Assembly (NCBI RefSeq): GCF_900115155.1
Contig: NZ_FOVM01000006.1
Coordinates: 62,001 to 126,000, forward strand
Reading direction: 5' to 3'
DNA length: 64,000 nt
From: Mycetocola miduiensis
GTDB lineage: Bacteria > Actinomycetota > Actinomycetes > Actinomycetales > Microbacteriaceae
Below the pieces are notes generated by a model that did no database searches, had not been told where the DNA came from, and was given only the letters and a program-made list of their open reading frames with translations. Each line of letters begins with the position of its first letter. The first letter of the stretch is position 1. Shown here in pieces: positions 1 through 64,000 of this stretch. Both the position numbers and the translations under genes were made by a program.

Positions 1-306
1 GGTGCCCGAGAGCACAATGACGAGCGAGTCGGCTCCGACGCTGGCGGGCGCTCGGTAGAAAAACTCGTCGGAGTTGATGGCGACCGAGGGCGTCAGCGAG
101 TCGCGATCCATCACGAACTGGGCCGCCTGAAGGCCGACGAACGAGCCACCGGCACCGACCCAAAAGACTCGCTTCGGGGCTTGTTTGAGTCCGGAGACGA
201 ACCCGTCAATCGAGTCCCACAGGCTCAGGGCGTGGGTCTGGGTGGCCGAAATGTTCTCGGGTGCCGGTGCGACGGTCGATGGTCCGACATAGGTTCCGTT
301 GGTCAT
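1..306 (-). CDS. frlB: SIS-domain sugar isomerase/deglycase, FrlB-like (C-terminus outside window)
   Basis: The first 102 codons are present, with ATG complementary to 304-306; the gene runs off the left edge. Residues about 30-100 form the start of a SIS (sugar isomerase) fold, including VFWVGAGGS and LVIVLSGT, and the pattern matches the N-terminal half of fructoselysine-6-phosphate deglycases, including the INSDEF-type stretch of Bacillus FrlB. That enzyme splits a 6-phosphorylated Amadori compound into glucose 6-phosphate and a free amino acid. The gene is last in a seven-gene operon, 20 bases after an FrlD-like kinase that would make its substrate. Family placement is good; the substrate is inferred from context. 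Confidence 0.75.
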   Translation of the reverse strand, partial: MTNGTYVGPSTVAPAPENISATQTHALSLWDSIDGFVSGLKQAPKRVFWVGAGGSFVGLQAAQFVMDRDSLTPSVAINSDEFFYRAPASVGADSLVIVLSGT

Positions 307-326
307 TGTTCTCCTAGCTAAGGGGT

Positions 327-1154
327 CTATGAGGTGGTGTGGAGGGGGAGTTGAAGGTTCGACCCGAATCCGAACGCGCCCAACTGGGTGCAGGTAGCGG
401 ACGCGGCTGATGCGGCATCCGCAAGGAACGACCCGGGGTCTTCTCCGCGGAGCAGTCCGACCAGCACCCGCGCGCTGAAGGTGTCGCCCGCACCAAGGGT
501 GTCCACGACCGTCGTCGGTGTCGCCGAGGATGTCCAGGTCTCAGCCGCATTCGTGAGAATCGCGCCGCGATCGCCCCGGGTCACGAGGGTCCATTCGGCG
601 CCCGCAGCGCAGCTGGTCTCGATTAGCTCGGCAATCTCCGTGTCGGTAAGGTCTCCGCCGGAGAACGACGCCAGGTAGCAGAGCGGCGCTACGGATGTGA
701 CGTGGCTCTGGTCCCGGCGAATCGAGAAGTCGTAGGAGAGTCGTGCCAGCCCGGAGAACGTGTCGAGGTGGCTGTCGAGCCCGCTGGAGGCTCCGATGTG
801 TACGGCATCGAAACCCGACACGAAGTCGAGATCCTCGGAATCCGGCTGAAATTCCGAGACCCCTTTGTCAGAGCTGACAAAGACCCGATCGCCGTCAGCG
901 TTGCCGACCACGCAGTAGGCGGTGCAGCCCTTCACGGTTCTCAGCCGCTGAATGTCGACGCCCTCAGCGGCCAGGGAGTTGCGGAGGAGCGCGCCGGCGG
1001 CGTCGTCGGCGATCGCACCGATGTACGCCGTGTCCGCGCCGAAACGCGCGGCGAAGACCGAGACGTTGACGCAGTTGCCGCCGGGGAACATCCGGGCATG
1101 CTCGGGGTAGCAGTCGACGACATTATCACCGACCGCGACGATACGGGGAGGCAT
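327..1154 (-). CDS. frlD: PfkB-family kinase, fructoselysine 6-kinase-like
   Basis: A 275-residue ribokinase/PfkB protein. The N-terminus has VGDNVVDCYPE and GGNCVNVSV, closely matching the GDN.VD.YP and GGNAVNVAV signature of FrlD. The C-terminal PfkB motif DTLGAGDTFSA (near residue 220) carries the catalytic aspartate and anion hole. FrlD phosphorylates fructoselysine or related fructosyl-amino acids on C6 in the cytoplasm. It starts 4 bases after the FAD oxidase gene and ends just before the SIS deglycase gene, the kinase-deglycase pairing of frl operons. Another sugar-amine substrate is possible. Confidence 0.8.
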   Translation of the reverse strand: MPPRIVAVGDNVVDCYPEHARMFPGGNCVNVSVFAARFGADTAYIGAIADDAAGALLRNSLAAEGVDIQRLRTVKGCTAYCVVGNADGDRVFVSSDKGVSEFQPDSEDLDFVSGFDAVHIGASSGLDSHLDTFSGLARLSYDFSIRRDQSHVTSVAPLCYLASFSGGDLTDTEIAELIETSCAAGAEWTLVTRGDRGAILTNAAETWTSSATPTTVVDTLGAGDTFSARVLVGLLRGEDPGSFLADAASAASATCTQLGAFGFGSNLQLPLHTTS

Positions 1155-1158
1155 CCCG

Positions 1159-2289
1159 CTATGAGGTTGGCACGCTGAAGCGCGACAGCCGGAACCTCTG
1201 CAGCAGCGGGCTGGCGATGCCGGTGAGAATTTCCTGAGCGACGAGTTCGCCGAGGATCAGCCCGAGCGTCGCGCCGCTGTGCGTGAACAGCACGTGCAGG
1301 CCGGGGATCTCGTCGACAGGCCCTGCGACGGGTTCACCATCACCGGGGATGGGCTTCGGTCCCACGCCGTAGCGATCCAGTTCAAGAGTGGGGTGGCCCG
1401 CCAGGACGGCGGATGCTTCGGCCAGCAGACCGGCGAGGGTGTCGTCGTTCACCTGGTACGAACCGTTTCCGAGGTCGACGACCTCTTCTTCCGACCAGCC
1501 CGAATCGAGGACCAGAGTGCCGTCCGGAGTCGGTCGAACCGCCACGCGAGGCGTGTTGAGCACGGCTTTCAGGTCGGTCTTCACCGGGTGGGTCGTGAGC
1601 AGCAGTGAGATCGGCGTCTGGTCTTCGACCCTCACTCCGAGCTCGTCGAGGGCGCCGGGCACCCACGGACCAGCGGCCAGGACCACCGCGTCTGCCTCGT
1701 GCACGTCGCCGCCAGCGGTTCGCGCGCCGCTGGCGCGCCCGTTCGTGACGTCAACACTGACACGGCCGACATTGTCGTGCACGGTCCCACCAGCCGCCCG
1801 GAACCCGGAAAGTAGGTGTTCGATCAGGGAAGGGAGGTCCACCCACCCCTCACCGGGGTTGAAGATCGCACCTTCCGAATTCACCGAAGATGGATCGACA
1901 CCGGGTGTCCAACGCTCGATCTCGTCGGGCTGCAACCAGACCGAGTCGTAACCGATCGAACGTTCGTGCTGGTAGCGACTCGCGTAGCTCTCGCCTGGAG
2001 CGGCCCAGGTCAGGCCGCCCTCGAAACGGAGAAAGCGGTTGTCGCCGAGCTTCTGGCCGAGAGTGCGGTAGCGGTCGATGCCCGCCATCCGAAGCGCGTG
2101 GTACTCCGGTGAGCGCTCGCCGGCGGAGTTCAGCCATGACAGTGATCGTCCGGATGCACCGGAGGAGATCGCTGATTCGGTGAGGAGTGTCACGGATGCC
2201 CCCGCTCGGGCGAGGTGGGTGGCGGTCGATACGCCGAGCACTCCTCCTCCGATGACGACGACGCGAGCTGAGCTGGTAGGGGTTGTCAT
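1159..2289 (-). CDS. FAD-dependent amine/amino-acid oxidase (DAO family)
   Basis: A 376-residue DAO-fold flavoprotein starting at the ATG complementary to 2287-2289, which overlaps the stop of the preceding gene as ATGA; the reading frame stays open further upstream but that part overlaps the Gfo/Idh gene and is not coding. The N-terminal Rossmann motif VVVIGGGVLGVSTA binds FAD, and the C-terminal HSGATLGLILGEL segment is typical of the family. Relatives include sarcosine oxidase, D-amino acid oxidase and amadoriases. With FrlD/FrlB-like genes downstream, an amadoriase or another secondary-amine oxidase is the likeliest role; the substrate is not proven by sequence. Confidence 0.8.
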   Translation of the reverse strand: MTTPTSSARVVVIGGGVLGVSTATHLARAGASVTLLTESAISSGASGRSLSWLNSAGERSPEYHALRMAGIDRYRTLGQKLGDNRFLRFEGGLTWAAPGESYASRYQHERSIGYDSVWLQPDEIERWTPGVDPSSVNSEGAIFNPGEGWVDLPSLIEHLLSGFRAAGGTVHDNVGRVSVDVTNGRASGARTAGGDVHEADAVVLAAGPWVPGALDELGVRVEDQTPISLLLTTHPVKTDLKAVLNTPRVAVRPTPDGTLVLDSGWSEEEVVDLGNGSYQVNDDTLAGLLAEASAVLAGHPTLELDRYGVGPKPIPGDGEPVAGPVDEIPGLHVLFTHSGATLGLILGELVAQEILTGIASPLLQRFRLSRFSVPTS

Positions 2290-3350
2290 GATGTCCTTGC
2301 TGGTGAGAGAAGAGAGGAGCCGCTGGCGGCAACGGAGTGGATGTGTTCGATGAGTTCGATGACCTCGAGTGAGTCGCGGGGATCGACCGGGAGGGATGCG
2401 CCGCGAAGCAGGGCATCCGCCAGCAACGCGTAGAAGTCGTCGTAGGAGCCGCGTCGTGCAGGTACGCCGGCGGTCGATTCTCCGACCCCGAGTTTTCCCC
2501 AGGCTGTTGGAGGCTCGACACCGTAGTCGGGATCCGCTGGCGAGGCACCCCGCAACAATGCTTCCTCCTGGAGGTCGAGACCCCATTTCGTGTAGCCCGA
2601 CTGCGAGCCGAGTACGCGGAACCGGGGACCGGACTGGGCCGAGACCGAACTCATCCACAAATGTGTTCGAACTCCTGAGGAGTGACGGAGCGCGACGAAT
2701 GCGTCATCGTCGGCGACATTGTGCGGATTGCGCACGTCGAGTTCGGCGGAGATCTCTTCGACCGCTCCGAACAACTGGAGCGCCTGGTCGAGAAGATGCG
2801 TCCCCAGATCGAAGAGGATGCCGCCGCCCTCGTCGGCCGTGGTCGTCGCCTTCCAAGCCTTGGACGGTGTCGGCTTCCACCACTCGAACCTCGATTCGAA
2901 GCGGTGAACCTCGCCGAGAGCACCCTGCTCGAGCAGTTCGCGCAGGGTGAGGAAGTCGGCGTCCCATCGCCGATTCTGGAAGACGGTTAGCGGCACGTTT
3001 TTCGCGGTCGCTTGATCGATGACCGCCCGCCCTTCGGCCGACGTTGCCGTAAACGGTTTGTCGACGACGACGGCGAGGCCAGCGTCGATTGCGCGCATCG
3101 CGATGTCCGCGTGAGTGTTGGGCGGGGAGCCGATCACGACGAGATCCAGTTCATCCGATCGGTCGAACAGTCCGTCGGCGGTGTCGACGATGCGCGCCTC
3201 TTGATGCTGGCTGGAGGCTGCATCCTTTCGTTCAGGGTCCGACGTCACGACGAGGTCCACCGAGAATTCCGGATTCGCCGCGAGGAGCGGGCCATGGAAG
3301 ACACGACCCGACGTGCCGAATCCGATGATGGCGGTCCGGATCCCGGTCAC
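2286..3350 (-). CDS. Gfo/Idh/MocA-family NAD(P)-dependent oxidoreductase
   Basis: A 354-residue protein with an N-terminal Rossmann fold (AIIGFGTSGRVFH) and the conserved VDKPFT motif near residue 95, where the lysine takes part in catalysis in this family. The C-terminal half is the usual alpha/beta substrate domain (DLGTHLLDQ). Such enzymes oxidise or reduce sugars and sugar derivatives with NAD(P). It overlaps the ABC ATPase gene by one base and the FAD oxidase gene by four. In this operon it might act on a dicarbonyl sugar released by an amadoriase, such as glucosone; this is inference. Confidence 0.8.
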   Translation of the reverse strand: MTGIRTAIIGFGTSGRVFHGPLLAANPEFSVDLVVTSDPERKDAASSQHQEARIVDTADGLFDRSDELDLVVIGSPPNTHADIAMRAIDAGLAVVVDKPFTATSAEGRAVIDQATAKNVPLTVFQNRRWDADFLTLRELLEQGALGEVHRFESRFEWWKPTPSKAWKATTTADEGGGILFDLGTHLLDQALQLFGAVEEISAELDVRNPHNVADDDAFVALRHSSGVRTHLWMSSVSAQSGPRFRVLGSQSGYTKWGLDLQEEALLRGASPADPDYGVEPPTAWGKLGVGESTAGVPARRGSYDDFYALLADALLRGASLPVDPRDSLEVIELIEHIHSVAASGSSLLSPARTS

Positions 3351-4120
3351 TAGAGCACCTCAGAGAGGAAGAGGCGGAGCCTGGGACTCTGCGGCTTGTC
3401 GAAGAGGTCTTCAGGTCGCCCGGCTTCGACGACCTTGCCCGCGTCCATGAACACAACCTGGTCGGCGACGCGGCGGGCGAAGTTCATCTCGTGGGTCACG
3501 ACGACCATGGTCATGCCCCGCTGGCCGAGAGAGGCCATGAGGTTGAGGACGCCCTTGACGAGTTCGGGGTCGAGCGCGCTGGTGACCTCGTCGAAGAGCA
3601 TCACCTCCGGCTCCATGGCAAGGGCACGCGCGATCGCAACGCGCTGCTGCTGGCCACCGGACAAGTCGCGCGGCCGGTGGTGTGCGCGGTCTGCCAGCCC
3701 GACCTCGGCGAGACGATCCGCCGCGACGTCAAGCGACTGCTGCTTGCCCAGTCCTTTGACCGTGCGGAGGGCGAGCGCGACGTTTTCGAGCGCGGTGTGG
3801 TCGGGAAACAGGTTGAAGTGCTGGAACACCAGCCCGATCCGCCGGCGGAGGATGTCGGGCTTCACCTTCAGCGCACTTTCCCCGGCGAGGAGCACGTCTC
3901 CGCTCTTGGGCTCATGCAACCGGTTGATGCCGCGGAGCATGGTGGACTTACCCGAGCCGGACGGGCCGATCACGCAGGTTGTCGTGCCTGGTTCGACCTT
4001 CATGCTCACTCCGCGGATGACGTCGATGTCTCCGTAGGCCATGGTGAGGTCGACCAGCTCAAGCCCGGAGCCGTTGTAGACGACCGCGTCGGTGACGGGG
4101 ATAGGTGATGTGTAGGTCAT
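3350..4120 (-). CDS. Polar amino-acid-type ABC transporter ATP-binding protein
   Basis: A 256-residue ATPase of the GlnQ/HisP class. It has Walker [10 protein letters not shown] near residue 52, signature [15 protein letters not shown], Walker [13 protein letters not shown] and the switch histidine in VVVTHEM. The first 20 residues are an extra non-conserved leader. It overlaps the permease gene by four bases and the Gfo/Idh gene by one, so the operon is translationally coupled. It should power uptake of the amino acid or amino-acid conjugate used by this operon. Confidence 0.9.
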
Positions 4121-4911
4121 GTGTTGCTCCCGTAGGTGAGTGCGACCGGTGACTGCGGCTGAATCTCTTCGACTTCGTCGAGTCCGCTCTTGGGCGGCGT
4201 TGCCTTGCGGCGGCCGGTGCGGAACCGGTTGTCGAAGTAGTTGACGAGGTGCGTCAGCGGGATGGTGATGATCAGGTAGAAGAGGCCGGCCATGACGAGC
4301 GGCGACAGGTTGCCGGTCAGAACTGCGGCGTCCTGCCCGACCCGGAAGAGTTCACGTTCGCTGACGAGCAGGCCCAGGAAGTACACGAGGCTCGAGTCCT
4401 TGACGATTGCGATGAACTGGTTGACGAGAGCCGGCAGGACCCGTCGGATGCCTTGCGGGACGACGACGAGGCGCATGGCCTTTCCGTAGCTCATGCCGAG
4501 GGCTCGACAGGCCTCAAGCTGGCCGCGGTCGACGCTTTGGATGCCTGCACGGAAGATCTCACCGATGTAGGCGGAAGCGATCAAGCTCAGGGCGAGAATG
4601 CCGAGCGGATAGGGCGAGGGGCCGAACACGGTCTGGCTGAAACGTGCGAAGCCCTGGCCGATGAGAAGGATCGTGAGGATCGCTGGAAGGCCACGGAAGA
4701 TATCCGTGTAGATTCGCGCCGGGATGCGCAGCCAGCGAGAGGTGGAGATGCCCATCACGGCGATGATCATGCCGAGGACGACTCCAATAATCGTGGCTGC
4801 GATGGAGATGATGAGGGTGTTGACGAGGCCGGTGCCGAGCAGTTGCGGCAGGACGACGATCATCGCCTCGACGTCGAAGAAGGTTTTGACGATGTTGTCG
4901 AACCAGTCCAT
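4117..4911 (-). CDS. Polar amino-acid ABC transporter permease
   Basis: A 264-residue HisM/GlnP-type inner-membrane permease with about five hydrophobic segments. The EAA-loop region ([25 protein letters not shown] region, near residue 135) contacts the ATPase. There is one permease gene only, so the complex is probably a homodimer with the neighbouring ATPase. The C-terminal cytoplasmic tail of about 35 residues is unusually long. The stop overlaps the ATPase start by four bases. Confidence 0.9.
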
Positions 4912-4939
4912 GGTGATCTCTCAGAAGCTAGGGGGTGGT

Positions 4940-4973
4940 GCGGGTGTCCACGCGCTGCCGCGCGGACACCCGC
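4940..4973 (-). promoter_or_regulatory. Hairpin between binding-protein and permease genes
   Basis: Perfect 10-base arms, GCGGGTGTCC at 4940-4949 and GGACACCCGC at 4964-4973, with an inner CGCG/CGCG pairing. It lies in the 68-base gap after the solute-binding protein gene. Such hairpins commonly stabilise upstream mRNA or attenuate downstream transcription, giving more binding protein than membrane components. There is no U-tract, so complete termination is unlikely. Confidence 0.6.
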
Positions 4974-4979
4974 AACGGT

Positions 4980-5855
4980 TTAGGATTCAGGCGTCGGGGT
5001 CGACGTCTGTTCGGCTTTCGGCAGGTACTGCTCGGGCATGGGGGAACCTGGGAACCACTTCTCGTACAGTTCCTTCCAGGTTCCGTCTTCCATCGCTTCG
5101 GCGAGTCCCTTGTTGAGGGCCTCCACAAGTTCTGTGTTTCCCTTCGCCACGGCGAAGCCGGCTGGGGCGTCGAACGAGGGGATGTCACTGACGCTGACGA
5201 GTCCGAACTGCTCGATGTATGCCTTGGCCGACTCGTAGTCGAGGAAGTGGGCGTCGACGGTGCCGGTGTTCAGCGCGGAGATTGCCGAGTTGTTGTCGGG
5301 GAACCGCACCAGCTCCGTGTCCTTGAAGTTCTTGACGGCGTAATTCTCCTGGAGCGTGCCCTGGACGACGCCCAGGCGCTTTCCGGCAAGGTCATCCTCC
5401 GTCTTCACGGCCGATTCCTTGGAACTGAGGATGGTGAGGTAGCCGGCGAGGTAACCGTCGCTGAAGTCGACCGTCTGCTTGCGCTCGTCGGTGATGCCGA
5501 TCGCAGCAACCCCGACGTCGTACTGCTCGTTCGCCACGGCGGCGAGGAGGCTGGAGAAGTCCTGCCCGGTGAAGACGACATTGTCGATGCCGACGCGGTC
5601 GGCGACATCCTTGAACAGCTCGACGTCGAAGCCGGTGAACTCTCCACTGGCATCCGTGAAGGTGTACGGCTTGATGTCGCCGACGCTGGCCACGCGGACC
5701 TCGCCCGGGGTGATCAGGTTGTAGGGGTTGTCATCGGTGCTGCCGGCGGCTTGCTGGCTGCCTCCACCTGCTCCGCTGCAGGCAGAGAGAGTGAGGGCGA
5801 CGGCTGCGGCGGCTGCGAGAATTGCGGCCCGGCGACGAGGAACTTGGTACTTCAC
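4980..5855 (-). CDS. Amino-acid-type ABC transporter substrate-binding lipoprotein
   Basis: A 291-residue periplasmic-type binding protein 3 family member (SBP_bac_3). It begins with a GTG codon, an arginine-rich n-region, a hydrophobic core and the lipobox LSAC near residue 25, so it should be a lipoprotein on the outer face of the membrane. Family landmarks include [16 protein letters not shown] and [15 protein letters not shown]. It is the first gene of the leftward operon, and its promoter region holds two palindromes shared with the divergent LacI gene. The likely ligand is an amino acid, opine or fructosyl-amino acid. Confidence 0.9.
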
Positions 5856-5944
5856 GGCGAATCCAATCGGGGTGGTTGGCGTGCAGGCCGGCTGAGCGAC
5901 GGCTCTGTTGCTCTGGGAAGGGAATTGGTGCTGATGGCTTGCCT

Positions 5945-5982
5945 TGAGTCCGGACTCATTTGCTATGGTGAGTCCGGACTCA
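5945..5982. promoter_or_regulatory. Two identical 14-bp palindromic operators for the divergent LacI regulator
   Basis: The perfect palindrome TGAGTCCGGACTCA occurs at 5945-5958 and again at 5969-5982, centres 24 bases apart. Both lie in the 193-base gap between the ABC/Amadori operon (leftward) and the lacI-type gene (rightward). LacI dimers bind such symmetric sites with a central CG. The pair probably represses both directions until an inducer appears. Confidence 0.8.
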
Positions 5983-6048
5983 ATTGCATGAGTAGGAACT
6001 TACATCGGCCCCCGAGGGGTGTCAATAGCCTCTTTTGGAAAGGTTGCC

Positions 6049-7122
6049 ATGACCGCAGCATCGAGGAGACGCGAAGTGACCGTCGCCGACGTCGCACGTG
6101 AGGCGGGCGTCGCGAAAGCCACGGCGTCTCGGGCGCTCGGCGGGTACGGAGCGGTGAGCGATGAAGCGCGCGATCGTGTTCTGGCGGCGGCAGAAGCACT
6201 GGGATATCGCCCAAACGAGCTCGCCCGCAGCATGAACACGGGCAAGTCGAAGACCATCGGGGTCGTCGTCGGCGACATCGAGAACGGCTATTTCGGCTTG
6301 GCGATGCGGGGGATTTCGGATGCCGCGAAGCGGGCCGGGTACGACATCATCCTGGTCAACACGTCCGAAGACGTCGAGGCTGAGATCGACGCGGTGCGCT
6401 TACTCCTCGACAAGCGCGTAGACGGGTTGATCGTCGCCCCCGCATCCGCATACCGAACGGAACACCTGCGCGAAGTGCACCAATCCGGCCACCCGCTCGT
6501 GTTGCTCGACCGGCGGATCGAAAGCTTGCCTGCCGTCTCGGTTGGCGTCGACATCGCTCCGGCTGCGCGTGCAGCGACGAGAGCTCTCGTCGCTGAGGGG
6601 CATCGGCGCATCGCATTTGTTTCCGCGCTGGGGACCGATGGTGAGCGTTACAGCGGATTGCCCCTCGGCGTTTCGTCGGTGACGGACCGCCTGGTGGGGA
6701 TCCTTCAGGGACTGGAAGAGACAGGTATTCCGATTTCGCCAGAGCTGATCCGGTTCGAGGCACACGGCGCGGAGAAGACACATGCGGTGATCGCGGATCT
6801 GCTGGCGCTCAGCGAGCCGCCGACCGCGATCCTCCTTTCGGATAGCCTCGTCGCTCTCAACGTACTGCTCGCTTTCCGCGAGCTGGGAATAAAGGTCCCC
6901 CGCGACGTTTCCGTTGTTGCCTTCGACGACGTCGATTGGGCGGCCATCACCGATCCGCCGATGACGGTCGTGTCCCAGCCGATCTACGACGTCGGTGTCA
7001 CCGCGGCGGAGGAACTGCTTCGACTGATGCGCGGAATGGCGCCGGATGCCACTACTCTTCGTCTGCCTGCGGCGCTGGTGGAGCGGGATTCGATCGGCCC
7101 GGTGGCGGTCAGTGCCCAGTAG
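6049..7122 (+). CDS. LacI-family transcriptional regulator
   Basis: A 357-residue repressor. The start is ATG 6049, preceded by GGAAAGG at 6037-6043; an in-frame GTG at 6019 is less likely. The N-terminal helix-turn-helix (VTVADVAREAGVAKATASRAL) and the hinge region NELARSMNTGKSKTIGVVV are typical, followed by a two-lobed ligand domain (residues about 65-350). It is divergent from the Amadori-type operon and shares two 14-base palindromes with it, so it most likely controls that operon and itself. Its 3' end overlaps the convergent neighbour by 14 bases. Confidence 0.9.
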   Translation: MTAASRRREVTVADVAREAGVAKATASRALGGYGAVSDEARDRVLAAAEALGYRPNELARSMNTGKSKTIGVVVGDIENGYFGLAMRGISDAAKRAGYDIILVNTSEDVEAEIDAVRLLLDKRVDGLIVAPASAYRTEHLREVHQSGHPLVLLDRRIESLPAVSVGVDIAPAARAATRALVAEGHRRIAFVSALGTDGERYSGLPLGVSSVTDRLVGILQGLEETGIPISPELIRFEAHGAEKTHAVIADLLALSEPPTAILLSDSLVALNVLLAFRELGIKVPRDVSVVAFDDVDWAAITDPPMTVVSQPIYDVGVTAAEELLRLMRGMAPDATTLRLPAALVERDSIGPVAVSAQ

Positions 7123-7423
7123 GACGCAGCTCGATCGGCGGCTCGGGCCGCCGCCTCGAGCGCGGCGGGGGCGGCGGCGGCACTTCCTTGGCCGCGATCA
7201 CCGCACTGAACGCGATGGTCTCCAGCCCGCGCTTCGTCGCGATCGCGCAGTGAGTGTCGTCGGCGCGGAGGAACCAGCCGAGGGCATCCGTCGCCTGCCC
7301 GTCAGGCAGCTGGTGTCGCACGACGACGCGGGTTCCTTCGCCGGCGGAGCGGAGGAACGCGACCGCCTCATCGCCTAACATGCGGATTTCGGAGTGTGGG
7401 GGAGCATCCGTCCAGCCTCTCAT
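7109..7423 (-). CDS. Small SH3-like domain protein (resembles N-terminal module of actinobacterial GNATs)
   Basis: A 104-residue protein. The middle part (RVVVRHQLPDG through TDALGWFLRADD and TKRGLETIAFSAVIAAKEVPPPP) resembles the SH3-like module at the N-terminus of Rv0428c-type acetyltransferases, but no acetyltransferase domain follows. The C-terminus is proline- and arginine-rich. It may be a free-standing regulatory or binding module; its function is unknown. It overlaps the lacI gene end by 14 bases, convergently. Confidence 0.6.
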   Translation of the reverse strand: MRGWTDAPPHSEIRMLGDEAVAFLRSAGEGTRVVVRHQLPDGQATDALGWFLRADDTHCAIATKRGLETIAFSAVIAAKEVPPPPPPRSRRRPEPPIELRPTGH

Positions 7424-7506
7424 GAGCCGCCGTCGAACCCCCTAGCCGACCGATCGAGCGGCGGCGTACCCTGATGTCGCCATCAACCAACGACGAAGGG
7501 AACCCC

Positions 7507-8274
7507 ATGCCTGACATCACGGTCACGACTCCCGGCGCACCCTGCTGGCTCGAGCTTACGACCTCAGATCCTGCTCGCTCGCAGGAGTTCTACAGCGCGC
7601 TCTTCGGATGGGACGCAGAAACCGGCGATGAGGTGTTGTACGGCGGGTACGTCAGCTTCAGCATCGCGCACCGGCGCGTGGCCGGCGCCATGAAGAAGCA
7701 GGACGATGCGCCGTACCCCGACACCTGGTCGGTGTACCTGCTCACGACGGATGCTGAGGCGACCGCCGAGGCGATCGCCGAAGCAGGTGGGATGAATATG
7801 TTCGAGGCGATGAACGTGCCGGAGATGGGCGTGATGGGCTTCGCCACCGACCCTGTCGGCGCGACGGTCGGGTATTGGCAGCCAGGCAAGCACACGGGGT
7901 TCCAGGTGGAGCGGGAGCACGGCGCTCCGGTCTGGTGCGAACTGCTGGCGACAGACTTCGACAAGGAGGTCGAGTTCTACGAGAAGGCCTTCGACTGGAC
8001 CCTGAGCCCCGTGGACACCGGCGACGAGTTTCGGTACATGGTGTTCGAGAAAGACGGCAAGCAGTTCTGCGGCATTTACGACGCCGCCTCCATGCTCGGC
8101 GATGAGCCGGCCGGCTGGGCGGTGTATTTCGGTGCGACGGATGTCGACGCAACGGTCGCGAAAGCCGTCGAGCTCGGTGCGACGGTGAAGGACGAAGCCA
8201 CGGACACGCCGTACGGCCGAATTGCGAGCCTCATCGACCCGACCGGGGCTGTGCTGCGAGTGATGTCGATCTGA
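7507..8274 (+). CDS. VOC-family (glyoxalase/bleomycin-resistance fold) protein, two domains
   Basis: A 255-residue protein with tandem VOC domains, residues about 10-120 and 135-255. Both have the F.S.LFGW/FYEKAFDW pattern at their start and GATVGYWQP or GAVLRVMSI at their end. The start ATG 7507 follows a GAAGGGAACC ribosome site; the longer frame from 7474 is not preferred. Family members are often annotated as hydroxylases or resistance proteins, but this branch has no fixed reaction. It stands alone, with no operon partner. Confidence 0.85.
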   Translation: MPDITVTTPGAPCWLELTTSDPARSQEFYSALFGWDAETGDEVLYGGYVSFSIAHRRVAGAMKKQDDAPYPDTWSVYLLTTDAEATAEAIAEAGGMNMFEAMNVPEMGVMGFATDPVGATVGYWQPGKHTGFQVEREHGAPVWCELLATDFDKEVEFYEKAFDWTLSPVDTGDEFRYMVFEKDGKQFCGIYDAASMLGDEPAGWAVYFGATDVDATVAKAVELGATVKDEATDTPYGRIASLIDPTGAVLRVMSI

Positions 8275-8389
8275 GCACTCGCCGAACGGGGCGCTCCGCG
8301 TCCGGGCGGTTTCACTTAGTCCGGACGGATTCATGCGGAGCACCGGGGGTTTCCGTCCGCATCAGGTGATGTCGATCTGATTCTTCGCG

Positions 8390-9400
8390 TCAGCTGGCCC
8401 ACTCGAGCAGGCGCTCGAGCTGCCAGGTGGTCACGATGCGCTCCGCCGGGATGCCGGCCGCCTCGGCGCGGGCGGCGCCCAGGTCGAGGAGGCCGAGTTG
8501 GCCCGGAGCGTGAGCGTCGCTGTCGATGCTGAATAGGCATCCGGCGTCGAGTGCGACCTGGATGAGATCGTCGGGCGGGTCCTGTCGTTCGGGCCGCGAG
8601 TTGATCTCCACGGCGACGTCGTTCTCGGCGCATGCCGCGAAGACGGTGGCCGCGTCGAAGGTCGACTGCGGGCGGGTGCCCCGGCTGCCCTGGATCAGCC
8701 GCCCGGTGCAGTGGCCGAGGACGTTGGATCGTGGATGCCTGATCGCTGCGAGCATCCGTTCGGTCATTGCGTTGGAATCCATCCGTAGCTTGGAGTGCAC
8801 GCTCGCGACGACGAGGTCGAGCCGGCCGAGCACCTCGTCGGACTGGTCGAGTTCTCCGTCGATGAGGATGTCGACCTCGATGCCGGCGAGCATCCGGAAG
8901 TCGTCGAACTGGGCGTTGAGCTCGTCGAGTTCGACCAGCTGCTTCTCGAGGCGTTCGGTGCTGAGCCCGTTCGCGATCGTGAGCGACGGCGAGTGGTCGC
9001 TGGCGACGAGGTAGTCGTGGCCGATGCGCTGGGCGGTGCGCGCCATCGATGCGAGGTCGGTCGTGCCGTCGGACCAGGTGCTGTGACTGTGCAGGTCGCC
9101 TTTGAGTTTCGCCCGCAGCGAGGTACCGGCATCCGTGACCGGGCCGCCGATCTTCTCGCGCAGGTCGGCGAGATAACCGGGAACGTCACCATCGACGGCC
9201 TGTTCGATCACGGTGTACGTGGTAGAGCCGATGCCTTTCGTGCGTTTCAGGCTTCCGTCGGCGACCCGCGTGGCGATTTCGTCGTCGCTGAGCGGCGCGA
9301 TCGCAACGATCGCTGAACGGAAAGCCTTCGTTTTGAACGGCGAGGCGAGGTCGCGCTCCAGGAGGAAGGCGATCTCGTCGAGGGCTTCGGTCGGCCTCAT
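8390..9400 (-). CDS. PHP-domain phosphoesterase, PolX-like without polymerase core
   Basis: A 336-residue protein. Residues 1-90 form a helix-hairpin-helix-like module (LKRTKGIGSTTYTVIEQAV) as in family-X DNA polymerases, and residues about 100-330 form a PHP domain with metal-binding motifs GDLHSHSTWSDG, ASDHS and SIDSDAH. The nucleotidyltransferase core of true PolX is absent. Such proteins are predicted metal-dependent phosphoesterases or nucleases, possibly in DNA repair. It is transcribed alone. Confidence 0.85.
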   Translation of the reverse strand: MRPTEALDEIAFLLERDLASPFKTKAFRSAIVAIAPLSDDEIATRVADGSLKRTKGIGSTTYTVIEQAVDGDVPGYLADLREKIGGPVTDAGTSLRAKLKGDLHSHSTWSDGTTDLASMARTAQRIGHDYLVASDHSPSLTIANGLSTERLEKQLVELDELNAQFDDFRMLAGIEVDILIDGELDQSDEVLGRLDLVVASVHSKLRMDSNAMTERMLAAIRHPRSNVLGHCTGRLIQGSRGTRPQSTFDAATVFAACAENDVAVEINSRPERQDPPDDLIQVALDAGCLFSIDSDAHAPGQLGLLDLGAARAEAAGIPAERIVTTWQLERLLEWAS

Positions 9401-9501
9401 TGCATCTCCGCTCGGTCAGCCGGACAGGTCGGGGTCGTCAGGTTCCCAGCATGGCACCGACGCGGATCGCGGGCGAGCGGTTGCGGCGCGGCATCCGCTC
9501 G

Positions 9502-9615
9502 TCAGCGCGCCTCGAGGATCTGTTTGATGTTCGCGAGGTCCTTGTGGTTCGCGGCATACGCGGCGACGACCGCCTGCGGCCGGCGGACCACGACGGCCGT
9601 TTCGACGTCGATCAT
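9502..9615 (-). CDS. 37-residue small ORF with strong ribosome site; resembles an SRPBCC N-terminus
   Basis: ATG complementary to 9613-9615 is preceded by AAGGAG at ideal distance, only 18 bases after the lipoprotein gene stop. The peptide begins MIDVETAVVVRRPQAVVAAYAAN, like the first strand and helix of SRPBCC/polyketide-cyclase proteins, then ends early with KQILEAR. Either it is a remnant of a larger SRPBCC gene or a genuine small protein. The good ribosome site argues that it is translated. Confidence 0.4.
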   Translation of the reverse strand: MIDVETAVVVRRPQAVVAAYAANHKDLANIKQILEAR

Positions 9616-9633
9616 GGGAACTCCTTGCTGCGG

Positions 9634-11346
9634 CTACTGGTAGGTAACCAGGTCGGGGGCGGGCGAGACGGCAGTCATCGTCTGCTCGGGTGTCAGCATC
9701 GGGAGGTCTTCGTCGTAGAAGTTCTTCCACCCCCAGTAAACGTCGGTCGGGGCGTCGCGGTGCAGGTTCGCCCAGGTCGCCTGTTTGTCGCTCTGGCCGC
9801 CCTGCCCGTCGGCGTGAATGAGTACCGCGACTTCGGGCCGCGAGCGGTCAAGAGACGCGCGGTCAGAGATCATGGCCGTCCGGAACTGGTGCAGCACGAG
9901 CATCTTCTGCGGCAGGGACTTCTCGTTGGTCAGGTCGGCGAGCCAGCTGGTCACGGTGTTGATCTCGGCGGCGCTGACGGAGCCGATCTGTCGCAGTGGA
10001 ACCTGGTCGGGTCCGAGCCGCCATTCCGGGTCGAGGGCGAGGCCGACATTCGGCAGTTCGAGCAGCGGCTGGTACATCTTCGCCTGGGTGAGGAAGTCGG
10101 TACGGCCCGGCTGCAGGTCGAGGACGACATACAGTCCCGCTGCGGCTGCGGCATCCACGAAGGGCCGGAGGCTGTCGACCGGCAGCTCGTTGGAGTAGTT
10201 GCCGTCCGCGCCCGCGCCAGCGGCGGCGACGGTCGCGATGATCTCGAACATGGGCACGACGGTTTTGTCGGTGAGGGCCTCGTAGGGAGCCGCGAGGTCC
10301 CTGGCGCGCTGGACCGAAGCTTCAGCGCCCTGTTCGCCGAGGACGCCGAGGACGCCCGTGCTCGGCGTGCCGTACAGGGCCACGAACTGGTGTTGCGGGA
10401 ACAGGACCTGCCCGCCGCCCGGCAGCTGTGTGCCGCTTCGGGCCGTACGGATCTTCCAGTCCAGGGCCGGTTGGCCGGCGAACTCGGCGCCGATCGCCAA
10501 GGTTTTGGTTGTCTTCGACGCGTGCAGCGCCTCGATGACGGATGCCTGCGCTTGCGGGTTCGGGGACTCGGCGGGAAGCAGATGCACCGGAATGCCCGCT
10601 GCCCGCGCTGTCGCAATCGAGGCGAGCTGGGCGGCGCCGTCGACCGCGAGTGCGACCGTGTCTTCGAGCGGCGCGGCGCGTTTCGGGTGGGGGATGCTCG
10701 TCGACGGGCCGGTGCTGGCGTGGCTGTCGCCGGATTGGTCTGGCTTGGGTGCTTCGTGGGCGGCGATGATGGTCGCGAAACCGGCCGGGTCATCCGTGGC
10801 GGGTTTTGCGAGTTTGAGACCGGTCGCCTCGGAAATGTCCGCAGCTTTCGCCGGCACTTGTTCGACGGTGATCTCATCGTCGTGCACCGGTTCGACGTTG
10901 CCGATAACGAGTGCCGTGGTGGTGCCCAGTCGCTCCAGTTCGGCATCCAGCCCGGAGGCTGCGCTGTCCTCGGTCGCCGCCGGGCTGCTGGATTCTTCCT
11001 CCGGCGCAGCGGTCGTCGTGCTCGTGCTCGTGGGTTTACCGGTGTCGCCGACCAGTAGCGGAACGCCGAGGCCGATCGCGGTGCGGGCCGCCAGTTCCTG
11101 AGCGTTGGCGTCGCCGGTGGGGGCGATGACGACAACGGGGGACGAGTCGAACAGTTCCCGGCTCGTCGCGACGGATGCATCCCGGTCGTCGGGTGCGTCG
11201 ATCACCGTGAGGGCGGCATCCGGACCGGATGTCTTCACCGCGCCACTCGACGGGCGATCCGGCGCGCTCGCGGTGCACGCCGTGAGCGCGAGGAGCCCCA
11301 TCAGTGCCAAGGCGGTAGGCCGCGTGAGCCGGGTCAGGGTTGGCAT
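9634..11346 (-). CDS. Large secreted lipoprotein with repeat region and C-terminal barrel-like domain
   Basis: 570 residues from the ATG complementary to 11344-11346, giving a lipoprotein signal (TRLTRPTALALMGLLALTAC) with lipobox LTAC near residue 24; a start six codons upstream is possible. A Thr/Ser-rich low-complexity stretch lies near residues 115-135. Residues about 25-330 contain repeats of the type VVVIAPTG, TALVIGNV and TLAIGAE that recall cell-wall-binding-repeat-2 folds. The last 200 residues (VVPMFEIIATV, GLYVVLDLQPG, GLALDPEW, VLIHADGQGG) read like a TIM barrel. The function is unknown; an exported cell-envelope protein is likely. Confidence 0.7.
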   Translation of the reverse strand: MPTLTRLTRPTALALMGLLALTACTASAPDRPSSGAVKTSGPDAALTVIDAPDDRDASVATSRELFDSSPVVVIAPTGDANAQELAARTAIGLGVPLLVGDTGKPTSTSTTTAAPEEESSSPAATEDSAASGLDAELERLGTTTALVIGNVEPVHDDEITVEQVPAKAADISEATGLKLAKPATDDPAGFATIIAAHEAPKPDQSGDSHASTGPSTSIPHPKRAAPLEDTVALAVDGAAQLASIATARAAGIPVHLLPAESPNPQAQASVIEALHASKTTKTLAIGAEFAGQPALDWKIRTARSGTQLPGGGQVLFPQHQFVALYGTPSTGVLGVLGEQGAEASVQRARDLAAPYEALTDKTVVPMFEIIATVAAAGAGADGNYSNELPVDSLRPFVDAAAAAGLYVVLDLQPGRTDFLTQAKMYQPLLELPNVGLALDPEWRLGPDQVPLRQIGSVSAAEINTVTSWLADLTNEKSLPQKMLVLHQFRTAMISDRASLDRSRPEVAVLIHADGQGGQSDKQATWANLHRDAPTDVYWGWKNFYDEDLPMLTPEQTMTAVSPAPDLVTYQ

Positions 11347-11397
11347 GCCCCCACGGTATGTCACCCGGAGGAGGGGCGCGACATTGACTCGCCCAAT

Positions 11398-11424
11398 TCA
11401 CTAGACAGGCTCGCTAACTAGTGA
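11398..11424. promoter_or_regulatory. Candidate PadR operator: inverted repeat TCACTAG/CTAGTGA
   Basis: Perfect 7-base arms at 11398-11404 and 11418-11424 with a 13-base spacer lie just before the padR-type GTG start at 11437. A TTGACT hexamer sits at 11384-11389. Symmetric sites ahead of PadR genes often mediate autoregulation. No clear ribosome site precedes the gene, so a leaderless or very short leader mRNA is possible. Confidence 0.5.
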
Positions 11425-11436
11425 GACTATCTACTC

Positions 11437-11781
11437 GTGACAAATTCTGCCTGGCCGGGCGACTGGATGCGAGCCGCGCTTGCCATGTGCGTCCTGCGGA
11501 CGCTCACCGACGGCCCGACGTACGGGTATGCGATCGCCGGTGCTCTGGAGGATGCGGGCTTCGGGGTCATCAAAGGGGGGACGCTGTATCCGTTGCTGGC
11601 GCGACTGGAGGCTTCGGGCTGGGTCACCACCGAATGGCGGGCTGGCGAGGGTGGTCCCGGGCGAAAGTATTTCGCGCTCACCACCACCGGCCAGCACGAG
11701 CTGGAACACCAGAGCAGCGAGTGGGACAGCTTCACGCGTACCGTGCGGAAGCATTTGAACAATATTGAGGGGAAAGCGTGA
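11437..11781 (+). CDS. PadR-family transcriptional regulator
   Basis: A 114-residue protein with the winged-helix pattern of PadR: LRTLTDGPTYGYAIAGALED, then GTLYPLLARLEASGWVTTEW and GRKYFALTTTGQHEL. It starts at GTG 11437 and its stop overlaps the next gene's GTG as GTGA. PadR genes beside HAAS-domain membrane proteins usually control that neighbour. Here the neighbour is broken, so the regulator may be orphaned. Confidence 0.9.
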   Translation: MTNSAWPGDWMRAALAMCVLRTLTDGPTYGYAIAGALEDAGFGVIKGGTLYPLLARLEASGWVTTEWRAGEGGPGRKYFALTTTGQHELEHQSSEWDSFTRTVRKHLNNIEGKA

Positions 11782-12246
11782 ACATCGGCGTGTACAAGGC
11801 GAACAGCGCGTGGCTCGAGGACCTGGCGGTTGAGTTGCGGCTCCGCGACGTCCGCGGGCGGGACATCGGGGATGCCGTGGCCAGCGCGCGTGAGTTCCTC
11901 ACCGATGCAGAGGTGTCGGCCGAAGACACCTTTGGTACGCCGGGCGTTTCTGCTCGTTGTGGTTCTGCTCTTTGCGGTCCAGATTGTTGTCTCCGTCGTC
12001 TTTGGCGGAACAGCGGTTGCATCGATCCCAGCCCTCCCGGTGGCCGGCGTCGGGGGAGCCCTTCTCCTGGGAGCAGCTCTGTGGGCCCAGGTGCGGCTAT
12101 CAGCCGACCCGATTGCGAACCCGCTGGCGGACGAGCAGACGACGACGAGGTCACGCCGGTTTCTCGATGTGCTTCCGGCCTGGATCCTTGTCGTGTTTGC
12201 GGGGGTTTTCGTCACAATCGACGTCCTGCTGCTCGGCGGCTCGTAA
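11778..12246 (+). pseudogene. HAAS-domain/membrane protein gene, internally deleted and frameshifted
   Basis: The first about 55 codons (frame of 11778, WLEDLAVELRLRDVRG, up to FGTPG near 11945) form an HAAS-like helical domain. The remaining membrane part is in another frame up to 12246 (LLLGAALWAQVRL, VLPAWILVVFAGVFVTID). Comparison with the related locus at 21905-22611 shows that both ends align but roughly 80 residues in the middle are missing and the frame is shifted. It is translationally coupled to padR by a GTGA overlap, so the intact ancestor was a PadR-HAAS pair. Confidence 0.75.
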
Positions 12247-12384
12247 CCAAAACCCACACGAGCGCGCCCCCTGGCGCGTCGATGCCGGGCAGAAGATAGA
12301 CCTGGCGCGACCGAATTCGCAAGGGCGTTGCCGTTTTTTTCCTGTCTGCAAGAGTGAAGCCACTGACGCACGGGGGGTGAAGTC

Positions 12385-12886
12385 ATGTACCGCATACGGT
12401 CTGATCTTCATGCGCCCGTTCGGCTGCTCCTCCTTTCACTCGGCCTTGCCGCTGTCTGGATGGTGATCAACTTCTTCGTCAGCACCAATTTCGCCCACGC
12501 TGACGAAGGCGATTCCCGCACGCTTCGCGGAGGTGTCGCGTCGATCGTTGGTGGTGTCCACCCCGGCCTTATCCGGACCCGGTGCCCCGGGGTCCGGCTG
12601 AAAACGGCAACACTGGGTTGCCGAGCAGCCCCGGCACGAGCGGCACATCGGCGGGTGGCCCGACAGGGCAGTCCTCCGCAGCCGATCTCTCATCGTCCTT
12701 CGCGTTGATGCTGGCGCAGAATCGACCGCCGTCCCAACCGCCGCTCCCGTCGGCTCGTCCATATCCGGGGATTATTCCATCGCAGGTGGCAGCCACGTCA
12801 CCGGTGCGGTGAGAGTCCCGGTCAGCACCGGCGGCAATGCCGTGTCAGTGGTCGGGGACTCCTCGTCATCAGACGCAGCCACCTGA
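12385..12886 (+). pseudogene. Remnant of a chaplin-like secreted surface protein
   Basis: The 5' part (frame of 12385) encodes a signal peptide, LLLLSLGLAAVWMVINFF ending in AHA, then ASIVGGV. The 3' part, in another frame from about 12700 to a TGA at 12884-12886, encodes SISGDYSIAGGSHVTG, VPVSTGGNAVSVVGDSS, the repeat seen in Microbacteriaceae chaplin-like proteins. At least one frameshift and probably a deletion separate them, and only one repeat survives. Such proteins normally coat the cell surface. Confidence 0.65.
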
Positions 12887-12930
12887 CAAGGGGTTGACCG
12901 CCCCGCGACCTCGGACCGACAGTGTGGGCC

Positions 12931-13968
12931 ATGAGTACCAGCACCGAACCGACGCAATCCGCCGAAGAGCCCGCTCGCCGCGACCCCGGCCCCCGTGCTC
13001 AACACCTCGACGCCGAATACGTTCTGCCGCTGCGCTGGCCCGAGTACCGCACCGACGACGTTCTCGAACTCACCGATTACCTCGACGAGATCGGCGCCGT
13101 CCTCGACGTGACCGTGGTCGACGGATCCCCGCCCGACATCTTCGCCGCGCACCGCGCTCTGTGGGCAGACCTCGTCCGGCACGTGAAACCCGACGGCCCG
13201 CCGACCGCCAACGGTAAGGTCGCCGGGGTGATGACCGGCATCCGCCTGGCTCGGCACCGGGCGGTGATCCTCGCCGACGACGACGTCCGCTACGACCAAC
13301 GCGGCCTCAAGCGCATGGTCACCGAACTGCAAACTTCGGACCTCGTCCGACCCCAGAACTACTTCACCGCGCTGCCCTGGCATGCGCGCTGGGACACCGC
13401 CCGGAGCCTGATCAACCGTGCCGTAGCATCCGACTATCCCGGCACGATGGGTGTCAACCGCGACCTCGTCCTCGAGTTGGGCGGTTACGACGGCGACGTG
13501 CTGTTCGAGAACCTTCAACTCATCCGCACGATCGAGGCAGCGCACGGCCGGGAACGCCGGCTCGACGATCTCTTCGTCGGGCGGATACCCCCGAGCTCGG
13601 CGCACTTCTGGCGGCAGCGGGTGCGGCAGGCCTACGACGACTTCGCCCAACCCGCCCGGCTGCTTCTCGAACTCAGCCTCCTGCCGGTGCTGTTGGGGAG
13701 CATCCGTCACCCGGCACGCCTCGCGGCTGTTGCGGCCTCCGCGATCGTGCTCGCCGAAGTCGGCCGTCGGCGAGCGGGCGGCACCGCCGTGTTCCCGGCG
13801 ACCAGTGCGCTGTGGGCGCCGGTCTGGATACTCGAACGCGCCGTCTGCGTCTGGCTTGCCGTCGGCTCACGGATGCTCGGGGGCGTGAAATACGGGAACG
13901 CACGACTACACACCGCGGCCCACTCGACTACCGCCATCCGGCAAAAGCTCTCTGCACCTCGTCAATAG
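12931..13968 (+). CDS. Family 2-type glycosyltransferase with membrane tail
   Basis: A 345-residue protein starting at ATG 12931 (a GTG three codons upstream is also possible). Residues about 35-230 are a GT-A-like domain with a LADDDVRYD motif, a DxD-type metal site near residue 110. The last 110 residues contain hydrophobic helices (LLLELSLLPVLLGSI, AAVAASAIVLAEV, WILERAVCVWLAVG). The arrangement suggests a membrane-associated transferase for a cell-envelope glycan or lipid. No other envelope genes are nearby; acceptor and donor are unknown. Confidence 0.75.
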   Translation: MSTSTEPTQSAEEPARRDPGPRAQHLDAEYVLPLRWPEYRTDDVLELTDYLDEIGAVLDVTVVDGSPPDIFAAHRALWADLVRHVKPDGPPTANGKVAGVMTGIRLARHRAVILADDDVRYDQRGLKRMVTELQTSDLVRPQNYFTALPWHARWDTARSLINRAVASDYPGTMGVNRDLVLELGGYDGDVLFENLQLIRTIEAAHGRERRLDDLFVGRIPPSSAHFWRQRVRQAYDDFAQPARLLLELSLLPVLLGSIRHPARLAAVAASAIVLAEVGRRRAGGTAVFPATSALWAPVWILERAVCVWLAVGSRMLGGVKYGNARLHTAAHSTTAIRQKLSAPRQ

Positions 13969-14038
13969 TTGCGCCCGCCCGACAGCTGGCGCCACACACC
14001 CACCGTGCAACGATGGAGGTTCGAGGTCTGGAGGCAGG

Positions 14039-15031
14039 ATGACTACCGAAACGATGCGGGCGGTCGAATACCAGGGTGCCGGGGGTCCGGAGGTCATCCG
14101 GATCGTGCAGCGTCCGCGGCCGGAACCGGGTCCAGGTGAGGTACTGATCAAGGTCGCCGCCGCGGGGCTGAACCGTGCCGACGTGCAACAGCGACGCGGT
14201 GTGTATCCGCCCCCGCCCGGCGCGTCCGACATTCCGGGCCTCGAAGTCAGCGGAACCGTCGCCGAGATCGGACCGAACGTGTCCGGGCTCGAGGTGGGAG
14301 CATCCGTCTGTGCGTTGCTCGCCGGCGGGGGGTACGCCGAATACGTGGTCGTCCCGGTGGGGCAGGTGCTGCCGGTGCGTGCGGGGGTCGAACTCGTTGA
14401 CGCGGCGGCGCTGCCTGAAGTGACCTGCACGGTTTGGTCCAACCTGTTCATGAATGTGCGGGTCACGGCAGGCGACTGGGTCCTGATCCACGGCGGCGCA
14501 GGCGGTATCGGCACCATGGCGACCCAGCTTGTTGCGGCGTTCGGTGCTCACCCGGTGGTGACCGCGGGCAGCGCGGAGAAGCTCGAATACTGCCGAGGCT
14601 TCGGGGCGGTGGCCGGGATCGACTACCGCCGGGACGACTTCGTTGAGCGGATGCGAGAGATCTCCGGCGGGCACGGCGCCGACGTCATCCTCGACGTGGT
14701 CGGCGCGGAGTACCTCGACCGCAACATCCGTTCCCTCGCGTTCGGCGGACGACTCGTCGTCATCGGGCTACAGCGCGGGTCGAAAGCCGAACTGGACCTT
14801 GGCCTGCTGATGTCACGGCGCGCGAGCGTGCTCGGAACGACCCTGCGAGCCCGGCCGGCGGAGGAGAAGGCGCAGGTCGTCGCCCAGGTCGCCGAGCACG
14901 TGTGGCCGCTGATCGAAGCGGGAGTCGTGCGCACTGCGGTCGAAGCGCGGTACCCGCTGGAGGAGGTCGCCGAGGCCCACCGGCATTTCGACTCAGGTCG
15001 GCACACAGGAAAGATCCTGCTCACCATGTGA
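14039..15031 (+). CDS. NAD(P)H-quinone oxidoreductase-like MDR protein
   Basis: A 330-residue zinc-free medium-chain dehydrogenase. It has the N-terminal GroES-like domain (EVLIKVAAAGLNRADVQQR, a quinone-reductase signature) and the nucleotide motif HGGAGGIGTMATQL near residue 150. It matches the NAD(P)H:quinone oxidoreductase/PIG3 branch, which reduces quinones or enones in the cytosol. It starts at ATG 14039 behind GGAGG and lies alone. Confidence 0.85.
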   Translation: MTTETMRAVEYQGAGGPEVIRIVQRPRPEPGPGEVLIKVAAAGLNRADVQQRRGVYPPPPGASDIPGLEVSGTVAEIGPNVSGLEVGASVCALLAGGGYAEYVVVPVGQVLPVRAGVELVDAAALPEVTCTVWSNLFMNVRVTAGDWVLIHGGAGGIGTMATQLVAAFGAHPVVTAGSAEKLEYCRGFGAVAGIDYRRDDFVERMREISGGHGADVILDVVGAEYLDRNIRSLAFGGRLVVIGLQRGSKAELDLGLLMSRRASVLGTTLRARPAEEKAQVVAQVAEHVWPLIEAGVVRTAVEARYPLEEVAEAHRHFDSGRHTGKILLTM

Positions 15032-15128
15032 TTCTTCGTTCATGTCAATGCCTTGAGTCGTGTCAGTGGCTGGGGGTTCAATTGTCCTGAGGGGATGCCA
15101 CTGGGCATCAACCAGTGGGGAGGGTGCC

Positions 15129-15368
15129 ATGAGCGCTTCGATGATATTTGCGGACTTTTCGGCGGCTGGTGGGCACGCCCCTGATCAACATTTCCACGCG
15201 GAATCCCTCGACGTTGAAGGGCTGTTGGCGCTGCTCGCCTATGAGAAGGCACATGGCAACCGCGTTGCGATCATGCAGGCGCTGACCGAGCGGCTCGCCG
15301 CCGTGCGGAGCGGTGTCGAACCGACGGGGCCGTTGGGGGCTCACCTGCCCCCGACGTTCGTTGCCTGA
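15129..15368 (+). CDS. Small conserved-looking hypothetical protein
   Basis: 79 residues from ATG 15129, behind a good GGAGGG ribosome site; the longer open frame from 15060 has no such site. No domain is recognised. A helical stretch, VEGLLALLAYEKAHGNRVAIMQ and following, takes up the middle and the tail is Pro-rich. It ends four bases before the DUF1905 gene, so the two are probably cotranscribed. Confidence 0.5.
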   Translation: MSASMIFADFSAAGGHAPDQHFHAESLDVEGLLALLAYEKAHGNRVAIMQALTERLAAVRSGVEPTGPLGAHLPPTFVA

Positions 15369-15371
15369 GTC

Positions 15372-15665
15372 GTGAAGGTCAGCTTTACTGCGCCGCTGTG
15401 GGAGTGGGACGCGAGGGCAGCATGGTATTTCGTCACCGTACCTGCTGAGCAAAGTGATGACGTCCGTGACCGTCCGCGGATGCCGCGTGGCTTCGGAGCG
15501 GTGAAGGTGCGGGCGACGGTCGGTGGTTCCACCTGGGACACCTCGGTTTTTCCCGACAGCTCGGCCGGCTCGTACATACTTCCGGTGAAGAAGGCGGTGC
15601 GCGAGGCGGAGGGGATCGGCGAGGGAGACCCGGTCGAGGTGCGGCTGCAGTTACTGGAGCTGTAG
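15372..15665 (+). CDS. DUF1905 domain protein
   Basis: A 97-residue GTG-started protein that is one DUF1905 beta-barrel domain: F.APLWEWDARAAWYFVTVP, RGFGAVKVRATVGG.TW and YILPVKKAVREAEGIGEGD. In many bacteria this domain is fused to a YdeI-type bacteriocin-protection domain, but here it stands alone. Its function is unknown. Confidence 0.8.
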   Translation: MKVSFTAPLWEWDARAAWYFVTVPAEQSDDVRDRPRMPRGFGAVKVRATVGGSTWDTSVFPDSSAGSYILPVKKAVREAEGIGEGDPVEVRLQLLEL

Positions 15666-15876
15666 CCCCCGCGCCTGCACTTTGTTGGTCGGGTCACTCG
15701 GGGAGCGAGCGTTTCGCGAGTCCTCCACTCTGCTCAACAGGACGCCGTATGCAGGAGTAACGCTCAACAGGAGCAATGGGCTCCTCTCGCAAGAACCTTC
15801 CTGTCGGGCGTGCACGGCGTCGTTGTGCGCGAGGACCCACCTACCCGCCGCCCAGCGCCGACCTCTAACATCAGGC

Positions 15877-16725
15877 ATGGAATTCACAACTGACAGGGTC
15901 GCACTCGTCACCGGTGCGTCATCGGGGATCGGCGCTGAGACGGCCCGGCACCTCGCCGGCCTCGGCTTCACCGTTTACGCCGCAGCTCGACGTGTCGACC
16001 GGATGTCTGAACTCGCGGCACGTGGCATCCGCACCGTTTCGGTGGACGTGACAGATGACGCGTCGATGGTCGCCCTCATCGACCAGATCCTCGCGGAAAC
16101 CGGTCGGATCGACGTGCTTGTGAACAATGCAGGCTATGGCTCGTATGGCGCGCTCGAGGACGTGCCGCTCGATGAGGCCCGCCGCCAGTTCGAGGTCAAC
16201 GTGTTCGGGCTCGCGCGTCTGAGCCAGCTGGTGCTTCCGCACATGCGTGCCCAGAAGGATGGCTACATCGTCAACGTGTCGTCGATGGGCGGCAAGATCT
16301 GGGAGCCGCTCGGCAGCTGGTACCACGCCACCAAGTTCGCGGTCGAAGGGCTCAGCGACAGCCTCCGGGCCGAGGTCGCACCGTTCGGCGTGAAGGTCGT
16401 CGTGATCGAGCCGGGGGTGATCCGCTCGGAGTGGTCCGGTATCTCAGCTGACACCCTCGAAGCCACGAGCGAGGGTTCTGCCTACCGCAGCCAGATCACC
16501 GCGATGGCGCGGGCGCTGCGTGGGGCGAACACGAATCGGATCGCGTCGCATCCGCGGGTGGTCGCGGTGGCGATCGGCAGGGCTGTCTCGACGGCGAAGC
16601 CGCGCACCAGGTATGCGGTCGGCGGCGGGGCGCGGCCAATCCTGTTCCTGAACCGGATCCTCACCGACCGCGGGTTCGACGGCTTCATCCGGCGCGTGTA
16701 CGGAATGCCATCGCAGGCTGAGTAG
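15877..16725 (+). CDS. Short-chain dehydrogenase/reductase
   Basis: A 282-residue classical SDR. It has the cofactor motif TGASSGIGAETA, NNAGYGSYG, the catalytic Ser-Tyr-Lys set (VSSMGG and YHATKFAVEGL) and the PGVIRSEW segment. The Arg-Arg after the first beta-alpha unit (AARRVDRM) suggests NADPH preference. The start is ATG 15877, because the upstream frame is non-coding in character. This branch is usually annotated as an oxidoreductase of unknown substrate. Confidence 0.85.
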   Translation: MEFTTDRVALVTGASSGIGAETARHLAGLGFTVYAAARRVDRMSELAARGIRTVSVDVTDDASMVALIDQILAETGRIDVLVNNAGYGSYGALEDVPLDEARRQFEVNVFGLARLSQLVLPHMRAQKDGYIVNVSSMGGKIWEPLGSWYHATKFAVEGLSDSLRAEVAPFGVKVVVIEPGVIRSEWSGISADTLEATSEGSAYRSQITAMARALRGANTNRIASHPRVVAVAIGRAVSTAKPRTRYAVGGGARPILFLNRILTDRGFDGFIRRVYGMPSQAE

Positions 16726-16787
16726 CGCCCGTCGAACGAGTTGGGGCCGCCGCTCGGGTGGGGCCGCTTATCCCACCGAACGGTTTG

Positions 16788-16852
16788 CAGGAGATCGCAC
16801 GGTTATCAGGACAGAAAAAGCAAAAATCTCCTGATATTCGTGTGATCTCCTG
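16788..16852. repeat. Nested inverted repeats between convergent genes
   Basis: Outer arms CAGGAGATCGCACG (16788-16801) and CGTGTGATCTCCTG (16839-16852) pair at 13 of 14 positions. Inner arms TATCAGGA (16804-16811) and TCCTGATA (16829-16836) pair perfectly around an A-rich 17-base loop. The structure lies in the 181-base gap between the SDR and PIG-L genes. It could be a bidirectional terminator or a small mobile repeat. Confidence 0.6.
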
Positions 16853-16906
16853 ATCTGCGTGCGACGAGTGCGCAGCAGGGGTGTGGCATCCGCCGCAGAG
16901 ACGGGG

Positions 16907-17710
16907 TTAAAGCTGCCCGAGCAGTTCCCCGACCGCCAGACCCGTTGATGCGTCGGCCAGATTCACGAGCCGCAGCCCGACATCCGTCCCGATCGGTTCC
17001 CGTTGCCCGCCAGAGTGCACCACGAAATCGCCGACCACCGTCAGCTGGCTCGCGTGGCAGCGAAGCGCAGCGGTGACCACGTCGACGTGTGAGGTCAGCG
17101 AGAACCACTCGGCGTCGGCGGCGGGGGCCTCCAGCAGTTCGGCGAACGGAATCCCCAGCAGAGCGGATGCCGTCAGTGCGGCATCCCGGATTCGAACGTG
17201 ATCGGGGTGGCCGTATCCGCCGCCGGAATCGTAGCTGATCACGAGCGATGGCCGCTCCACGGTGAGCAGTGCAGCGACGTCATCGACCACCTCGCCGAGC
17301 GGCGCGACGGAGAGGGCGTCGGCATCCGCGTCGTCCGCCGGACCCGCCAGCCCGGGCCGAATCCAGGCCATGCCCGAGTCCCGGTAGCGTCGCGGAGGCA
17401 GCCCGGCGCAACGCGCCGGTGCCTCGCCGAGCCAGTACTGCGCAGAGACCCCGAGCGCAGCGACCGCGCCGGCCAGCTCGTCCTCGCGGGCGCAGGTCAG
17501 GGCATCCGCATCGGTCGAAGCGGGCAGCGCACCAGCCACGATTTCGCCGCGTTCGCCGCGGGATGCCGTCAGCACCGTCACCCGGACCCCTCGCGCCACC
17601 AGTTCCGCGATAAGCCCACCCGAGGCGAGCGTTTCGTCGTCGGGGTGCGCGTGCGCGAACAGGACCGAGGTGACGCCGTCGAGAATGCCGGGCACCGACA
17701 GTGCGCTCAC
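16907..17710 (-). CDS. PIG-L/MshB-family zinc-dependent deacetylase
   Basis: 267 residues from a GTG complementary to 17708-17710, with a GAGG ribosome site upstream. The zinc and catalytic motif AHPDDE is near residue 21, and the second histidine motif GHPDHVRIRD near residue 165. Relatives deacetylate GlcNAc-linked compounds, including mycothiol precursors and glycolipids. The start overlaps the stop of an upstream 64-codon glycosyltransferase scrap (GTGA), so a glycosyltransferase-deacetylase pair probably existed. Whether this is the mycothiol enzyme cannot be decided. Confidence 0.8.
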   Translation of the reverse strand: MSALSVPGILDGVTSVLFAHAHPDDETLASGGLIAELVARGVRVTVLTASRGERGEIVAGALPASTDADALTCAREDELAGAVAALGVSAQYWLGEAPARCAGLPPRRYRDSGMAWIRPGLAGPADDADADALSVAPLGEVVDDVAALLTVERPSLVISYDSGGGYGHPDHVRIRDAALTASALLGIPFAELLEAPAADAEWFSLTSHVDVVTAALRCHASQLTVVGDFVVHSGGQREPIGTDVGLRLVNLADASTGLAVGELLGQL

Positions 17711-17901
17711 GAAGCAACCTCGGTGCGCGACCCGAGCAGGTGGGTGCGCACGCCGAGCAGGTGGGTGTGGATGTCGGCCGTCGCTGTGGCGGTCCGGTCC
17801 CACGGAAGAGAAAAGGCGTGGGCGCGCCCAGCGGCACCGAGCCGGGCGGACTGCGTGTCGTCCTCGGGAAGAAGGCTCATCAGGGCGATACGGAGGGGCA
17901 C
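17707..17901 (-). pseudogene. Glycosyltransferase C-terminal remnant
   Basis: A 64-codon open frame whose middle, ARLGAAGRAHAFSLPWDRTATATAD, has the typical pattern near the C-terminus of GT4 glycosyltransferases. The first codons (MPLRIALMSLLPE) might be the original N-terminus, joined to the tail by an internal deletion. The catalytic domains are absent. Its TGA overlaps the deacetylase GTG by four bases, so reading it may still be needed to translate the deacetylase. Confidence 0.5.
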
Positions 17902-18080
17902 TCCGTGAGTTTACGGGGGCTGGCTGGGTGTTCCTTCGGTGCCCTCCGTGGTCGAGTGCCCCGCGCTGCACCGCTCTCGCGAGGCGCGACTTCACCCATT
18001 CCGGATGAAAGCATCCGACGCACCCGGTGGAATTGACCGGAACGCGTGAAGTGAGAGCGGGTCTCAGTGGGCGGGCAACG

Positions 18081-18115
18081 AAAAGGGCGGGGTGCCTCCC
18101 GGCACTCCCGCCCCC
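18081..18115 (-). terminator. Rho-independent terminator of the M28 peptidase gene
   Basis: On the minus strand, about 15 bases after the peptidase stop, GGGCGGGAGTGCC pairs with GGCACCCCGCCC (one bulge), followed by TTTT. A GC-rich stem with a U-run is a classical intrinsic terminator. Confidence 0.75.
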
Positions 18116-18130
18116 GTTCAGACGGTGGGA

Positions 18131-19732
18131 CTAGTCGTCAGCACCGTGCGAGTGACCGCCGCCGCTACCGGTGGTGCCCTCAGGACCAGCCGGAGCTGGC
18201 AGCCGGACACCGCCGACGACGTTCTTGCCGACCACACCGTTGACCGACTCCGTCGAGTACGAGTACACGAGGACGGCGAGCGCGATGGCGTCGATGTTCA
18301 CGTCGAGCGCCTCCATGCTGATGTTGTCGATGTCATCGCAGGCCTGGTGGTAGCACTGGTCAAGCGACTCACCTGCGACACCGCCCCAGATTGCCTGCTG
18401 CTCGTCGGTCTTGATTTCCTCGGCGCCCGTGAACAGACCACCGGCCGGAATTCCGTTCAGGATGAACGCCTCGTAGTCGCTACGTCCGCTGAACTCGGCG
18501 TCGTCATACGGCACGCCGACGCTGGTGAAGTAGCTCTCGAAGAGGTCCTCGATCGCGACCGATCCTTCTGGAACGACTACAGGAGCCGGGAAGGAGGACT
18601 CGTCACCGTCGTACACCATGAAGATGTAGTTGGGCGAAGCGACCATGTCGAAGTTCAGGTACAGCGCGATGCGGTCGCGCTCAGCCTGGCTCAGGCCGGC
18701 GACGTACTCTGCCGATCCGATCAGCCCTGCTTCTTCAGCACCCCAGAACGCGAGGCGGATGGTGTTCTCTGGCTTGAGCTTCGACATTGCCTGGGCGATC
18801 TCGAGCAGCGAAGCGGATCCGCTGCCGTTGTCGTTGATTCCAGGGCCTGCCTGCACAGAGTCGAGGTGCGCGCCAGCCATCACGATGTTGTCGTTGTTCT
18901 TGCCAGGCAACTCCGCAATGACGTTCTTCTGCGGACGCTCCTCAGGCATGGGCACCATCACGTGAGCGGTCGATCCAGCCTGTGCCAGCGCGACACCCTG
19001 CGGGTAGCTCGCGCCGACCACGGGGATACCGACGATGTTCGACCCACCGAGGGTGCCGACGATGAGGTCCTGTCGGTCGGCAGTGTCAGCGTCACCAGCG
19101 TTGAAGATGATGACACCGGATGCGCCGGCCGCCTCAGCGTTCAATGCCTTGTCGGCAAACGGGCAGGTTCCGCGCTGGATGAGCGCGATGTTGCCCGCCG
19201 GGAAGCCTGCGAAGTCGGCGGCTTCACAGCCGCTCGTGTTGGTGTTCGGCGTGGTGAGTTGCACGTCGACCGGTGTGACGTCTGCCGTCACATCGCCCGG
19301 GCCGCTGCCGGTGAACGGGCCTGTGGGGTACTCGGCAGCCACGGGCGTGAGCTGTTCGAGAGTCGACGGCCCCACGTAGGTGAACGGGAACTCGTCGATG
19401 GTGACATTCCATCCAGCCGCTTGGAGAGTCTCGACGACGTAGTCGACACTCGCCTCATAGCCGGGGAGGCCGGCCGCGCGGTTGCCGCCGTTAGCATCCG
19501 CGATCGCCTGGAGCGCCTCAAGGTGCTCCAGAGCTCCGTCGGCGTCGACGCAGACAAGGAGCTGCTTGATGGTGTTGTTGTTTCGCTTCTCGCAAGCCTG
19601 CGAGGAGCCCGGTGTGCCGGAACCGGGTGCGGCGAACGCGGCCCCGGTCGGGACAAGCGCGAAAGCGGCCAGCGTCGCTGTAGCGACCACCGCCGTTCGT
19701 GCTCGTCTCGAAAGTGTGGCAGTTGACTTCAT
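18131..19732 (-). CDS. Secreted M28-family aminopeptidase with PA domain
   Basis: 533 residues from the ATG complementary to 19730-19732, behind AAAGGGAG. A Sec signal (RRARTAVVATATLAAFAL, AFAA) ends near residue 35. A PA domain (IALIQRGTCPFADKALNAE, residues about 190-260) is inserted before the M28 core. The zinc ligands are visible as GAHLDSV, INDNGSG, WGAEEAGL and FDMVASP. The C-terminus ends His-rich (GGGHSHGADD). It is an exported aminopeptidase, probably for scavenging peptides. It has its own terminator and no operon partner. Confidence 0.9.
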   Translation of the reverse strand: MKSTATLSRRARTAVVATATLAAFALVPTGAAFAAPGSGTPGSSQACEKRNNNTIKQLLVCVDADGALEHLEALQAIADANGGNRAAGLPGYEASVDYVVETLQAAGWNVTIDEFPFTYVGPSTLEQLTPVAAEYPTGPFTGSGPGDVTADVTPVDVQLTTPNTNTSGCEAADFAGFPAGNIALIQRGTCPFADKALNAEAAGASGVIIFNAGDADTADRQDLIVGTLGGSNIVGIPVVGASYPQGVALAQAGSTAHVMVPMPEERPQKNVIAELPGKNNDNIVMAGAHLDSVQAGPGINDNGSGSASLLEIAQAMSKLKPENTIRLAFWGAEEAGLIGSAEYVAGLSQAERDRIALYLNFDMVASPNYIFMVYDGDESSFPAPVVVPEGSVAIEDLFESYFTSVGVPYDDAEFSGRSDYEAFILNGIPAGGLFTGAEEIKTDEQQAIWGGVAGESLDQCYHQACDDIDNISMEALDVNIDAIALAVLVYSYSTESVNGVVGKNVVGGVRLPAPAGPEGTTGSGGGHSHGADD

Positions 19733-19904
19733 TGTCTCCCTTTCACTCGGTACCCCTGGTCGGGGCACACGTTGATCGAGAGCATAGGTCGATACTTCGC
19801 GCCCCAACACCCCCCATCTCCAAAAAAGAGGGTCTCGAAAGTCACTGCCGTTCGCCTCCCGGCCTGCCGACATCCTCAGGTTCGAGGGGCACACCCCCCC
19901 CTCG

Positions 19905-19952
19905 TTGGCCGAGCAGCCGACCGAGCGAAGTGAGGCCGGCGTATCGAGACCA
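19905..19952. repeat. REP-like intergenic element, copy 1
   Basis: The block begins TTGGCCGAGCAGCCGACCGA and ends GCGTATCGAGACCA, very similar to the element at 20807-20854. The ends are imperfect inverted repeats (GGTC...GAGACC). Such elements sit at 3' ends of genes in many high-GC actinobacteria. This copy lies at the 3' end of the maleylpyruvate isomerase-like gene. Confidence 0.7.
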
Positions 19953-19960
19953 CCCTCCGC

Positions 19961-20722
19961 TCAAAGCCACCGAGGAGCGGCAGGCACCTCGCCTGTCTCG
20001 GCAGTGACTCCCTCCGATCCGCGCCCGGTCGCCCACGCGGCGAGGGTCGCGGCAGTCCCACTCAAAATGACAGCCGAGGCGGCGTCGCCGGAGGTCACCG
20101 GATCATCGCGATCAAACGATCGAAGCACAAACGACGGAAGTGATTCTGCTGCTCGGCGCGCGTCCCACCCGCCCAGCACCTCCGCCAGCAGGCGGTCGAT
20201 CACGTCCTCGGGAAAATCGGCGAAACGGGCACCGGTGTTGAGGTCGACAGCGTGGATCCACACCTCCCGCGCCCGCATCCATGCCGTCTCCGACGCCGGA
20301 ATCGGCTTGCCCTGGGCACTCCGCACCTCATGCGACCAGGCATCCGGTTCGAGGTTCCGCCACGCGGCGTCGAGCAGTGACGCCGAAGAGTGAGACAGCT
20401 CGCGCAGCTCTTCAGAGGGAAGCAGCACTGCGGATGCGATGTCGTCGTTGCGTTGGGTGGGGGAGTTGTACATCGGCGTTTCAACGCCGGTTGCGGCCCA
20501 GGCAGCAAGGTTGGCGAGTGCTCGAGCGTTGAGCCCGACGTGCGCGATCACGTGCCTCCGGGTCCAGCCGGGGAGCGCCGATTCCGCGTCGAGGTCCGCG
20601 TCGCTGAGTGCGTTGAGTTTCCGGTCGAAATAGGCCTGACCCTGGTGGACGAGGCGCAGCTGTGCCGTCGGGGTGGCATCCTGCAGCTGATTTTCGGTGT
20701 GGCCCTGATCGGCGAACGTCAT
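19961..20722 (-). CDS. Mycothiol-dependent maleylpyruvate isomerase family protein
   Basis: A 253-residue protein. The N-terminal DinB-like metal domain has ALPGWTRRHVIAHVGLNARAL (histidine near residue 60) and REVWIHAVDL (histidine near residue 150), the positions used for metal binding by the mycothiol-dependent isomerase. The C-terminal MDMPI domain follows. The enzyme isomerises maleylpyruvate to fumarylpyruvate in gentisate breakdown, but no gentisate genes lie nearby, so another thiol-dependent role is possible. Confidence 0.85.
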   Translation of the reverse strand: MTFADQGHTENQLQDATPTAQLRLVHQGQAYFDRKLNALSDADLDAESALPGWTRRHVIAHVGLNARALANLAAWAATGVETPMYNSPTQRNDDIASAVLLPSEELRELSHSSASLLDAAWRNLEPDAWSHEVRSAQGKPIPASETAWMRAREVWIHAVDLNTGARFADFPEDVIDRLLAEVLGGWDARRAAESLPSFVLRSFDRDDPVTSGDAASAVILSGTAATLAAWATGRGSEGVTAETGEVPAAPRWL

Positions 20723-20806
20723 GTGAACTCCTGGTTGCAGTCGACCCCGCCTGGCGGATGGAGAGGGTCAGCTTACGCCGCTTCGGGGCGCCTCCGCTGG
20801 TCGCTA

Positions 20807-20854
20807 TTGGTCGAGTAGCTGACCGAGCGAAGCGAAGCCAGCGTATCGAGACCA
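20807..20854. repeat. REP-like intergenic element, copy 2
   Basis: Starts TTGGTCGAGTAGCTGACCGA and ends GCGTATCGAGACCAG; the ends are imperfect inverted repeats. It lies in the 319-base gap 20723-21041, which otherwise shows only the AroE-like gene's leader. A shortened version (CTGGTCGAGTATCGAGTATC) is at 21870-21889. Confidence 0.75.
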
Positions 20855-21041
20855 GGGCACACCACCTCAGCCACCGGTGTCGACTGAGCGCGTCCCTCGT
20901 CCCTCGGTCGCCGCCGCATCGAACCCGTGGTCGTGACGGATGGCTGACGTCGACCCGGCGCGTAGTTTGACCCGCAGACAGCGGATACCCTCGGTGGTAC
21001 TCGCCCCTATCTGTTCGAACCAAACCCCCAGGAGCCACCGC

Positions 21042-21860
21042 ATGCCAATTCTTAACAAAGACATGCAGGTTTGCATCTCGCTGTCCGGACGCCCGAGCAA
21101 CCTGGGCACCCGCTTTCACAACTACCTCTACGACCTCCTCGGGCTGAACTTCGTCTATAAGGCGTTCACCACCGATGACCTCGAGGGAGCCGTGCGGGGC
21201 ATCCGTGCCCTCGGTATTCGCGGCTGCTCCGTCTCCATGCCGTTCAAGGAAGCCATCATCCCGTTCCTCGACGAACTCGGGCCGTCGGCGCGAGCCATCG
21301 AATCCGTCAACACCGTCGTCAACGACAACGGGAGGCTGCGCGCGCTGAACACGGATTTCGAGGCCGTCGCGACCATCCTCCGCGAGGGCGATTTCGATCG
21401 CACGCAGCCGGTGCTCGTCCGTGGGTCGGGAGGCATGGGCAAGGCCGTCGTTGCGGCTTTCCGCGAGGTCGGATTCGACGACCTCACGGTGCTTGCGAGA
21501 AATGCGGATGCCGGTCGCGCGCTTGCCGACAAGTACGGCTACTCGTTCGCCAGGGAACGCCCCGATCGCGAGTTCGGGATGCTCGTGAATGTGACGCCGC
21601 TGGGAATGCAGGGCAGCGACTCCGAGGCGCTGGCGTTCGATGAGGCGGCGATCCGCGCCGCGTCGACGGTATTCGATGTCGTCGCGTTCCCGAGCCGCAC
21701 GCCGCTGATCCGGCGGGCGGAGGAGCTCGGCAAGGTGATCCGGACGGGTGCGGAGGTGGTGGCGCTGCAGGCGGCGTTGCAGTTCAAGGAGTACACGGGG
21801 GTGTCGGTCTCCGCCGACCTCGTCCGGGAGGCGTCAGAGTTTTCGCGAGCGGAGGCGTAG
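21042..21860 (+). CDS. Shikimate dehydrogenase-like (AroE family) protein
   Basis: 272 residues from ATG 21042, with AGGAG seven bases upstream; the frame is open from 20940 but the upstream part overlaps the repeat region. AroE features are the lysine in SVSMPFKEAI, NTDFEA (catalytic aspartate) and the nucleotide loop GSGGMGKAV, plus a C-terminal QF.Y-type helix. The shikimate-binding start (SLSGRPSNLGTRFHNYLY) differs from the usual GNPI.HS.SP.HN. It is therefore an AroE-like paralogue whose substrate may be shikimate, quinate or something else. Confidence 0.8.
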   Translation: MPILNKDMQVCISLSGRPSNLGTRFHNYLYDLLGLNFVYKAFTTDDLEGAVRGIRALGIRGCSVSMPFKEAIIPFLDELGPSARAIESVNTVVNDNGRLRALNTDFEAVATILREGDFDRTQPVLVRGSGGMGKAVVAAFREVGFDDLTVLARNADAGRALADKYGYSFARERPDREFGMLVNVTPLGMQGSDSEALAFDEAAIRAASTVFDVVAFPSRTPLIRRAEELGKVIRTGAEVVALQAALQFKEYTGVSVSADLVREASEFSRAEA

Positions 21861-21904
21861 AGCGCACACCTGCTGGTCGAGTATCGAGTATCCGGCAAAG
21901 CATC

Positions 21905-22105
21905 ATGAGCACAACGGCGAACAAGGCATGGCTCGACGACCTCGTGCTCGAGCTGCGGCTCGCCGACGTCAGCGGTGCCGACATCGGCGACGCGGTCGCG
22001 ACCGCTGAGGAGTTCCTCGCCGATTCCAACGAAACCGCGACGGATGCCTTCGGCCCGGCCCGCGACTACGCCCGGTCGCTGAATCTTCACCCCTTCCAGG
22101 GGTGA
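21905..22105 (+). CDS. HAAS-like N-terminal half of a split membrane protein
   Basis: 66 codons from ATG 21905. WLDDLVLELRLADVSGADIGDAV and FGPARDYARSL match the HAAS (heat-adaptation/signalling accessory) helical domain and the related locus at 11778. The frame ends in a TGA that overlaps the next GTG as GTGA (22102-22105), inside a perfect hairpin. It was probably one gene with the following ORF. It may be a frameshift mutation or a coupled split gene. Confidence 0.6.
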   Translation: MSTTANKAWLDDLVLELRLADVSGADIGDAVATAEEFLADSNETATDAFGPARDYARSLNLHPFQG

Positions 22106-22107
22106 AG
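22085..22107 (+). promoter_or_regulatory. Perfect 9-bp hairpin over the stop/start overlap
   Basis: CTTCACCCC (22085-22093), loop TTCCA, GGGGTGAAG (22099-22107). The 3' arm contains the GTGA that is both stop of the HAAS ORF and start of the membrane ORF. The hairpin could affect re-initiation or frameshifting, or could mark the mutation that split the gene. Confidence 0.65.
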
Positions 22108-22611
22108 GGCGACGTTTCCCGTGCCATCATCAGCGGTCTCGTGAGCCTGGTCGGGTTCTTCGCTGTTGTATTCGCCGCCCCGGCAGCGCTCATGGGCAAC
22201 CTCGTCGAGATCCGGGCATCGCACATCTCGCTGAGCGTGATGGCTCTCGTGCTCCTGATGTTGGCGCCGCTCGTGTTTCCGGTGATCGCCCGGGCTCGAA
22301 GGTGGACGCTCTTTACTGCCGGGTTCGCGCTTTTCGCCGTGCAGGCTACCGTTGAGTTGACCCTGCGTCACATCGTGCGTTTCGAGGTGTCGGGCTTGCC
22401 TATCGCTCTCGTCGGCGCTGTGGTTCTGATCGGTGCTGCGCCGTGGGCGGCGTTCCGTCCGGGCACCGAAGCGGAGCCCGTGCGGGCACCGCTGACGAAG
22501 CCGGCGACCGCAACTGGATGGTCGCGGTTCGTTACGGTGCTGCCGAACTGGATCCTTGTGGTGGCGGCGGCATTCTTCGTTGCGGTAGATCTGTTGCTAC
22601 TGCAGACGTAG
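22102..22611 (+). CDS. Membrane half of the split HAAS protein
   Basis: A 169-residue polytopic membrane protein with about five hydrophobic segments (GLVSLVGFFAVVFAAPAAL, LSVMALVLLMLAPLVF, LFTAGFALFAVQ, IALVGAVVLIGAAPW, VLPNWILVVAAAFFVAVDLLLL). The last 90 residues align with the 3' half of the decayed locus at 11778-12246. The start is GTG 22102, overlapping the preceding stop. It is likely coupled to the HAAS ORF. The function is unknown. Confidence 0.6.
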   Translation: MKGDVSRAIISGLVSLVGFFAVVFAAPAALMGNLVEIRASHISLSVMALVLLMLAPLVFPVIARARRWTLFTAGFALFAVQATVELTLRHIVRFEVSGLPIALVGAVVLIGAAPWAAFRPGTEAEPVRAPLTKPATATGWSRFVTVLPNWILVVAAAFFVAVDLLLLQT

Positions 22612-22694
22612 TCGACCTCGCCCGGCGGAGACCTGGTTCACTGCTCCTTCGGCGACCTTTGCCTTGGGCGGGTGCACGAAGCTCGCCGACAGCG

Positions 22695-23432
22695 TTACGT
22701 CGAGACCTGAATGATCGGGATGGGGAACTGTGAGGCACGCAGCGGATCAAGAAGATCGTCTGTAATCCCGGCTGTGAAATCGTCCATCTCAAGAACCCTG
22801 AAAAGCGCTTCGCGGCCGAACTTAGAACTGTCTGCGACGAAGAATGCTTCCTTCGCGATGGAGCGCATAAGTCGCTTCAGCTCAACCTCGTAGCTGCTCG
22901 TGTTGTACAGCCCGTCGTGGTTGACCGTGTCGGCGCCGAAGATTGCCACGTCGACCCTCAAATTGGAGAGTTGGAGAACAGACGCCGGCCCCCACATTGT
23001 GTAAATGTCGGGCAGCAATTCTCCTCCGATGAACACGAGGTGCGCGGATCGCTTTTGAGCGATCTCCATTGCGATACGAAGATCGTTGGTCACAACGGTA
23101 AGGCGGCGTTTCGTTAAGTGACGGGCAACTTCGAGCGTGGTCGTGCCGCCGTCAAGTAGGACCGTTTGGCCGTCGAGGATTCTCTCGGCCATCGCCTTAC
23201 CGATCGCAGACTTCTCTGCGAGGTGCAACTCCTCCTTGAACTGGTGCGGAGTCTCGGACTGTTTGACGGGGATAGCGCCGCCGTGAGTGCGCTGGACCAG
23301 GTCCATCGCTTCGAGTCGTTCGAGGTCACGGCGAACGGTAGATGCGGTTACCGAAAAGCGCTCGGCGAGGGAGTTGACAGATTGAAAGCCTTCATCTTTC
23401 AGGATCTCAACGATTTCTGCTTGGCGTGACAC
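22695..23432 (-). CDS. DeoR-family sugar-operon regulator
   Basis: A 245-residue protein with the DeoR helix-turn-helix VNSLAERFSVTASTVRRDLERLE (residues 18-40) and a DeoR C-terminal sensor domain (VLLDGGTTTLEVARHL, FIGGELLPDIYT, IFGADTVNHDGLYN), which binds sugar phosphates. It is divergent from the DhaKL/ABC operon across a 313-base gap with a strong promoter and inverted repeats, so it should control that operon in response to a phosphorylated intermediate. Confidence 0.9.
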   Translation of the reverse strand: MSRQAEIVEILKDEGFQSVNSLAERFSVTASTVRRDLERLEAMDLVQRTHGGAIPVKQSETPHQFKEELHLAEKSAIGKAMAERILDGQTVLLDGGTTTLEVARHLTKRRLTVVTNDLRIAMEIAQKRSAHLVFIGGELLPDIYTMWGPASVLQLSNLRVDVAIFGADTVNHDGLYNTSSYEVELKRLMRSIAKEAFFVADSSKFGREALFRVLEMDDFTAGITDDLLDPLRASQFPIPIIQVST

Positions 23433-23621
23433 ATTTCACCTCCTTGGGAAAGTCCTCTTCGGAGAGTAACCGATTGTTACTCTTCTCTGCGCGAAAACGC
23501 GCAAAAACCACAGCTCTTTCCCACGCTGGTCTCCCCAAAACGCGCCGGAGGACCGCGCAGGGGCGTCGAGCGTCCCCATACGATCATGTTCATCGCTGCA
23601 TTTTGCACATAAGTGCGCAAC

Positions 23622-23676
23622 CTCTGCGCGTTATCGCTTGACAGTGTTGCATATACGCGATAATTTCATCGCAGAG
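23622..23676 (+). promoter_or_regulatory. Strong promoter with nested inverted repeats (DeoR control region)
   Basis: TTGACA at 23638-23643 and TAATTT at 23661-23666 are separated by exactly 17 bases. Around them are CTCTGCG (23622-23628) with CGCAGAG (23670-23676), and TTATCGC (23631-23637) with GCGATAA (23657-23663). These arms overlap the promoter elements, the expected place for a repressor. The rest of the 313-base gap 23433-23745 holds the regulator's own leader and no gene. Confidence 0.7.
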
Positions 23677-23745
23677 CGCGCACCCCTCGGTGCGTTGCTG
23701 GAGCAACGTGGCCCAGACCCGGACCGTTCACAAAGGAGTAAACGA

Positions 23746-24780
23746 ATGAATCGCAAGCACGCCTTTCGGGGCACTGCACTACTTATGGGAGCATCGCTCG
23801 CCCTCGTCGGCTGCTCGTCAGTAGGCGATGTCGGAAAGGCATCGAGCGGAGAGCAGTCCGCTGAGGACATGGTGATGGTCACCGTGGTCAAGGCCCAGAC
23901 CATTCCGTGGTTTCAGCGGATGGCTGTAGGCGTCGAGGCATTCGCCGAGAGGACCGGTGTCGACGCTCGGCAGGAGGGTGCTGACGACGTTAGCCCCGAA
24001 AAGCAGGTCCAGATCATTCAAGACCTCATCGCGCAACAGCCCACCGCGATCACCGTTGTGCCGAACTCCCCTGAAGCGCTCGGTGCCGTGCTGAAACAGG
24101 CTCGCGACCAAGGAATCATCGTCGTCTCCCACGAGGCATCGGGCATCGAGAACGTCGACATCGACATCGAGGCTTTCGACAACGCGTCTTACGGGTCGGA
24201 AATCATGGACAACCTGGGCGAGTGCATGGGTGGAACCGGGGAGTACGTCCAGTTCGTTGGAGGGCTGACTGCCAAGACCCACATGGAATGGGTCGATGCG
24301 GCTTACAAGAATCAGACCGAAAACTTTCCAGACATGACTCGCGTTGAGACTCCGATCGAGAGCACCGACGACCAGGGAACGGCTTACGAACGCGCCAAAG
24401 AAGTCCTGGCGAAGTACCCGAACATTGCCGGGTTCCAGGGCTCTGCAGGTAACGATGTTCCTGGGATCGCCCGCGCGGTTCAGGAGGCTGGACTCGAGGA
24501 CGAGGTGTGCGTGATGGGGACCTCCATCCCGTCAGTTGCGAACCAGTACCTCGCAGACGGTTCTATCGACAAGATCTTCTTCTGGGACCCGGCTCTCGCG
24601 GGCGAAGCGCAGCTCGCCATCGCGCAGATCCTCGCAGAGGGCGGGACCATCGAGGAAGGCACGGACCTGGGAGTAGAGGGTTACGAGTCGCTCAAGAAGC
24701 TCGAAGGGTTCGACAACGTCTTCGTCGGAGAAGCCTCTGTGGCAGCTGATGCCGAGACGGCCGCGAAGTACGACTTCTAG
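23746..24780 (+). CDS. RbsB-like sugar ABC transporter substrate-binding lipoprotein
   Basis: 344 residues from ATG 23746 behind AAAGGAG. The lipoprotein signal has the lipobox LVGC near residue 22. The rest is a periplasmic-binding-protein-4 fold of the ribose/autoinducer-2 class (TIPWFQRMAVGVEAFAERTG, VVPNSPEALGAVLKQARDQG, GSAGNDVPGIARAVQEAG). It is first in the operon and separated from the ATPase gene by a strong hairpin, consistent with higher expression of the binding protein. The ligand is not evident. Confidence 0.85.
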   Translation: MNRKHAFRGTALLMGASLALVGCSSVGDVGKASSGEQSAEDMVMVTVVKAQTIPWFQRMAVGVEAFAERTGVDARQEGADDVSPEKQVQIIQDLIAQQPTAITVVPNSPEALGAVLKQARDQGIIVVSHEASGIENVDIDIEAFDNASYGSEIMDNLGECMGGTGEYVQFVGGLTAKTHMEWVDAAYKNQTENFPDMTRVETPIESTDDQGTAYERAKEVLAKYPNIAGFQGSAGNDVPGIARAVQEAGLEDEVCVMGTSIPSVANQYLADGSIDKIFFWDPALAGEAQLAIAQILAEGGTIEEGTDLGVEGYESLKKLEGFDNVFVGEASVAADAETAAKYDF

Positions 24781-24812
24781 CCAATCGACCGCGACTTCTC
24801 GCAACCGAGTTC

Positions 24813-24853
24813 AGCAGCGGGGCGCACGCCAAACGGATGTGCGCTCCGCTGCT
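24813..24853 (+). promoter_or_regulatory. Intercistronic hairpin after the binding-protein gene
   Basis: 15-base arms at 24813-24827 (AGCAGCGGGGCGCAC) and 24839-24853 (GTGCGCTCCGCTGCT) pair completely if one G-U pair is allowed, with an 11-base loop. There is no U-tract. It sits in the 92-base gap before the ATPase gene, like the hairpin at 4940-4973 in the other ABC operon. Confidence 0.7.
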
Positions 24854-24872
24854 CGAGTCGAAAGGTAAATCG

Positions 24873-26387
24873 ATGTCCTCGGACACTGTTTCACTGGTTC
24901 CATCCCCTGTCGTTTCAGCGAACGGGATTTTCAAAAGCTTCGGCGGTGTCCCCGCTCTGGTCGACGTTTCCATCGACCTGATTCCCGGTGAAGTGCACTG
25001 CCTCGCCGGTGAAAACGGCTGCGGCAAGTCCACCCTCATCAAGATCATCTCCGGTGTTGAGCGACCCGACTCAGGCGAAATCCTCATCGACGGTGTCTCA
25101 CACAGTCACATCAACGCCAATGCCGCCATCAAGAGCGGCATCCAGGTGATCTATCAGGATTTCTCGCTCTTTCCCAACCTCACCGTCGCTGAGAACATCG
25201 TTCTGACGGCAGAGGTCGCGCGTCGGCGACGTCTCTACTCGCCGGCCTCCGTCCGACCGAAAGCCGAAGAGATTTTGCGCGACCTGGGGCTTGATCTCGA
25301 CCTCGATCGCGAGGTGAGCGAACTCTCCGTCGCCGATAAGCAGCTCACTGCGATCTGCCGAGCTCTCGTCAATGACGCGCGCGCCATCATCATGGATGAG
25401 CCGACGACCGCTCTCACGCACAGCGAAGTCAGCCGCCTCTTCGCCCTTGTAGAACGTCTTCGTGCCCGAGGTGTGGCACTGATGTTCGTCTCACACAAGC
25501 TCGAAGAGGTGCTCGCCATCTCACAACGGTTGACGATCATGCGATCAGGCCGGCAGATCGTAACTGGCCCGACGACCGACTTCGACGAGCGTTCGATCTC
25601 GCACTACATGACTGGGCGCGAAGTCGACGAATCGCGAGTCGTGAGCGAACTTGATGCCACTGCGCCCCTCGCTCTGGAATTGGTCGATCTTTCACTCGCA
25701 GGGGCCTATCGGAACATTTCATTCGGCTTACGGCGTGGCGAGATTCTCGGCGTGACGGGTTTGTTGGGGTCCGGCCGCACTGAGATCGCTGAGTCGCTCT
25801 TCGGTGTGACGCCCGCCGACGAAGGCCAGATCAAGGTCAACGGTGCGCCCGTCAGGATTCGATCGATTCAGGATGCTGTGTCCGCGGGTATCGGGTACGT
25901 TCCGGAAGACCGCCTGTCGCAGGGGCTGTTCCTCGAGAAATCCATCGCCGACAACATCGTCGCCTCCTCACTGCGATCGCATCGCACGCGCTGGGGGACG
26001 CTCAGCCGGGACGCCATCGCGTCCACGATCAAGCACTATTTCCACGGGCTGAAGATCAACGCACGAAACGCTCAGGCACCCGTTCGGACCCTCTCCGGAG
26101 GCAACGCGCAACGTGTTGTCCTGGCGAAATGGCTGGCAACGTCGCCGACCGTGCTCTTGCTCAATGGCCCAACCGTCGGCGTGGACGTCGGATCCAAGCA
26201 AGAAATCCTGGAGCTGCTCCGGGTGGAAGCGGCGAAGGGGATGTCGGTGATCGTCATCTCCGATGACGCGCCCGAACTGGTTTCCTCATGCCATCGTGTG
26301 CTCGTCATCAAGCAGGGACGTTTGACACACATCCTCGAAGGAGACGAAATCACGGTGGATACGATTCAAGAGAGGATGTCGGCCTGA
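24873..26387 (+). CDS. RbsA-like sugar ABC transporter, double ATPase
   Basis: 504 residues with two nucleotide-binding halves; the start is ATG 24873 with AAAGG upstream. Half one has Walker A GENGCGKST and Walker B AIIMDEPTTALT. Half two has LLGSGRTE in place of a standard Walker A and LSGGNAQRVVLAKWLA, then LLLNGPTVGVDVG, where the aspartate of Walker B is replaced by asparagine/glycine. This asymmetry is usual for the second half of RbsA-like ATPases. It energises uptake of the operon's sugar. Confidence 0.9.
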   Translation: MSSDTVSLVPSPVVSANGIFKSFGGVPALVDVSIDLIPGEVHCLAGENGCGKSTLIKIISGVERPDSGEILIDGVSHSHINANAAIKSGIQVIYQDFSLFPNLTVAENIVLTAEVARRRRLYSPASVRPKAEEILRDLGLDLDLDREVSELSVADKQLTAICRALVNDARAIIMDEPTTALTHSEVSRLFALVERLRARGVALMFVSHKLEEVLAISQRLTIMRSGRQIVTGPTTDFDERSISHYMTGREVDESRVVSELDATAPLALELVDLSLAGAYRNISFGLRRGEILGVTGLLGSGRTEIAESLFGVTPADEGQIKVNGAPVRIRSIQDAVSAGIGYVPEDRLSQGLFLEKSIADNIVASSLRSHRTRWGTLSRDAIASTIKHYFHGLKINARNAQAPVRTLSGGNAQRVVLAKWLATSPTVLLLNGPTVGVDVGSKQEILELLRVEAAKGMSVIVISDDAPELVSSCHRVLVIKQGRLTHILEGDEITVDTIQERMSA

Positions 26388-27433
26388 TGGATGTGATCCG
26401 CAGACTGCGAGGCTCCAACAACGAAGGCGTGCTCGCGCTCGTCCTGGTGGGGTTTATCGTGGCGATGTCGATCGCCAATCCCACGTTCTTCACCCTGAAC
26501 ACCGGGTTCTCCATCCTGCGAAGCTCGATCGTTCCGGTGATCTTCGCTCTGGGTGTACTGATCGTCGTGGTCACGGGCGGAATCGACGTCTCGTTCGCCG
26601 CCATCGCGATCTTCGCCGGCTATGCGACCGTGTCGTTCTGCCTCAATATGGGCTTCGACCCGGGGATTCTAGGGATCTTCGCCATTGCGGTCGGGGTGGG
26701 TTCGCTCCTCGGTCTCATCAACGGAATCGTTATCGCCCGGTTTAACCTGCCCACGCTTATTGTGACTCTGGGAACGCAAGGTGTGTTCTTCGGAGCGATG
26801 TACACCTACGTCGGAGCACAGTATTACGCCGAACTGCCAGGGTCGATGGCTGCTCTCGCCACGAGCAACCTCCTAGATGTCACCACGAGCGCGGGGCGTG
26901 CCTACCTGCACGTGCTGGTAGTGCCTGTGCTGTTGTTGTGCGTGCTCGTCGCCTGGGTTCTGAAGCGGACGATGTTCGGCCGCTCGCTCTACGCGATCGG
27001 CGGTGATATCGAGGCCGCAAGGCGCGCCGGGTTCCTCGTCAAACGCACGCAGGTGTGGGTCTATGTCATGGTCGGCGCTCTCGCCGCCGTCGCAGGGATC
27101 GTGCACATCGTCCTCAGCCGCAGCGCGAACCCGCGCGACCTCGTCGGCGGTGAACTGGACATCATCGCCGCTGTTGTCCTCGGCGGCGCGTCAATCTTCG
27201 GTGGACGCGGGTCCGTGATCGGCACGGTGCTCGGCGTGCTCCTTGTTCAGGTGATCAAGAACAGCCTCCTGCTGGTCGGCGTGCCGAGCGCATGGCTACG
27301 CACCGCCGTAGGGATTCTGCTCGTTCTCGGTGTCGGCATTCAGGCGGTCGCTGCTCGACGGGATTCGCGGCAAAAACGTGTCATCGACGAGGTCGACGCC
27401 GAGCAGAAGCATGAAGAGAAGGTGGAATCATGA
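26387..27433 (+). CDS. RbsC-like sugar ABC transporter permease 1
   Basis: 348 residues from ATG 26387, which overlaps the ATPase stop by one base (TGATG). It has about nine hydrophobic helices, the BPD_transp_2 pattern VVTGGIDVSFAAIAIFAGY and the coupling region AIGGDIEAARRAGFLVKRTQ. It is the first of two adjacent, different permeases, so the transporter probably uses a heterodimer. The C-terminal tail is highly charged. Confidence 0.9.
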   Translation: MDVIRRLRGSNNEGVLALVLVGFIVAMSIANPTFFTLNTGFSILRSSIVPVIFALGVLIVVVTGGIDVSFAAIAIFAGYATVSFCLNMGFDPGILGIFAIAVGVGSLLGLINGIVIARFNLPTLIVTLGTQGVFFGAMYTYVGAQYYAELPGSMAALATSNLLDVTTSAGRAYLHVLVVPVLLLCVLVAWVLKRTMFGRSLYAIGGDIEAARRAGFLVKRTQVWVYVMVGALAAVAGIVHIVLSRSANPRDLVGGELDIIAAVVLGGASIFGGRGSVIGTVLGVLLVQVIKNSLLLVGVPSAWLRTAVGILLVLGVGIQAVAARRDSRQKRVIDEVDAEQKHEEKVES

Positions 27434-28563
27434 GCCCGGACACAAAGGTGCGCAATGGCGCATCGGGGGCGAGCGCCCTTCTTCCCCGCGTCAATGACCA
27501 GCTCGAAAGTTGGACGCAGCGTCTGGTCCGCGGCTCCGGGGCACACCGAGGCGCCGGACGCATGGTCGTTGCGTTGCTGATCGCCTTCGCTCTCTTCACC
27601 GCCCTGAACCCGCGGGTCTTCCTCAGCCCGATCAACCTGCAGAACATCGCCGTCGCCGCCCCCGAGATCGGCATCATCTCGATCGCGATGATGCTCGTCA
27701 TGCTGACCGGCGGAATCGACCTGTCGCTGGTTGCGATCGCCAACTTCTCGGCAATCACCATCTCCATGCTGCACAACACAATCGCTGCGAGCGACCCCGC
27801 ACTGGCGAACAGTCTCGGGATTGTCATTGTGCTCGCTGGAATCGTCGTCGGCATGCTGGGCGGAGCGGTGAACGGATTTCTGGTCAGCGTCGTAGGAATC
27901 ACACCGATCCTGGCGACTCTCGCCACAATGCAGATCTATAACGGGATGGCGATCGTGTGGACGGGAGGAACGACCCTCTACGGCGCCCCGCAGCTGCTGG
28001 CTACGATCGGCCAGACAGCGGTCGCGAACGCTCCGCTGCTGTTTATCATCTTCCTGGCTGTTGCCGTCCTGATCGCGATCCTCGTGAACCGCACGGCCCT
28101 CGGCCGCATGATCCAGCTCGAAGGAGCGAATCCCGTCGCCGCGCGGTACTCGGCGATCCCGAGACGTGCCGTGCTCATGAAGACCTACACCTATGGAGGA
28201 ATGCTGGCGGGTCTCGCCGGGGTGCTGTTCCTTGCCCGCAACCCGACGGCATCCGCTGATTACGGCGCTTCGTATGTTCTTCTGGTGATCGTGATCGCGG
28301 TACTCGGCGGCACCAATCCGACCGGTGGTTTCGCGTCGGTTACCGGTGTGGTGCTTGCGACCCTGACGCTGCAGGTGGTCTCCAGCGGCTTCACCGCGAT
28401 CCGGCTCTCCTCATACGAATACGCGATCGCCCAGGGTGTGATCCTGATCGCTGTGATGATCCTGGATGCCGTGTCGTCGACACGAGCGAGACGGCAGAAG
28501 AAAGTCGCCTCGGCGCCCCGCTCCGATGTCCCGACTCCCGAGACCGCCCTCCCCCGAGCCTGA
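27430..28563 (+). CDS. RbsC-like sugar ABC transporter permease 2
   Basis: 377 residues starting at ATG 27430 and overlapping the first permease by four bases. It has the same BPD_transp_2 fold (MLTGGIDLSLVAIANFSAI, LEGANPVAARYSAIPRRAVL). It has cytoplasmic extensions at both ends not seen in short RbsC proteins. It pairs with permease 1. It is followed 20 bases later by dhaK. Confidence 0.9.
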   Translation: MSPDTKVRNGASGASALLPRVNDQLESWTQRLVRGSGAHRGAGRMVVALLIAFALFTALNPRVFLSPINLQNIAVAAPEIGIISIAMMLVMLTGGIDLSLVAIANFSAITISMLHNTIAASDPALANSLGIVIVLAGIVVGMLGGAVNGFLVSVVGITPILATLATMQIYNGMAIVWTGGTTLYGAPQLLATIGQTAVANAPLLFIIFLAVAVLIAILVNRTALGRMIQLEGANPVAARYSAIPRRAVLMKTYTYGGMLAGLAGVLFLARNPTASADYGASYVLLVIVIAVLGGTNPTGGFASVTGVVLATLTLQVVSSGFTAIRLSSYEYAIAQGVILIAVMILDAVSSTRARRQKKVASAPRSDVPTPETALPRA

Positions 28564-28583
28564 AATCGAAAAGGACGACAAAC

Positions 28584-29585
28584 ATGAAAAAGATAATCAA
28601 CGAACCAGCCGCATTCGTCGACGAATTCGTCGAGGGGATACTGCTCGCGCACCCCGACCTGCTCAAGGCGCCCACCGCTGATCGGCGAATCCTGGTGCGG
28701 GCGGATGCCCCGGTGGCGGGCAAAGTGGGCATCGTGACCGGTGGCGGGTCTGGGCACCTTCCGTTGTTCAAGGGATACGTCGGCCGCGGACTCTGCGACG
28801 GTGTGGCCATCGGGAATGTGTTCTCCTCGCCGTCCTCTGCGCAGGTTCTCGAAGCGACCAAGGCGGTCAGCGGGGGAGCCGGCGTGCTCTACCTCTACGG
28901 CAACTATGGCGGCGACGTGTTCAACTTCGACCTCGCGACAGACATGGCGGAGCTCGAGGGTATCCGTACCGTCACTGTGCTCGGGCGCGACGACGTCGCA
29001 AGCCAGCCGAAGGAACGGGCGGCGGACCGGCGCGGCGTCGCGGGCATCCTGTTCGCCTACAAGGCTGCCGGAGCTGCCGCGGAGCGCGGTGATTCGCTTG
29101 ACCAGGTCGCCGCGGTCGCTGAAGACATCATCGACAACACCGCAACGATGGGAATCGGCCTCTCGCCGACGATCCTGCCGACCACCGCTAAGCCGAGCTT
29201 CGAACTCGGTGACGGTGAGATGGAAGTGGGCATCGGCATCCACGGTGAGCCGGGATTTCACCGCGGCGAGCTCGAGACCGCGGATCAGATCGCAGAGAGC
29301 CTCACCGAGCGGCTCGTCGCCGACCTCGGAATCTCCTCGGGCGATCGCGTCGCTGTGCTCGTGAACGGCATGGGGGCCACGCCGCTCGAAGAGCTCTACC
29401 TTCTCTTCAGACGTGTGCACCAGTTGCTCACCGAGAAGGGAATCTCGATCGACAAAAACTATGTCGGTGAGTATGCCACGAGCCTCGAGATGGCCGGAGC
29501 ATCCATTTCTCTGCTGGCGCTGAACGATGAGCGGCTCGCTCTTCTCAACACACCGGCCGAGTCCCCGTTCTTCAAGGAAGCGTGA
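28584..29585 (+). CDS. DhaK-type kinase subunit (dihydroxyacetone or ketotetrose kinase)
   Basis: A 333-residue DhaK domain: IVTGGGSGHLPLFKGYVG, YGNYGGDVFNFDLA and GIGIHGEPG, whose histidine covalently binds the ketone substrate in DhaK. The ATP-binding domain is encoded by the next gene. Relatives phosphorylate dihydroxyacetone, and other branches phosphorylate erythruloses or apulose. No PTS partner gene (DhaM) is nearby, so ATP is the probable donor through DhaL. The substrate should be the ketose made inside this operon. Confidence 0.85.
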   Translation: MKKIINEPAAFVDEFVEGILLAHPDLLKAPTADRRILVRADAPVAGKVGIVTGGGSGHLPLFKGYVGRGLCDGVAIGNVFSSPSSAQVLEATKAVSGGAGVLYLYGNYGGDVFNFDLATDMAELEGIRTVTVLGRDDVASQPKERAADRRGVAGILFAYKAAGAAAERGDSLDQVAAVAEDIIDNTATMGIGLSPTILPTTAKPSFELGDGEMEVGIGIHGEPGFHRGELETADQIAESLTERLVADLGISSGDRVAVLVNGMGATPLEELYLLFRRVHQLLTEKGISIDKNYVGEYATSLEMAGASISLLALNDERLALLNTPAESPFFKEA

Positions 29586-29593
29586 AAACAGTC

Positions 29594-30223
29594 ATGAATG
29601 GAAACGAACTGAGCATCGCGGTGCGCAATTGCCTCGCGGAATTCACTACCTACTCCGAAGAACTCGGAGACCTCGACCAGGCTCTGGGCGACGGGGACCT
29701 TGGGATCACAGTCTCGTTGGGCGCTGCCGCTGCCACGGAGGCGTTGGACGTGCTTTCGGATGGCGCAACCCCGACGGAGGTCGTTCTGGCCTGCGCGAAG
29801 GCGTTCGCTAACGCAAACCCGTCCACCATGGCCGCGCTGGTTGCTGGCGCGCTTCTCGCCGGATCGCGTGTCTGGGGCGATTCGCCCACCGTGGAAGGCG
29901 ACCAGATCGGACGATTCGCCCGGGCAGCTGCCGAGTCCATCAGCCAGCGTGGCAAATCGCAGGTGGGCGACAAGACGATTCTCGACGCCATGTTCCCGGC
30001 GGCGGAGGCTCTGCTGGCACCGGCCGCCGGAGCGAACGCACTCGATGCTGCCATCGACGCAGCCGAGCGCGGCGTCGTCGTGTCGAAGGAACTGCAGTCC
30101 CGCCGCGGCCGGGCATCGTGGCTGCAGGAGCGCAGCATCGGACTCCAGGACCCGGGAGCGACCGCTTTCCTGAGGTTCCTGCAGTCGTGGAAGTCGGCGA
30201 ACGCGTCCGCCACAGCATCCTGA
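29594..30223 (+). CDS. DhaL-type ATP-binding kinase subunit
   Basis: 209 residues from ATG 29594; a GTG at 29582 overlapping the dhaK stop (GTGA) is an alternative start. The motif LGDGDLGITVSLG holds the aspartates that bind Mg-ATP, and NPSTMAALVAGALLAG and GDKTILDAMFPA follow the DhaL pattern. It completes the two-subunit kinase with DhaK. The ribosome site AAGGAAG at 29574-29580 sits 13 bases from the ATG and 1 base from the GTG, so the start is uncertain. Confidence 0.85.
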   Translation: MNGNELSIAVRNCLAEFTTYSEELGDLDQALGDGDLGITVSLGAAAATEALDVLSDGATPTEVVLACAKAFANANPSTMAALVAGALLAGSRVWGDSPTVEGDQIGRFARAAAESISQRGKSQVGDKTILDAMFPAAEALLAPAAGANALDAAIDAAERGVVVSKELQSRRGRASWLQERSIGLQDPGATAFLRFLQSWKSANASATAS

Positions 30224-30237
30224 ATCGGAGACAGACA

Positions 30238-31128
30238 ATGACGAAGATCGCATACCTCGGGCTCGGCACGATGGGCCTTGGCATGGTAAAGAACCTGATC
30301 GGTGCCGGCCACCAAGTAACGGTGTGGAACCGGTCGGAGACGCCGCTGGGGGCGGCGGTTGAATCCGGGGCAACGTCAGCGCCGACCGTCTCGGCTGCGG
30401 TCGCGGGCGCCGACGTGGTCATGTACTGCCTCAGCGATGACGCCGCGGTGAATGCCGTCGTGCTCGGCGACGACGGGCTCGCGTCGGTTGTCGATGACAC
30501 CTCGATCGTGATCGACCTGTCGACCATCAGCCCCGAGGCGAGCGCCGCAGAGCGTGAGGCATTCGAAGCGAGAGGAGTTCGCTTTCTCGACGCTCCCGTC
30601 TTCGGCTCGCGCGGCGAAGCCAACAACGGCGGCTTGTGGATCGTGGTCGGCGGAGACGCCGAGACATTCGAAGAGGCGCGCGGTGTGCTCGAGCCCGTCA
30701 GCGAGACGGTGCACCTCATGGGTCCCGGTGGTTCTGGCGTTCGGATGAAGCTGGTTGGAAACCTCGTGGTCGCTTCGCAACTGTTGGCGCTGGGTGAGTC
30801 ACTCACACTTGCGGCCAAGGCGGGCCTCGACCTTCACAAGGTGTTGGGCGTGCTGAAGGTCACTGATTTCCGTTCGCCCATTTTCGATGGTGTCGGACCC
30901 GCCGTGCTCGCCGATGACTACTCGCCCTCGTTCGCGCTCAAGCTGATGCAGAAAGACAGCCGCCTCATCCAGGCTTTTGCGTCAGATCTCGACATGTCGG
31001 TGCCCAGTGTTTCTGCCGCGGCTCAGTACGTCGATGCCGCCATGGACGCGGGGTGGGCCGAGCAGAACGCGTCGGCAATGATCAAGGCGGTTGCTGCCGA
31101 AGCGGGAGTGTCGCTCGTTCGCGCTTAG
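30238..31128 (+). CDS. 3-hydroxyisobutyrate dehydrogenase-family (beta-hydroxyacid) dehydrogenase
   Basis: 296 residues from ATG 30238. The N-terminal Rossmann motif is YLGLGTMGLGMVKNL; DAPVFGSRGEANNGGL is the substrate signature and GGSGVRMKLVGNLVVA carries the catalytic lysine. Relatives act on 3-hydroxyisobutyrate, tartronate semialdehyde or threonate. As the last gene of an operon with DhaKL and a sugar importer, it may oxidise a polyol acid or reduce an aldehyde. The substrate is not known. Confidence 0.85.
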   Translation: MTKIAYLGLGTMGLGMVKNLIGAGHQVTVWNRSETPLGAAVESGATSAPTVSAAVAGADVVMYCLSDDAAVNAVVLGDDGLASVVDDTSIVIDLSTISPEASAAEREAFEARGVRFLDAPVFGSRGEANNGGLWIVVGGDAETFEEARGVLEPVSETVHLMGPGGSGVRMKLVGNLVVASQLLALGESLTLAAKAGLDLHKVLGVLKVTDFRSPIFDGVGPAVLADDYSPSFALKLMQKDSRLIQAFASDLDMSVPSVSAAAQYVDAAMDAGWAEQNASAMIKAVAAEAGVSLVRA

Positions 31129-31143
31129 CCGCGATTTCGGTCT

Positions 31144-31171
31144 GCTCGCGCCCTGAATTCCGGGCGCGAGC
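31144..31171 (+). terminator. Terminator-like hairpin at operon end
   Basis: Perfect 10-bp stem GCTCGCGCCC / GGGCGCGAGC with an 8-base loop, 15 bases after the last gene of the DhaKL operon. There is no U-run, which is common among high-GC actinobacterial terminators. Confidence 0.6.
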
Positions 31172-31182
31172 GGACCTGACTC

Positions 31183-31513
31183 TCAATCCATGGTCCGATT
31201 GTCGGCTTCCGTCCCGGTCGACTGAGAACTGGGTTGCCGCCGTGGTTGCCGGGACTTGTTCACAGATGCCACTCGACGCGCCTGTGACAGAAGAGAGTCA
31301 GGCGGACCGAACCAGCCCGCCTTCGGCAGCAGCGACTGAACCGGACTGCCCAGCTCGACCGACAGCCACGCGGCGATATCGATGAGCTCGCCGGCCGCGA
31401 TCGAGCCGGTATCCATGCGGGACCGCTCCAGCGCGTATAGCAGGTCTTCGGTCCCGATGCTTCCGGTGGCGGCGGGCGCGAACGGGCAATTTCGCGGCAA
31501 TCCGCCAGACATC
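31183..31513 (-). pseudogene. 3' remnant of a hydroxymethylglutaryl-CoA lyase gene
   Basis: The minus frame ending in TGA at 31183-31185 encodes CPFAPAATGSIGTEDLLYALE, then DTGSIAAGELIDIAAWLSVEL. This matches the C-terminal end of HMG-CoA lyase (CPFAPGATGN.ATEDLVYML). Only about 110 codons survive. The cut lies near 31500, where a PIN-domain gene begins on the opposite strand. The missing part holds most of the TIM barrel, so it cannot be active. Confidence 0.7.
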
Positions 31514-31529
31514 GGTTCTCGAAAAGATT

Positions 31530-32039
31530 TTGGACGGGAAGGGACGATGCGTTGAGGCGATCGATGGCGAGATTGACGACGCGTCGCGGATCCCGGGCTT
31601 TGAGGAACTCGCGTCACTCCGGGAGCGAGGAGTGCTCGGTGAGCCGATCGGCATCTTCGACGAATTTGAAATCCGGCGGGTCCAAGAGATCCGAGAGGAC
31701 GAAGTGGGTGGCGACGCGGGGGACCCGTTGGACAGCTTGGGTGAAGCGGAGACACTCTTCGTGATCCGCGAGCGCGACGAATTCACCGGCAGCCTTTGGC
31801 TCACGGACGACTGGGCTGCTTACGACTTCGGAAAGCGCTCCGGTGCCACGACTCTCACCACAGTGGATGTGGTTGCCGTTGGTATCGTGCAAGGTATCGT
31901 GACGCTAGATGATGGGTCCATGAATCTCGGGCTCATGGGAACCAAGAGGCGCACACTGCTTTTCGCGCCTACGTCGGTGGCATCATTGCAGCGAAAGGTA
32001 GACCATTGGGCGGATCGCGAGCTCGACCTCGCCCGATGA
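31530..32039 (+). pseudogene. PIN-like nuclease gene, probably 5'-truncated
   Basis: The plus frame (a TTG at 31530 could start it, though it is open from about 31478) gives VPGFEEL-like RIPGFEELASLRERGVLGEPI, DSLGEAETLFVIRER, SLWLTDDWAAYDFGKRSG and VVAVGIVQGIV. The LTDD-W-A pattern is the C-terminal acidic motif of PIN-domain toxins. The N-terminal strand with the first catalytic aspartate seems to be missing, at the same place where the HMG-CoA lyase remnant is cut. No antitoxin gene is next to it. If the N-terminus is present in another frame it could still be active. Confidence 0.45.
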
Positions 32040-32112
32040 GAGGTCTGTTCCGATCCGTTCAGGGCCGCACAATAGGCCGCCATTTCGGCAAGGGTTATAG
32101 TTCATTCGAGGG

Positions 32113-33144
32113 CTACGCGAGCATCTCCCGCACCATAGGAACCACTTGCGTGCCGTACAGCTCGATGCTCGTCATCAGTTGCTCGTGCGGCATCGTCCCG
32201 TTCGCGTACTTGAGGTCAAAGCGGTCCAGCCCGAGCGTCTGAGCTGTCGCAGCGATTCGCCGCGCGACCGTCTCCGGAGAACCGGCGTACAGCGACCCGT
32301 GCTCGATCTCGCTGAGGTACTCCGCTTCGGTCACCGGCGGCCAGCCGCGCTCGGCGCCGATGCGGTCGCGGTTCTTCTTGAAATGCGGCCAGAGCTGCTC
32401 GCGGGCGAGCTCGTCGGTGGCGGCGATGTGCCCCGGGGAGTGCGCGCCGAGCGGCATCCGCGGCAGGCCAAGCTGGTCGGACGCCCGCCCGTAAAGCTCC
32501 ACGTACGGCAGGAAGCGGCCCGGGTCGCCGCCGATGATCGCGAGCATCATCGGGATACCGGTGCGCACCGACCGCACGACGGACTCCGGTGACCCGCCGA
32601 CGCCGATCCACGCAGTGAGCCGGCCGGACTCGGTCTTGGGGAAGACATCCTGGTCGACGAGCGGGGCGCGGTAACTGCCGGACCAAGTGACCGGCTTCTC
32701 CTTGAGCAGCTGCACGAAGAGGTCGAGCTTCTCATTGAAGAGGGTCTCGTAGTCGGCGAGGTCGAAGCCGAATAGCGGGAACGACTCGGTGAACGAGCCG
32801 CGGCCGAGAATGACTTCCGCGCGACCGTTGCTGGCGGCATCCAGGGTGGAGAAGCGCTCGAAGACGCGAATCGGGTCGTCGCTGGAGAGTACGGTGACGG
32901 CGGTGCCGAGGTGGATGCGTTCGGTCTGGCCGGCGATCGCGGCGAGCACCATGTCGGGGGCGGAGATGGCGAAGTCGTCGCGGTGGTGTTCGCCGATGCC
33001 GATGAAGTCGATGCCGACCTGGTCGGCGAGCACACCCTGGGCGATGACGTTGCGGATCACCTGGGCGTCGCTCTGGCGCTCGCCGGTGCTGTCGACGGTG
33101 ACGTCGCCGAAGGTGTCGAGTCCGAGTTCGAGGTGCTTTGCCAT
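32113..33144 (-). CDS. LLM-class flavin-dependent oxidoreductase
   Basis: A 343-residue luciferase-like monooxygenase fold: IDFIGIGEHHRDDFAISAPD, RIHLGTAVTVLSSDDPIRVFE and GRAEVILGRGS are characteristic of this branch. It uses reduced FMN supplied by another enzyme. The substrate is unknown. It lies between the truncated PIN gene and the DUF2075 gene, and is probably not part of the defence-like cluster. Confidence 0.85.
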   Translation of the reverse strand: MAKHLELGLDTFGDVTVDSTGERQSDAQVIRNVIAQGVLADQVGIDFIGIGEHHRDDFAISAPDMVLAAIAGQTERIHLGTAVTVLSSDDPIRVFERFSTLDAASNGRAEVILGRGSFTESFPLFGFDLADYETLFNEKLDLFVQLLKEKPVTWSGSYRAPLVDQDVFPKTESGRLTAWIGVGGSPESVVRSVRTGIPMMLAIIGGDPGRFLPYVELYGRASDQLGLPRMPLGAHSPGHIAATDELAREQLWPHFKKNRDRIGAERGWPPVTEAEYLSEIEHGSLYAGSPETVARRIAATAQTLGLDRFDLKYANGTMPHEQLMTSIELYGTQVVPMVREMLA

Positions 33145-33236
33145 GGTCCGCCCGTTCTATCTAGGTCGATGCATACGCATCAATTTGCCCAACCGACGAT
33201 ACGCGAATCCTATTCCTCGGCTAACCGAGGAGGTGT

Positions 33237-35018
33237 CTACTCGTCTGCCGGTATAAAGGCGCGGAGGTACTCGCGGAGGGCGGGGTCGCAGACGTAAACG
33301 AACGTGCCGCGGATGCCGCGGGTCAAGAGGACCGCGTAGACGTTCCGAATGAATCGCAGCAGGTCCTCGTCCGTGTACTTCTTCTGGAGAACCTTGTTGT
33401 TCTCCTTACCCTTCTTGTCGAAGTACGACGCGCGGTCGACGAATAGTCGCCCGGTCTTCGCGTCATAGCGAAGGTCAGGCCCAATGATGACGCCAGCGTA
33501 ATTGAGGTCATACCCTTGCACGGTGTGGATTGACCCCACTTCTTCGAGGGACGTCCGCGACGCGACCCAGTCCGTCTGGGTGCTGTTCCAACGGAACTGA
33601 TGACCATCAATCTCAATGTCGTAGGCAGTCTTGTCATTCTTGGATTTCCAAGGCCATGCGAAGCCGGCCAGCATACGAGAAAGTCCCGCTTCTTCTTCCT
33701 TCCGACGCACTTCGGCCCGCATATCGGCAACGCTGTCGAACATCCGGAAGTCGTATCCTTCGAACTGTTCTTTCGCGGGAATATGGGGATCGTCCCAAGG
33801 GCCCGGGGAACCGAGGACGCGCCGAATGTATGCCACGTAGTCCGACCCTGCCTGAACCCGCATCTGCGTAGCCAGCGGGTAGTGACGATGTCGATCCTTC
33901 GCGCTATTGACGAGTGCCCCGAGCAGTTCAGGCGGAACGTCGGCAGGGCGCACGCTCTGTTCGGCGTCGAGCAGATAGATCTGGTGCTTGCTCTTTGCGC
34001 GGATCCAGTCGAGCTGGGTCTTGGCCACGTCATCGAAGCCGAAGAGCTTCTTCGTGATGTCGGCGAAGTTCTTGTTTTGCACGCCGGACGGTTGGTTTGC
34101 GCGCTGGTTGAGACGGTGCGCTTCGTCGACGATCAAAAGGTCGAAGTCTTCATCAGCGTTCCCGACATCAAACGCCGTCAACACCATCGACGGTTTTAGG
34201 CCCGGAGTCTTCCGGAACACCTTTCTGATCGACTCGCGCAGAGACTGTTGCGGCACGACCAGACCTATCCGGAGATCGGTCAAGAGCGCACGATTCTGGG
34301 GGATGAACAGCTCTGAGAACATCGTGTCGCTGTCGAAATCCTCTACCGCGACGGTGTTCGCAATGTCGACTAGCAGCTTCAGCATGTAAATCGCGACAAC
34401 CGTCTTGCCGGTCCCTGGCTCGCCCTGAATCACGATCGTGCTGTTGGTGTCCGACTCAAGGTCCTCGAAGAGCCCCTCGAGAATGTCCTCAACTGCAATC
34501 GCTTGGTCCTGGGTCAGCGCCTTGAACGGAGAGAGTTTGAAGAGATCGCTGTTCTCAATCTCCGGGATGCTCCGGGTGAAGACTCCATCGGCCTGCAGCT
34601 TGTCGAAGACCTCACGAAACGATTCCCGGTACAAGTCGCGGTCGTAGTAGTCGCCATCCGTGATGCCGTCGTTTCGGTTCAGCACACGATATGCCCCATC
34701 GCCGGCGAGGAGCCGGATGAGGAACGACTCGAGGTCCAGACAGGCTGACTTGTTGAACCGTTCGTCGACAATGACGCGGATGCGTTTCAGGTGCCGTTTG
34801 TCTGGAGAGTCGAGGTGCTGTCGCATCCGAACTGCTGCGTTTCGAGACTCTCCCACATAGACGTCGCGAAGGCTCCCGCCAGTCGAGCTTGTCTTCTCGG
34901 CCAGGGCATCGTCGAGGACATATACAACGGGCCAGTTGGTGTTTCGTGGGTGGCTCGGAGCCCACCGGGTGACTGCCTCAGGAGTGAAATCGAGGCGCGA
35001 GATCTCAGAGGGCGTCAT
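33237..35018 (-). CDS. GIY-YIG/DUF2075 ATPase-nuclease (candidate defence protein)
   Basis: 593 residues. The N-terminal part (about 25-110) reads as a GIY-YIG nuclease: WPVVYVLDD, DVYVGESRNAAVRMRQHL. The main body is a P-loop DUF2075 domain with Walker A GEPGTGKT near residue 200, Walker B LLIVDEAH near 293 and a helicase-like C-terminal half (GSIHTVQGYDLNYAGVIIG, LLTRGIRGTFVYV). Such proteins are predicted DNA/RNA helicase-like ATPases linked to mobile defence islands. The start overlaps the preceding pyrophosphatase gene by 14 bases, implying tight coupling. Confidence 0.8.
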   Translation of the reverse strand: MTPSEISRLDFTPEAVTRWAPSHPRNTNWPVVYVLDDALAEKTSSTGGSLRDVYVGESRNAAVRMRQHLDSPDKRHLKRIRVIVDERFNKSACLDLESFLIRLLAGDGAYRVLNRNDGITDGDYYDRDLYRESFREVFDKLQADGVFTRSIPEIENSDLFKLSPFKALTQDQAIAVEDILEGLFEDLESDTNSTIVIQGEPGTGKTVVAIYMLKLLVDIANTVAVEDFDSDTMFSELFIPQNRALLTDLRIGLVVPQQSLRESIRKVFRKTPGLKPSMVLTAFDVGNADEDFDLLIVDEAHRLNQRANQPSGVQNKNFADITKKLFGFDDVAKTQLDWIRAKSKHQIYLLDAEQSVRPADVPPELLGALVNSAKDRHRHYPLATQMRVQAGSDYVAYIRRVLGSPGPWDDPHIPAKEQFEGYDFRMFDSVADMRAEVRRKEEEAGLSRMLAGFAWPWKSKNDKTAYDIEIDGHQFRWNSTQTDWVASRTSLEEVGSIHTVQGYDLNYAGVIIGPDLRYDAKTGRLFVDRASYFDKKGKENNKVLQKKYTDEDLLRFIRNVYAVLLTRGIRGTFVYVCDPALREYLRAFIPADE

Positions 35019-35325
35019 ATTTCGTGCTTCGGCCGCGTGCTTTTTCTATTGGGTATTTTTCGCGGGTCTTAGCCAGCTTGTCCTTGACGATCTGGCTTGG
35101 GTCGGCACCGATGCGGTCGGCGAGAAGCATGCAGTAGGTCAGCACGTCGGCGAGCTCCTCCCGTACGCGGGCAGGGTCGGCGTCGGCATCCCACTGGAAG
35201 CACTCGAGCAACTCGCCTGCCTCGATGGCGATGCTCTTCGCGAGGTTCTCGGGGCTATGAAACTGAGCCCACTCGCGCTCGGCCATGAACGCTGCGATCT
35301 CGTCGCGGACTGACTTTTCGACCAT
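35005..35325 (-). CDS. MazG-like nucleotide pyrophosphohydrolase, DCTPP1-like
   Basis: 106 residues. The four-helix MazG-like fold has EAGELLECFQWDAD and REELADVLTYC, the EExxE/ExxD metal motif of all-alpha NTP pyrophosphatases. WAQFHSPENLAKSI, then the C-terminal KYP...STKYDAL, match the dCTP pyrophosphatase (DCTPP1/RS21-C6) branch closely. That enzyme hydrolyses dCTP and 5-modified dCTP. It is transcribed before, and overlaps, the DUF2075 gene. It is not clearly distinguishable from general housekeeping members by sequence alone. Confidence 0.75.
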   Translation of the reverse strand: MVEKSVRDEIAAFMAEREWAQFHSPENLAKSIAIEAGELLECFQWDADADPARVREELADVLTYCMLLADRIGADPSQIVKDKLAKTREKYPIEKARGRSTKYDAL

Positions 35326-35453
35326 TCCGTCAACTTAGCAGCGACGGTGACTTGCCCTAGTGCGCCGACTGGGATCCTGATCCTTGCATTTGAATCGCTA
35401 CGATCAATTCCTTAGAGACGTCAGCCGACACGGATGCAATGGAAGAAGGCCTG

Positions 35454-35915
35454 ATGAGCGGCACGAAGAAGTCAAGGCGTCGAGCGCGACGAGATTCGAA
35501 TGAGGCCACGAAGTTCGGGCGACACGTTCCATGGGTGCCAGCCGAACTCCCGGATGTTGCACGGCCCTTTTGGCCGCCGAAATCTGAGTGGCCTACCGAC
35601 GGCGAGGTAGATGATTTCGTACGCGCAACCCGCAAACGGGCCGAAGCTCGCCTTCACGTTATGACCGGGCTGCGACGATATGCAGAGCCCGGGCCGGCTC
35701 ACATGCTGATCGGCATCGGGTCTGTAGTAATCGCAATTGCAGCGTTCGGTGTCAGCGCCGCTACGGCAGTCCCGGCCCTTCAAATAGGGATTCTTCTGGC
35801 GGCTGTCCCGTACGTGGCGTTGGTCACGTACGGGATTGGCTTCGCTCTTAACGTCGACAAGCAACGGAAAATGGCATTGGTCTGGCTCCTCGCGATCGAG
35901 TCGCGACTCCATTAG
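35454..35915 (+). CDS. Small membrane protein of unknown function
   Basis: 153 residues from ATG 35454 with GAAGAAGG five bases upstream. The N-terminal 75 residues are charged and Arg-rich (TKKSRRRARRD), then a short amphipathic region, then two membrane segments (HMLIGIGSVVIAIAAFGVSAATAV and LLAAVPYVALVTYGIGFALNV). No family is recognised. It diverges from the pyrophosphatase gene and precedes the HsdR-N-like gene, separated by a 299-base gap without a visible gene. Confidence 0.6.
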   Translation: MSGTKKSRRRARRDSNEATKFGRHVPWVPAELPDVARPFWPPKSEWPTDGEVDDFVRATRKRAEARLHVMTGLRRYAEPGPAHMLIGIGSVVIAIAAFGVSAATAVPALQIGILLAAVPYVALVTYGIGFALNVDKQRKMALVWLLAIESRLH

Positions 35916-36214
35916 CACTTGAGTCTGACGAGACGCAGAATTGGTGCGGTCGCTTCTGGGAGGCTTCGGCTTGTCGCCGGCGCCATGACACTTCAGCGGT
36001 AGGGCCCTCGGTTACTCACCCCAGTGAAACGGCGAGTCGGCGGGCTAGGGATGTGCCTCGCATTGGGTGGGAAAAACTATGCCCATGAATGGAAGCATCT
36101 GAAAGGGGGAATGCAGATGCCACGGGCGCCATTCGAAGGCGAATCCACCTGGTGACGATACCTCCAGAAGATCGAGCGGCAACGGCCGTCTGTCGAGCAA
36201 CGACCTGGAGTGAC

Positions 36215-37312
36215 ATGGATTTCGCAGAACTACTCACCGCAATGGCCACGAAGGTCCGCAACCAGCGGGATGCAATCCAAACCGAGGAAGCGACGAAGAA
36301 CGCATTTGTCATGCCCTTCATCTCCTCAATCCTTGGGTACGACGTATTCAACCCCTTGGAGGTCGTGCCGGAGTTCACGGCCGATGTTGGTATCAAACGC
36401 GGCGAGAAGATCGACTACGCAATCATGCGTGACGGCGAAGTGCAAATGCTCATCGAATGCAAGAAATCGACAGAGCCGCTGAAGATTGAGCACGCCTCAC
36501 AACTGTTCCGGTACTTCGCAGTTACCAATGCTCGTATTGCGGTGCTCACCAATGGGGAGACGTACCAGTTCTACACAGACCTCGACGCTCCGAACCGGAT
36601 GGACGAAAAGCCGTTCCTGGTGCTGGATCTTCTCGACATCGATGAGACTCTGATCCCCGAGCTGATTAAGCTCACCAAGGACGTGTTCGACCTCGATTCG
36701 ATCATCTCTGCCGCTGGAGAGCTGAAGTACATCGGGCAGATCAAACGCACGATTGCCGCTCAGTTTAAGGATCCTGAGGACGACTGGATCCGTTTCTTTA
36801 CGACCCGCGTCTACGACGGAGCGTTCACTCAGAAAGTGCGGGAGCAGTTCACGACATTGGTCACGAAAGCAACGAAGCAGTTCCTCAATGATCAGGTCAA
36901 CGACCGGCTGAAGACGGCTCTTGGTGCTTCGAGCTTCCCAATCGCAGAGAGTACTGCTGCTGCAGAGGCCGTCACCAGCCGACCGGTCGCCGAAGATGAT
37001 CTGGATAGGGACACTGAGCTGGAAACCACTCTTGAGGAGCTCGAGGGGTATCAGATCGTCAAGGCGATCGCATGCAGCGAAGTCCGTCCGCACCGCGTCG
37101 TTCACCGCGATGCCAAGTCCTACTTCGCTGTCCTCCTGGACGACAACAACCGAAAACCGATCGCCCGCCTGCACTTCAACGGCAAAAGGCAGAAGTACCT
37201 CGGCCTTTTCGACGCAGACAAGAACGAGACCCGCTACGCGATCGAGTCGCTCGATGAGATCTACCACCACGCGTCCGCGATTAGAGAGATGGTCAAGGCG
37301 TACGAGAACTAG
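36215..37312 (+). CDS. HsdR-N-type restriction nuclease without helicase
   Basis: 365 residues from ATG 36215, GGAG four bases upstream; the longer frame from 36089 lacks a site and reads as leader. The N-terminal 110 residues are a type I restriction HsdR_N nuclease: GEKIDYAIMRDGEVQMLIECKK is split over the PD-(D/E)XK core (D then E.K), with NARIAVLTNGETYQFY following. The helicase half of HsdR is absent; the C-terminal 200 residues have no recognised domain (ALGAS..., VVHRDAKSYFAVLLDD). It forms a two-gene unit with the next gene. The 299-base gap upstream holds only its leader. Confidence 0.75.
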   Translation: MDFAELLTAMATKVRNQRDAIQTEEATKNAFVMPFISSILGYDVFNPLEVVPEFTADVGIKRGEKIDYAIMRDGEVQMLIECKKSTEPLKIEHASQLFRYFAVTNARIAVLTNGETYQFYTDLDAPNRMDEKPFLVLDLLDIDETLIPELIKLTKDVFDLDSIISAAGELKYIGQIKRTIAAQFKDPEDDWIRFFTTRVYDGAFTQKVREQFTTLVTKATKQFLNDQVNDRLKTALGASSFPIAESTAAAEAVTSRPVAEDDLDRDTELETTLEELEGYQIVKAIACSEVRPHRVVHRDAKSYFAVLLDDNNRKPIARLHFNGKRQKYLGLFDADKNETRYAIESLDEIYHHASAIREMVKAYEN

Positions 37313-37315
37313 ACC

Positions 37316-38404
37316 ATGCCGGTCAACACGCCCGCGACTCTGTCGCTTCAACTCCAAGTTCCGCAAAAACGTATTCGTGACATTCTTCGAGGTTTGTATG
37401 GAACCCTCCCGCAGGGCTTAAGTCGCTGGGAGTTGGACCAAGAAATGACGGATGCCGTCAGGGCGGCCGTCGGTCCCGGCAGCGCCAGCGATTCGCTCTT
37501 ATGGACGCTTGAGATTGGCGACCAAGTTCGGCGACGGGAGGTTCATGACGCCTATGGTGGTCAGCAGCAAGGAGGCATATCCACCCCTCGACGAATCCCC
37601 GACATCTTGGTCTTCACGGATCCCGTCAAAGGAGCCCGCTATGGATACGAGAAGTTCGAGGGGCTACGCGAAGATGGGTCCTATTCCTACACAGGGGAGG
37701 GGCAACGCGGCGATCAGGTTTTCGTGCGGGGCAACGTTGCGCTGCGCGACGCGGCGAAAAATGGGCAAATCATTAGAGTCTTCACGACGCGAGGCCCGGT
37801 GGCTACATACGTCGGCTCCTTTTCCACAGGAGAGCCGACATATCGGGTCGAAACCATTCCCGACGTCGACGGGAAATGGCGAAGAGGCATCATCTTCAAT
37901 CTCATTCCCATCGACGCTGATGCGACGCTCCTCCCCCTCTACGGTGGAGGCAAGGTATCGGGGCCAAACATTGCGGACTGGACCCCGCCGGACTTCTCAG
38001 ACGTTGTCATCGAATTTGACGCACCTCTCCCCGCTGGAGAACGAGTAGTTTCGCGACTCGAATTTGAGTTGCAGGCTGGCTTCGGTGGTTGGCTAAAGAG
38101 CGAAGGTCTCATACCGAGTCGGCTGACTTTGCCCAGTGGAGCGTTCGCGATCGAACCTGACCTTTACGTCGAATCGAATGGGTGGATTGTCGAGGCGAAG
38201 AAATCTACAGCCCGCACATACGTTCGGACGGCCATCGGGCAAGTGCTCGACTATGCGCATGTCGCGAAGGGTGCGGGCATAGCCGCTGTCCCAATGGTGC
38301 TTCTGCCGGGCAAGCCGGCAGACGATCTCATAGGTCTGATGAATGAGCTGGGAATTACGGTTGCGGTTCGATCCGAGAGCGGATTTGAACTACTCGTTCC
38401 TTGA
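37316..38404 (+). CDS. ScoMcrA-type SRA reader with PD-(D/E)XK-like C-terminus (type IV-like)
   Basis: 362 residues, starting 3 bases after the HsdR-N gene. Residues about 70-170 carry the ScoMcrA-like SRA pattern (EVHDAYGGQQQGGISTPR, then YTGEGQRGDQ, GNVALRDA), as in the modified-DNA reader SCO4631. The C-terminal part has EPDLYVESNGWIVEAKKS, which fits PD-(D/E)XK nucleases (D...E-A-K), in place of the usual HNH domain. This suggests a type IV-like restriction protein that cuts modified DNA. The 3' end overlaps the convergent NUDIX gene by 15 bases. Confidence 0.7.
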   Translation: MPVNTPATLSLQLQVPQKRIRDILRGLYGTLPQGLSRWELDQEMTDAVRAAVGPGSASDSLLWTLEIGDQVRRREVHDAYGGQQQGGISTPRRIPDILVFTDPVKGARYGYEKFEGLREDGSYSYTGEGQRGDQVFVRGNVALRDAAKNGQIIRVFTTRGPVATYVGSFSTGEPTYRVETIPDVDGKWRRGIIFNLIPIDADATLLPLYGGGKVSGPNIADWTPPDFSDVVIEFDAPLPAGERVVSRLEFELQAGFGGWLKSEGLIPSRLTLPSGAFAIEPDLYVESNGWIVEAKKSTARTYVRTAIGQVLDYAHVAKGAGIAAVPMVLLPGKPADDLIGLMNELGITVAVRSESGFELLVP

Positions 38405-38809
38405 GATGGCGGTGCTCGCGAGTATTGCGACGGCGTGCACATCTGCCGGCGCCCAGTCAAGTGCGTCCAATTGAGATGGGCGAACCCAACGGAGCTCATC
38501 ATGATCGCTGCTCCTGGTTGGTCGGTCGCTGATGAGGTGAGCGCGAAAACACATAAGACGAATGATCTGCCCGGCACTTGGAGTGTCATCGGTAGTCAGA
38601 TGCTCGAGAACTTGGATTTCGACGTCAAGCTCCTCCTTCACCTCTCTGATTAGTGCTTGTTCAGGAGACTCACCATGTTCGATCTTGCCTCCCGGGAATT
38701 CCCACTTTCCGCCCTGGGCGCGACCAGGCTCGCGCCGGCAGACGAGGATCCGGCTCTCGTGCTGGATAACGGCTGCGACGACGTTCAGTGGCTGCGCTGG
38801 TGATGACAT
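38390..38809 (-). CDS. NUDIX hydrolase, NudG/MutT-like (nucleoside triphosphatase)
   Basis: 139 residues. The NUDIX box GGKIEHGESPEQALIREVKEEL follows the GX5EX7REUXEEXGU pattern (the final G-U is D-V here). VVAAVI at the start, WEFPGGKIE, and HDELRWV, with WAPADVHAVAIL at the end, resemble E. coli NudG, which prefers 5-methyl- and 5-hydroxymethyl-dCTP, and also CTP. MutT-like cleaning of oxidised dGTP is the alternative. It is convergent with the SRA gene and overlaps it by 15 bases. Confidence 0.75.
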   Translation of the reverse strand: MSSPAQPLNVVAAVIQHESRILVCRREPGRAQGGKWEFPGGKIEHGESPEQALIREVKEELDVEIQVLEHLTTDDTPSAGQIIRLMCFRAHLISDRPTRSSDHDELRWVRPSQLDALDWAPADVHAVAILASTAISRNE

Positions 38810-38943
38810 CGATACATGCTTGCATGCTCAGTCATGTGAGCACACGGCATTTCCGGCTTGAATCCGTCTGTTCGTCTGATGACCTGGAATAGTCCGTTTT
38901 GTGCTCACCGCGTGAGCGAGGGTTCGTATCCATGAACGGTGCC

Positions 38944-39612
38944 TCATGCGAGTAGGGGCGCGAGCTGCCGCGCACCTTCGTCGAGCTGGGGCAGCAGGTC
39001 GCCCGGGGTATCGATCCGCGTAGATGGAGCCGAGAGACAGAGGGCGCCTACGAGGCGACCGTCAGCAGCGCGTATCGGCAGCGCGAGGCAACCGTAGCCA
39101 GGGGTAAGCTCGCCTGTCTGTGACGCGTAGCCCGCGGACGACGCACCGCCGGCGTGCTCAGCCAGCAACAGTCGGCCCATCGCCGACGCGGACAGGTCGC
39201 GCGAGACTCTCGTCTCGTCGCTCAGCGGGAAGTCCGGGTCGGCATCGACGATGAGCACCCGATCGCCCTCGTAGCGCACGAGGTGGATGCCGCCTCGGAT
39301 TCGGGAGCGTAGCCCGGCGATCACCTCCCGCACTGCTTGCGGAGGCGGAGAGGGGGCGACCAGGTGCGCGAGTTCCACGACCTTGCGGCCGAGCGCGAAA
39401 CCGGTGAGGTCCGGCATCCGTACCAGGTATTCGTCCTGGACGAGGAGGTTGATCAGGCGGTAGGTGGTTGCTCGGGGGAGGCCGAGGCTTAGGGAGATCT
39501 CCTGCGCCGTGACGCCGGCGCCCAGGCGGGCTACCTCTTCCAGAACCGTTAGGGCTACGCGGTCGACGAGGTCGAGGTCGGGCGGGTTCCGGTTGGGCCT
39601 GGCAACGAACAC
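38944..39612 (-). CDS. IclR-family regulator with a rearranged N-terminus
   Basis: 222 residues. The helix-turn-helix VTAQEISLSLGLPRATTYRLI (residues 34-54) and the ligand domain (FALGRKVVELAHLV, SASAMGRLLLA, LPIRAADGRLVGAL) are complete. The first about 17 codons, from GTG at 39612, lie antisense to the amine oxidase tail (39562-39612), so the original promoter and start were probably lost in a deletion. IclR genes beside copper amine oxidases usually regulate them. The present start codon is whatever the junction supplied; it may be poorly expressed. Confidence 0.75.
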   Translation of the reverse strand: MFVARPNRNPPDLDLVDRVALTVLEEVARLGAGVTAQEISLSLGLPRATTYRLINLLVQDEYLVRMPDLTGFALGRKVVELAHLVAPSPPPQAVREVIAGLRSRIRGGIHLVRYEGDRVLIVDADPDFPLSDETRVSRDLSASAMGRLLLAEHAGGASSAGYASQTGELTPGYGCLALPIRAADGRLVGALCLSAPSTRIDTPGDLLPQLDEGARQLAPLLA

Positions 39613-40260
39613 GGCAACGCCTTCACGAAGAAGACGGCCCGAATCTCAACCGAGGCCGTCTCGGGGCGCACCGCGGATGCATCCGTCGCCCGCTCGTGGA
39701 ACGTGATCAACACGGAGAAGACCAACCGGATGGGCCGGCCGACCGGGTACACGTTGTACCCGCAGGACGCCCCGACCCTGCTGGCGGATGCCTCGTCATC
39801 GATCGCTTCTCGTGCCGAGTTCGCGACGAAACACCTGTTCGTGACAAAGTACGACCCGGCGGAAAAGTACGCGGCCGGAGACTTCGTGCACCAGAACCCG
39901 GGTGGCGACGGCATCTCGAAGTACATCGCCGATGACGCCTCGGTCGACGGGGAGGACATCGTGCTGTGGCACACGTTCGGTCCGACCCACTTCCCACGCC
40001 CCGAGGACTGGCCGGTCATGCCCGTGGACTACGCCAAGTTCACGCTCAAGCCGTACGGCTTCTTCGGCAAGAACCCGGCGCTGAACGTGCCGGCTGCTGT
40101 GGCGCACTGCTCGTCGGGGATCGCGTCACCGGATGGTGCTGCGTCTGACGAGCTCGGATTGACGGATGCGGATGGGGTGGCGTCGGCTGACCTCGGGTTG
40201 TCTGCGTCGGGTGTTTCTGCGTCGGGTGGGTGCGGCCCGAATTGCACCTGCGGACACTAG
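39562..40260 (+). pseudogene. C-terminal third of a copper-containing primary amine oxidase
   Basis: The plus frame carries VDEVEVGRVPVGPGNEHGNAF, NRMGRPTGYTLYP, KYDPAEKYAAGDFVHQN and HTFGPTHFPRPEDWPVMP, which match the C-terminal part of TynA-type copper amine oxidases including copper-ligand HTFG histidine. The first about 450 residues, with the topaquinone tyrosine, are missing. The tail is extended by a Ser/Ala-rich segment ending CGPNCTCGH. It joins head-to-head to the IclR gene, as after a deletion removing both 5' ends. Confidence 0.8.
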
Positions 40261-40269
40261 CTCCCCACC

Positions 40270-40803
40270 ATGACCGAGTTGCTCCATGTCTCGGCCCTGC
40301 TGCCGGCTGCCTTCGGTGCGTGTTGCACCGTGGGTGGCCGGCGGCGCGGTCGTGTGCGTTTCGGCTTCGAGGCGCTCGCCGCTGTGGTGATGCTCGTCGC
40401 GATGGCGGATGTCGCGTTGGGCCTCAGCCTCGTCGCCCCGATCCTCTGGGTGGTCGGGTTGGTGGCGCTCGCGGTGGTGGGGGCGGCGCCGCTGGACCCG
40501 CTGGCTGGAGCGAAGCGAAGTCAAGGGACCCACCGCACCCTCCACACCAGCCTCGGGCTCATCGTCATGGCCGGGCTCGTCGCGCTCATGTCGGCCGGCC
40601 ACGTGGCATCCGTGTCGGGGCATCACGGTGGGGGCGGGATGCTGCCAGCCCTCGTGCTCGGCGGTGCGGCCATCTACGTCGGCTACTCCGCCTGGCGTGC
40701 GGTCACCCTGTACCGAATGCCACGCCGCGACTTGCTCGGATGCCTCGAGGCGGCGAGCATGGCGGCATCCGTTGCGTTGATGGCGGGGTCGCTCGCCGTC
40801 TGA
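40270..40803 (+). CDS. Polytopic membrane protein next to amine-oxidase remnant
   Basis: A 177-residue protein with about five membrane segments (LAAVVMLVAMADVALGLSLV, ILWVVGLVALAVVGAA, LGLIVMAGLVALMSAG and others) and a His-rich loop GHHGGGG. The family is not identified. Its 3' end recurs in damaged form at 41466-41506 and at 46680-46853. A REP-like unit (40497-40527) is embedded in frame (residues about 76-86). In the ancestral locus it probably followed the amine oxidase gene. Confidence 0.6.
   Translation: MTELLHVSALLPAAFGACCTVGGRRRGRVRFGFEALAAVVMLVAMADVALGLSLVAPILWVVGLVALAVVGAAPLDPLAGAKRSQGTHRTLHTSLGLIVMAGLVALMSAGHVASVSGHHGGGGMLPALVLGGAAIYVGYSAWRAVTLYRMPRRDLLGCLEAASMAASVALMAGSLAV
40497..40527 (+). 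repeat. 31-bp REP-like unit inside a coding region
   Basis: 31 bases beginning CCCGCTGGCTGGAGCGAAGC. The reverse complement recurs at 46937-46967 with one mismatch. Here it lies within the membrane protein gene and adds about ten codons in frame (DPLAGAKRSQG), suggesting the repeat once inserted without breaking the frame. Confidence 0.75.
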
Positions 40804-40819
40804 GCAGCCCTCGGTGTCA

Positions 40820-41164
40820 TCAGCGTTCGAGCAGCTCGGTGGCGTAGCTGTTGAGGCTCTTGCCGCGTCGCAGAGCTTCGGCCGCCAGCTTGCGATGCGT
40901 GGCCGCGCTCACTCGAAGGTTGACCCGCCCGGAGTACGTGCGGTCGGCGAGGGGCTCTGGGATCGTCTCGCCTGATTCGCTCAAGTCGTCGATGACCGAG
41001 GTCACAACTGTTTCAAGTCCGCGTAAAGCATTGATTTGGGTGGAAGCGAGCCAGGAGAGCGATGGGAACTCTGCAACAGTCGCGACGAACTCTCCGTCTT
41101 CGGCGCTCCACTCGACGGAGTAACGATAGTGCTCGACAGCTGGCCGTTCGATCGTGTCGCTCAT
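40820..41164 (-). CDS. hicB: HicB-family antitoxin
   Basis: 114 residues. The N-terminal HicB fold has YRYSVEWSAEDGEFVATVAEFPSL and WLASTQINALRGLETVV. The C-terminal ribbon-helix-helix, GRVNLRVSAATHRKLAAEALRRGKSLNSYATELLER, binds the operator. It begins immediately after the hicA stop. It should neutralise HicA and, with it, repress the shared promoter at the palindrome 41426-41445. Confidence 0.8.
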   Translation of the reverse strand: MSDTIERPAVEHYRYSVEWSAEDGEFVATVAEFPSLSWLASTQINALRGLETVVTSVIDDLSESGETIPEPLADRTYSGRVNLRVSAATHRKLAAEALRRGKSLNSYATELLER

Positions 41165-41419
41165 TTAGAGTTCCTCCCTCTTCTTGTCGATCGCTTTCAG
41201 TAGTTGTTCGACCTGGTATTTCTTCGCTTTGCCGCCGTCGCCCTTCTGCAGATTGATCCGAGGGTCGCCCTGCCATGGCATCTTGTAGATGGCCACATGG
41301 CTGCCCGAGCCTTTCCGTGGCTCACCGAAGTGAGCTGCGGCGAGAGCACAAGCTTCTGCGAATGTCAGCGATTGAGGTGACTCTCTCGCCTGCTGTTCGA
41401 GCTTCTCGGCGGATGCCAT
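41165..41419 (-). CDS. hicA: HicA-family mRNA interferase toxin
   Basis: 84 residues from the ATG complementary to 41417-41419. LTFAEACALAAAHFGEPRKGSGSHVAIYK contains the catalytic histidine in the HicA GSH.. context, followed by a basic segment (GDPRINLQKGDGGKAKKYQVEQLLKAI). HicA is a double-stranded RNA-binding-fold mRNA interferase. hicA precedes hicB, the usual order. The palindrome lies six bases upstream, and no clear ribosome site is seen, so the start may be leaderless or the next ATG. Confidence 0.8.
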   Translation of the reverse strand: MASAEKLEQQARESPQSLTFAEACALAAAHFGEPRKGSGSHVAIYKMPWQGDPRINLQKGDGGKAKKYQVEQLLKAIDKKREEL

Positions 41420-41425
41420 ATACAA

Positions 41426-41445
41426 TGGTGCCACATTTGGCACCA
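41426..41445. promoter_or_regulatory. hicAB operator palindrome
   Basis: TGGTGCCACATTTGGCACCA: perfect 8-base arms with a CATT spacer, just upstream of hicA. Autorepression by the HicAB complex at such a site is typical. Confidence 0.7.
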
Positions 41446-41520
41446 CTCGACAATGGGTGCGACGCGCGAGCATGGCGGCATCCGTCACGTTGATGGCGGG
41501 GCGCTCCACTCGAGACCGAG

Positions 41521-42465
41521 CTAAGCGGCCGCGTGCGTCCCCCCGCGAGCTGAGTGCAGCCCCTGAAGCGACTCGATGTGCGCAAAGTGTCCGGTGTTCG
41601 GTGAGACCTGCTGTGAGGCGTGCGGGATCACCGATCGAAACCAGGCATCATCAGCCGAACTCACGAACACATCGTGGTCCCCGCGCACGAAGATGACGGG
41701 GCACCGGATGCTCGCCCACTGGGTTTCGTTGTAGCGGGCGGCCGCGGCGGCCCCACGAGCGAACGACGTCGGGCGGATCTCTGCCGCGAGAGAATCGATC
41801 ACTGAGCTGTCGAGGCTGCGCCGGTGGGCAAACAGCGGATCGCTGAGCAACCCAAGCAGGCGCACGCGGTGCAAGGCGCGAACGAGTGCGGTGCCTCCGG
41901 CGCCCAGCGCGCTCAGCAAGCGCATTGCACCGAGCATCCCGGCCAGCGCGGGCAGGACGCCGAAGTTCCGAATCGGATGCCGCAGCACCGACAGTGCGCC
42001 GGGTCCCGTTGCCGAGATCGCGGTGACGCTCGCGGTGTGCTCTGGATGTCTGGCAGCGATCGTGAGCCCGACGTGTCCGCCCAGCGAGTGCCCGAAGATG
42101 TCCCACCGGGCGTAGCCGAGCGTTCTGGTGACGTGAGCCACGGCATCCGCGAGGTCCTCCACGGTTGCGTCAGCCGAGATGCTGCCGCTCTCTCCCCATC
42201 CGGGCAGGTCGAGGGCGACGACATTCCGCAGTGGAGTGCCGGCCTTGTGGGAGGCACGGATGAGGGGAAGCCAGGTGGTCCACGAGCCGGCGGCACCGTG
42301 GAGAAGCAGGGTGGCCGTCTCGGAGAGTGCCGCACCGTACGGGTCGACGTGCGCCACGACATCGCCCAGCGCTGTGGGAACAACGACGCGCCTGATCCCG
42401 GCCGTCGCGCGGTCGGACTGGCTATCGGCGGTGTACCGGGTGCTGGAAGCGGGCGGGGTGTTCAC
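41521..42465 (-). CDS. Alpha/beta hydrolase
   Basis: 314 residues. GHSLGGHVG is the nucleophile elbow (near residue 125), LLLHGAAGSW the oxyanion region, FVRGDHDVF the acid loop, and NTGHFAHIES carries the catalytic histidine. A cap domain lies in between (residues about 160-235). Predicted esterase, hydrolase or dehalogenase. The N-terminal 30 residues are probably disordered. The substrate is unknown. Confidence 0.85.
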   Translation of the reverse strand: MNTPPASSTRYTADSQSDRATAGIRRVVVPTALGDVVAHVDPYGAALSETATLLLHGAAGSWTTWLPLIRASHKAGTPLRNVVALDLPGWGESGSISADATVEDLADAVAHVTRTLGYARWDIFGHSLGGHVGLTIAARHPEHTASVTAISATGPGALSVLRHPIRNFGVLPALAGMLGAMRLLSALGAGGTALVRALHRVRLLGLLSDPLFAHRRSLDSSVIDSLAAEIRPTSFARGAAAAARYNETQWASIRCPVIFVRGDHDVFVSSADDAWFRSVIPHASQQVSPNTGHFAHIESLQGLHSARGGTHAAA

Positions 42466-42553
42466 GTCAGTGGTTCGGAGCCACGCCTCAGGCCGCTTGG
42501 GTGCCTGCGGTTCGGGAACTTAGGCAAGAGAGTAGCCAACGGTACTGCTCTTC

Positions 42554-42838
42554 CTATTGCGCTAGCGACACGTCGGGCTGCACCCCGGCTTCCCCGACGT
42601 CAGCGGCGCCGAGAGCGTTGACCGAGATCAGGGTCACCCCCAGATCGCGCACCCGCCCCAGCAGCCCATGGAGGGCAGCCTGGTCGACGACCGGCCCGGT
42701 GAGGGTCGTCGTCCCATCGCCCTCACCGGTCAGCGTGAAACCGTCGAACCACCCGCTCCAGCTTTGGTCCAGCTGCCCTCCGACGCGGATCTCGTACCGG
42801 CCGGCCCTGGCCGGACCATCCGCTGGTGCTGTGCTCAT
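42554..42838 (-). CDS. Small conserved protein following the LuxR locus
   Basis: 94 residues from the ATG complementary to 42836-42838. RYEIRVGGQLDQSWSGWFDGFTLTGE and TLTGPVVDQAALHGLLGRVRDLGVTLISV form a pattern common to many short actinobacterial proteins of unknown function. It ends the three-gene unit begun by the LuxR regulator and the DUF4386 protein. No catalytic motif is visible. Confidence 0.7.
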   Translation of the reverse strand: MSTAPADGPARAGRYEIRVGGQLDQSWSGWFDGFTLTGEGDGTTTLTGPVVDQAALHGLLGRVRDLGVTLISVNALGAADVGEAGVQPDVSLAQ

Positions 42839-42870
42839 GGGGTCCGCCGGTCCGGGAGTCGGCTGCCGAC

Positions 42871-43563
42871 TCAGACTGCAGCCGTCGGGTCGAGTCGCGG
42901 CTCGCTCGCGGCGGCCAGCGGCAGCGACGCTGGCTTCCGCACATCCGCCCACAGCGAGTAGCCGAGCCAGATCAAAGCGAGACCCATCGGGACGGCGGCC
43001 ATACGCTCGAGGGCGTGCGGCAGCAGCGCACCAGCCACAGGCGTGACCGCAGCGGCAACGATCATCAGGATGCCGGCACCACGCGACAGCATCCGCGCCC
43101 GGATGACCGCCACACCGAACAGCACCGCACCGCCGACGTAGAGCGCCGCTCCGACAAGCGGCAGCGCCTTGAGCACGCCGAGGTCCGTCACGGCCGGGTA
43201 GCGACCGAACAGTCCGACGAAGTCCACCGCGAACTGCGGGGCATCCGCCACGAGCAGCGGCGCGATGAACGCCTCAGCGAAGTTGAACGCCGACTGCAGC
43301 AGAAAGAACAAGCCGAACATCAGGTACCCGACGAGCCCGAGAACCCCGAACTGTCGAATTTGACGAAGGTAGATACCGGTGATGCCGATCAACGCGAAAA
43401 CGGCCATGGCGAAACTGAGGATGTGGACCGTCACCCACAACTGGGTGCCGAGGGATTCGACCACGTCAGCCGGATGGATGAACTGGATGACGATGTAGAT
43501 CAGCCCGTACAGCGCGGCGGCCACGGCGGCGGCGCGAGTGAGGGTGGAACTGGTGATGCTCAT
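42871..43563 (-). CDS. DUF4386-type membrane protein
   Basis: A 230-residue polytopic protein with about six hydrophobic segments (LYGLIYIVIQFI, LWVTVHILSFAMAVFALIGITG, VLGLVGYLMFGLFFLL and others). It matches the DUF4386 pattern. It lies 119 bases downstream of the LuxR regulator and in the same direction, so it is a likely target of it. Confidence 0.75.
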   Translation of the reverse strand: MSITSSTLTRAAAVAAALYGLIYIVIQFIHPADVVESLGTQLWVTVHILSFAMAVFALIGITGIYLRQIRQFGVLGLVGYLMFGLFFLLQSAFNFAEAFIAPLLVADAPQFAVDFVGLFGRYPAVTDLGVLKALPLVGAALYVGGAVLFGVAVIRARMLSRGAGILMIVAAAVTPVAGALLPHALERMAAVPMGLALIWLGYSLWADVRKPASLPLAAASEPRLDPTAAV

Positions 43564-43682
43564 GATGGCTCCGATGCTCGAAGTGCCCCAGGCGGTCGCC
43601 TGGGAACACCTCGAAATCTACGAATCCACGTGGTGACCCGGCATCACCACATCACCGGGTTGCGTGGTGATTGTGGGCCGGT

Positions 43683-46370
43683 TCAGATCAACCCGAGCGC
43701 CTCGGCCCGCCGCACCGCCGCCGGGCGGCTCGTCACATCCAGCTTCTGGAAGATGTGCTTCGTGTGGGTGCGCATCGTGTTGAGCGAGACGAAGAGTTCG
43801 TTCGCGATCTCCGGGCCGGTCATCTCGGTCGAGAGCAGTCGCAGCACGTGCAGTTCCCGCTCGCTCAATGCTTCGCTGAGGGGTGCACTCGGAGTCTCAG
43901 CGCCCTCGGTCTGCCGGAGCGCCTGGCTCAGCATGCGGACGTATTCGGGTCGGATGCCTGCTCCCGCGGCGGCGCGCAGCGGCCGCAGCACGGCCTGGCC
44001 CTCGGCGACGAACACCCGAACGTAGCCCTCCGGTTCCGCGTGGACGAGCGCCTGTTCCAGCGGGTCGAGCGCTGCAGCCGTGTCACCCTGTGCCTCGAGC
44101 AGGAGCGCCTGCAGGACCAAGATTTCGATGACACTGCCGCGGCGTCCGCCTGCCTCTGCCGCCTCACGGAGGCGCGCCAACAATCCGCTTGCCTCGCGGC
44201 CGGCATCCGGGGTCGGGTCCGCCCGGAATTGCGCGAGAAGCAGCCGCGCCAGCGTGACGTGGCCGAACTCGCTCGGGTAGCTCAGCTCGTCGGCGGGGGA
44301 GAGGCTCTGGTCGTTCACCCACTCGAGTGCCTCCGGCAGACGCGCCTGCACGATCCGAATCCGGGCCTTCATGGCTCCGATGGGGCGCGCCTCGGGAAAG
44401 AAGCCGCGCCGGTAGTGCTGCTCCGCCTGTGTGAGCAGGTCGTACGCGTCGTCGAGGTGGTTCTCGGCCTCAGCGACTTTCGCCTGAGCGACGAACTGCC
44501 GGTAGTGATGCTCGTGCGAGAAAACACCGTCGCCGAGCTGCTCGCCGCCCGCGAGGTGCTTCTTCGCCTCCGCGATCTGATTGCGCTCCAGCAGGATCTC
44601 GCTCAGCGTGGCGTGGAGGTCCGCGGTCGCCGCCCCGCTGCCGCTCGCAGCCGCTTCGGCCAGGGCCGCCTCGCAAGTGCTCTGCGCTTCGCGCAGGCGA
44701 CCCAGCGGCAGCAGCATGTCGACGAGCACCATGGCGATGTTGATGGCATCCGTCACGTTCCCGGCTTGCCGCAGGCTCGCGCTGCTGGCGCCGAAGGCCT
44801 CGATCCCCGCCTCGATGTCTCCCATCGCCCACGACGCGAGGCCGAGCATGCCGGCGGCGGCGCCCCGACCGAGGTGATCGTCCGGCGCTGCGGCATCCAT
44901 CGCCCGCTGGGCGTTCTCGCGCATCCCGGCCAGATCCCCCCGGGCCTGGGCCACGGCGGCACGGTAGAGGGCGATCGTCACCGGGAGGTTCTGCAGTTCC
45001 TCGCCCGGTTCCGACTCGTGGGCCCGCTGTCCGCTCGCGGACGTGGCAGCCAGCGTCCGCTCTGCAGCCGCCAACCGAGTTTCGACGGCGTCGATGTCAC
45101 CGGCGACGAGCGACGCCCACGCCGAGAAGACGCCGAGCACCGGCCGGTGCCCGATGACGTCTGCGGGCAACTGGGTGAGCCAGGTGAGAAGAGTGGCATC
45201 CTGCCTGCTCTTGCGGATGCCCGGGATGGTCGCCTCGATCAGCCGCGCTGCGAGGGGGAAGTCGGAGGCCGCAAACGCGTACCGCACGGCATCCTCGGCG
45301 GAGCCGTGCTGTTCGTACCATTCGCTGGCGAGGCGGTTGAGGTCGAGTACGCGTTTCGGATCCTGCGCAAGCAGCCGTGCGCGCAACACGTCGGCGAAGA
45401 GGTGGTGGTAGCGAAACCACTCGCGGTCGTCGTCGAGCGGCACGACGAAGAGATTCTCCCGTTCGAGCGTCGCGAGCATCCGGTCGCTTCCCGCTTGCCC
45501 GGTCACGGCGTCGCACAACGGCCCGCTGAGGCGGTCGAGAACGGATGTCTGGAGAAGGAACTCCCGCACACCGGGCCGCGTCGCCTCGAGAACCTCTTCG
45601 ACCAGGTAGTCGATGACGAAACGGTGGCTGCCCGCGAACGCTGTGAGAAAACCCGGTACGTCCGAGCTGTCCCGCATCGACAGGGCGGCGAGCTGGAGCC
45701 CAGCGACCCAGCCTTCGGTGCGGGCCTCGAGCGTGAGGACGTCGTCGGGTGACAGCGATAACCCTGTCACGCGGGTGACGAAGGTCGCGGCCTCCTCGGC
45801 GGTGAAGCGCAGGTCGGCCGCCCGCAGTTCGGTCAACTCGCCTCGCGCTCGCAACCGGGCTATCGGGAGGGGTGGATCGGATCGGGTCGCGATGACCAGG
45901 TGCAGTTGGGGCGGGAGGTGGTCGAGCAAGAAGGCGATCGCGTCGCGCACCGCCGGGCTTTCGATCGTCTGGACGTCGTCGAGCACCAGAACGACCTGTT
46001 GCTCGGTGCGCACCAGATCGTTGATCAGCGCTGTCAGCGCCGCCTCGGCGGATGCTAGTGGCGCGGCATCCGGATCGGCAGCTGGGTCCCGGAGCGCCGC
46101 CGCGAGGTAGCCGAGGAACCGGACCGGGTCGTTGTCGCTCGTGTCGAGAGACAACCACGCCACGCGAAGGGACGGCCTGAGCTCGGCGAGGGCCTCAACC
46201 CATTCGCTGAGCAGGGTCGTCTTGCCGAATCCCGCGGGGGCTGAAAGGAGGCTCAGTTTGCGACCGGAGCGCAGTCCCTCGTCCAGCTGCTGGACGAGGC
46301 GGGGGCGGCGGACCGCTTGGGCGCGCAGCGGAGGCACGAAGAGTTTCGTTGCCAGGATGGGCATCGCCAT
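43683..46370 (-). CDS. MalT-type LuxR-family regulator with ATPase domain
   Basis: 895 residues. An N-terminal STAND-like P-loop domain (Walker A SAPAGFGKTTLLSEW near residue 42, Walker B VVLVLDDVQTI) is followed by a long helical TPR-like region. The C-terminal LuxR helix-turn-helix is LSERELHVLRLLSTEMTGPEIANELFVSLNTMRTHTKHIF. Such ATP-dependent activators respond to small inducers. The ligand cannot be told. The probable targets are the downstream DUF4386 and small-protein genes. Confidence 0.9.
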   Translation of the reverse strand: MAMPILATKLFVPPLRAQAVRRPRLVQQLDEGLRSGRKLSLLSAPAGFGKTTLLSEWVEALAELRPSLRVAWLSLDTSDNDPVRFLGYLAAALRDPAADPDAAPLASAEAALTALINDLVRTEQQVVLVLDDVQTIESPAVRDAIAFLLDHLPPQLHLVIATRSDPPLPIARLRARGELTELRAADLRFTAEEAATFVTRVTGLSLSPDDVLTLEARTEGWVAGLQLAALSMRDSSDVPGFLTAFAGSHRFVIDYLVEEVLEATRPGVREFLLQTSVLDRLSGPLCDAVTGQAGSDRMLATLERENLFVVPLDDDREWFRYHHLFADVLRARLLAQDPKRVLDLNRLASEWYEQHGSAEDAVRYAFAASDFPLAARLIEATIPGIRKSRQDATLLTWLTQLPADVIGHRPVLGVFSAWASLVAGDIDAVETRLAAAERTLAATSASGQRAHESEPGEELQNLPVTIALYRAAVAQARGDLAGMRENAQRAMDAAAPDDHLGRGAAAGMLGLASWAMGDIEAGIEAFGASSASLRQAGNVTDAINIAMVLVDMLLPLGRLREAQSTCEAALAEAAASGSGAATADLHATLSEILLERNQIAEAKKHLAGGEQLGDGVFSHEHHYRQFVAQAKVAEAENHLDDAYDLLTQAEQHYRRGFFPEARPIGAMKARIRIVQARLPEALEWVNDQSLSPADELSYPSEFGHVTLARLLLAQFRADPTPDAGREASGLLARLREAAEAGGRRGSVIEILVLQALLLEAQGDTAAALDPLEQALVHAEPEGYVRVFVAEGQAVLRPLRAAAGAGIRPEYVRMLSQALRQTEGAETPSAPLSEALSERELHVLRLLSTEMTGPEIANELFVSLNTMRTHTKHIFQKLDVTSRPAAVRRAEALGLI

Positions 46371-46462
46371 GCGCTCAGTCTAGGGACGCCGAACTGGCCT
46401 GATGTTCACCGGTCACCGCTGCAGCGCTCGACTGAAACTGTAGCGCCCGCTGTAGGCGACCG

Positions 46463-46640
46463 GTCAGGCCAACAGCGGCGCCAGCTGCCGCGCGCCTTCG
46501 TCCAGTTGAGGGAGCAGGTCGCCCGGCTGGCGATCTGCGTCGCGGGGGCCGAGAGACAGAGGGCGCCCACGAGGCGACCGTCGGCCGCCCGGATCGGCAG
46601 CGCTAGCGACCGAAGGCGAGGGCCGCGCGAACTCAACCCT
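46463..46640 (-). pseudogene. 3' remnant of an IclR gene (paralogue of 38944-39612)
   Basis: The minus frame encodes LALPIRAADGRLVGALCLSAPATQ, nearly identical to residues about 178-200 of the IclR protein at 38944-39612. Frame disruption after that (RATCSLNWTK) matches the same tail in another frame (LLPQLDEGA). Only the 3' part remains. Confidence 0.75.
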
Positions 46641-46679
46641 GCCGAAACCTCCTCCGCTTCAGTCGCTTCGCTCCTTCAA

Positions 46680-46853
46680 GCGAGCGGAGACGGCGCAACC
46701 CACCGCTCCCTCCACACCAGCCTCCGCCTCATCGTTATGGCCGGGCTCGTCGCGCTGATGACGCGGCCGGCCACACGGCATCCGCCTCGGGTCATCACGG
46801 CGGCGAGCATGGCTGCCTCCGTGGCGTTGATGGCGGGGGCGCTCTCGGTCTGA
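46680..46853 (+). pseudogene. 3' remnant of the membrane gene (paralogue of 40270-40803)
   Basis: GDGATHRSLHTSLRLIVMAGLVALM and AASMAASVALMAGALSV copy the end of the 40270-40803 protein (THRTLHTSLGLIVMAGLVALM, AASMAASVALMAGSLAV). The middle is rearranged. Together with the IclR remnant just upstream it is a shrunken second copy of the 38.9-40.8 kb locus. Confidence 0.75.
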
Positions 46854-46936
46854 CCCGCGAATGCATCATTTCCGGTCGAGGGCATCAGGTGCGCCGGGTG
46901 TTTTAGTCCGGAACTGATGACTTGGCGAACGAATAG

Positions 46937-46967
46937 CCCTTGGCTTCGCTTCGCTCCAGCCAGCGGG
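46937..46967 (-). repeat. 31-bp REP-like unit, inverted copy
   Basis: Reverse complement of the unit at 40497-40527, one mismatch in 31 bases. It lies in the 163-base gap before the enoyl-CoA hydratase gene end, which otherwise shows nothing recognisable. Confidence 0.75.
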
Positions 46968-47016
46968 GGCCCGCCAGCGGAAGGAGGGAGGGCAGCGCGG
47001 CGGGTGCCGGGAGGGG

Positions 47017-47793
47017 CTACTTCTTCTTGCGGTTCAGGAACCGCTGCATCCGCTCGAACTTCGCCTCCGATTCGAACAGCACCGCCTGGGCGAGCGTGTC
47101 GATGACCGGATGCGCGTCGCGTGGCGCATGAAAAGCAGCCTTGGTCAGCCGAACCGCGAGCGGGTCCTGCGAACTGATGCGCTCGACGAGAGCGGATGCC
47201 GCAGCATCCAGTTCTGAGGACGGCACCAGTTCGCTGATCAACCCGTATCGAAGGGACTCTTCGCCGGTCAGCATCCGGCCGGCCAGCAGCACCTGTTTGG
47301 CGACGGACTCGCCCACGAGCTCCCGCAGCCGCCAGGTGCCGCCCGCGGCCGCCATGATGCCGAGGCCGGTCTCGGGGTTGCCCATCCGCAGTTCCGGCGT
47401 CCCGATCCTAAAGTCGGCCGCATAGGCCAGCTCCGCCCCGCCACCCAGGGCGTACCCGTCGAGCACCGCGATCACTGGCATCGGCAGGCGTGCGATCCGC
47501 TCGAAGACGCTCGAGTTGATGCCGGCGAGGGCGTCCTCACGCCGACGTTCCCGCAGCTGGGCGATGTCCGCCCCCGAGGCGAACACGCCTGCACGCCCCG
47601 ACGCCGCATCGCCCGGCGTCCCGGACAGAACCAGGATCTTCGGAGTCCGCTCGAGATATGCGCACACGGCGTGCAGTTCGTCGACCATCGCCTGGTCGAT
47701 CGCATTCCGAACATCCGGCCGGTTCAGGCGCACGTCCAGCCGGTTCTCCTGCTCCGTGACCAGCAGCGTCGCGAACTCGGCGTCGAGACTCAT
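47017..47793 (-). CDS. Enoyl-CoA hydratase/isomerase 1
   Basis: 258 residues from the ATG complementary to 47791-47793. Crotonase motifs: ASGADIAQL (oxyanion hole), ALGGGAELAYAADFRI and GNPETGLGIMAAAGGTWRL, where the two acidic residues are as usual (E of NPETGL). It is the last gene of the AtoE-CoA ligase operon, 2 bases after the thiolase gene. It hydrates an enoyl-CoA in the beta-oxidation sequence. Confidence 0.85.
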   Translation of the reverse strand: MSLDAEFATLLVTEQENRLDVRLNRPDVRNAIDQAMVDELHAVCAYLERTPKILVLSGTPGDAASGRAGVFASGADIAQLRERRREDALAGINSSVFERIARLPMPVIAVLDGYALGGGAELAYAADFRIGTPELRMGNPETGLGIMAAAGGTWRLRELVGESVAKQVLLAGRMLTGEESLRYGLISELVPSSELDAAASALVERISSQDPLAVRLTKAAFHAPRDAHPVIDTLAQAVLFESEAKFERMQRFLNRKKK

Positions 47794-47795
47794 GC

Positions 47796-49019
47796 TCACA
47801 CCCCTTCGAGGAGCAGTGAGGTGCCCTGGCCGACCCCGACGCACATCGTGGCGAGGCCGAGGTTTCGCCCGGTGCCGCCCTCACGTTCGAGACGGCCGAG
47901 CAGTGTCACGGCGAGTCGAGAGCCCGACGAGCCGAGCGGATGCCCCAGCGAAATCGCGCCGCCATCGCGGTTCGTGATCTCCGAGTCGATCCCGAGCTCA
48001 CGCATGCAGGCGAGGGACTGCGACGCGAACGCCTCATTGAGTTCGACGGCGACGAGGTCATCGACCGTGAGCCCCTGGCGTTCGAGCACCTTGCGACTCG
48101 CGGGCACCGGTCCGATGCCCATCGTCTCGGGGGACACACCGGCTGAAGCACCATCGAGGATACGGGCGCGGGGCGACAGCCCGTATCGCTCGATGGCACG
48201 TTCTGAGACGACGAGAACAGCGGATGCCCCGTCGTTGAGTGTGGAGGCGTTGCCTGCGGTGACAACGCTGCCGCCCTTGACCACGGGCCGAAGCCCGGCG
48301 AGCACGTCCTGCGTCGTCCCCGCGCGGGGGCCCTCGTCTGTATCGAAGACGACCGGGTCGCCCTTCTTCTGCGGCACCGACACCGGCACGATCTCGTCGG
48401 CGAAGTGCCCGGCGACGAGCGCTGCGATCGCCCGCTCATGCGACTGCACCGCGAAAGCATCCGCGTCTTCGCGGGAGATCCCGTAGACCCGCGCCACTTC
48501 TTCCGCCGTCTCGGGCATGGAGTACGTCATCTTTCCATTGTGTGAGAGCTCCCCGGAGAGGAATGCAGGGTTCGTGAACCGCCACCCGATCGAGGTATCG
48601 AAGGATGCCCCAGGCCCGGCATACGCCTTCGCCGGTTTCTCCATCACCCAGGGCGCGCGCGACATCGACTCGACACCGCCGGCGACGACGATGTCTGCCG
48701 CCCCGGCCTTGATCATGTGGCTGGCCATGATGATCGCACTCATGCCGGAGGCGCAGAGGCGGTTCACCGTGATGCCGGGCACAGAGTCGGGGAAGCCGCC
48801 CAGCAGCCAGGCCATCCGGGCGACGTTCCGGTTCTCTTCACCGGCACCGTTCGCGTTGCCGAGAATGACCTCGTCGACGAGGGCGGGGTCGATGCCGGCG
48901 CGTTCGATCACCGTTCGCACCGTCAGGGCCGCGAGATCGTCTGGTCGCACGCTGCTCAGCGCTCCGCCGTAACGGCCGACCGGGGTTCGTGCCCCACCTA
49001 CGAGAAATGCTTCAGTCAT
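47796..49019 (-). CDS. Acetyl-CoA acyltransferase (thiolase)
   Basis: 407 residues from the ATG complementary to 49017-49019. The acylated cysteine is Cys89 in NRLCASGMSA, the base histidines are in NEAFASQ and GHPLGSSGS, and the second cysteine in MCVGVGQG. It matches the PcaF/FadA-type degradative thiolases. It overlaps the MDR dehydrogenase gene by four bases. It cleaves the beta-ketoacyl-CoA formed by the dehydrogenases of the locus. Confidence 0.9.
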   Translation of the reverse strand: MTEAFLVGGARTPVGRYGGALSSVRPDDLAALTVRTVIERAGIDPALVDEVILGNANGAGEENRNVARMAWLLGGFPDSVPGITVNRLCASGMSAIIMASHMIKAGAADIVVAGGVESMSRAPWVMEKPAKAYAGPGASFDTSIGWRFTNPAFLSGELSHNGKMTYSMPETAEEVARVYGISREDADAFAVQSHERAIAALVAGHFADEIVPVSVPQKKGDPVVFDTDEGPRAGTTQDVLAGLRPVVKGGSVVTAGNASTLNDGASAVLVVSERAIERYGLSPRARILDGASAGVSPETMGIGPVPASRKVLERQGLTVDDLVAVELNEAFASQSLACMRELGIDSEITNRDGGAISLGHPLGSSGSRLAVTLLGRLEREGGTGRNLGLATMCVGVGQGTSLLLEGV

Positions 49020-50098
49020 CCGTCTCTCCTGAATTCCTTTGCCGTTGCGAAGGCCGGCGCGAAAGCGTCCTGGGCCTGGCATCGCAGGATTGTCTTTCCG
49101 TTGCCGGACGGGTCGGCAAGCGTCTCCTGGGCAGCCGCGGCGTCGTCGAGGGTGAAGCTATTCTGCACGACGGGCAGCGCCTCCGGATGCTTCTGCAGCA
49201 GACTCACGACGGCCTCAAGGTCGGCGGGGTCGCCGATCCAGGTGCCCGCGATGGTGAGCTGTTTGCCGAAGATCTGCCGCAGGTCAGTTTCGACCGAGTA
49301 GCCGGTGGTCACGCCGCAGAAGGCGAGGTGGCCGCGCACCGCGAGCATCCGCAGGCTGTCGTTCCAGGTCGCCGAACCGACGTGGTCGAGGACGAGGTCG
49401 ACGCCACGGCCGCCGGTGACGGCCCGCACCCGCTTCACCAGGTCATCACCGCGCACGAGGATGTCTCCCGAGAAACCGCTCGAGGAAAGCCACAGCGCCT
49501 TCTCTTCAGAGCCGACGATCGCGACCACATGGGCACCGAGCGCCTCAGCGATCTTGACCGCCGCGTTGCCGAGGCCTCCGGTGGCACCCCAGATCACCGC
49601 GACCTTGCCGGCGGTGAGCCCGCCTTTCACGACGAGGGCGTTCCAGGCGGTGATGTATGAAACTGGAACCGCAGCCCAGCTCAGAGGGGCGTCCGCACCG
49701 ACCGACACGACTGAGCCCGCCGGTACCGCGATCTGCTCGGCGTAGCCACCGTCGTATGAGTACCCCATGATCTCGAAACGACGGCAGGCCGACGGATGCC
49801 CCGCCTGGCAGAAGTCGCAGGTACCGCACGAACGCCCGGGGTAGACGAGTACCCGCTCACCGAGCAGGTCGGCAGCGACTCCTTCGCCGAGCGCGATGAC
49901 CTCGCCGAGCACATCCGTGCCAGGAACGCGGGGGAGCGACAGCGAATCGCCCGTGTCACCCTGCTGCAGCCACAGATCGAGATGGTTGAGCCCGGCGGCG
50001 AGAACGTTCAGCACCACCTCGCCTGGGGCGGCCACCGGCTCGGGCCGCTCACGCGACACAATCGGTTCTCCGTGATTCTCCTGTACCTGCGCTCTCAT
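49016..50098 (-). CDS. Zinc-binding MDR alcohol dehydrogenase-like protein
   Basis: 360 residues. The structural zinc site is intact (RSCGTCDFCQAGHPSAC, Cys93, 96, 99, 107 approx.), the GroES-like half starts EVVLNVLAAGLNHLDLW and the nucleotide motif is WGATGGLGNAAV. The catalytic-zinc cysteine/histidine set is not obvious (LNHLDLW in place of GICGTD), so it may act like the quinone-reductase branch. It overlaps both neighbours by four bases. It may act on the side chain of the degraded acid. Confidence 0.8.
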   Translation of the reverse strand: MRAQVQENHGEPIVSRERPEPVAAPGEVVLNVLAAGLNHLDLWLQQGDTGDSLSLPRVPGTDVLGEVIALGEGVAADLLGERVLVYPGRSCGTCDFCQAGHPSACRRFEIMGYSYDGGYAEQIAVPAGSVVSVGADAPLSWAAVPVSYITAWNALVVKGGLTAGKVAVIWGATGGLGNAAVKIAEALGAHVVAIVGSEEKALWLSSSGFSGDILVRGDDLVKRVRAVTGGRGVDLVLDHVGSATWNDSLRMLAVRGHLAFCGVTTGYSVETDLRQIFGKQLTIAGTWIGDPADLEAVVSLLQKHPEALPVVQNSFTLDDAAAAQETLADPSGNGKTILRCQAQDAFAPAFATAKEFRRDG

Positions 50099-51510
50099 CG
50101 GATGCTCCCTCTACGGTCCTCGAATCGCTTCAGTTTGGCGCGGTGCCCGTGCCCGGTGAGCTCCCGCAACCCGTCACGCTCGACGAGTTCGACACCGATG
50201 GCGACGCCAGTCTTCTGTTTGAGTAACTGGGCCAACTCCTCGCGGAGCCGGTCGGAATCGCCGGCACCGTCGACCCGCTCGACCATGATCGTCATCTCGT
50301 CACGGGCCGGCTTGCCGTCGGGCTGGACGCGCTCGACGTAGCAGTAGTACTCGCCGTTGATACCGGGGTGGCCGCTGATGATCTTGCCGCAGGCCTCGGG
50401 CCACACGTTCACGCCGCGCAGTTTGACCATGGTGTCGCTGCGGCCCTGAAAGTAGTCGAGCTTCTTGTGCCAACTGCCGCAGGCGCACTGGGCGAGTTCG
50501 TAGCTGGCTGAGATGTCCTGGATGTTGTACCGCAGCTGCGAGGTGCCGGTCTTGTACAGCGCCGTCACGACGATGTTTCCCTTGTGCCCAGGCGGCAACG
50601 GCTCCCCGGTCTCGAAGTCGACGATTTCGATGATGAACGCGTCTTCGAAGATGTGCAGGCCGTCCTTCGCCTCACACTCGGCAGCGACGTACTGCACTTC
50701 GTGGAACGCGTAGGAGTCGTAGGTCGGCACACCGAACGCCTCCTCGACGGCCTTCGTGTCGCCGAACGACAGGATGGTCTTGAAGTTGAAGTCCTTGGCC
50801 GGGTCGAGTCCCATCCGCCTGGCGGTGTCGGCGATGTGGAGAAGGTAGTCCGAGGTTGCGGTGATCGAGGCCGCCCCGTAGAGCCGGGCGAATTCGATCT
50901 GCTTCTCGGTCGGCGTCACGTTGCCGGTGCTCGTTGTGATCGGAATCGCCCCGAGCCACTGCCACAGCGCGTGGTCCATGATCCACGCCGCGTTGTGCGT
51001 GGAGTACGCCCAGGCGTTGATCACGGCATCGCCCGGGCGCACGCCCTGCATGTAGAAGGTGCGGGCCGAGAGGATCGCGCCGACCTCCCGGTCCCACTGG
51101 CTGTAGATCGTGGGCCGCGGGGTTCCGGTTGTGCCACCGCTCGTGTAGAGGCGCAGGGGAGTGTGGGCGCCATCCTCGAGGCCCAGCCCCTGGTAGTCAC
51201 CCATCGGCGGTTTGCGCTCGATGCTGTCCCGGATGTCGTCGATCGTGTAGCTCGGCATCCGCTTGAGATCGTCAAGCGAACGGATGTCTGACGGGGTGAA
51301 CCCGTTCTCGCTCCAGAGTTTCTGGTAGAACGGCACCTCGCTGGCCCGCTGCACGGCGGCTTGCAGGCGGGCCAGCTGCACCTCGGCGATCCGCTCCGGC
51401 GACCACAGGCGAGCGCCGGTCATGAACTCGAACGGCGGTTCGTACTCGGCCGTCAGATGTTTCCAGTCCAGGGTCTCGTGGTAGTACGGGGGTCGGATCT
51501 GTTCGCGCAT
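50095..51510 (-). CDS. PaaK-type acyl/aryl-CoA ligase
   Basis: 471 residues. The adenylation motif YTSGGTTGTPRPTIY, the SFGDTKAVEEAFG region and DYFQGRSDTMVKLRGVNVWP match phenylacetate-CoA ligase-family enzymes, which activate aromatic or other carboxylates with ATP and CoA. No other paa genes are seen. In this operon it follows an AtoE-like carboxylate transporter, so it should activate the imported acid. Confidence 0.85.
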   Translation of the reverse strand: MREQIRPPYYHETLDWKHLTAEYEPPFEFMTGARLWSPERIAEVQLARLQAAVQRASEVPFYQKLWSENGFTPSDIRSLDDLKRMPSYTIDDIRDSIERKPPMGDYQGLGLEDGAHTPLRLYTSGGTTGTPRPTIYSQWDREVGAILSARTFYMQGVRPGDAVINAWAYSTHNAAWIMDHALWQWLGAIPITTSTGNVTPTEKQIEFARLYGAASITATSDYLLHIADTARRMGLDPAKDFNFKTILSFGDTKAVEEAFGVPTYDSYAFHEVQYVAAECEAKDGLHIFEDAFIIEIVDFETGEPLPPGHKGNIVVTALYKTGTSQLRYNIQDISASYELAQCACGSWHKKLDYFQGRSDTMVKLRGVNVWPEACGKIISGHPGINGEYYCYVERVQPDGKPARDEMTIMVERVDGAGDSDRLREELAQLLKQKTGVAIGVELVERDGLRELTGHGHRAKLKRFEDRRGSIR

Positions 51511-51554
51511 TGTTTGGTGCTTCTTTCTTGTGGTGCCGGGCGGTGCTGAGCCTG

Positions 51555-52958
51555 CTAGTGCAGCGGCAGGAAGTTCAGCGCAAGAATCCAGATGATGCCC
51601 ACGATGATGAGGATCGGCAGGCAGTACCCCATGAAGTCGCGCACGCGGAGTTTGGTGCCCACGGCGAGGATCGGGAAGTACAGCAACGCCCAGAACGGCT
51701 GGATCAGGTTCGTCCAGATGTCACCGTAGGTGATGGCCATGACGGTCATGGTGTTGTCGATGCCGAACGCCTCACCCGCGGGGATGAAGAACGGCGCCGT
51801 GGCGACGAACTGCGAGCCTGCCGACGGTACGAACATGTTGAGCACACCGGTGATGAGGAAGGTGATGGTGAGGTAGGTCTCCGGGGTCGCGATGCTGACC
51901 AGTCCGTCGGTCAGCACACCGGCGAGGCCGGTGAGCGCGAAGATCGAGGCGATGCCGCCGTAGATCGGGAACTGCAGCATGATCGACCCGGTCGACACGA
52001 GGTTCCGCGAGAACGATGCGGCGTACGCGATGGCGTTCTTCTGCACCAGGAAACCGATCACCAGCGCGACGAACGCGACGGTGTTGAGGTTGAGGCCCGA
52101 GAGACCGTTCTCCCAGAAGAAGTAGATGAGGTAGCCGAGACCGAGCAGCCCGATGAAGAGGATGGGGATGCGGCTGCGGTTGATCTTGTCAGCGAAGGTG
52201 TTCCTGCCGCCCATCGGGTCAGCGTCGATCACGGTGTCCGCGTCGGTGTCCACGTCGCGCTGAGGGGCGGATGCGATGGCCAGGTCCGCGTACGAGACGA
52301 TGTTCTTCTTGTTGCGGGCGATGAAGTAGAACGTGATGGTCGTTGCGAGCACGATGGCGGCCGCCGAGACGAGGTTCATGATCGAGAACGTGGTGTCCTC
52401 GAGCCCGATGAGCCCGCCGACGAGTTCGGTGAGCGGGCCCTCCGACGCGACGAACAGGGGGATGGTGCCCGAGATGCCGGTCAGTGAGATCACGAAGGAG
52501 GAGTACGCGATGGCCGAGATCAGGCGGAAGTCGACGGTGTTCATCTCCTTCGCGACCGCCCGTGCGAAGATCGCCGTGACGACCGGGCCGATGTACCAGC
52601 CGGCGAACGAGACGAGCGCACCGACGACACCGGTCATGATGTACGCCATCTGCGGCGTCTTGATCTTGCGAGCGAGCCACACGATGCCCTGCTGCACCTT
52701 CGGAGTGTCGACGAGCACGAGTGCTGCCGCGTAGGTGAAGGCCAGCTGGAAGGCGAAGGTGAAGAGCATCGGGATGCCGACGAACCAGGAGTCCATGATC
52801 TTTCCCGGCCCCGAGTCGGTGAAGATGAGCGCCAGGATCATGGCGATCACCGTCAGGACGAGGGCGAAGATCAGGGAGTCGGGAAAGTACTTCGCATACC
52901 AGGTGGCGACCTTCTCAGAGGCCGACTCCTTTACACGCAGCTGTGTCGTCGTTGACAT
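51555..52958 (-). CDS. AtoE-like short-chain fatty acid transporter
   Basis: A 467-residue polytopic membrane protein with about twelve helices. It matches the AtoE/TIGR00366 family (WYAKYFPDSLIFALVLTVI, FVPSAGSQFVATAPFFIPAG, TNLIQPFWALLYFPILAV). It is first in the leftward operon and divergent from the IclR gene. It should bring in a small carboxylic acid, perhaps in symport with protons or sodium. Confidence 0.9.
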   Translation of the reverse strand: MSTTTQLRVKESASEKVATWYAKYFPDSLIFALVLTVIAMILALIFTDSGPGKIMDSWFVGIPMLFTFAFQLAFTYAAALVLVDTPKVQQGIVWLARKIKTPQMAYIMTGVVGALVSFAGWYIGPVVTAIFARAVAKEMNTVDFRLISAIAYSSFVISLTGISGTIPLFVASEGPLTELVGGLIGLEDTTFSIMNLVSAAAIVLATTITFYFIARNKKNIVSYADLAIASAPQRDVDTDADTVIDADPMGGRNTFADKINRSRIPILFIGLLGLGYLIYFFWENGLSGLNLNTVAFVALVIGFLVQKNAIAYAASFSRNLVSTGSIMLQFPIYGGIASIFALTGLAGVLTDGLVSIATPETYLTITFLITGVLNMFVPSAGSQFVATAPFFIPAGEAFGIDNTMTVMAITYGDIWTNLIQPFWALLYFPILAVGTKLRVRDFMGYCLPILIIVGIIWILALNFLPLH

Positions 52959-53121
52959 GGGTGCTCCAGTTTCAAGTGGGAGGAACGGTGACGGATGGTT
53001 GGTGGCATTGAGCCCGCAGCAACGCTAACGGCGGCCGAGTTGGCGCTTCAAGCTGTGGCTGCGGAACGGTGTTCCGCCTGCCGGAAGGCCCAACCACGCC
53101 GCGCTTGATAGCATCGGACCC

Positions 53122-53856
53122 GTGGCCGGCCAACCGATTGAAGCGCTCGCTCGAGGGTTGCGAATCCTCGAGGTCCTGTCGAGCGCGAACGGCGCGATGG
53201 GCAACGGCCAACTGTCCCGGGCGACCGGTCTTCCGCCGTCGACGGTGTCGCGGCTCACCGACAGCCTCGTGCAGCTGGGATACCTCAAGGTCAGCCCGGA
53301 TTCGGGCGCGTACCAGCTGACGCCGAAGAACCTGCGGCTCGGTTACCCCGTGCTCGCGAACCTGCCGATCGCCGGACGGGCGCAGCAGGCGATCGACGAA
53401 CTCGGGGAGCGCTCGGGCATGACCGCCGCTATCGCCGTACGCGATGACCTGCACATGTCGTTCCTCGCGGTGCGCCGTCCGCGCAAGTCGCGTGCCGTAC
53501 CTCTCGCGGTGGGCGGGCGACTTCCGATCTCCGTTTCGGCGGCGGGCATCGCCTTCCTGCGCTCGATGAACGAGCCCGCCCGTTCACGCGTGACGAACGC
53601 CATCCGCTCCGACCTGCAGCGTCGGGGCCAGCCGGTCGACGAATTCGAGCGTCGCCTGGCCGAACCGGCGCAACACCTGCACGTCAGCCTGGGCGGCTGG
53701 AACTCGGAGGTAGGCGGCGTCGCGACGGCGTTCCGCGCGGGAGGCGAGCTCTATGCCGTCAGCCTCATCGCACGCAGCGACGAGCTGACCGATTTCGACC
53801 CGGACGGCGAGCTGGCGCAACTGCTGATCGGAACGGCCGACCAGCTCGCCGACTAG
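53122..53856 (+). CDS. IclR-family regulator of the acid-degradation locus
   Basis: A 244-residue GTG-started IclR protein: helix-turn-helix MGNGQLSRATGLPPSTVSRLTDSL, then the ligand domain (ELGERSGMTAAIAVRDDLHM, GIAFLRSMN). It is divergent from atoE (gap 52959-53121) and converges on the second hydratase operon. It should respond to the acid or its CoA ester and control both wings of the locus. Confidence 0.85.
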   Translation: MAGQPIEALARGLRILEVLSSANGAMGNGQLSRATGLPPSTVSRLTDSLVQLGYLKVSPDSGAYQLTPKNLRLGYPVLANLPIAGRAQQAIDELGERSGMTAAIAVRDDLHMSFLAVRRPRKSRAVPLAVGGRLPISVSAAGIAFLRSMNEPARSRVTNAIRSDLQRRGQPVDEFERRLAEPAQHLHVSLGGWNSEVGGVATAFRAGGELYAVSLIARSDELTDFDPDGELAQLLIGTADQLAD

Positions 53857-53868
53857 GTTCTGCCGCTC

Positions 53869-54687
53869 TTACTCGCCGCGGAACTGCGGCGCGCGCTTCT
53901 CCGTGAACGCGCGGAGCCCCTCCTCCTTGTCGGAGGTGGAGAACAGGATGTGCAGCGCCTTGCGTTCCAGCGCCATCGCGGTCTCGAGCGAGGCGTCCGC
54001 ACCGAGCTGGATGACCTCCTTGATCTGCTCGACCGCAAGACCCGGCAGTGCAGCAATGCTGGTCGCCATGTCGATTGCCGTGCGCTCGACATCCGCGTCG
54101 GCCACGACCTGCGAGACGAGGCCTATCTCGTAGCCTTCCCGGGCGCTGATGGCGTCACCGGTAAGGCACAGCCGCATCGCGTGGAACTTGCCGACGGCAC
54201 GCAGCAGCCGCTGGGTTCCGCCGGCGCCCGGGAGAATGCCGAGTCGCACCTCGGGCTGGCCGAGTTTCACGCTCTCGCCGGCGATGATGATGTCGGTGTT
54301 CATCGCCAATTCAAGCCCGCCGCCGAGGGCATGGCCGTTCACGGCGGCGATGACCGGGCGGGAGAACCGGCCGACCGCCGCCCACAGGCGCTCGGTGTGC
54401 CGCTGGTACATCTCAACACTCGAGACGCCGATCATGCTCTTCACGTCGGCGCCCGCCGCGAAAGCCCGGCCGGTTCCGGTCAGCACGACGGCGCGAACGG
54501 AGGCGTCGTCTTCGAGTTCGAGAAACAGCGCAGCGAGGCGACGACGCAGTGGCATCGAGAGCGCGTTGTGAGCCTCGGGCCGGTTGATGCGCACGAGGGC
54601 GACTCCAGGTGCCGGGTGCTCGAGCAGGACCTGCTCAACGGCCTGAGCATCCTCGGCGGTCAAGTCGCCGCTTCCGGTGATCGTCAT
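53869..54687 (-). CDS. Enoyl-CoA hydratase/isomerase 2
   Basis: 272 residues from the ATG complementary to 54685-54687. FAAGADVKSM, ALGGGLELAMNTDIII and LGQPEVRLGILPGAGGTQRL form the crotonase core with both catalytic glutamates. It ends the 57.0-53.9 kb operon, a one-base gap after hydratase 3. FadB-like hydration of a trans-2-enoyl-CoA is the best guess. Confidence 0.85.
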   Translation of the reverse strand: MTITGSGDLTAEDAQAVEQVLLEHPAPGVALVRINRPEAHNALSMPLRRRLAALFLELEDDASVRAVVLTGTGRAFAAGADVKSMIGVSSVEMYQRHTERLWAAVGRFSRPVIAAVNGHALGGGLELAMNTDIIIAGESVKLGQPEVRLGILPGAGGTQRLLRAVGKFHAMRLCLTGDAISAREGYEIGLVSQVVADADVERTAIDMATSIAALPGLAVEQIKEVIQLGADASLETAMALERKALHILFSTSDKEEGLRAFTEKRAPQFRGE

Positions 54688-54688
54688 G

Positions 54689-55498
54689 TCAACGCGTCTC
54701 GGCTTCAGCGCCGAACTGGGGGCGACGCTTCTCGACGATGGACGCGCGGCCCTCACGCACATCCGGGCCGTTGAAGCCCATGAACTCAAGCGCGAGGGAG
54801 GTGTCGAAGGCGGGCCCAGCCATCCGCAGCCAGTTGTTGAGTGAGTACTTTGTCCAGCGCAGCGCGGTCTTCGATCCACGGTTCAGCTTGCGCGCGACTT
54901 CGAGGGCTTTCTCCTGCACCTCGGGTCCGTCGACGGTGAGTGAGACGAGTCCCATCCGTTCGGCCTCTTCACCGGTAACCGTCTCGCAGAGCATGAGGTG
55001 GTACTTGGCCTTCGCCATGCCGCAGAGCAGCGGCCAGATGATGGCGGCGTGATCGCCGGCGACGACGCCCAGGCGGGTGTGGCCATCGATGATGCGGGCA
55101 TCCTTCGCGGCGATGGAGATGTCTGCGAGGAGTCCGGCGGCGAGTCCGGCGCCGACGGCCGGACCCTCCATTGCCGAAACGATGGGTTTCTCGCAGTTGA
55201 TGACGCCGTAGACCAGGTCGCGAGCCTCTTTCCACACCCGCGTGAGCGTGTCGAAGTTCTCGGACATGTCCTTCACGAGGTCGAGGTCGCCGCCGGCCGA
55301 GAATGCGCCGTCGGAGCCGGTGAGGATGACGACGTTGACGTCGGGGTCAGCGTCGATGTCGCGCCAGATCTTCGCCAGCTCGGTGTGCATGCCTGCGTGG
55401 GCGGCGTTGAGCCGTCCGGGGCTGTGCATCGTCACACGGAGGATGCCGTCCTCGACCATTTCGGTGAGGAGGTGTTCGTAGGAGTCGTAGGCAGACAT
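54689..55498 (-). CDS. Enoyl-CoA hydratase/isomerase 3
   Basis: 269 residues; the start ATG complementary to 55496-55498 follows AAAGGGA. SAGGDLDLVKD, AVGAGLAAGLLADISIAA and DGHTRLGVVAGDHAAIIWPL are crotonase motifs, but the second glutamate region reads G-V-V-A-G-D, unlike the PE.GL of hydratase 1, so chemistry other than simple hydration (isomerisation or decarboxylation) is possible. It lies between the HADH gene and hydratase 2. Confidence 0.8.
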   Translation of the reverse strand: MSAYDSYEHLLTEMVEDGILRVTMHSPGRLNAAHAGMHTELAKIWRDIDADPDVNVVILTGSDGAFSAGGDLDLVKDMSENFDTLTRVWKEARDLVYGVINCEKPIVSAMEGPAVGAGLAAGLLADISIAAKDARIIDGHTRLGVVAGDHAAIIWPLLCGMAKAKYHLMLCETVTGEEAERMGLVSLTVDGPEVQEKALEVARKLNRGSKTALRWTKYSLNNWLRMAGPAFDTSLALEFMGFNGPDVREGRASIVEKRRPQFGAEAETR

Positions 55499-55535
55499 CG
55501 CTGTCCCTTTCATTTGGTGCGGCGGTGAGATTCGT

Positions 55536-57011
55536 TCAGGAAAAATCGGGGGTGAGTGCCGAGAGGCCAGCGGTCGCACGTCGACGCAGCCAGGCGCTGG
55601 TCGTGTACCGCTGGTCGGCGCTGGTCGCGTACATGCCGCTGAGAATCGTGGCGATGGTCTGGAGGCCGACCCGGTCGCCCCATTCGAGCGGGCCGTACGG
55701 GTACCGAAGGCCGAGCTTCACGGCGGTGTCGATGTCGCCCGGTGTTGCGATGCCACGCTGCGCGATCTCGCTCGCGAGGTTCACGACGGCGGCGAGGAGG
55801 CGTTGGGCGATGAAGCCGGGCGAATCACGGATGACCTCGACGTCGCCGAGTGCCGTGAGTTGGGCGGTCAGCGCTGTGACGTGCTCACTCGAGACCCCTG
55901 GACCGACCATCAGAATCTGCACCGGGGCATCCGCGAGAAAGAAATCGATGCCGACCGTCCGTTTCGGGTCGATGCCGAGTGCCTGCGCGGTGTGCGAGCA
56001 GTCGTTTCCGAGAGGTGCGATGAGGATCAGGTCTGCGTCTTCGCGGGGGACCGTCCGGATGCCGGCACGCTCGCACAGCTCAGCGAGCCGGCCGTTGTGA
56101 TCTCCGGCCACGGCAACCGTTACCGCTCCGCTCTCGAGCCGCGCGGCATCCGTCGTCGTGGTTTCGGTCGTGTAGTCGTAGAAGCCGCGTCCGGACTTGC
56201 GCCCGAGCAGGCCGGCGTCGTGGAGGTAGCGGTGGTACCAGGTGGAGCGCAGGCGAGCGTCGCCGAAATTGTGCTCGAAGAGGTTCGCCGAGACCGGGTA
56301 GTTCACGTCGAGCCCGGTGAGGTCCATGAGTTCGAACGGGCCGAGCGCGAAGCCGAGGTTCTCTTTCGCGATCCGGTCGATTTGTTCGATGGTTGCGATG
56401 CCGTCCTGGAGGATGGCCAGCGCCTCGGTGACGTAGGCGCGACCGGCGAGGTTCACGAGGAAGCCGGGGGAGTCGAGCACGGTGACGCCGGTCTTGCCGA
56501 TGCTGTCCACGAACTGGCGCGCCCGGCCAAGAATCCGGTCCGACGTGTATGGGCTGGGAACGATCTCGACCAGGGCCATGGCGGGGACCGGGTTGAAGAA
56601 GTGCAGGCCGATCAGCCGCTCGCGGCTCGTGAGTTCGCTGCAGATCGATGCGATCGAGAGCGACGAGGTGTTGCTGGCGAGGATGGCATCCGGTGCCACG
56701 ACGGATTCAAGCTGAGCGAAGACGCTGCGCTTCACGTCGAGGCGTTCGACGACGGCTTCGATGACGAGTCCGCAGTCGGAGAATGCGTCGATTGACTCAG
56801 CGCCGCGGATGCGTGAGATGGTTGCGTCCCGATCTGCGGCGGTGACCCTGCCGCGTGCCACTGCGCGGGCGAGGCTGTCGGAGATCGAAGCGAGTGCAGA
56901 GCTGACGGCGTCCTGGTTCATGTCGAACAGGAGCACGTCGTGTCCGGCGGCGGCCGACACCTGTGCGATGCCGCGCCCCATCGCGCCTGCCCCGACAACA
57001 CCAACGATCAT
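55536..57011 (-). CDS. 3-hydroxyacyl-CoA dehydrogenase with duplicated C-terminal domain (PaaH-like)
   Basis: 491 residues from the ATG complementary to 57009-57011. The N-terminal NAD motif GVVGAGAMGRGIAQVSA; SNTSSLSI and HFFNPVPAMALVEIV hold the catalytic Ser, His and Asn region. The 3HCDH C-terminal domain occurs twice (DLTGLDVNYPVSANLFEH and a second near 430-480, LRYPYGPLEWGDRVGL), as in PaaH/FadB-2-like enzymes. It oxidises the hydroxyacyl-CoA made by the hydratases. Confidence 0.9.
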   Translation of the reverse strand: MIVGVVGAGAMGRGIAQVSAAAGHDVLLFDMNQDAVSSALASISDSLARAVARGRVTAADRDATISRIRGAESIDAFSDCGLVIEAVVERLDVKRSVFAQLESVVAPDAILASNTSSLSIASICSELTSRERLIGLHFFNPVPAMALVEIVPSPYTSDRILGRARQFVDSIGKTGVTVLDSPGFLVNLAGRAYVTEALAILQDGIATIEQIDRIAKENLGFALGPFELMDLTGLDVNYPVSANLFEHNFGDARLRSTWYHRYLHDAGLLGRKSGRGFYDYTTETTTTDAARLESGAVTVAVAGDHNGRLAELCERAGIRTVPREDADLILIAPLGNDCSHTAQALGIDPKRTVGIDFFLADAPVQILMVGPGVSSEHVTALTAQLTALGDVEVIRDSPGFIAQRLLAAVVNLASEIAQRGIATPGDIDTAVKLGLRYPYGPLEWGDRVGLQTIATILSGMYATSADQRYTTSAWLRRRATAGLSALTPDFS

Positions 57012-57171
57012 GTGACCCACCCAGTCTGCTGCAGCCGCCATCGCGGCGACCGGTTCCCACACTAGGGAGGCTGCCGCGCCTCAACAACGGATAGCCACGG
57101 AAGATCGTTCCGGAGAGCGGAATCGTTTGTTTCTTGCGGGGCAGCCCGGGGCGATTCGACTCACGTCGTAT

Positions 57172-57873
57172 TTATGGCCCGTTGCCCTCGGCGATCTCCC
57201 TCCAGACCCCGAGCAGGTGAGCGTGCGAGTGTGCTTCGGCCTCTTTCCGGTCTCCGGACGCGATGGCCCGCGCTAGGACGAGGTGCTGCTCCAGTGTGCC
57301 TGGTGCGGGAACGGTCGGATGCAGTCCAAGCTTTGTGCGCCCGGCGAGTTCCTCCGCGATCGGCGTCGCCATCGCGGCCAGCAGCGGGTTGCCCGACGAC
57401 GTTAGCAGCAGCCCATGGAACGCAATGTCGGCCCCGAGGTACTCCTCGGTCTGTCCGAGACCCTGCTGACCCAAGTCGTTGAGCTGCTCGGCCAAGCGCA
57501 GCAACTCCGCGCGCTGAGTGACTGTGGCGCGTTCCGCGGCGAGTGACGCCGCCATCGGCTCGACCGCCACGCGCAGCTCCATCAACGACTCAAGCTGCTG
57601 ATGGCGGAGAGGTCCGCGCAGGCTCCACTGAATGAGAGACGGATCGAGCGCGTCCCAGTGCTCCCGGGGCTGAACGGTAATTCCGACCCGCCGACGGGCT
57701 GCCACCATGCCGATGTTCTCGAGCACGCGGATCGCTTCGCGGATCACGGTGCGAGACGCGGAGTGATCTTGCTCGAGCTGCGCGAGTTTCAGTATGGTCC
57801 CGGGCCGAGGGTCCCCCGCCGCGATCCGTCGCCCCAGCTCATTGAGCACGTCTCCATGCATTCCCGTCGCCAT
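57172..57873 (-). CDS. GntR/FadR-type regulator of the idonate operon
   Basis: 233 residues. The winged helix LAQLEQDHSASRTVIREAIRVLENIGMV is followed by an all-helical FCD ligand domain (LMELRVAVEPMAASLAAER, ADIAFHGLLLTSSGNPLLAA). It is divergent from gntP and therefore a repressor candidate responding to gluconate, idonate or a phosphorylated relative. Confidence 0.9.
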   Translation of the reverse strand: MATGMHGDVLNELGRRIAAGDPRPGTILKLAQLEQDHSASRTVIREAIRVLENIGMVAARRRVGITVQPREHWDALDPSLIQWSLRGPLRHQQLESLMELRVAVEPMAASLAAERATVTQRAELLRLAEQLNDLGQQGLGQTEEYLGADIAFHGLLLTSSGNPLLAAMATPIAEELAGRTKLGLHPTVPAPGTLEQHLVLARAIASGDRKEAEAHSHAHLLGVWREIAEGNGP

Positions 57874-57991
57874 CGCCGCTCCCTTGCCGCCGAATCGATA
57901 CGTATTATCTTAGAGGCTTAATAAGTAGTACCTTTATCGAGGCTCGCGCGACGTCCGCGCAATTTCAGCAAGCGATTCAACGGAGAAACAC
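57874..57991. promoter_or_regulatory. Divergent control region of the idonate operon
   Basis: The gap has an AT-rich block (57898-57938, TACGTATTATCTTAG and CTTAATAAG) with TATTA (57903-57907) facing TAATA (57919-57923), in otherwise GC-rich DNA. This is a likely site for the GntR regulator and both promoters. No clear -35/-10 pair was chosen. Confidence 0.35.
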
Positions 57992-59374
57992 ATGGAAGAT
58001 TGGACCCAGACCCTGGGCACCGGACCCCTACTGGCCATCGCGGCCGTGGCGGTAGCGCTCATTCTGTTCCTGGTGATCAAGGTCCGACTGCACGCCTTCC
58101 TGGTGCTTGTGGTCGTGTCGTTGCTCACCGCAATTGCAACGGGCATTCCCGCGGCAAAGATCGTCAACGACGTCCTGGTCACCTCCTTCGGCGGCACGCT
58201 CGGAGCAGTCGCCCTCCTGGTCGGTCTCGGCGCGATCCTCGGACGGATGATCGAATCCTCGGGAGGCGCCCGCGTCGTCGCCGAAAAGATGGTCTCGATC
58301 TTCGGTGAGAAGCGCGCGGCCTTCGCGCTCGGCATCACCTCGCTGATCCTCGGCTTCCCGATCTTCTTCGATGCCGGTCTCATCGTGATGCTCCCGATCA
58401 TGTTCGCCGTTGCCCGGCGCATCGGCGGCAAGAACCTGCTCCTTTACGGGTTCAGCGGCGCGGCCGCATTCTCCGTGATGCACATCTTCCTGCCCCCGCA
58501 CCCGGGACCGGTCGCCGCTACGGAGTTCTTCGGCGCCAACCTCGGCGTCGTCCTCATCATCGGTCTCATCATCGCGTTCCCGGTCTGGTACATCAGCGGT
58601 TACCTGTGGGCCAAGATCGTCAACAAGCGCTACCCGATGATCGTCCCCGAGCTCTTCGGCTTCAAGGACGACGACGAGATCGCCAACCCACCGAAATTCG
58701 GCACCGTCGTTGGCATCCTGCTGCTTCCGATGGTGTTGATCCTGATGAACACCGGCCTCGGCGCACTCGCCTCGGCCGGCATCGTGGACTCCTCAGAAAT
58801 GTGGGTCCAGGCGCTGCAGATGATTGGCACCTCGCCGGTCGCCCTGCTCATCTCTGCCCTGATCGCCCTGCTCGTTCTCGGCAAGGCACGTGGGCAGAAC
58901 GGCACCGCACTTGAGAAGCTCGTCGACCAGACCCTCGGCTCTGTGGCCTCCGTCATCCTGATCACCGGCGCCGGCGGCATGTTCGGTGGGGTGCTGCGCG
59001 CCTCTGGTATCGGTGACGCGCTCGCCGACTCACTCTCGGGCCTCGGTGTGCCGCTGATCTTCGCTGCTTACTTCATCGCCGTCGCGCTTCGCGTCGCGCA
59101 AGGTTCGGCGACCGTCGCGCTCGTCACCACCGGTGGCCTCCTCGCGCCCGCTGTGCTCGCCGGCAACTTCGGCCTCATCGACACCGCCGCCATCACCCTG
59201 GCCGCCGCAGCGGGTTCGGTGTTCGCCTCGCACGTCAACGACTCCGGCTTCTGGCTGGTCGGTCGCTTGATGAACATGGATGTGAAGACCACGCTGAAGA
59301 CCTGGACCGTGCAGCAGACGCTCGAATCGGTCGTCGCATTCGTCCTGATCCTCGCGATCTACGCGATCTTCTAA
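57992..59374 (+). CDS. GntP-family gluconate/idonate permease
   Basis: A 460-residue polytopic membrane protein of the GntP family: LVGLGAILGRMIESSGGARVVAEKMV, GFPIFFDAGLIVMLPI, GGMFGGVLRASG, and SHVNDSGFWLVGRLMNM near the end. It is a proton symporter for gluconate-type acids. It is first in the operon behind the GntR gene. Confidence 0.9.
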   Translation: MEDWTQTLGTGPLLAIAAVAVALILFLVIKVRLHAFLVLVVVSLLTAIATGIPAAKIVNDVLVTSFGGTLGAVALLVGLGAILGRMIESSGGARVVAEKMVSIFGEKRAAFALGITSLILGFPIFFDAGLIVMLPIMFAVARRIGGKNLLLYGFSGAAAFSVMHIFLPPHPGPVAATEFFGANLGVVLIIGLIIAFPVWYISGYLWAKIVNKRYPMIVPELFGFKDDDEIANPPKFGTVVGILLLPMVLILMNTGLGALASAGIVDSSEMWVQALQMIGTSPVALLISALIALLVLGKARGQNGTALEKLVDQTLGSVASVILITGAGGMFGGVLRASGIGDALADSLSGLGVPLIFAAYFIAVALRVAQGSATVALVTTGGLLAPAVLAGNFGLIDTAAITLAAAAGSVFASHVNDSGFWLVGRLMNMDVKTTLKTWTVQQTLESVVAFVLILAIYAIF

Positions 59375-59387
59375 TCCGGAGGACCCC

Positions 59388-60152
59388 ATGAGCATGTTCG
59401 ATATCACCGGTCGTCTGGCGCTCGTCACCGGTTCGTCTCGTGGTCTCGGCCGGTCCCTTGCTGAGGGACTGGCCGAGGCCGGGGCATCCGTCATCCTGCA
59501 TGGCCGCGACCGCGCGGCCCTCACCGAGACGGCGGATGCCATCGAACGCTCCACCGGGGCACGGCCCGCTTCCGTCTCTTTCGACGTGACGGATGCCGCG
59601 GCCGTGAAGGACGCCGTCGGTGAGCTCGTCGCAGAACAAGGGGTACCTGACATCCTCGTAAACAACGCCGGCGTGCAGCGCCGTGCGCCGTTCGAGGAGT
59701 TTGCCGTCGAGGACTGGGATGCCATCGTCAGCAGCAACCTGTCCAGTGCGTTCTACGTCTCGCGCTTCATCGTGCCCGGCATGGTCGAGCGTCGCTCCGG
59801 CAAGATCGTCAACATCGCCTCGGTTCAGTCAAAGCTGGCGCGACAGACCATCGCCCCGTATTCCGCCTCCAAGGGCGGACTCGCCCTCCTCACCCAGGGA
59901 ATGGCGGCGGACCTCGCCCGCTACGACATCCAGGTCAACGCCATCTCGCCCGGCTACTTCGCCACCGAGATGAACAAGGCCCTGGTCGAGGACGAGACCT
60001 TCAACAACTGGCTCGTCAACCGCACGCCCGCCCACCGCTGGGGGAACTTCAGCGAGCTGCGTGGAACGTTGCTTTACCTCGTCTCGGACGCCTCAAGTTT
60101 CGTGTCTGGACAGAACATTTTCGTCGACGGCGGCATGACCGCCGTCGTCTGA
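59388..60152 (+). CDS. idnO: SDR 5-keto-D-gluconate 5-reductase (Ga5DH/IdnO-like)
   Basis: 254 residues. TGSSRGLGRSLAEGLAEAG, NNAGVQRRAPFEEF and YSASKGGLALLTQGMA show a classical SDR with the GVQRRAPFEEF signature of gluconate 5-dehydrogenases. It reduces 5-ketogluconate to gluconate. It lies between gntP and idnD, 13 bases from each. Confidence 0.85.
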   Translation: MSMFDITGRLALVTGSSRGLGRSLAEGLAEAGASVILHGRDRAALTETADAIERSTGARPASVSFDVTDAAAVKDAVGELVAEQGVPDILVNNAGVQRRAPFEEFAVEDWDAIVSSNLSSAFYVSRFIVPGMVERRSGKIVNIASVQSKLARQTIAPYSASKGGLALLTQGMAADLARYDIQVNAISPGYFATEMNKALVEDETFNNWLVNRTPAHRWGNFSELRGTLLYLVSDASSFVSGQNIFVDGGMTAVV

Positions 60153-60165
60153 TCGGAGAACACCC

Positions 60166-61182
60166 ATGCGCGCAGCCATCATCGAAGGCAAAGACCAGCT
60201 CGACGTCGTCGACCTGCCCCTCCCCGTTCCCAGTGAGGGGCAGGTGCGGGTGCGGGTCTCCGCCGTGGGGATCTGCGGCTCTGACCTGCACTATCACTTC
60301 GAGGGTGCGAACGGCGAGTATGTCGTTCGGGAACCCCTGATCCCCGGCCACGAGCTCTCCGGCTGGGTGGATGAGGACCCCTCCGGGCAGCTGCAGGCCG
60401 GCGACCCGGTCACCGTGCACCCGGCCCGTTTCGGCACCCCGGTCGATGGGATCGAGGATGCCGCGCACCTCTGGCCCGGAGGCTCTTACCTCGGAAGTGC
60501 GGCGACCACGCCGCACACCCAGGGCGGGATGAGCGAGTACCTCGTCGTCGAACGCGGAATGATCCGGCCGCTTCCCGCCGGTCTCGACGTTGTGGATGCA
60601 GCGCTGGCCGAGCCGCTCGGCGTGGCCCTGCACGGCGCGACCCGCGCCGGCGACCTGACCGGGCGCCAGGTGCTGGTGTCGGGCGCCGGCCCGATCGGCC
60701 TCCTCGCACTCGTCGCCGCGAAGGCGCGCGGTGCTGCACACGTGACGGTCAGCGACGTGCTGGCCGGCCCGCTCGCTCGTGCGACCGAACTCGGAGCGGA
60801 CGCTGTCGTGCAGGTCGGCGCTGAGAAGCTTCCCGTCGAAGCGTTCGATGTCGTGCTGGAGTGCTCGGGCGCCGCGGTCGCGATCTCGGCGGCCGTCGCC
60901 GCGGTGCGCCGCCGGGGCATCCTGGTTCAGGTTGGCATGGTTCCGAACGAGGCACGCCCGATCAATCTGGCTCCATTCATCTCCAAGGAGGTGACAATGC
61001 TGGGCTCGTTCCGTTTCTTCGAGGAGATCGACGAGGCGATCGAGCTCCTCGCTGCAGACTCGGGGATCGCCCGGATCATCACTCACCGCTTCCCGATCGA
61101 TGAGGTGCGCGAGGCCTTCGCGGTCGCACGTGACTCGGAGCGGTCGGGCAAAGTCGTCGTGACCTTCCCGGGAGCGCAGTAG
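60166..61182 (+). CDS. idnD: L-idonate 5-dehydrogenase (MDR)
   Basis: 338 residues. GICGSDLHYHFEGANG gives the catalytic zinc cysteine/histidine, and HELSGWV the acidic ligand. The structural-zinc lobe is replaced by ARFGTPVDGIEDAAHLW, lacking its cysteines, as in a branch of actinobacterial idonate dehydrogenases. Oxidises L-idonate to 5-ketogluconate, which IdnO reduces to gluconate. A gluconate kinase is not in the window. Confidence 0.8.
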   Translation: MRAAIIEGKDQLDVVDLPLPVPSEGQVRVRVSAVGICGSDLHYHFEGANGEYVVREPLIPGHELSGWVDEDPSGQLQAGDPVTVHPARFGTPVDGIEDAAHLWPGGSYLGSAATTPHTQGGMSEYLVVERGMIRPLPAGLDVVDAALAEPLGVALHGATRAGDLTGRQVLVSGAGPIGLLALVAAKARGAAHVTVSDVLAGPLARATELGADAVVQVGAEKLPVEAFDVVLECSGAAVAISAAVAAVRRRGILVQVGMVPNEARPINLAPFISKEVTMLGSFRFFEEIDEAIELLAADSGIARIITHRFPIDEVREAFAVARDSERSGKVVVTFPGAQ

Positions 61183-61304
61183 GCGAGGTCACTCGTTGCG
61201 GACGCGGTCATCCGATACGCCGGATGTTTTCGGCCGGAAGTGATGACCTCCCGAGCGAGAGGTCACACTTCGCTCCTTCCAGCGCGTGGAGTGCGAGCGA
61301 GCGG

Positions 61305-62813
61305 TCACCGAACGGCGCGGCAGGCGAGGTGCAGCGCCAGCCGCACTTCCGGGTCGCTCATGTCGACGCCGAGCAGCTCCTGCGCACGTTGGATGCGCGT
61401 TGCGACCGTGTTCCGGTGCAGACCGAGCGCTGTCGCCGTCGGCGCAACCGCCGACTCGTGATCGAGGTAAGCAGACAGCGTCGTCAGCAGCTCGCCGCCG
61501 CCCGACTGGAGGGGAGCGAGCAGCGAACGAGCTGCAGGTACGAAGGTGTCGTTGCCCGTCCACGCGAGCAGCAACTGCTCGAGCCCGAGCCCGTCGACGC
61601 GGACGAACCAGCCCGTGTTCGAACGGTTCACAGCGATGCGGGCCGCGTCTGCTGCCTCGCTCAGCGATGTGGTGAGGCCGGCCGATCCGCTCGCCAGCGA
61701 CCCGACGCCCGTCGCGACGTTGAACGAGCGCCGGGCTGCGACGTGCAGGTCCCGCAAGGCCGCCACGTAGTGCTCAACCTGTGACGCGGCGGGAGGCTCC
61801 GAGAACGTCAACCACCCGCTCAGGCCCCGCCCGGTCGTCGTGGCGTGGGAGTCGACGGGGATGCGGCCGAGTTCTCCCATGACGAATCGCAGCAATTGCA
61901 GGGCATCGACCCTGCTGCGCCCGACGACGCGGAACGCCAGGTGGTACCCGGTCGTCCGCCAGCCGCGTTCGAGCATGCGGCGTTCGACCTCGGGGTCCGG
62001 CGTGCCGCGCAGGTCGACAAAATCGCGGAGCACCCCGGATGACACGGACGCGTCGCTCACCTCGGCAACCTCATCGATGAGGATGCGCGCGGCGACCGCG
62101 GGCATGGCCACCTCGGCGGCCACAGCGAGGGCGCTCACCTGCCGCTCGTCGAGGCCCGCGCCGAAGAAGGCGAGGCGGAGGCCCTCGCGGCTGGGGCTGT
62201 CGACCCGCACCGACGCTGCCGTTCCGGCCGGCATCCGGGTGAGATCGACCCAGGGTGCGAAGTCGATCGCCGCGTGCACCTCGGGTGCGAGCTGCCCTCC
62301 GACCTCGAGTAGCACGCCTTCAGCGTCGATCAGGGCAACGCCGTGCCCGACGCTCGACGACAGATGACGCAACAGGTCAGTGAGATCGTTGGCGTGATAC
62401 TCGATCGACTGGGCAACCTTGCGGACGTAGCCGAGAGTGAGCGCGTCCTGCGCTTCGACGAGTTGCCAGCACGCTTTCGCGAGCAGCATCGGCCGATCGG
62501 CGTGCAGGAGGGTGAGCCCGAGCCGGTCGGCGAGGGCACGCGTGCCGGTGCCGAAGTTGTCGCCGTGCGGGATGGCCAGGGCGCGAAAGCCGCGGTCGCG
62601 GGTGCGGCGAACCAGAGCATCCTGCTGCCACGGTCGCGTTGGCGGCAGTTCGGTGAGGATCGCCAGCCGGCCACCTCCGTCGGCGGGCAGCGCGTCTTCG
62701 TTCGTCTCGACGACGACTCCCGTCCACTCGGCGTCTTCCGGGCCGGCGATCGCACGGACACCGCCGTTCTGCGGATGCGCGAGAAGGGCGCTCATTCGAA
62801 GACTGTCGGTCAT
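61305..62813 (-). CDS. PucR-family transcriptional regulator
   Basis: 502 residues from the ATG complementary to 62811-62813, which overlaps the DUF917 stop by four bases. The N-terminal PucR domain (LRMSALLAHPQNGGVRAI), a central helical region and the C-terminal helix-turn-helix (LTTLSAYLDHESAVAPTATALGLHRNTVATRIQRAQELLG) fit the family. PucR regulators control nitrogen-compound (purine, hydantoin) catabolism. It is expected to act on the DUF917 genes. Confidence 0.85.
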   Translation of the reverse strand: MTDSLRMSALLAHPQNGGVRAIAGPEDAEWTGVVVETNEDALPADGGGRLAILTELPPTRPWQQDALVRRTRDRGFRALAIPHGDNFGTGTRALADRLGLTLLHADRPMLLAKACWQLVEAQDALTLGYVRKVAQSIEYHANDLTDLLRHLSSSVGHGVALIDAEGVLLEVGGQLAPEVHAAIDFAPWVDLTRMPAGTAASVRVDSPSREGLRLAFFGAGLDERQVSALAVAAEVAMPAVAARILIDEVAEVSDASVSSGVLRDFVDLRGTPDPEVERRMLERGWRTTGYHLAFRVVGRSRVDALQLLRFVMGELGRIPVDSHATTTGRGLSGWLTFSEPPAASQVEHYVAALRDLHVAARRSFNVATGVGSLASGSAGLTTSLSEAADAARIAVNRSNTGWFVRVDGLGLEQLLLAWTGNDTFVPAARSLLAPLQSGGGELLTTLSAYLDHESAVAPTATALGLHRNTVATRIQRAQELLGVDMSDPEVRLALHLACRAVR

Positions 62814-63847
62814 GCGGCGCCGTCCAATCCGTCCAACCCGTACGCCGACGGCGTCACGTACCGCGTGCGGTGAGGAGAGCGCGACCACCAGGCGGGCCCG
62901 TCGAGTTTGATCACGGCGACATGCCGCGCCCTCGACAGATCGGTCACCTCGAGGATGTCACGCGAGATGGCGTCGAGAACGACGATCAGATCCGGCGCGG
63001 CGGCCTCGAGGCGCCCGTCGGTCATCAAGGCGAGGTTCTCCGAGCGCGCCACCAGCCTGTGCACCTCCCCGGCGCTTCCGGTGATGCCGAACGCGGTCAC
63101 GTGCTGGTCGACGGCATCCGGATCGATCGCGGTGATCCTGCCCTCGGCGAGAAGCCGCCCTCCAAGGGCAGCTGCGAGTCCTTCGAGCGGCCCGGAGCGG
63201 GCCTCGAGGTAGGCGGTGCCGATGCTCAGGGCGCGGGCGGCGTTGCCGACGATAGCGTGCTCCCGCAGATCCCCCACGGTGAAGCCGGCGAAGACCAAGC
63301 CGCCGGCACCGCCCGCCTGGATCGTCGACGCCCGGACGACGCGCTCGATGTCGAGGGCGCGATCGGTTTGCACGAGTGCCACCCCGCCGGCTCCGGTGTC
63401 ACAGGTCACGACGATGCCCGGCACGCCGTCGACGAGGAGCGACATCTGATCGAGTCCAGGAACCGCGCGTCCGGTGAGATCGGCGTCGACGATCTTTCGG
63501 TCACCGGCGAGGGTGAACGGAGCGAGACCATTGAGGCCACCTCCTTCGAGCGAGCACACCACCGGCACGTGGTGACCGAGCCAACGCTCCGCCGCCGCGA
63601 TGAGCGGCGCAAATGGTGCTGACCCGGGCAGCCGTTCCGTGAGCAGCATGGTCGAACCCACGAACGCGGCGCCAAGGCACGGCGTCGAGGGGTCGAGCTC
63701 GTCGACGTCGTGCACGGTCATCGGCCAGTCCGGCGACCTCCGCAGCGCGAGCTCGAGCATCGTGGTGGCCCCGCCGCCACCAGAGCCGAGCAGCCCGAAC
63801 CCGGTCGCGAGCGCGGGCAGGCTGGCGAGCTCGAGGATGGTCGGCAT
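62810..63847 (-). CDS. DUF917-family protein
   Basis: 345 residues. LLGSGGGGATTMLELAL at the start, GLNGLAPFTLAGDRKIVDADLTGRAVP and GGLVFAGFTVGD match DUF917, a family often beside hydantoinase genes; one member is a thiohydantoin desulfurase. The gene overlaps PucR by four bases and starts 9 bases after the unidentified gene at the window edge. A role in nitrogen-ring or thio-compound breakdown is likely. Confidence 0.75.
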   Translation of the reverse strand: MPTILELASLPALATGFGLLGSGGGGATTMLELALRRSPDWPMTVHDVDELDPSTPCLGAAFVGSTMLLTERLPGSAPFAPLIAAAERWLGHHVPVVCSLEGGGLNGLAPFTLAGDRKIVDADLTGRAVPGLDQMSLLVDGVPGIVVTCDTGAGGVALVQTDRALDIERVVRASTIQAGGAGGLVFAGFTVGDLREHAIVGNAARALSIGTAYLEARSGPLEGLAAALGGRLLAEGRITAIDPDAVDQHVTAFGITGSAGEVHRLVARSENLALMTDGRLEAAAPDLIVVLDAISRDILEVTDLSRARHVAVIKLDGPAWWSRSPHRTRYVTPSAYGLDGLDGAA

Positions 63848-63856
63848 GGTCCCAGC

Positions 63857-64000
63857 TTAAGCGTGCGCCTCCTCGGCGACGCCGACCCCGCGAGCCGTCG
63901 CGGCGAACTCGAGCGCCGCCTCCGCGGCGGCGGTTTCGCCCTCCACCGGCATGAACGGCTCGGTCAGGCCGAACGCCGTCGGTCCGAACGCCTGCAGGGC
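63857..64000 (-). CDS. 3' end of an unidentified gene upstream of DUF917
   Basis: The last 47 codons and TAA stop (63857-63859) of a leftward gene whose start is right of the window. The tail is helical and Ala/Glu-rich (EGETAAAEAALEFAATARG) and gives no family. Because DUF917 genes often sit beside hydantoinases or nucleobase permeases, one of these is possible, but the sequence cannot decide. Confidence 0.55.
   Translation of the reverse strand, partial: ALQAFGPTAFGLTEPFMPVEGETAAAEAALEFAATARGVGVAEEAHA

Follow-up and report, generated by a model that had tools for sequence, protein, structure and literature searches.

We found that the SRA-domain nuclease gene of Mycetocola miduiensis, a candidate modification-dependent endonuclease gene in the 64,000-nucleotide stretch of DNA that we analysed (the window), belongs to a clade whose pairing with a NUDIX hydrolase gene recurs too often for chance in related bacteria. 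The NUDIX gene is a near-constant partner of this clade, and a MazG-like pyrophosphatase with a GIY-YIG/SLFN-g3 helicase-nuclease (MazG-SLFN) forms a recurrent second pair. The original prediction, a defence island against phages with modified cytosine, stood as regards the recurrence of these genes and the relatives of the two hydrolases, and was not supported as regards a membrane protein and an HSDR_N endonuclease that it had included.

Gene content of the locus

Six genes had been placed between positions 33237 and 38809, and all were open frames at those positions (Table 1), with the start of the HSDR_N gene corrected to the ATG at 36215. The MazG and SLFN genes overlap by 14 bases, the SRA and NUDIX genes converge with a tail-to-tail overlap of 15 bases, and the gap of only 3 bases between the HSDR_N and SRA genes suggests a single transcript. 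None of the six frames matched a methylase in Pfam, and the genome's sole PF00145 match (E<=1e-10) lies on a different contig.

Table 1. Genes at the locus, with window coordinates and the basis of each assignment.
Gene product	Positions	Strand	Basis or remark
GIY-YIG nuclease + SLFN-g3 (DUF2075) helicase, 593 aa	33237..35018	-	Pfam PF09848, E 2e-69
DCTPP1-type MazG-like pyrophosphatase, 106 aa	35005..35325	-	Pfam PF12643, E 5e-21
Putative small membrane protein, separating the two halves	35439..35915	+	No family match; not counted as a component
Lone HSDR_N endonuclease, 367 aa	36215..37312	+	Pfam PF04313, E 2e-12; optional neighbour
SRA + PD-(D/E)XK-like nuclease, candidate modification-dependent endonuclease, 362 aa	37316..38404	+	Family profile, motifs
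NudG/MutT2-like NUDIX hydrolase	38390..38809	-	Pfam NUDIX, E 7e-22

The window SRA protein alone matched SAD_SRA (Pfam PF02182) at E 0.023, short of the Pfam cut-off, and no PDB chain at E<=1. In its family, 18 of 54 members matched PF02182 at E<=0.01, and the family profile recovered the SRA regions of ScoMcrA (5zmn; E 2e-7) and SUVH5 (E 0.006). The C-terminal end, for which no profile or structure match was found, is putatively PD-(D/E)XK-like as judged from its motifs (E249, D282, E293-x-K295 and Q309xxxY313), an arrangement that we take to be the PD-(D/E)XK pattern and whose residues, where not invariant, show at least 90% conservation across the 54 sequences. Viral relatives of the protein occurred at nine loci (best 33% identical). 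The SRA region of ScoMcrA (Sco4631), a type IV endonuclease of SBD-SRA-HNH architecture, belongs to the same sequence family, but in the window protein no sulfur-binding domain was seen, the nuclease end is PD-(D/E)XK-like rather than HNH, and there is a NUDIX partner. ScoMcrA prefers 5hmC DNA and restricts T4gt (PMC7461809); its SRA domain is described as lacking the residues with which UHRF1 and SUVH5 contact 5mC (PMC6224610), so that base specificity is not readable from the sequence of the SRA domain. The MspJI and PvuRts1I families also combine SRA with PD-(D/E)XK domains, in MspJI in the same order as in the window protein (SRA, then nuclease), and pool enzymes go unmentioned in the accessible portions of the papers describing them (PMC12707154, PMC7897488).

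The NUDIX protein has an intact Nudix box and matches PDC-S07 (E 3.7e-45), a phage-defence candidate for which the PADLOC output gives neither function nor partner. Its nearest solved chains are 5x1x, 2rrk (E. coli CTP pyrophosphohydrolase NudG) and 5zrc (mycobacterial MutT2). Having scored 99.2 bits against a cut-off of 156 with the NCBIfam pyrimidine NTP diphosphatase equivalog PRK10546, the protein is not filed as NudG, yet it may work like NudG. In contrast to the window gene, the NUDIX gene in the sole enterobacterial neighbourhood seen (a Klebsiella record) had no restriction gene nearby.

The MazG protein has dCTP pyrophosphatase 1 (DCTPP1/RS21-C6) as its nearest solved chains (E 2e-19) and aligns with it across nearly the full length, with catalytic and aromatic positions retained; it differs in being bacterial and shorter, and in that its gene overlaps a helicase-nuclease gene. 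Residues E35, E38, E57 and D60 (mouse DCTPP1-type positions 63, 66, 95 and 98, counted from the alignment), together with W19, F22, H23, W45 and Y64 (W19, H23, W45 and Y64 corresponding to mouse positions 47, 51, 73 and 102, counted likewise), are 95-96% conserved in 108 sequences; we take the acidic residues to be the four metal-binding ones and the aromatic residues to line the base pocket. The SLFN protein, whose PF09848 (SLFN-g3) domain was formerly called DUF2075, also has a sub-threshold GIY-YIG match (Pfam, E 0.006). Conservation in 108 sequences is 98-100% at the GIY-YIG positions Y33, Y54, G56, E57, R64, H68, E97 and N114 and at those of the Walker A GKT and DEAH motifs. As originally proposed, enzymes of dCTP or 5-methyl-dCTP are among the closest solved relatives of each hydrolase; NudG, MutT2 and DCTPP1 are active on 5-methyl-dCTP (PMC5389931, PMC10742078).

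The HSDR_N gene is a widespread phage-type gene. Its product matches the phage endonuclease family phrog_4225 over the full length (E 2e-125) and is encoded in 26 of 130 family genomes; of these 26, only the window genome (G000), G347 and G011 have it within 8 kb of an inspected SLFN locus. Of the 104 MazG-SLFN loci, 12 have an HSDR_N gene at most 8 kb from SLFN. Unlike the HsdR of type I systems, the protein has the HSDR_N domain without a helicase/translocase domain, and the window genome has no N6_Mtase match (E<=1e-10) that could be the HsdM partner, so it was not assigned as HsdR. A core unit of HSDR_N and SRA, two genes that the original prediction had joined while leaving the NUDIX gene unattached, was rejected: besides the window, HSDR_N was seen near a clade SRA gene only in L184, L194 and L238, and across genomes the partner of the SRA clade is NUDIX. 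The membrane protein, without a Pfam, PADLOC or NCBIfam match, had no tblastn match at E<=1e-5 across 142 loci and was likewise rejected as part of the system.

Recurrence of the SRA, NUDIX and MazG-SLFN genes

The SRA sample comprised 24 intact loci from 398 family genomes and was enlarged by 80 named loci. A convergent NUDIX gene was present at the SRA 3' end in 15 of 15 window-clade loci as opposed to 1 of 9 outside the clade (Fisher p 1e-5), the distant SRA-nucleases of the family set being mostly without NUDIX (8 of 9). With the added loci, the clade numbered 30 distinct loci, 28 of them with NUDIX within 1.6 kb (expected 0.01), and MazG-SLFN lay within 5 kb of 7 of the 24 intact SRA genes in the family genomes (expected 0.02); both expectations presume even scatter and are a yardstick only. 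In Leifsonia aquatica and L. virtsii, a clade SRA gene was present with no NUDIX within 1.6 kb; Microbacterium oxydans carries all five genes inside 4.8 kb. The co-occurrence of SRA, NUDIX, MazG and DUF2075 genes across genomes, proposed originally as a check, was above chance.

Could separate defence and mobile genes simply have gathered in one hotspot, with no joint function? The MazG-SLFN region is indeed plastic, with a left flank common to the genus Mycetocola and varying content to the right, the HSDR_N protein matches a phage gene family, and many SLFN loci have other neighbours. Dating of the island by empty sites found no clean boundary, the right flank being specific to the window genome and the left genus-wide. 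A better control than even scatter comes from methylases: in 70 family genomes, C5-methylase genes lay within 10 kb of MazG-SLFN in 15 of 41 cases, and N6_Mtase genes, which are typical of islands, in 0 of 24 (Fisher p 5e-4), which argues against plain island clustering. Furthermore, the NUDIX gene is directly adjacent to the SRA gene (27 of 28 clade loci show a separation of at most 140 bases), and other phyla have the pairing too, in one case fused. Island clustering is already a weak explanation of the SRA-NUDIX pairing and, for the locus as a whole, very improbable.

On the SRA tree, MazG-SLFN has joined repeatedly, its distribution requiring 12 changes when diverged SLFN-g3 helicases are included. 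The NUDIX partners are polyphyletic, with at least five label changes forced by well-supported branches of the NUDIX tree, a count that is approximate because three rows have very long branches. They have therefore been exchanged, or recruited, more than once; the tree did not show the single SRA-linked NUDIX clade expected beforehand.

The pyrophosphatase-DUF2075 unit recognized originally from the gene overlap recurs: of 104 loci, 99 have MazG together with SLFN, and in 98 of these the two are no more than 1 kb apart. A scan of viral sequences with a single protein, whose reach was close relatives only, gave no MazG-SLFN, and a viral carrier was rejected on that scope. Nucleotide-depletion defences exist, and they provide a model in which MazG-SLFN stands alone: the helicase-nuclease would sense infection, MazG would deplete dCTP, and the pair would meet type IV enzymes only through the same target phages. 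Consistent with such independence, the pair is retained mostly away from SRA or NUDIX (in 97 of 104 loci, the 5 kb around it lack an intact SRA gene), its catalytic residues are conserved and its two genes overlap. In addition, among nine annotated plasmid SLFN regions (of 22 records) only four lie near a type IV enzyme, and three lie near adenine methylases. Against it are the bias of the family's neighbours to cytosine-5 methylation genes, the repeated joining with SRA nucleases and the place of the pair in Lactiplantibacillus plantarum, in one row with NUDIX and SauUSI-like genes. We regard a stand-alone role as rather unlikely.

NUDIX genes beside other modification-dependent enzymes

Beyond the original prediction, the NUDIX family adjoins other modification-dependent restriction enzymes. 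In 135 genomes, 8 of 10 DUF3427 genes had a NUDIX frame abutting upstream, and the four long DUF3427 proteins tested (L084, L331, L335 and L340) matched PADLOC mREase_IV. Such SauUSI-like PLD-helicase-DUF3427 enzymes have the same NUDIX type directly upstream in those 8 of 10 cases and in three plasmid records, although their nuclease and motor are unrelated to the window nuclease; the window genome itself had no PF11907 match and hence no SauUSI-like enzyme. A modification-dependent enzyme, or an annotated HNH equivalent, adjoined or was fused to NUDIX in 12 of 15 plasmid neighbourhoods. In the L. plantarum row, NUDIX, SauUSI-like, MazG and SLFN genes stand together, and in Paenibacillus polymyxa HNH and NUDIX are fused in one protein, the HNH portion of which matches TagI. 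Of 16 accessory NUDIX loci whose neighbours were known, three were without a restriction-type neighbour and one was beside base-hypermodification genes.

These neighbourhoods bear on whether the NUDIX enzyme could instead be a general cleaner of 8-oxo-dGTP and other oxidised nucleotides, limiting damage at nuclease-made double-strand breaks with no relation to modified cytosine. The best structural match, 5x1x, bears the name mutator MutT, so that 8-oxo-dGTP stays a possible substrate, and MutT2 also digests other dNTPs (PMC10742078). However, the partners of NUDIX are readers of modified cytosine and not just any nucleases, the listed function of E. coli NudG (2RRK) is that of a 5-methyl-dCTP pyrophosphatase (PMC5389931), and thymidylate synthase and ADDT genes adjoin one close NUDIX. 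We therefore consider a general cleaner improbable.

A proposed nucleotide-pool arm of type IV restriction

We lean, by a modest measure, towards the view that the locus serves type IV-like (modification-dependent) restriction and has an arm acting on the nucleotide pool to remove 5-modified dCTP. The SRA domain would read modified cytosine (5mC or 5hmC), leaving the PD-(D/E)XK-like domain to cleave the DNA. The NUDIX and DCTPP1-like MazG enzymes would hydrolyse 5-modified dCTP and keep the modified base from newly made DNA. The GIY-YIG/SLFN-g3 helicase-nuclease, which in this family rarely occurs without MazG, may be a second module for DNA cutting that such loci have recruited; any physical interaction among these proteins would be conjectural. 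Type IV enzymes are usually regarded as partnerless, 'self' being simply unmodified DNA. For an enzyme without a protective methylase, 'self' must remain unmodified, and pool cleaning would guard this state, even while degraded or phage-converted nucleotides are returning to the pool.

Self-protection would, in our view, be the commoner benefit and starvation of phages of hm-dCTP the second. The hydrolases could also be purely offensive, destroying phage-made hm-dCTP as proposed originally, with no protection of the host. Phages with 5hmC turn the dCTP pool into hmdCTP (PMC3874153), and phages or phage DNA with 5hmC or 5mC are targets of characterised SRA, EVE and SauUSI enzymes (PMC7461809, PMC6212794, PMC7897488, PMC3874153). 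The fixed partnership is, however, with a nuclease, which is easier to explain if the nuclease needs the hydrolase; this point is not decisive, and we find a purely offensive role doubtful.

In the open-licence literature, we found no description of a restriction pairing of SRA and Nudix, of DUF2075 with MazG, or of a bacterial GIY-YIG with a Schlafen helicase, and, in their accessible portions, papers on Nudix with defence islands or type IV restriction, on DUF2075 or on dCTP pyrophosphatase with phage restriction gave nothing on the pairing. The words nudix and MutT are absent from the main texts of the TagI paper, the VcaM4I paper and a 2013 review of modification-dependent enzymes, as is nudix from that of a 2025 restriction review. 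More tentatively than for the locus itself, we propose that type IV restriction commonly has a dedicated pool hydrolase as its missing 'immunity' partner: a NUDIX enzyme, often with a DCTPP1-like MazG and GIY-YIG/SLFN-g3 helicase, that would keep 5-modified dCTP from the host chromosome, as a precursor-level counterpart of a cognate methylase, and would also deny phages modified precursors.

The pairing suggests a defence acting on DNA and on DNA precursors. A pool hydrolase recurs alongside type IV enzymes that are unrelated to one another, which suggests either that the unmodified state must be enforced or that modified phages are attacked both before and after their DNA is made. If true, the proposal would provide PDC-S07, a candidate defence gene, with a function and MazG-SLFN with a testable role.

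Genes of the locus and their predicted activities

Six open frames agree with the six genes listed in the original prediction of a defence island against phages with modified cytosine. The window covers positions 62001-126000 of contig C6 in a 3.3 Mb genome (G000). GC content falls to 0.57–0.59 at 33–39 kb (2-kb steps) versus 0.62–0.68 in the flanking steps; a second dip (0.59–0.60) lies at 22–27 kb of the window. A region that is plastic within the genus is marked by the LLM-type oxidoreductase at the left edge (also in loci L203–L206): MazG-SLFN adjoins this gene in genome G001 and lies about 27 kb off in G002 and 49 kb off in G003.

Features of the window and of related loci
Feature	Location	Strand	Description
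LLM-type oxidoreductase	window 32113-33144		left edge of plastic region
SLFN	window 33237-35018	-	GIY-YIG/SLFN-g3 (DUF2075) helicase
MazG	window 35005-35325	-	MazG-like
HSDR_N	window 36215-37312	+	HSDR_N
SRA-nuclease	window 37316-38404	+	SRA-PD-(D/E)XK
NUDIX	window 38390-38809	-	NUDIX
Region of composite protein	L062 (G209) 7419-10464		weak EVE match, SRA, PD-(D/E)XK-like end
Region of nearest NUDIX	L222 (G149:C1:2644000-2653000) 4516-6900		NUDIX 55% identical to window NUDIX
HNH-NUDIX fusion	L332:3921-5384		Paenibacillus polymyxa plasmid pSb31l (H28), one 487-aa frame
Small protein	L337:5447-5974		Selenomonas plasmid, sub-threshold EVE match, directly after NUDIX

Family searches supported the SLFN-g3/DUF2075, MazG-like, HSDR_N and NUDIX assignments. 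The SRA assignment was weak for the window protein alone and firm for its family: a profile built from 54 relatives matched the SRA region of ScoMcrA (5zmn, E 2e-7), placed with the domain limits in the excerpted text of PMC6224610, as well as SUVH5 (E 0.006), and 18 of the 54 members matched PF02182. The C-terminal half keeps the pattern E...D...ExK...QxxxY. Judged by sequence, the enzymes look active. Conservation is 98–100% at the SLFN positions for GIY-YIG, Walker A and DEAH, and 95–96% at the four acidic residues and the aromatic positions of MazG (n = 108 sequences each); the Nudix box of the window protein is intact. The nearest solved relative of MazG is dCTP pyrophosphatase 1 (RS21-C6); those of NUDIX are 5x1x, NudG and MutT2.

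The nuclease half also occurs with other readers. The protein of locus L119 shares 47% identity with the window SRA protein over its C-terminal half and carries a different reader, the N-terminal part of which is similar to the corresponding part of a VcaM4I-like protein; L076 is built in the same way. One nuclease with swapped readers fits a modification-dependent enzyme. The window SRA protein is classed as a candidate type IV-like enzyme. Beside the composite protein of L062 lie a NUDIX in convergent orientation and an SLFN-g3 helicase of diverged sequence. Distant SRA-nucleases lie less than 1 kb from SauUSI-like proteins in Streptomyces (L260, L263, L264, L272) and Nonomuraea (L270, L293), so that two type IV-like enzymes are neighbours there.

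Recurrence of the gene pairs in Microbacteriaceae

Searches with the window SRA-nuclease matched 43 of 398 Microbacteriaceae genomes. We kept the 24 with an intact gene and left out 6 C-terminal pieces or broken copies, 6 short SRA-only frames and 7 matches to roughly the first 50 residues. All 15 intact loci in the window's clade, the branch of the SRA tree holding the window gene, carry a convergent NUDIX at the SRA gene end; outside it, NUDIX accompanies 1 of 9, on the same strand (Fisher p 1e-5). Among the left-out loci, NUDIX is absent beside the C-terminal-only genes of L076, L119 and L186. In two others (L184 in G643, L185 in G690) the SRA gene occurs repeatedly in broken form, with a NUDIX frame by each copy.

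A scan of genome contigs gave 133 related stretches, of which the best 80 formed a wider sample; the named loci in it that are nearest to the window SRA gene are from Microbacteriaceae. The resulting tree has 106 rows, some near copies of one another, after removal of 13 duplicates and of fragments below 270 residues. NUDIX lies within 1.6 kb in 28 of the clade's 30 rows, the exceptions being Leifsonia aquatica and L. virtsii; 27 of the 28 are convergent, and 27 lie within 140 bases (L228 at 1.4 kb). SRA-linked genes are not united on the NUDIX tree, which forces at least 5 changes. This scatter suggests that the arrangement persisted even as its NUDIX genes were exchanged.

The window SLFN query matched 148 of 398 family genomes (E ≤ 1e-3). 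We examined 104 loci of its type: the window, 95 from the family search and 8 from a class-wide search, 4 of these from other families. MazG is present in 99, and the fetched stretches also contained HSDR_N (12), NUDIX (13), C5-methylase (15), Vsr (10) and McrBC (6). The SRA profile matched in 9, with an intact gene no more than 5 kb away in 7, a further match 12 kb away, and in L119 the nuclease half alone. Hence, MazG-SLFN lies no more than 5 kb from 7 of the 24 intact SRA genes, against 0.02 expected under even scatter. Both SRA-NUDIX and SRA-MazG-SLFN thus recur together beyond chance, the question raised by the original prediction. On the SRA tree, MazG-SLFN (a label that includes diverged SLFN-g3 helicases, about 24–26% identical) needs 12 gains or losses. 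Microbacterium oxydans BEL163 holds HSDR_N, SRA, NUDIX, MazG and SLFN within 4.8 kb, in a different order from the window, the individual genes being 53–76% identical to their window counterparts. HSDR_N is missing from the set in Microbacterium sp. MYb54 and in two loci of genus g11, which have the other four.

As a control for a general defence neighbourhood, we compared methylases in 70 family genomes bearing MazG-SLFN. Of 41 cytosine-5 methylase genes (PF00145; 33 genomes, single-gene pieces merged), 15 lie within 10 kb of SLFN, versus none of 24 type I adenine methylases (N6_Mtase, PF02384; 19 genomes; Fisher p 5e-4), the closest of which is 86 kb away. The family SLFN neighbourhood is therefore biased to cytosine methylation rather than to defence in general. 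Outside the family, however, SLFN lies near adenine methylases on plasmids of Priestia, Ligilactobacillus and Fructilactobacillus. C5-methylase was not found in the fetched stretches of the seven SRA and MazG-SLFN loci. C5-methylase with Vsr recurs beside MazG-SLFN in L101, L104, L105, L116, L118, L120, L121 and L122, a second cytosine-methylation setting.

NUDIX beside unrelated modification-dependent enzymes

Long PLD-helicase-DUF3427 proteins adjoining NUDIX share the architecture of SauUSI (excerpts of PMC12707154 and PMC3874153), and the four tested all matched the PADLOC type IV restriction profile mREase_IV. DUF3427 occurs in 10 of 135 family genomes, and NUDIX (E ≤ 1e-20) abuts the gene upstream in 8 (seven placed by coordinates, L181 by direct reading). 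At the same threshold, 130 family genomes gave 32 NUDIX matches; the 16 with known neighbours comprised 2 beside SRA-PD-(D/E)XK, 8 beside SauUSI-like proteins, 1 beside an EVE-HNH protein close to VcaM4I (6yex, E 9e-17), 1 beside HNH_2, 1 beside thymidylate synthase and ADDT, and 3 beside none. The nearest NUDIX to the window's in this search (L222) neighbours a thymidylate synthase homologue and an ADDT/aGPT-PPlase3 protein, which are linked to base hypermodification.

Such NUDIX genes occur in 16 plasmid records, which are not independent, since 7 are from Priestia; we examined all but H35. A modification-dependent enzyme or annotated HNH equivalent adjoins, or is fused to, NUDIX in 12 of the 15: SauUSI-like in H22, H27 and H33 (the last via tblastn of a Staphylococcus aureus record); EVE-HNH in H25 (6yex, E 1e-64), H26 and H36 (similar to H25) and H24 (annotation only); HNH proteins in H31 (Pfam), H30 (annotation) and H23, where an SRA-like YTGxGQxGxQ stretch was spotted by eye; an MrcB_N protein in H29, which matches HNH weakly and stands ahead of MazG and DUF2075; and the fusion in H28, whose HNH domain is close to the TagI restriction domain (6ghc, E 1e-22). 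No modification-dependent enzyme lies next to NUDIX in H32, H34 and H37, though a sub-threshold EVE protein adjoins it in H32. SLFN matched 22 plasmid records, of which we examined 10 (9 annotated). A type IV-like gene lies close to SLFN in four of the nine, and there is none in the other five. The four are Lactiplantibacillus plantarum, with NUDIX, SauUSI-like, MazG and GIY-YIG/SLFN in a single row, Priestia (MrcB_N, MazG, DUF2075) and two Paenibacillus plasmids with DUF3578/MrcB_N before SLFN.

A proposed pool-level partner of type IV restriction

Relatives combining reader and nuclease cleave 5hmC and 5mC DNA and restrict T4gt, according to excerpts of PMC7461809 and PMC6212794. Incorporation of hm5C follows conversion of the dCTP pool to hmdCTP (excerpted text of PMC3874153), so a hydrolase of 5-modified dCTP would act one step upstream of the nuclease. 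By removing this precursor, it could keep the host chromosome free of the mark cut by its own nuclease or deprive the phage of modified precursor. Because the hydrolase stands beside several unrelated nucleases and is fused to one, the nuclease itself may need it, and we infer that self-protection ranks slightly ahead of phage starvation. Each enzyme type of the locus is already known, and PADLOC lists the NUDIX as candidate PDC-S07. The open-licence literature searched, in the portions available, yielded no description of type IV/SRA nuclease with NUDIX or of MazG with DUF2075. Should enzyme data bear it out, the general claim that type IV restriction has a partner acting on the nucleotide pool would be new.
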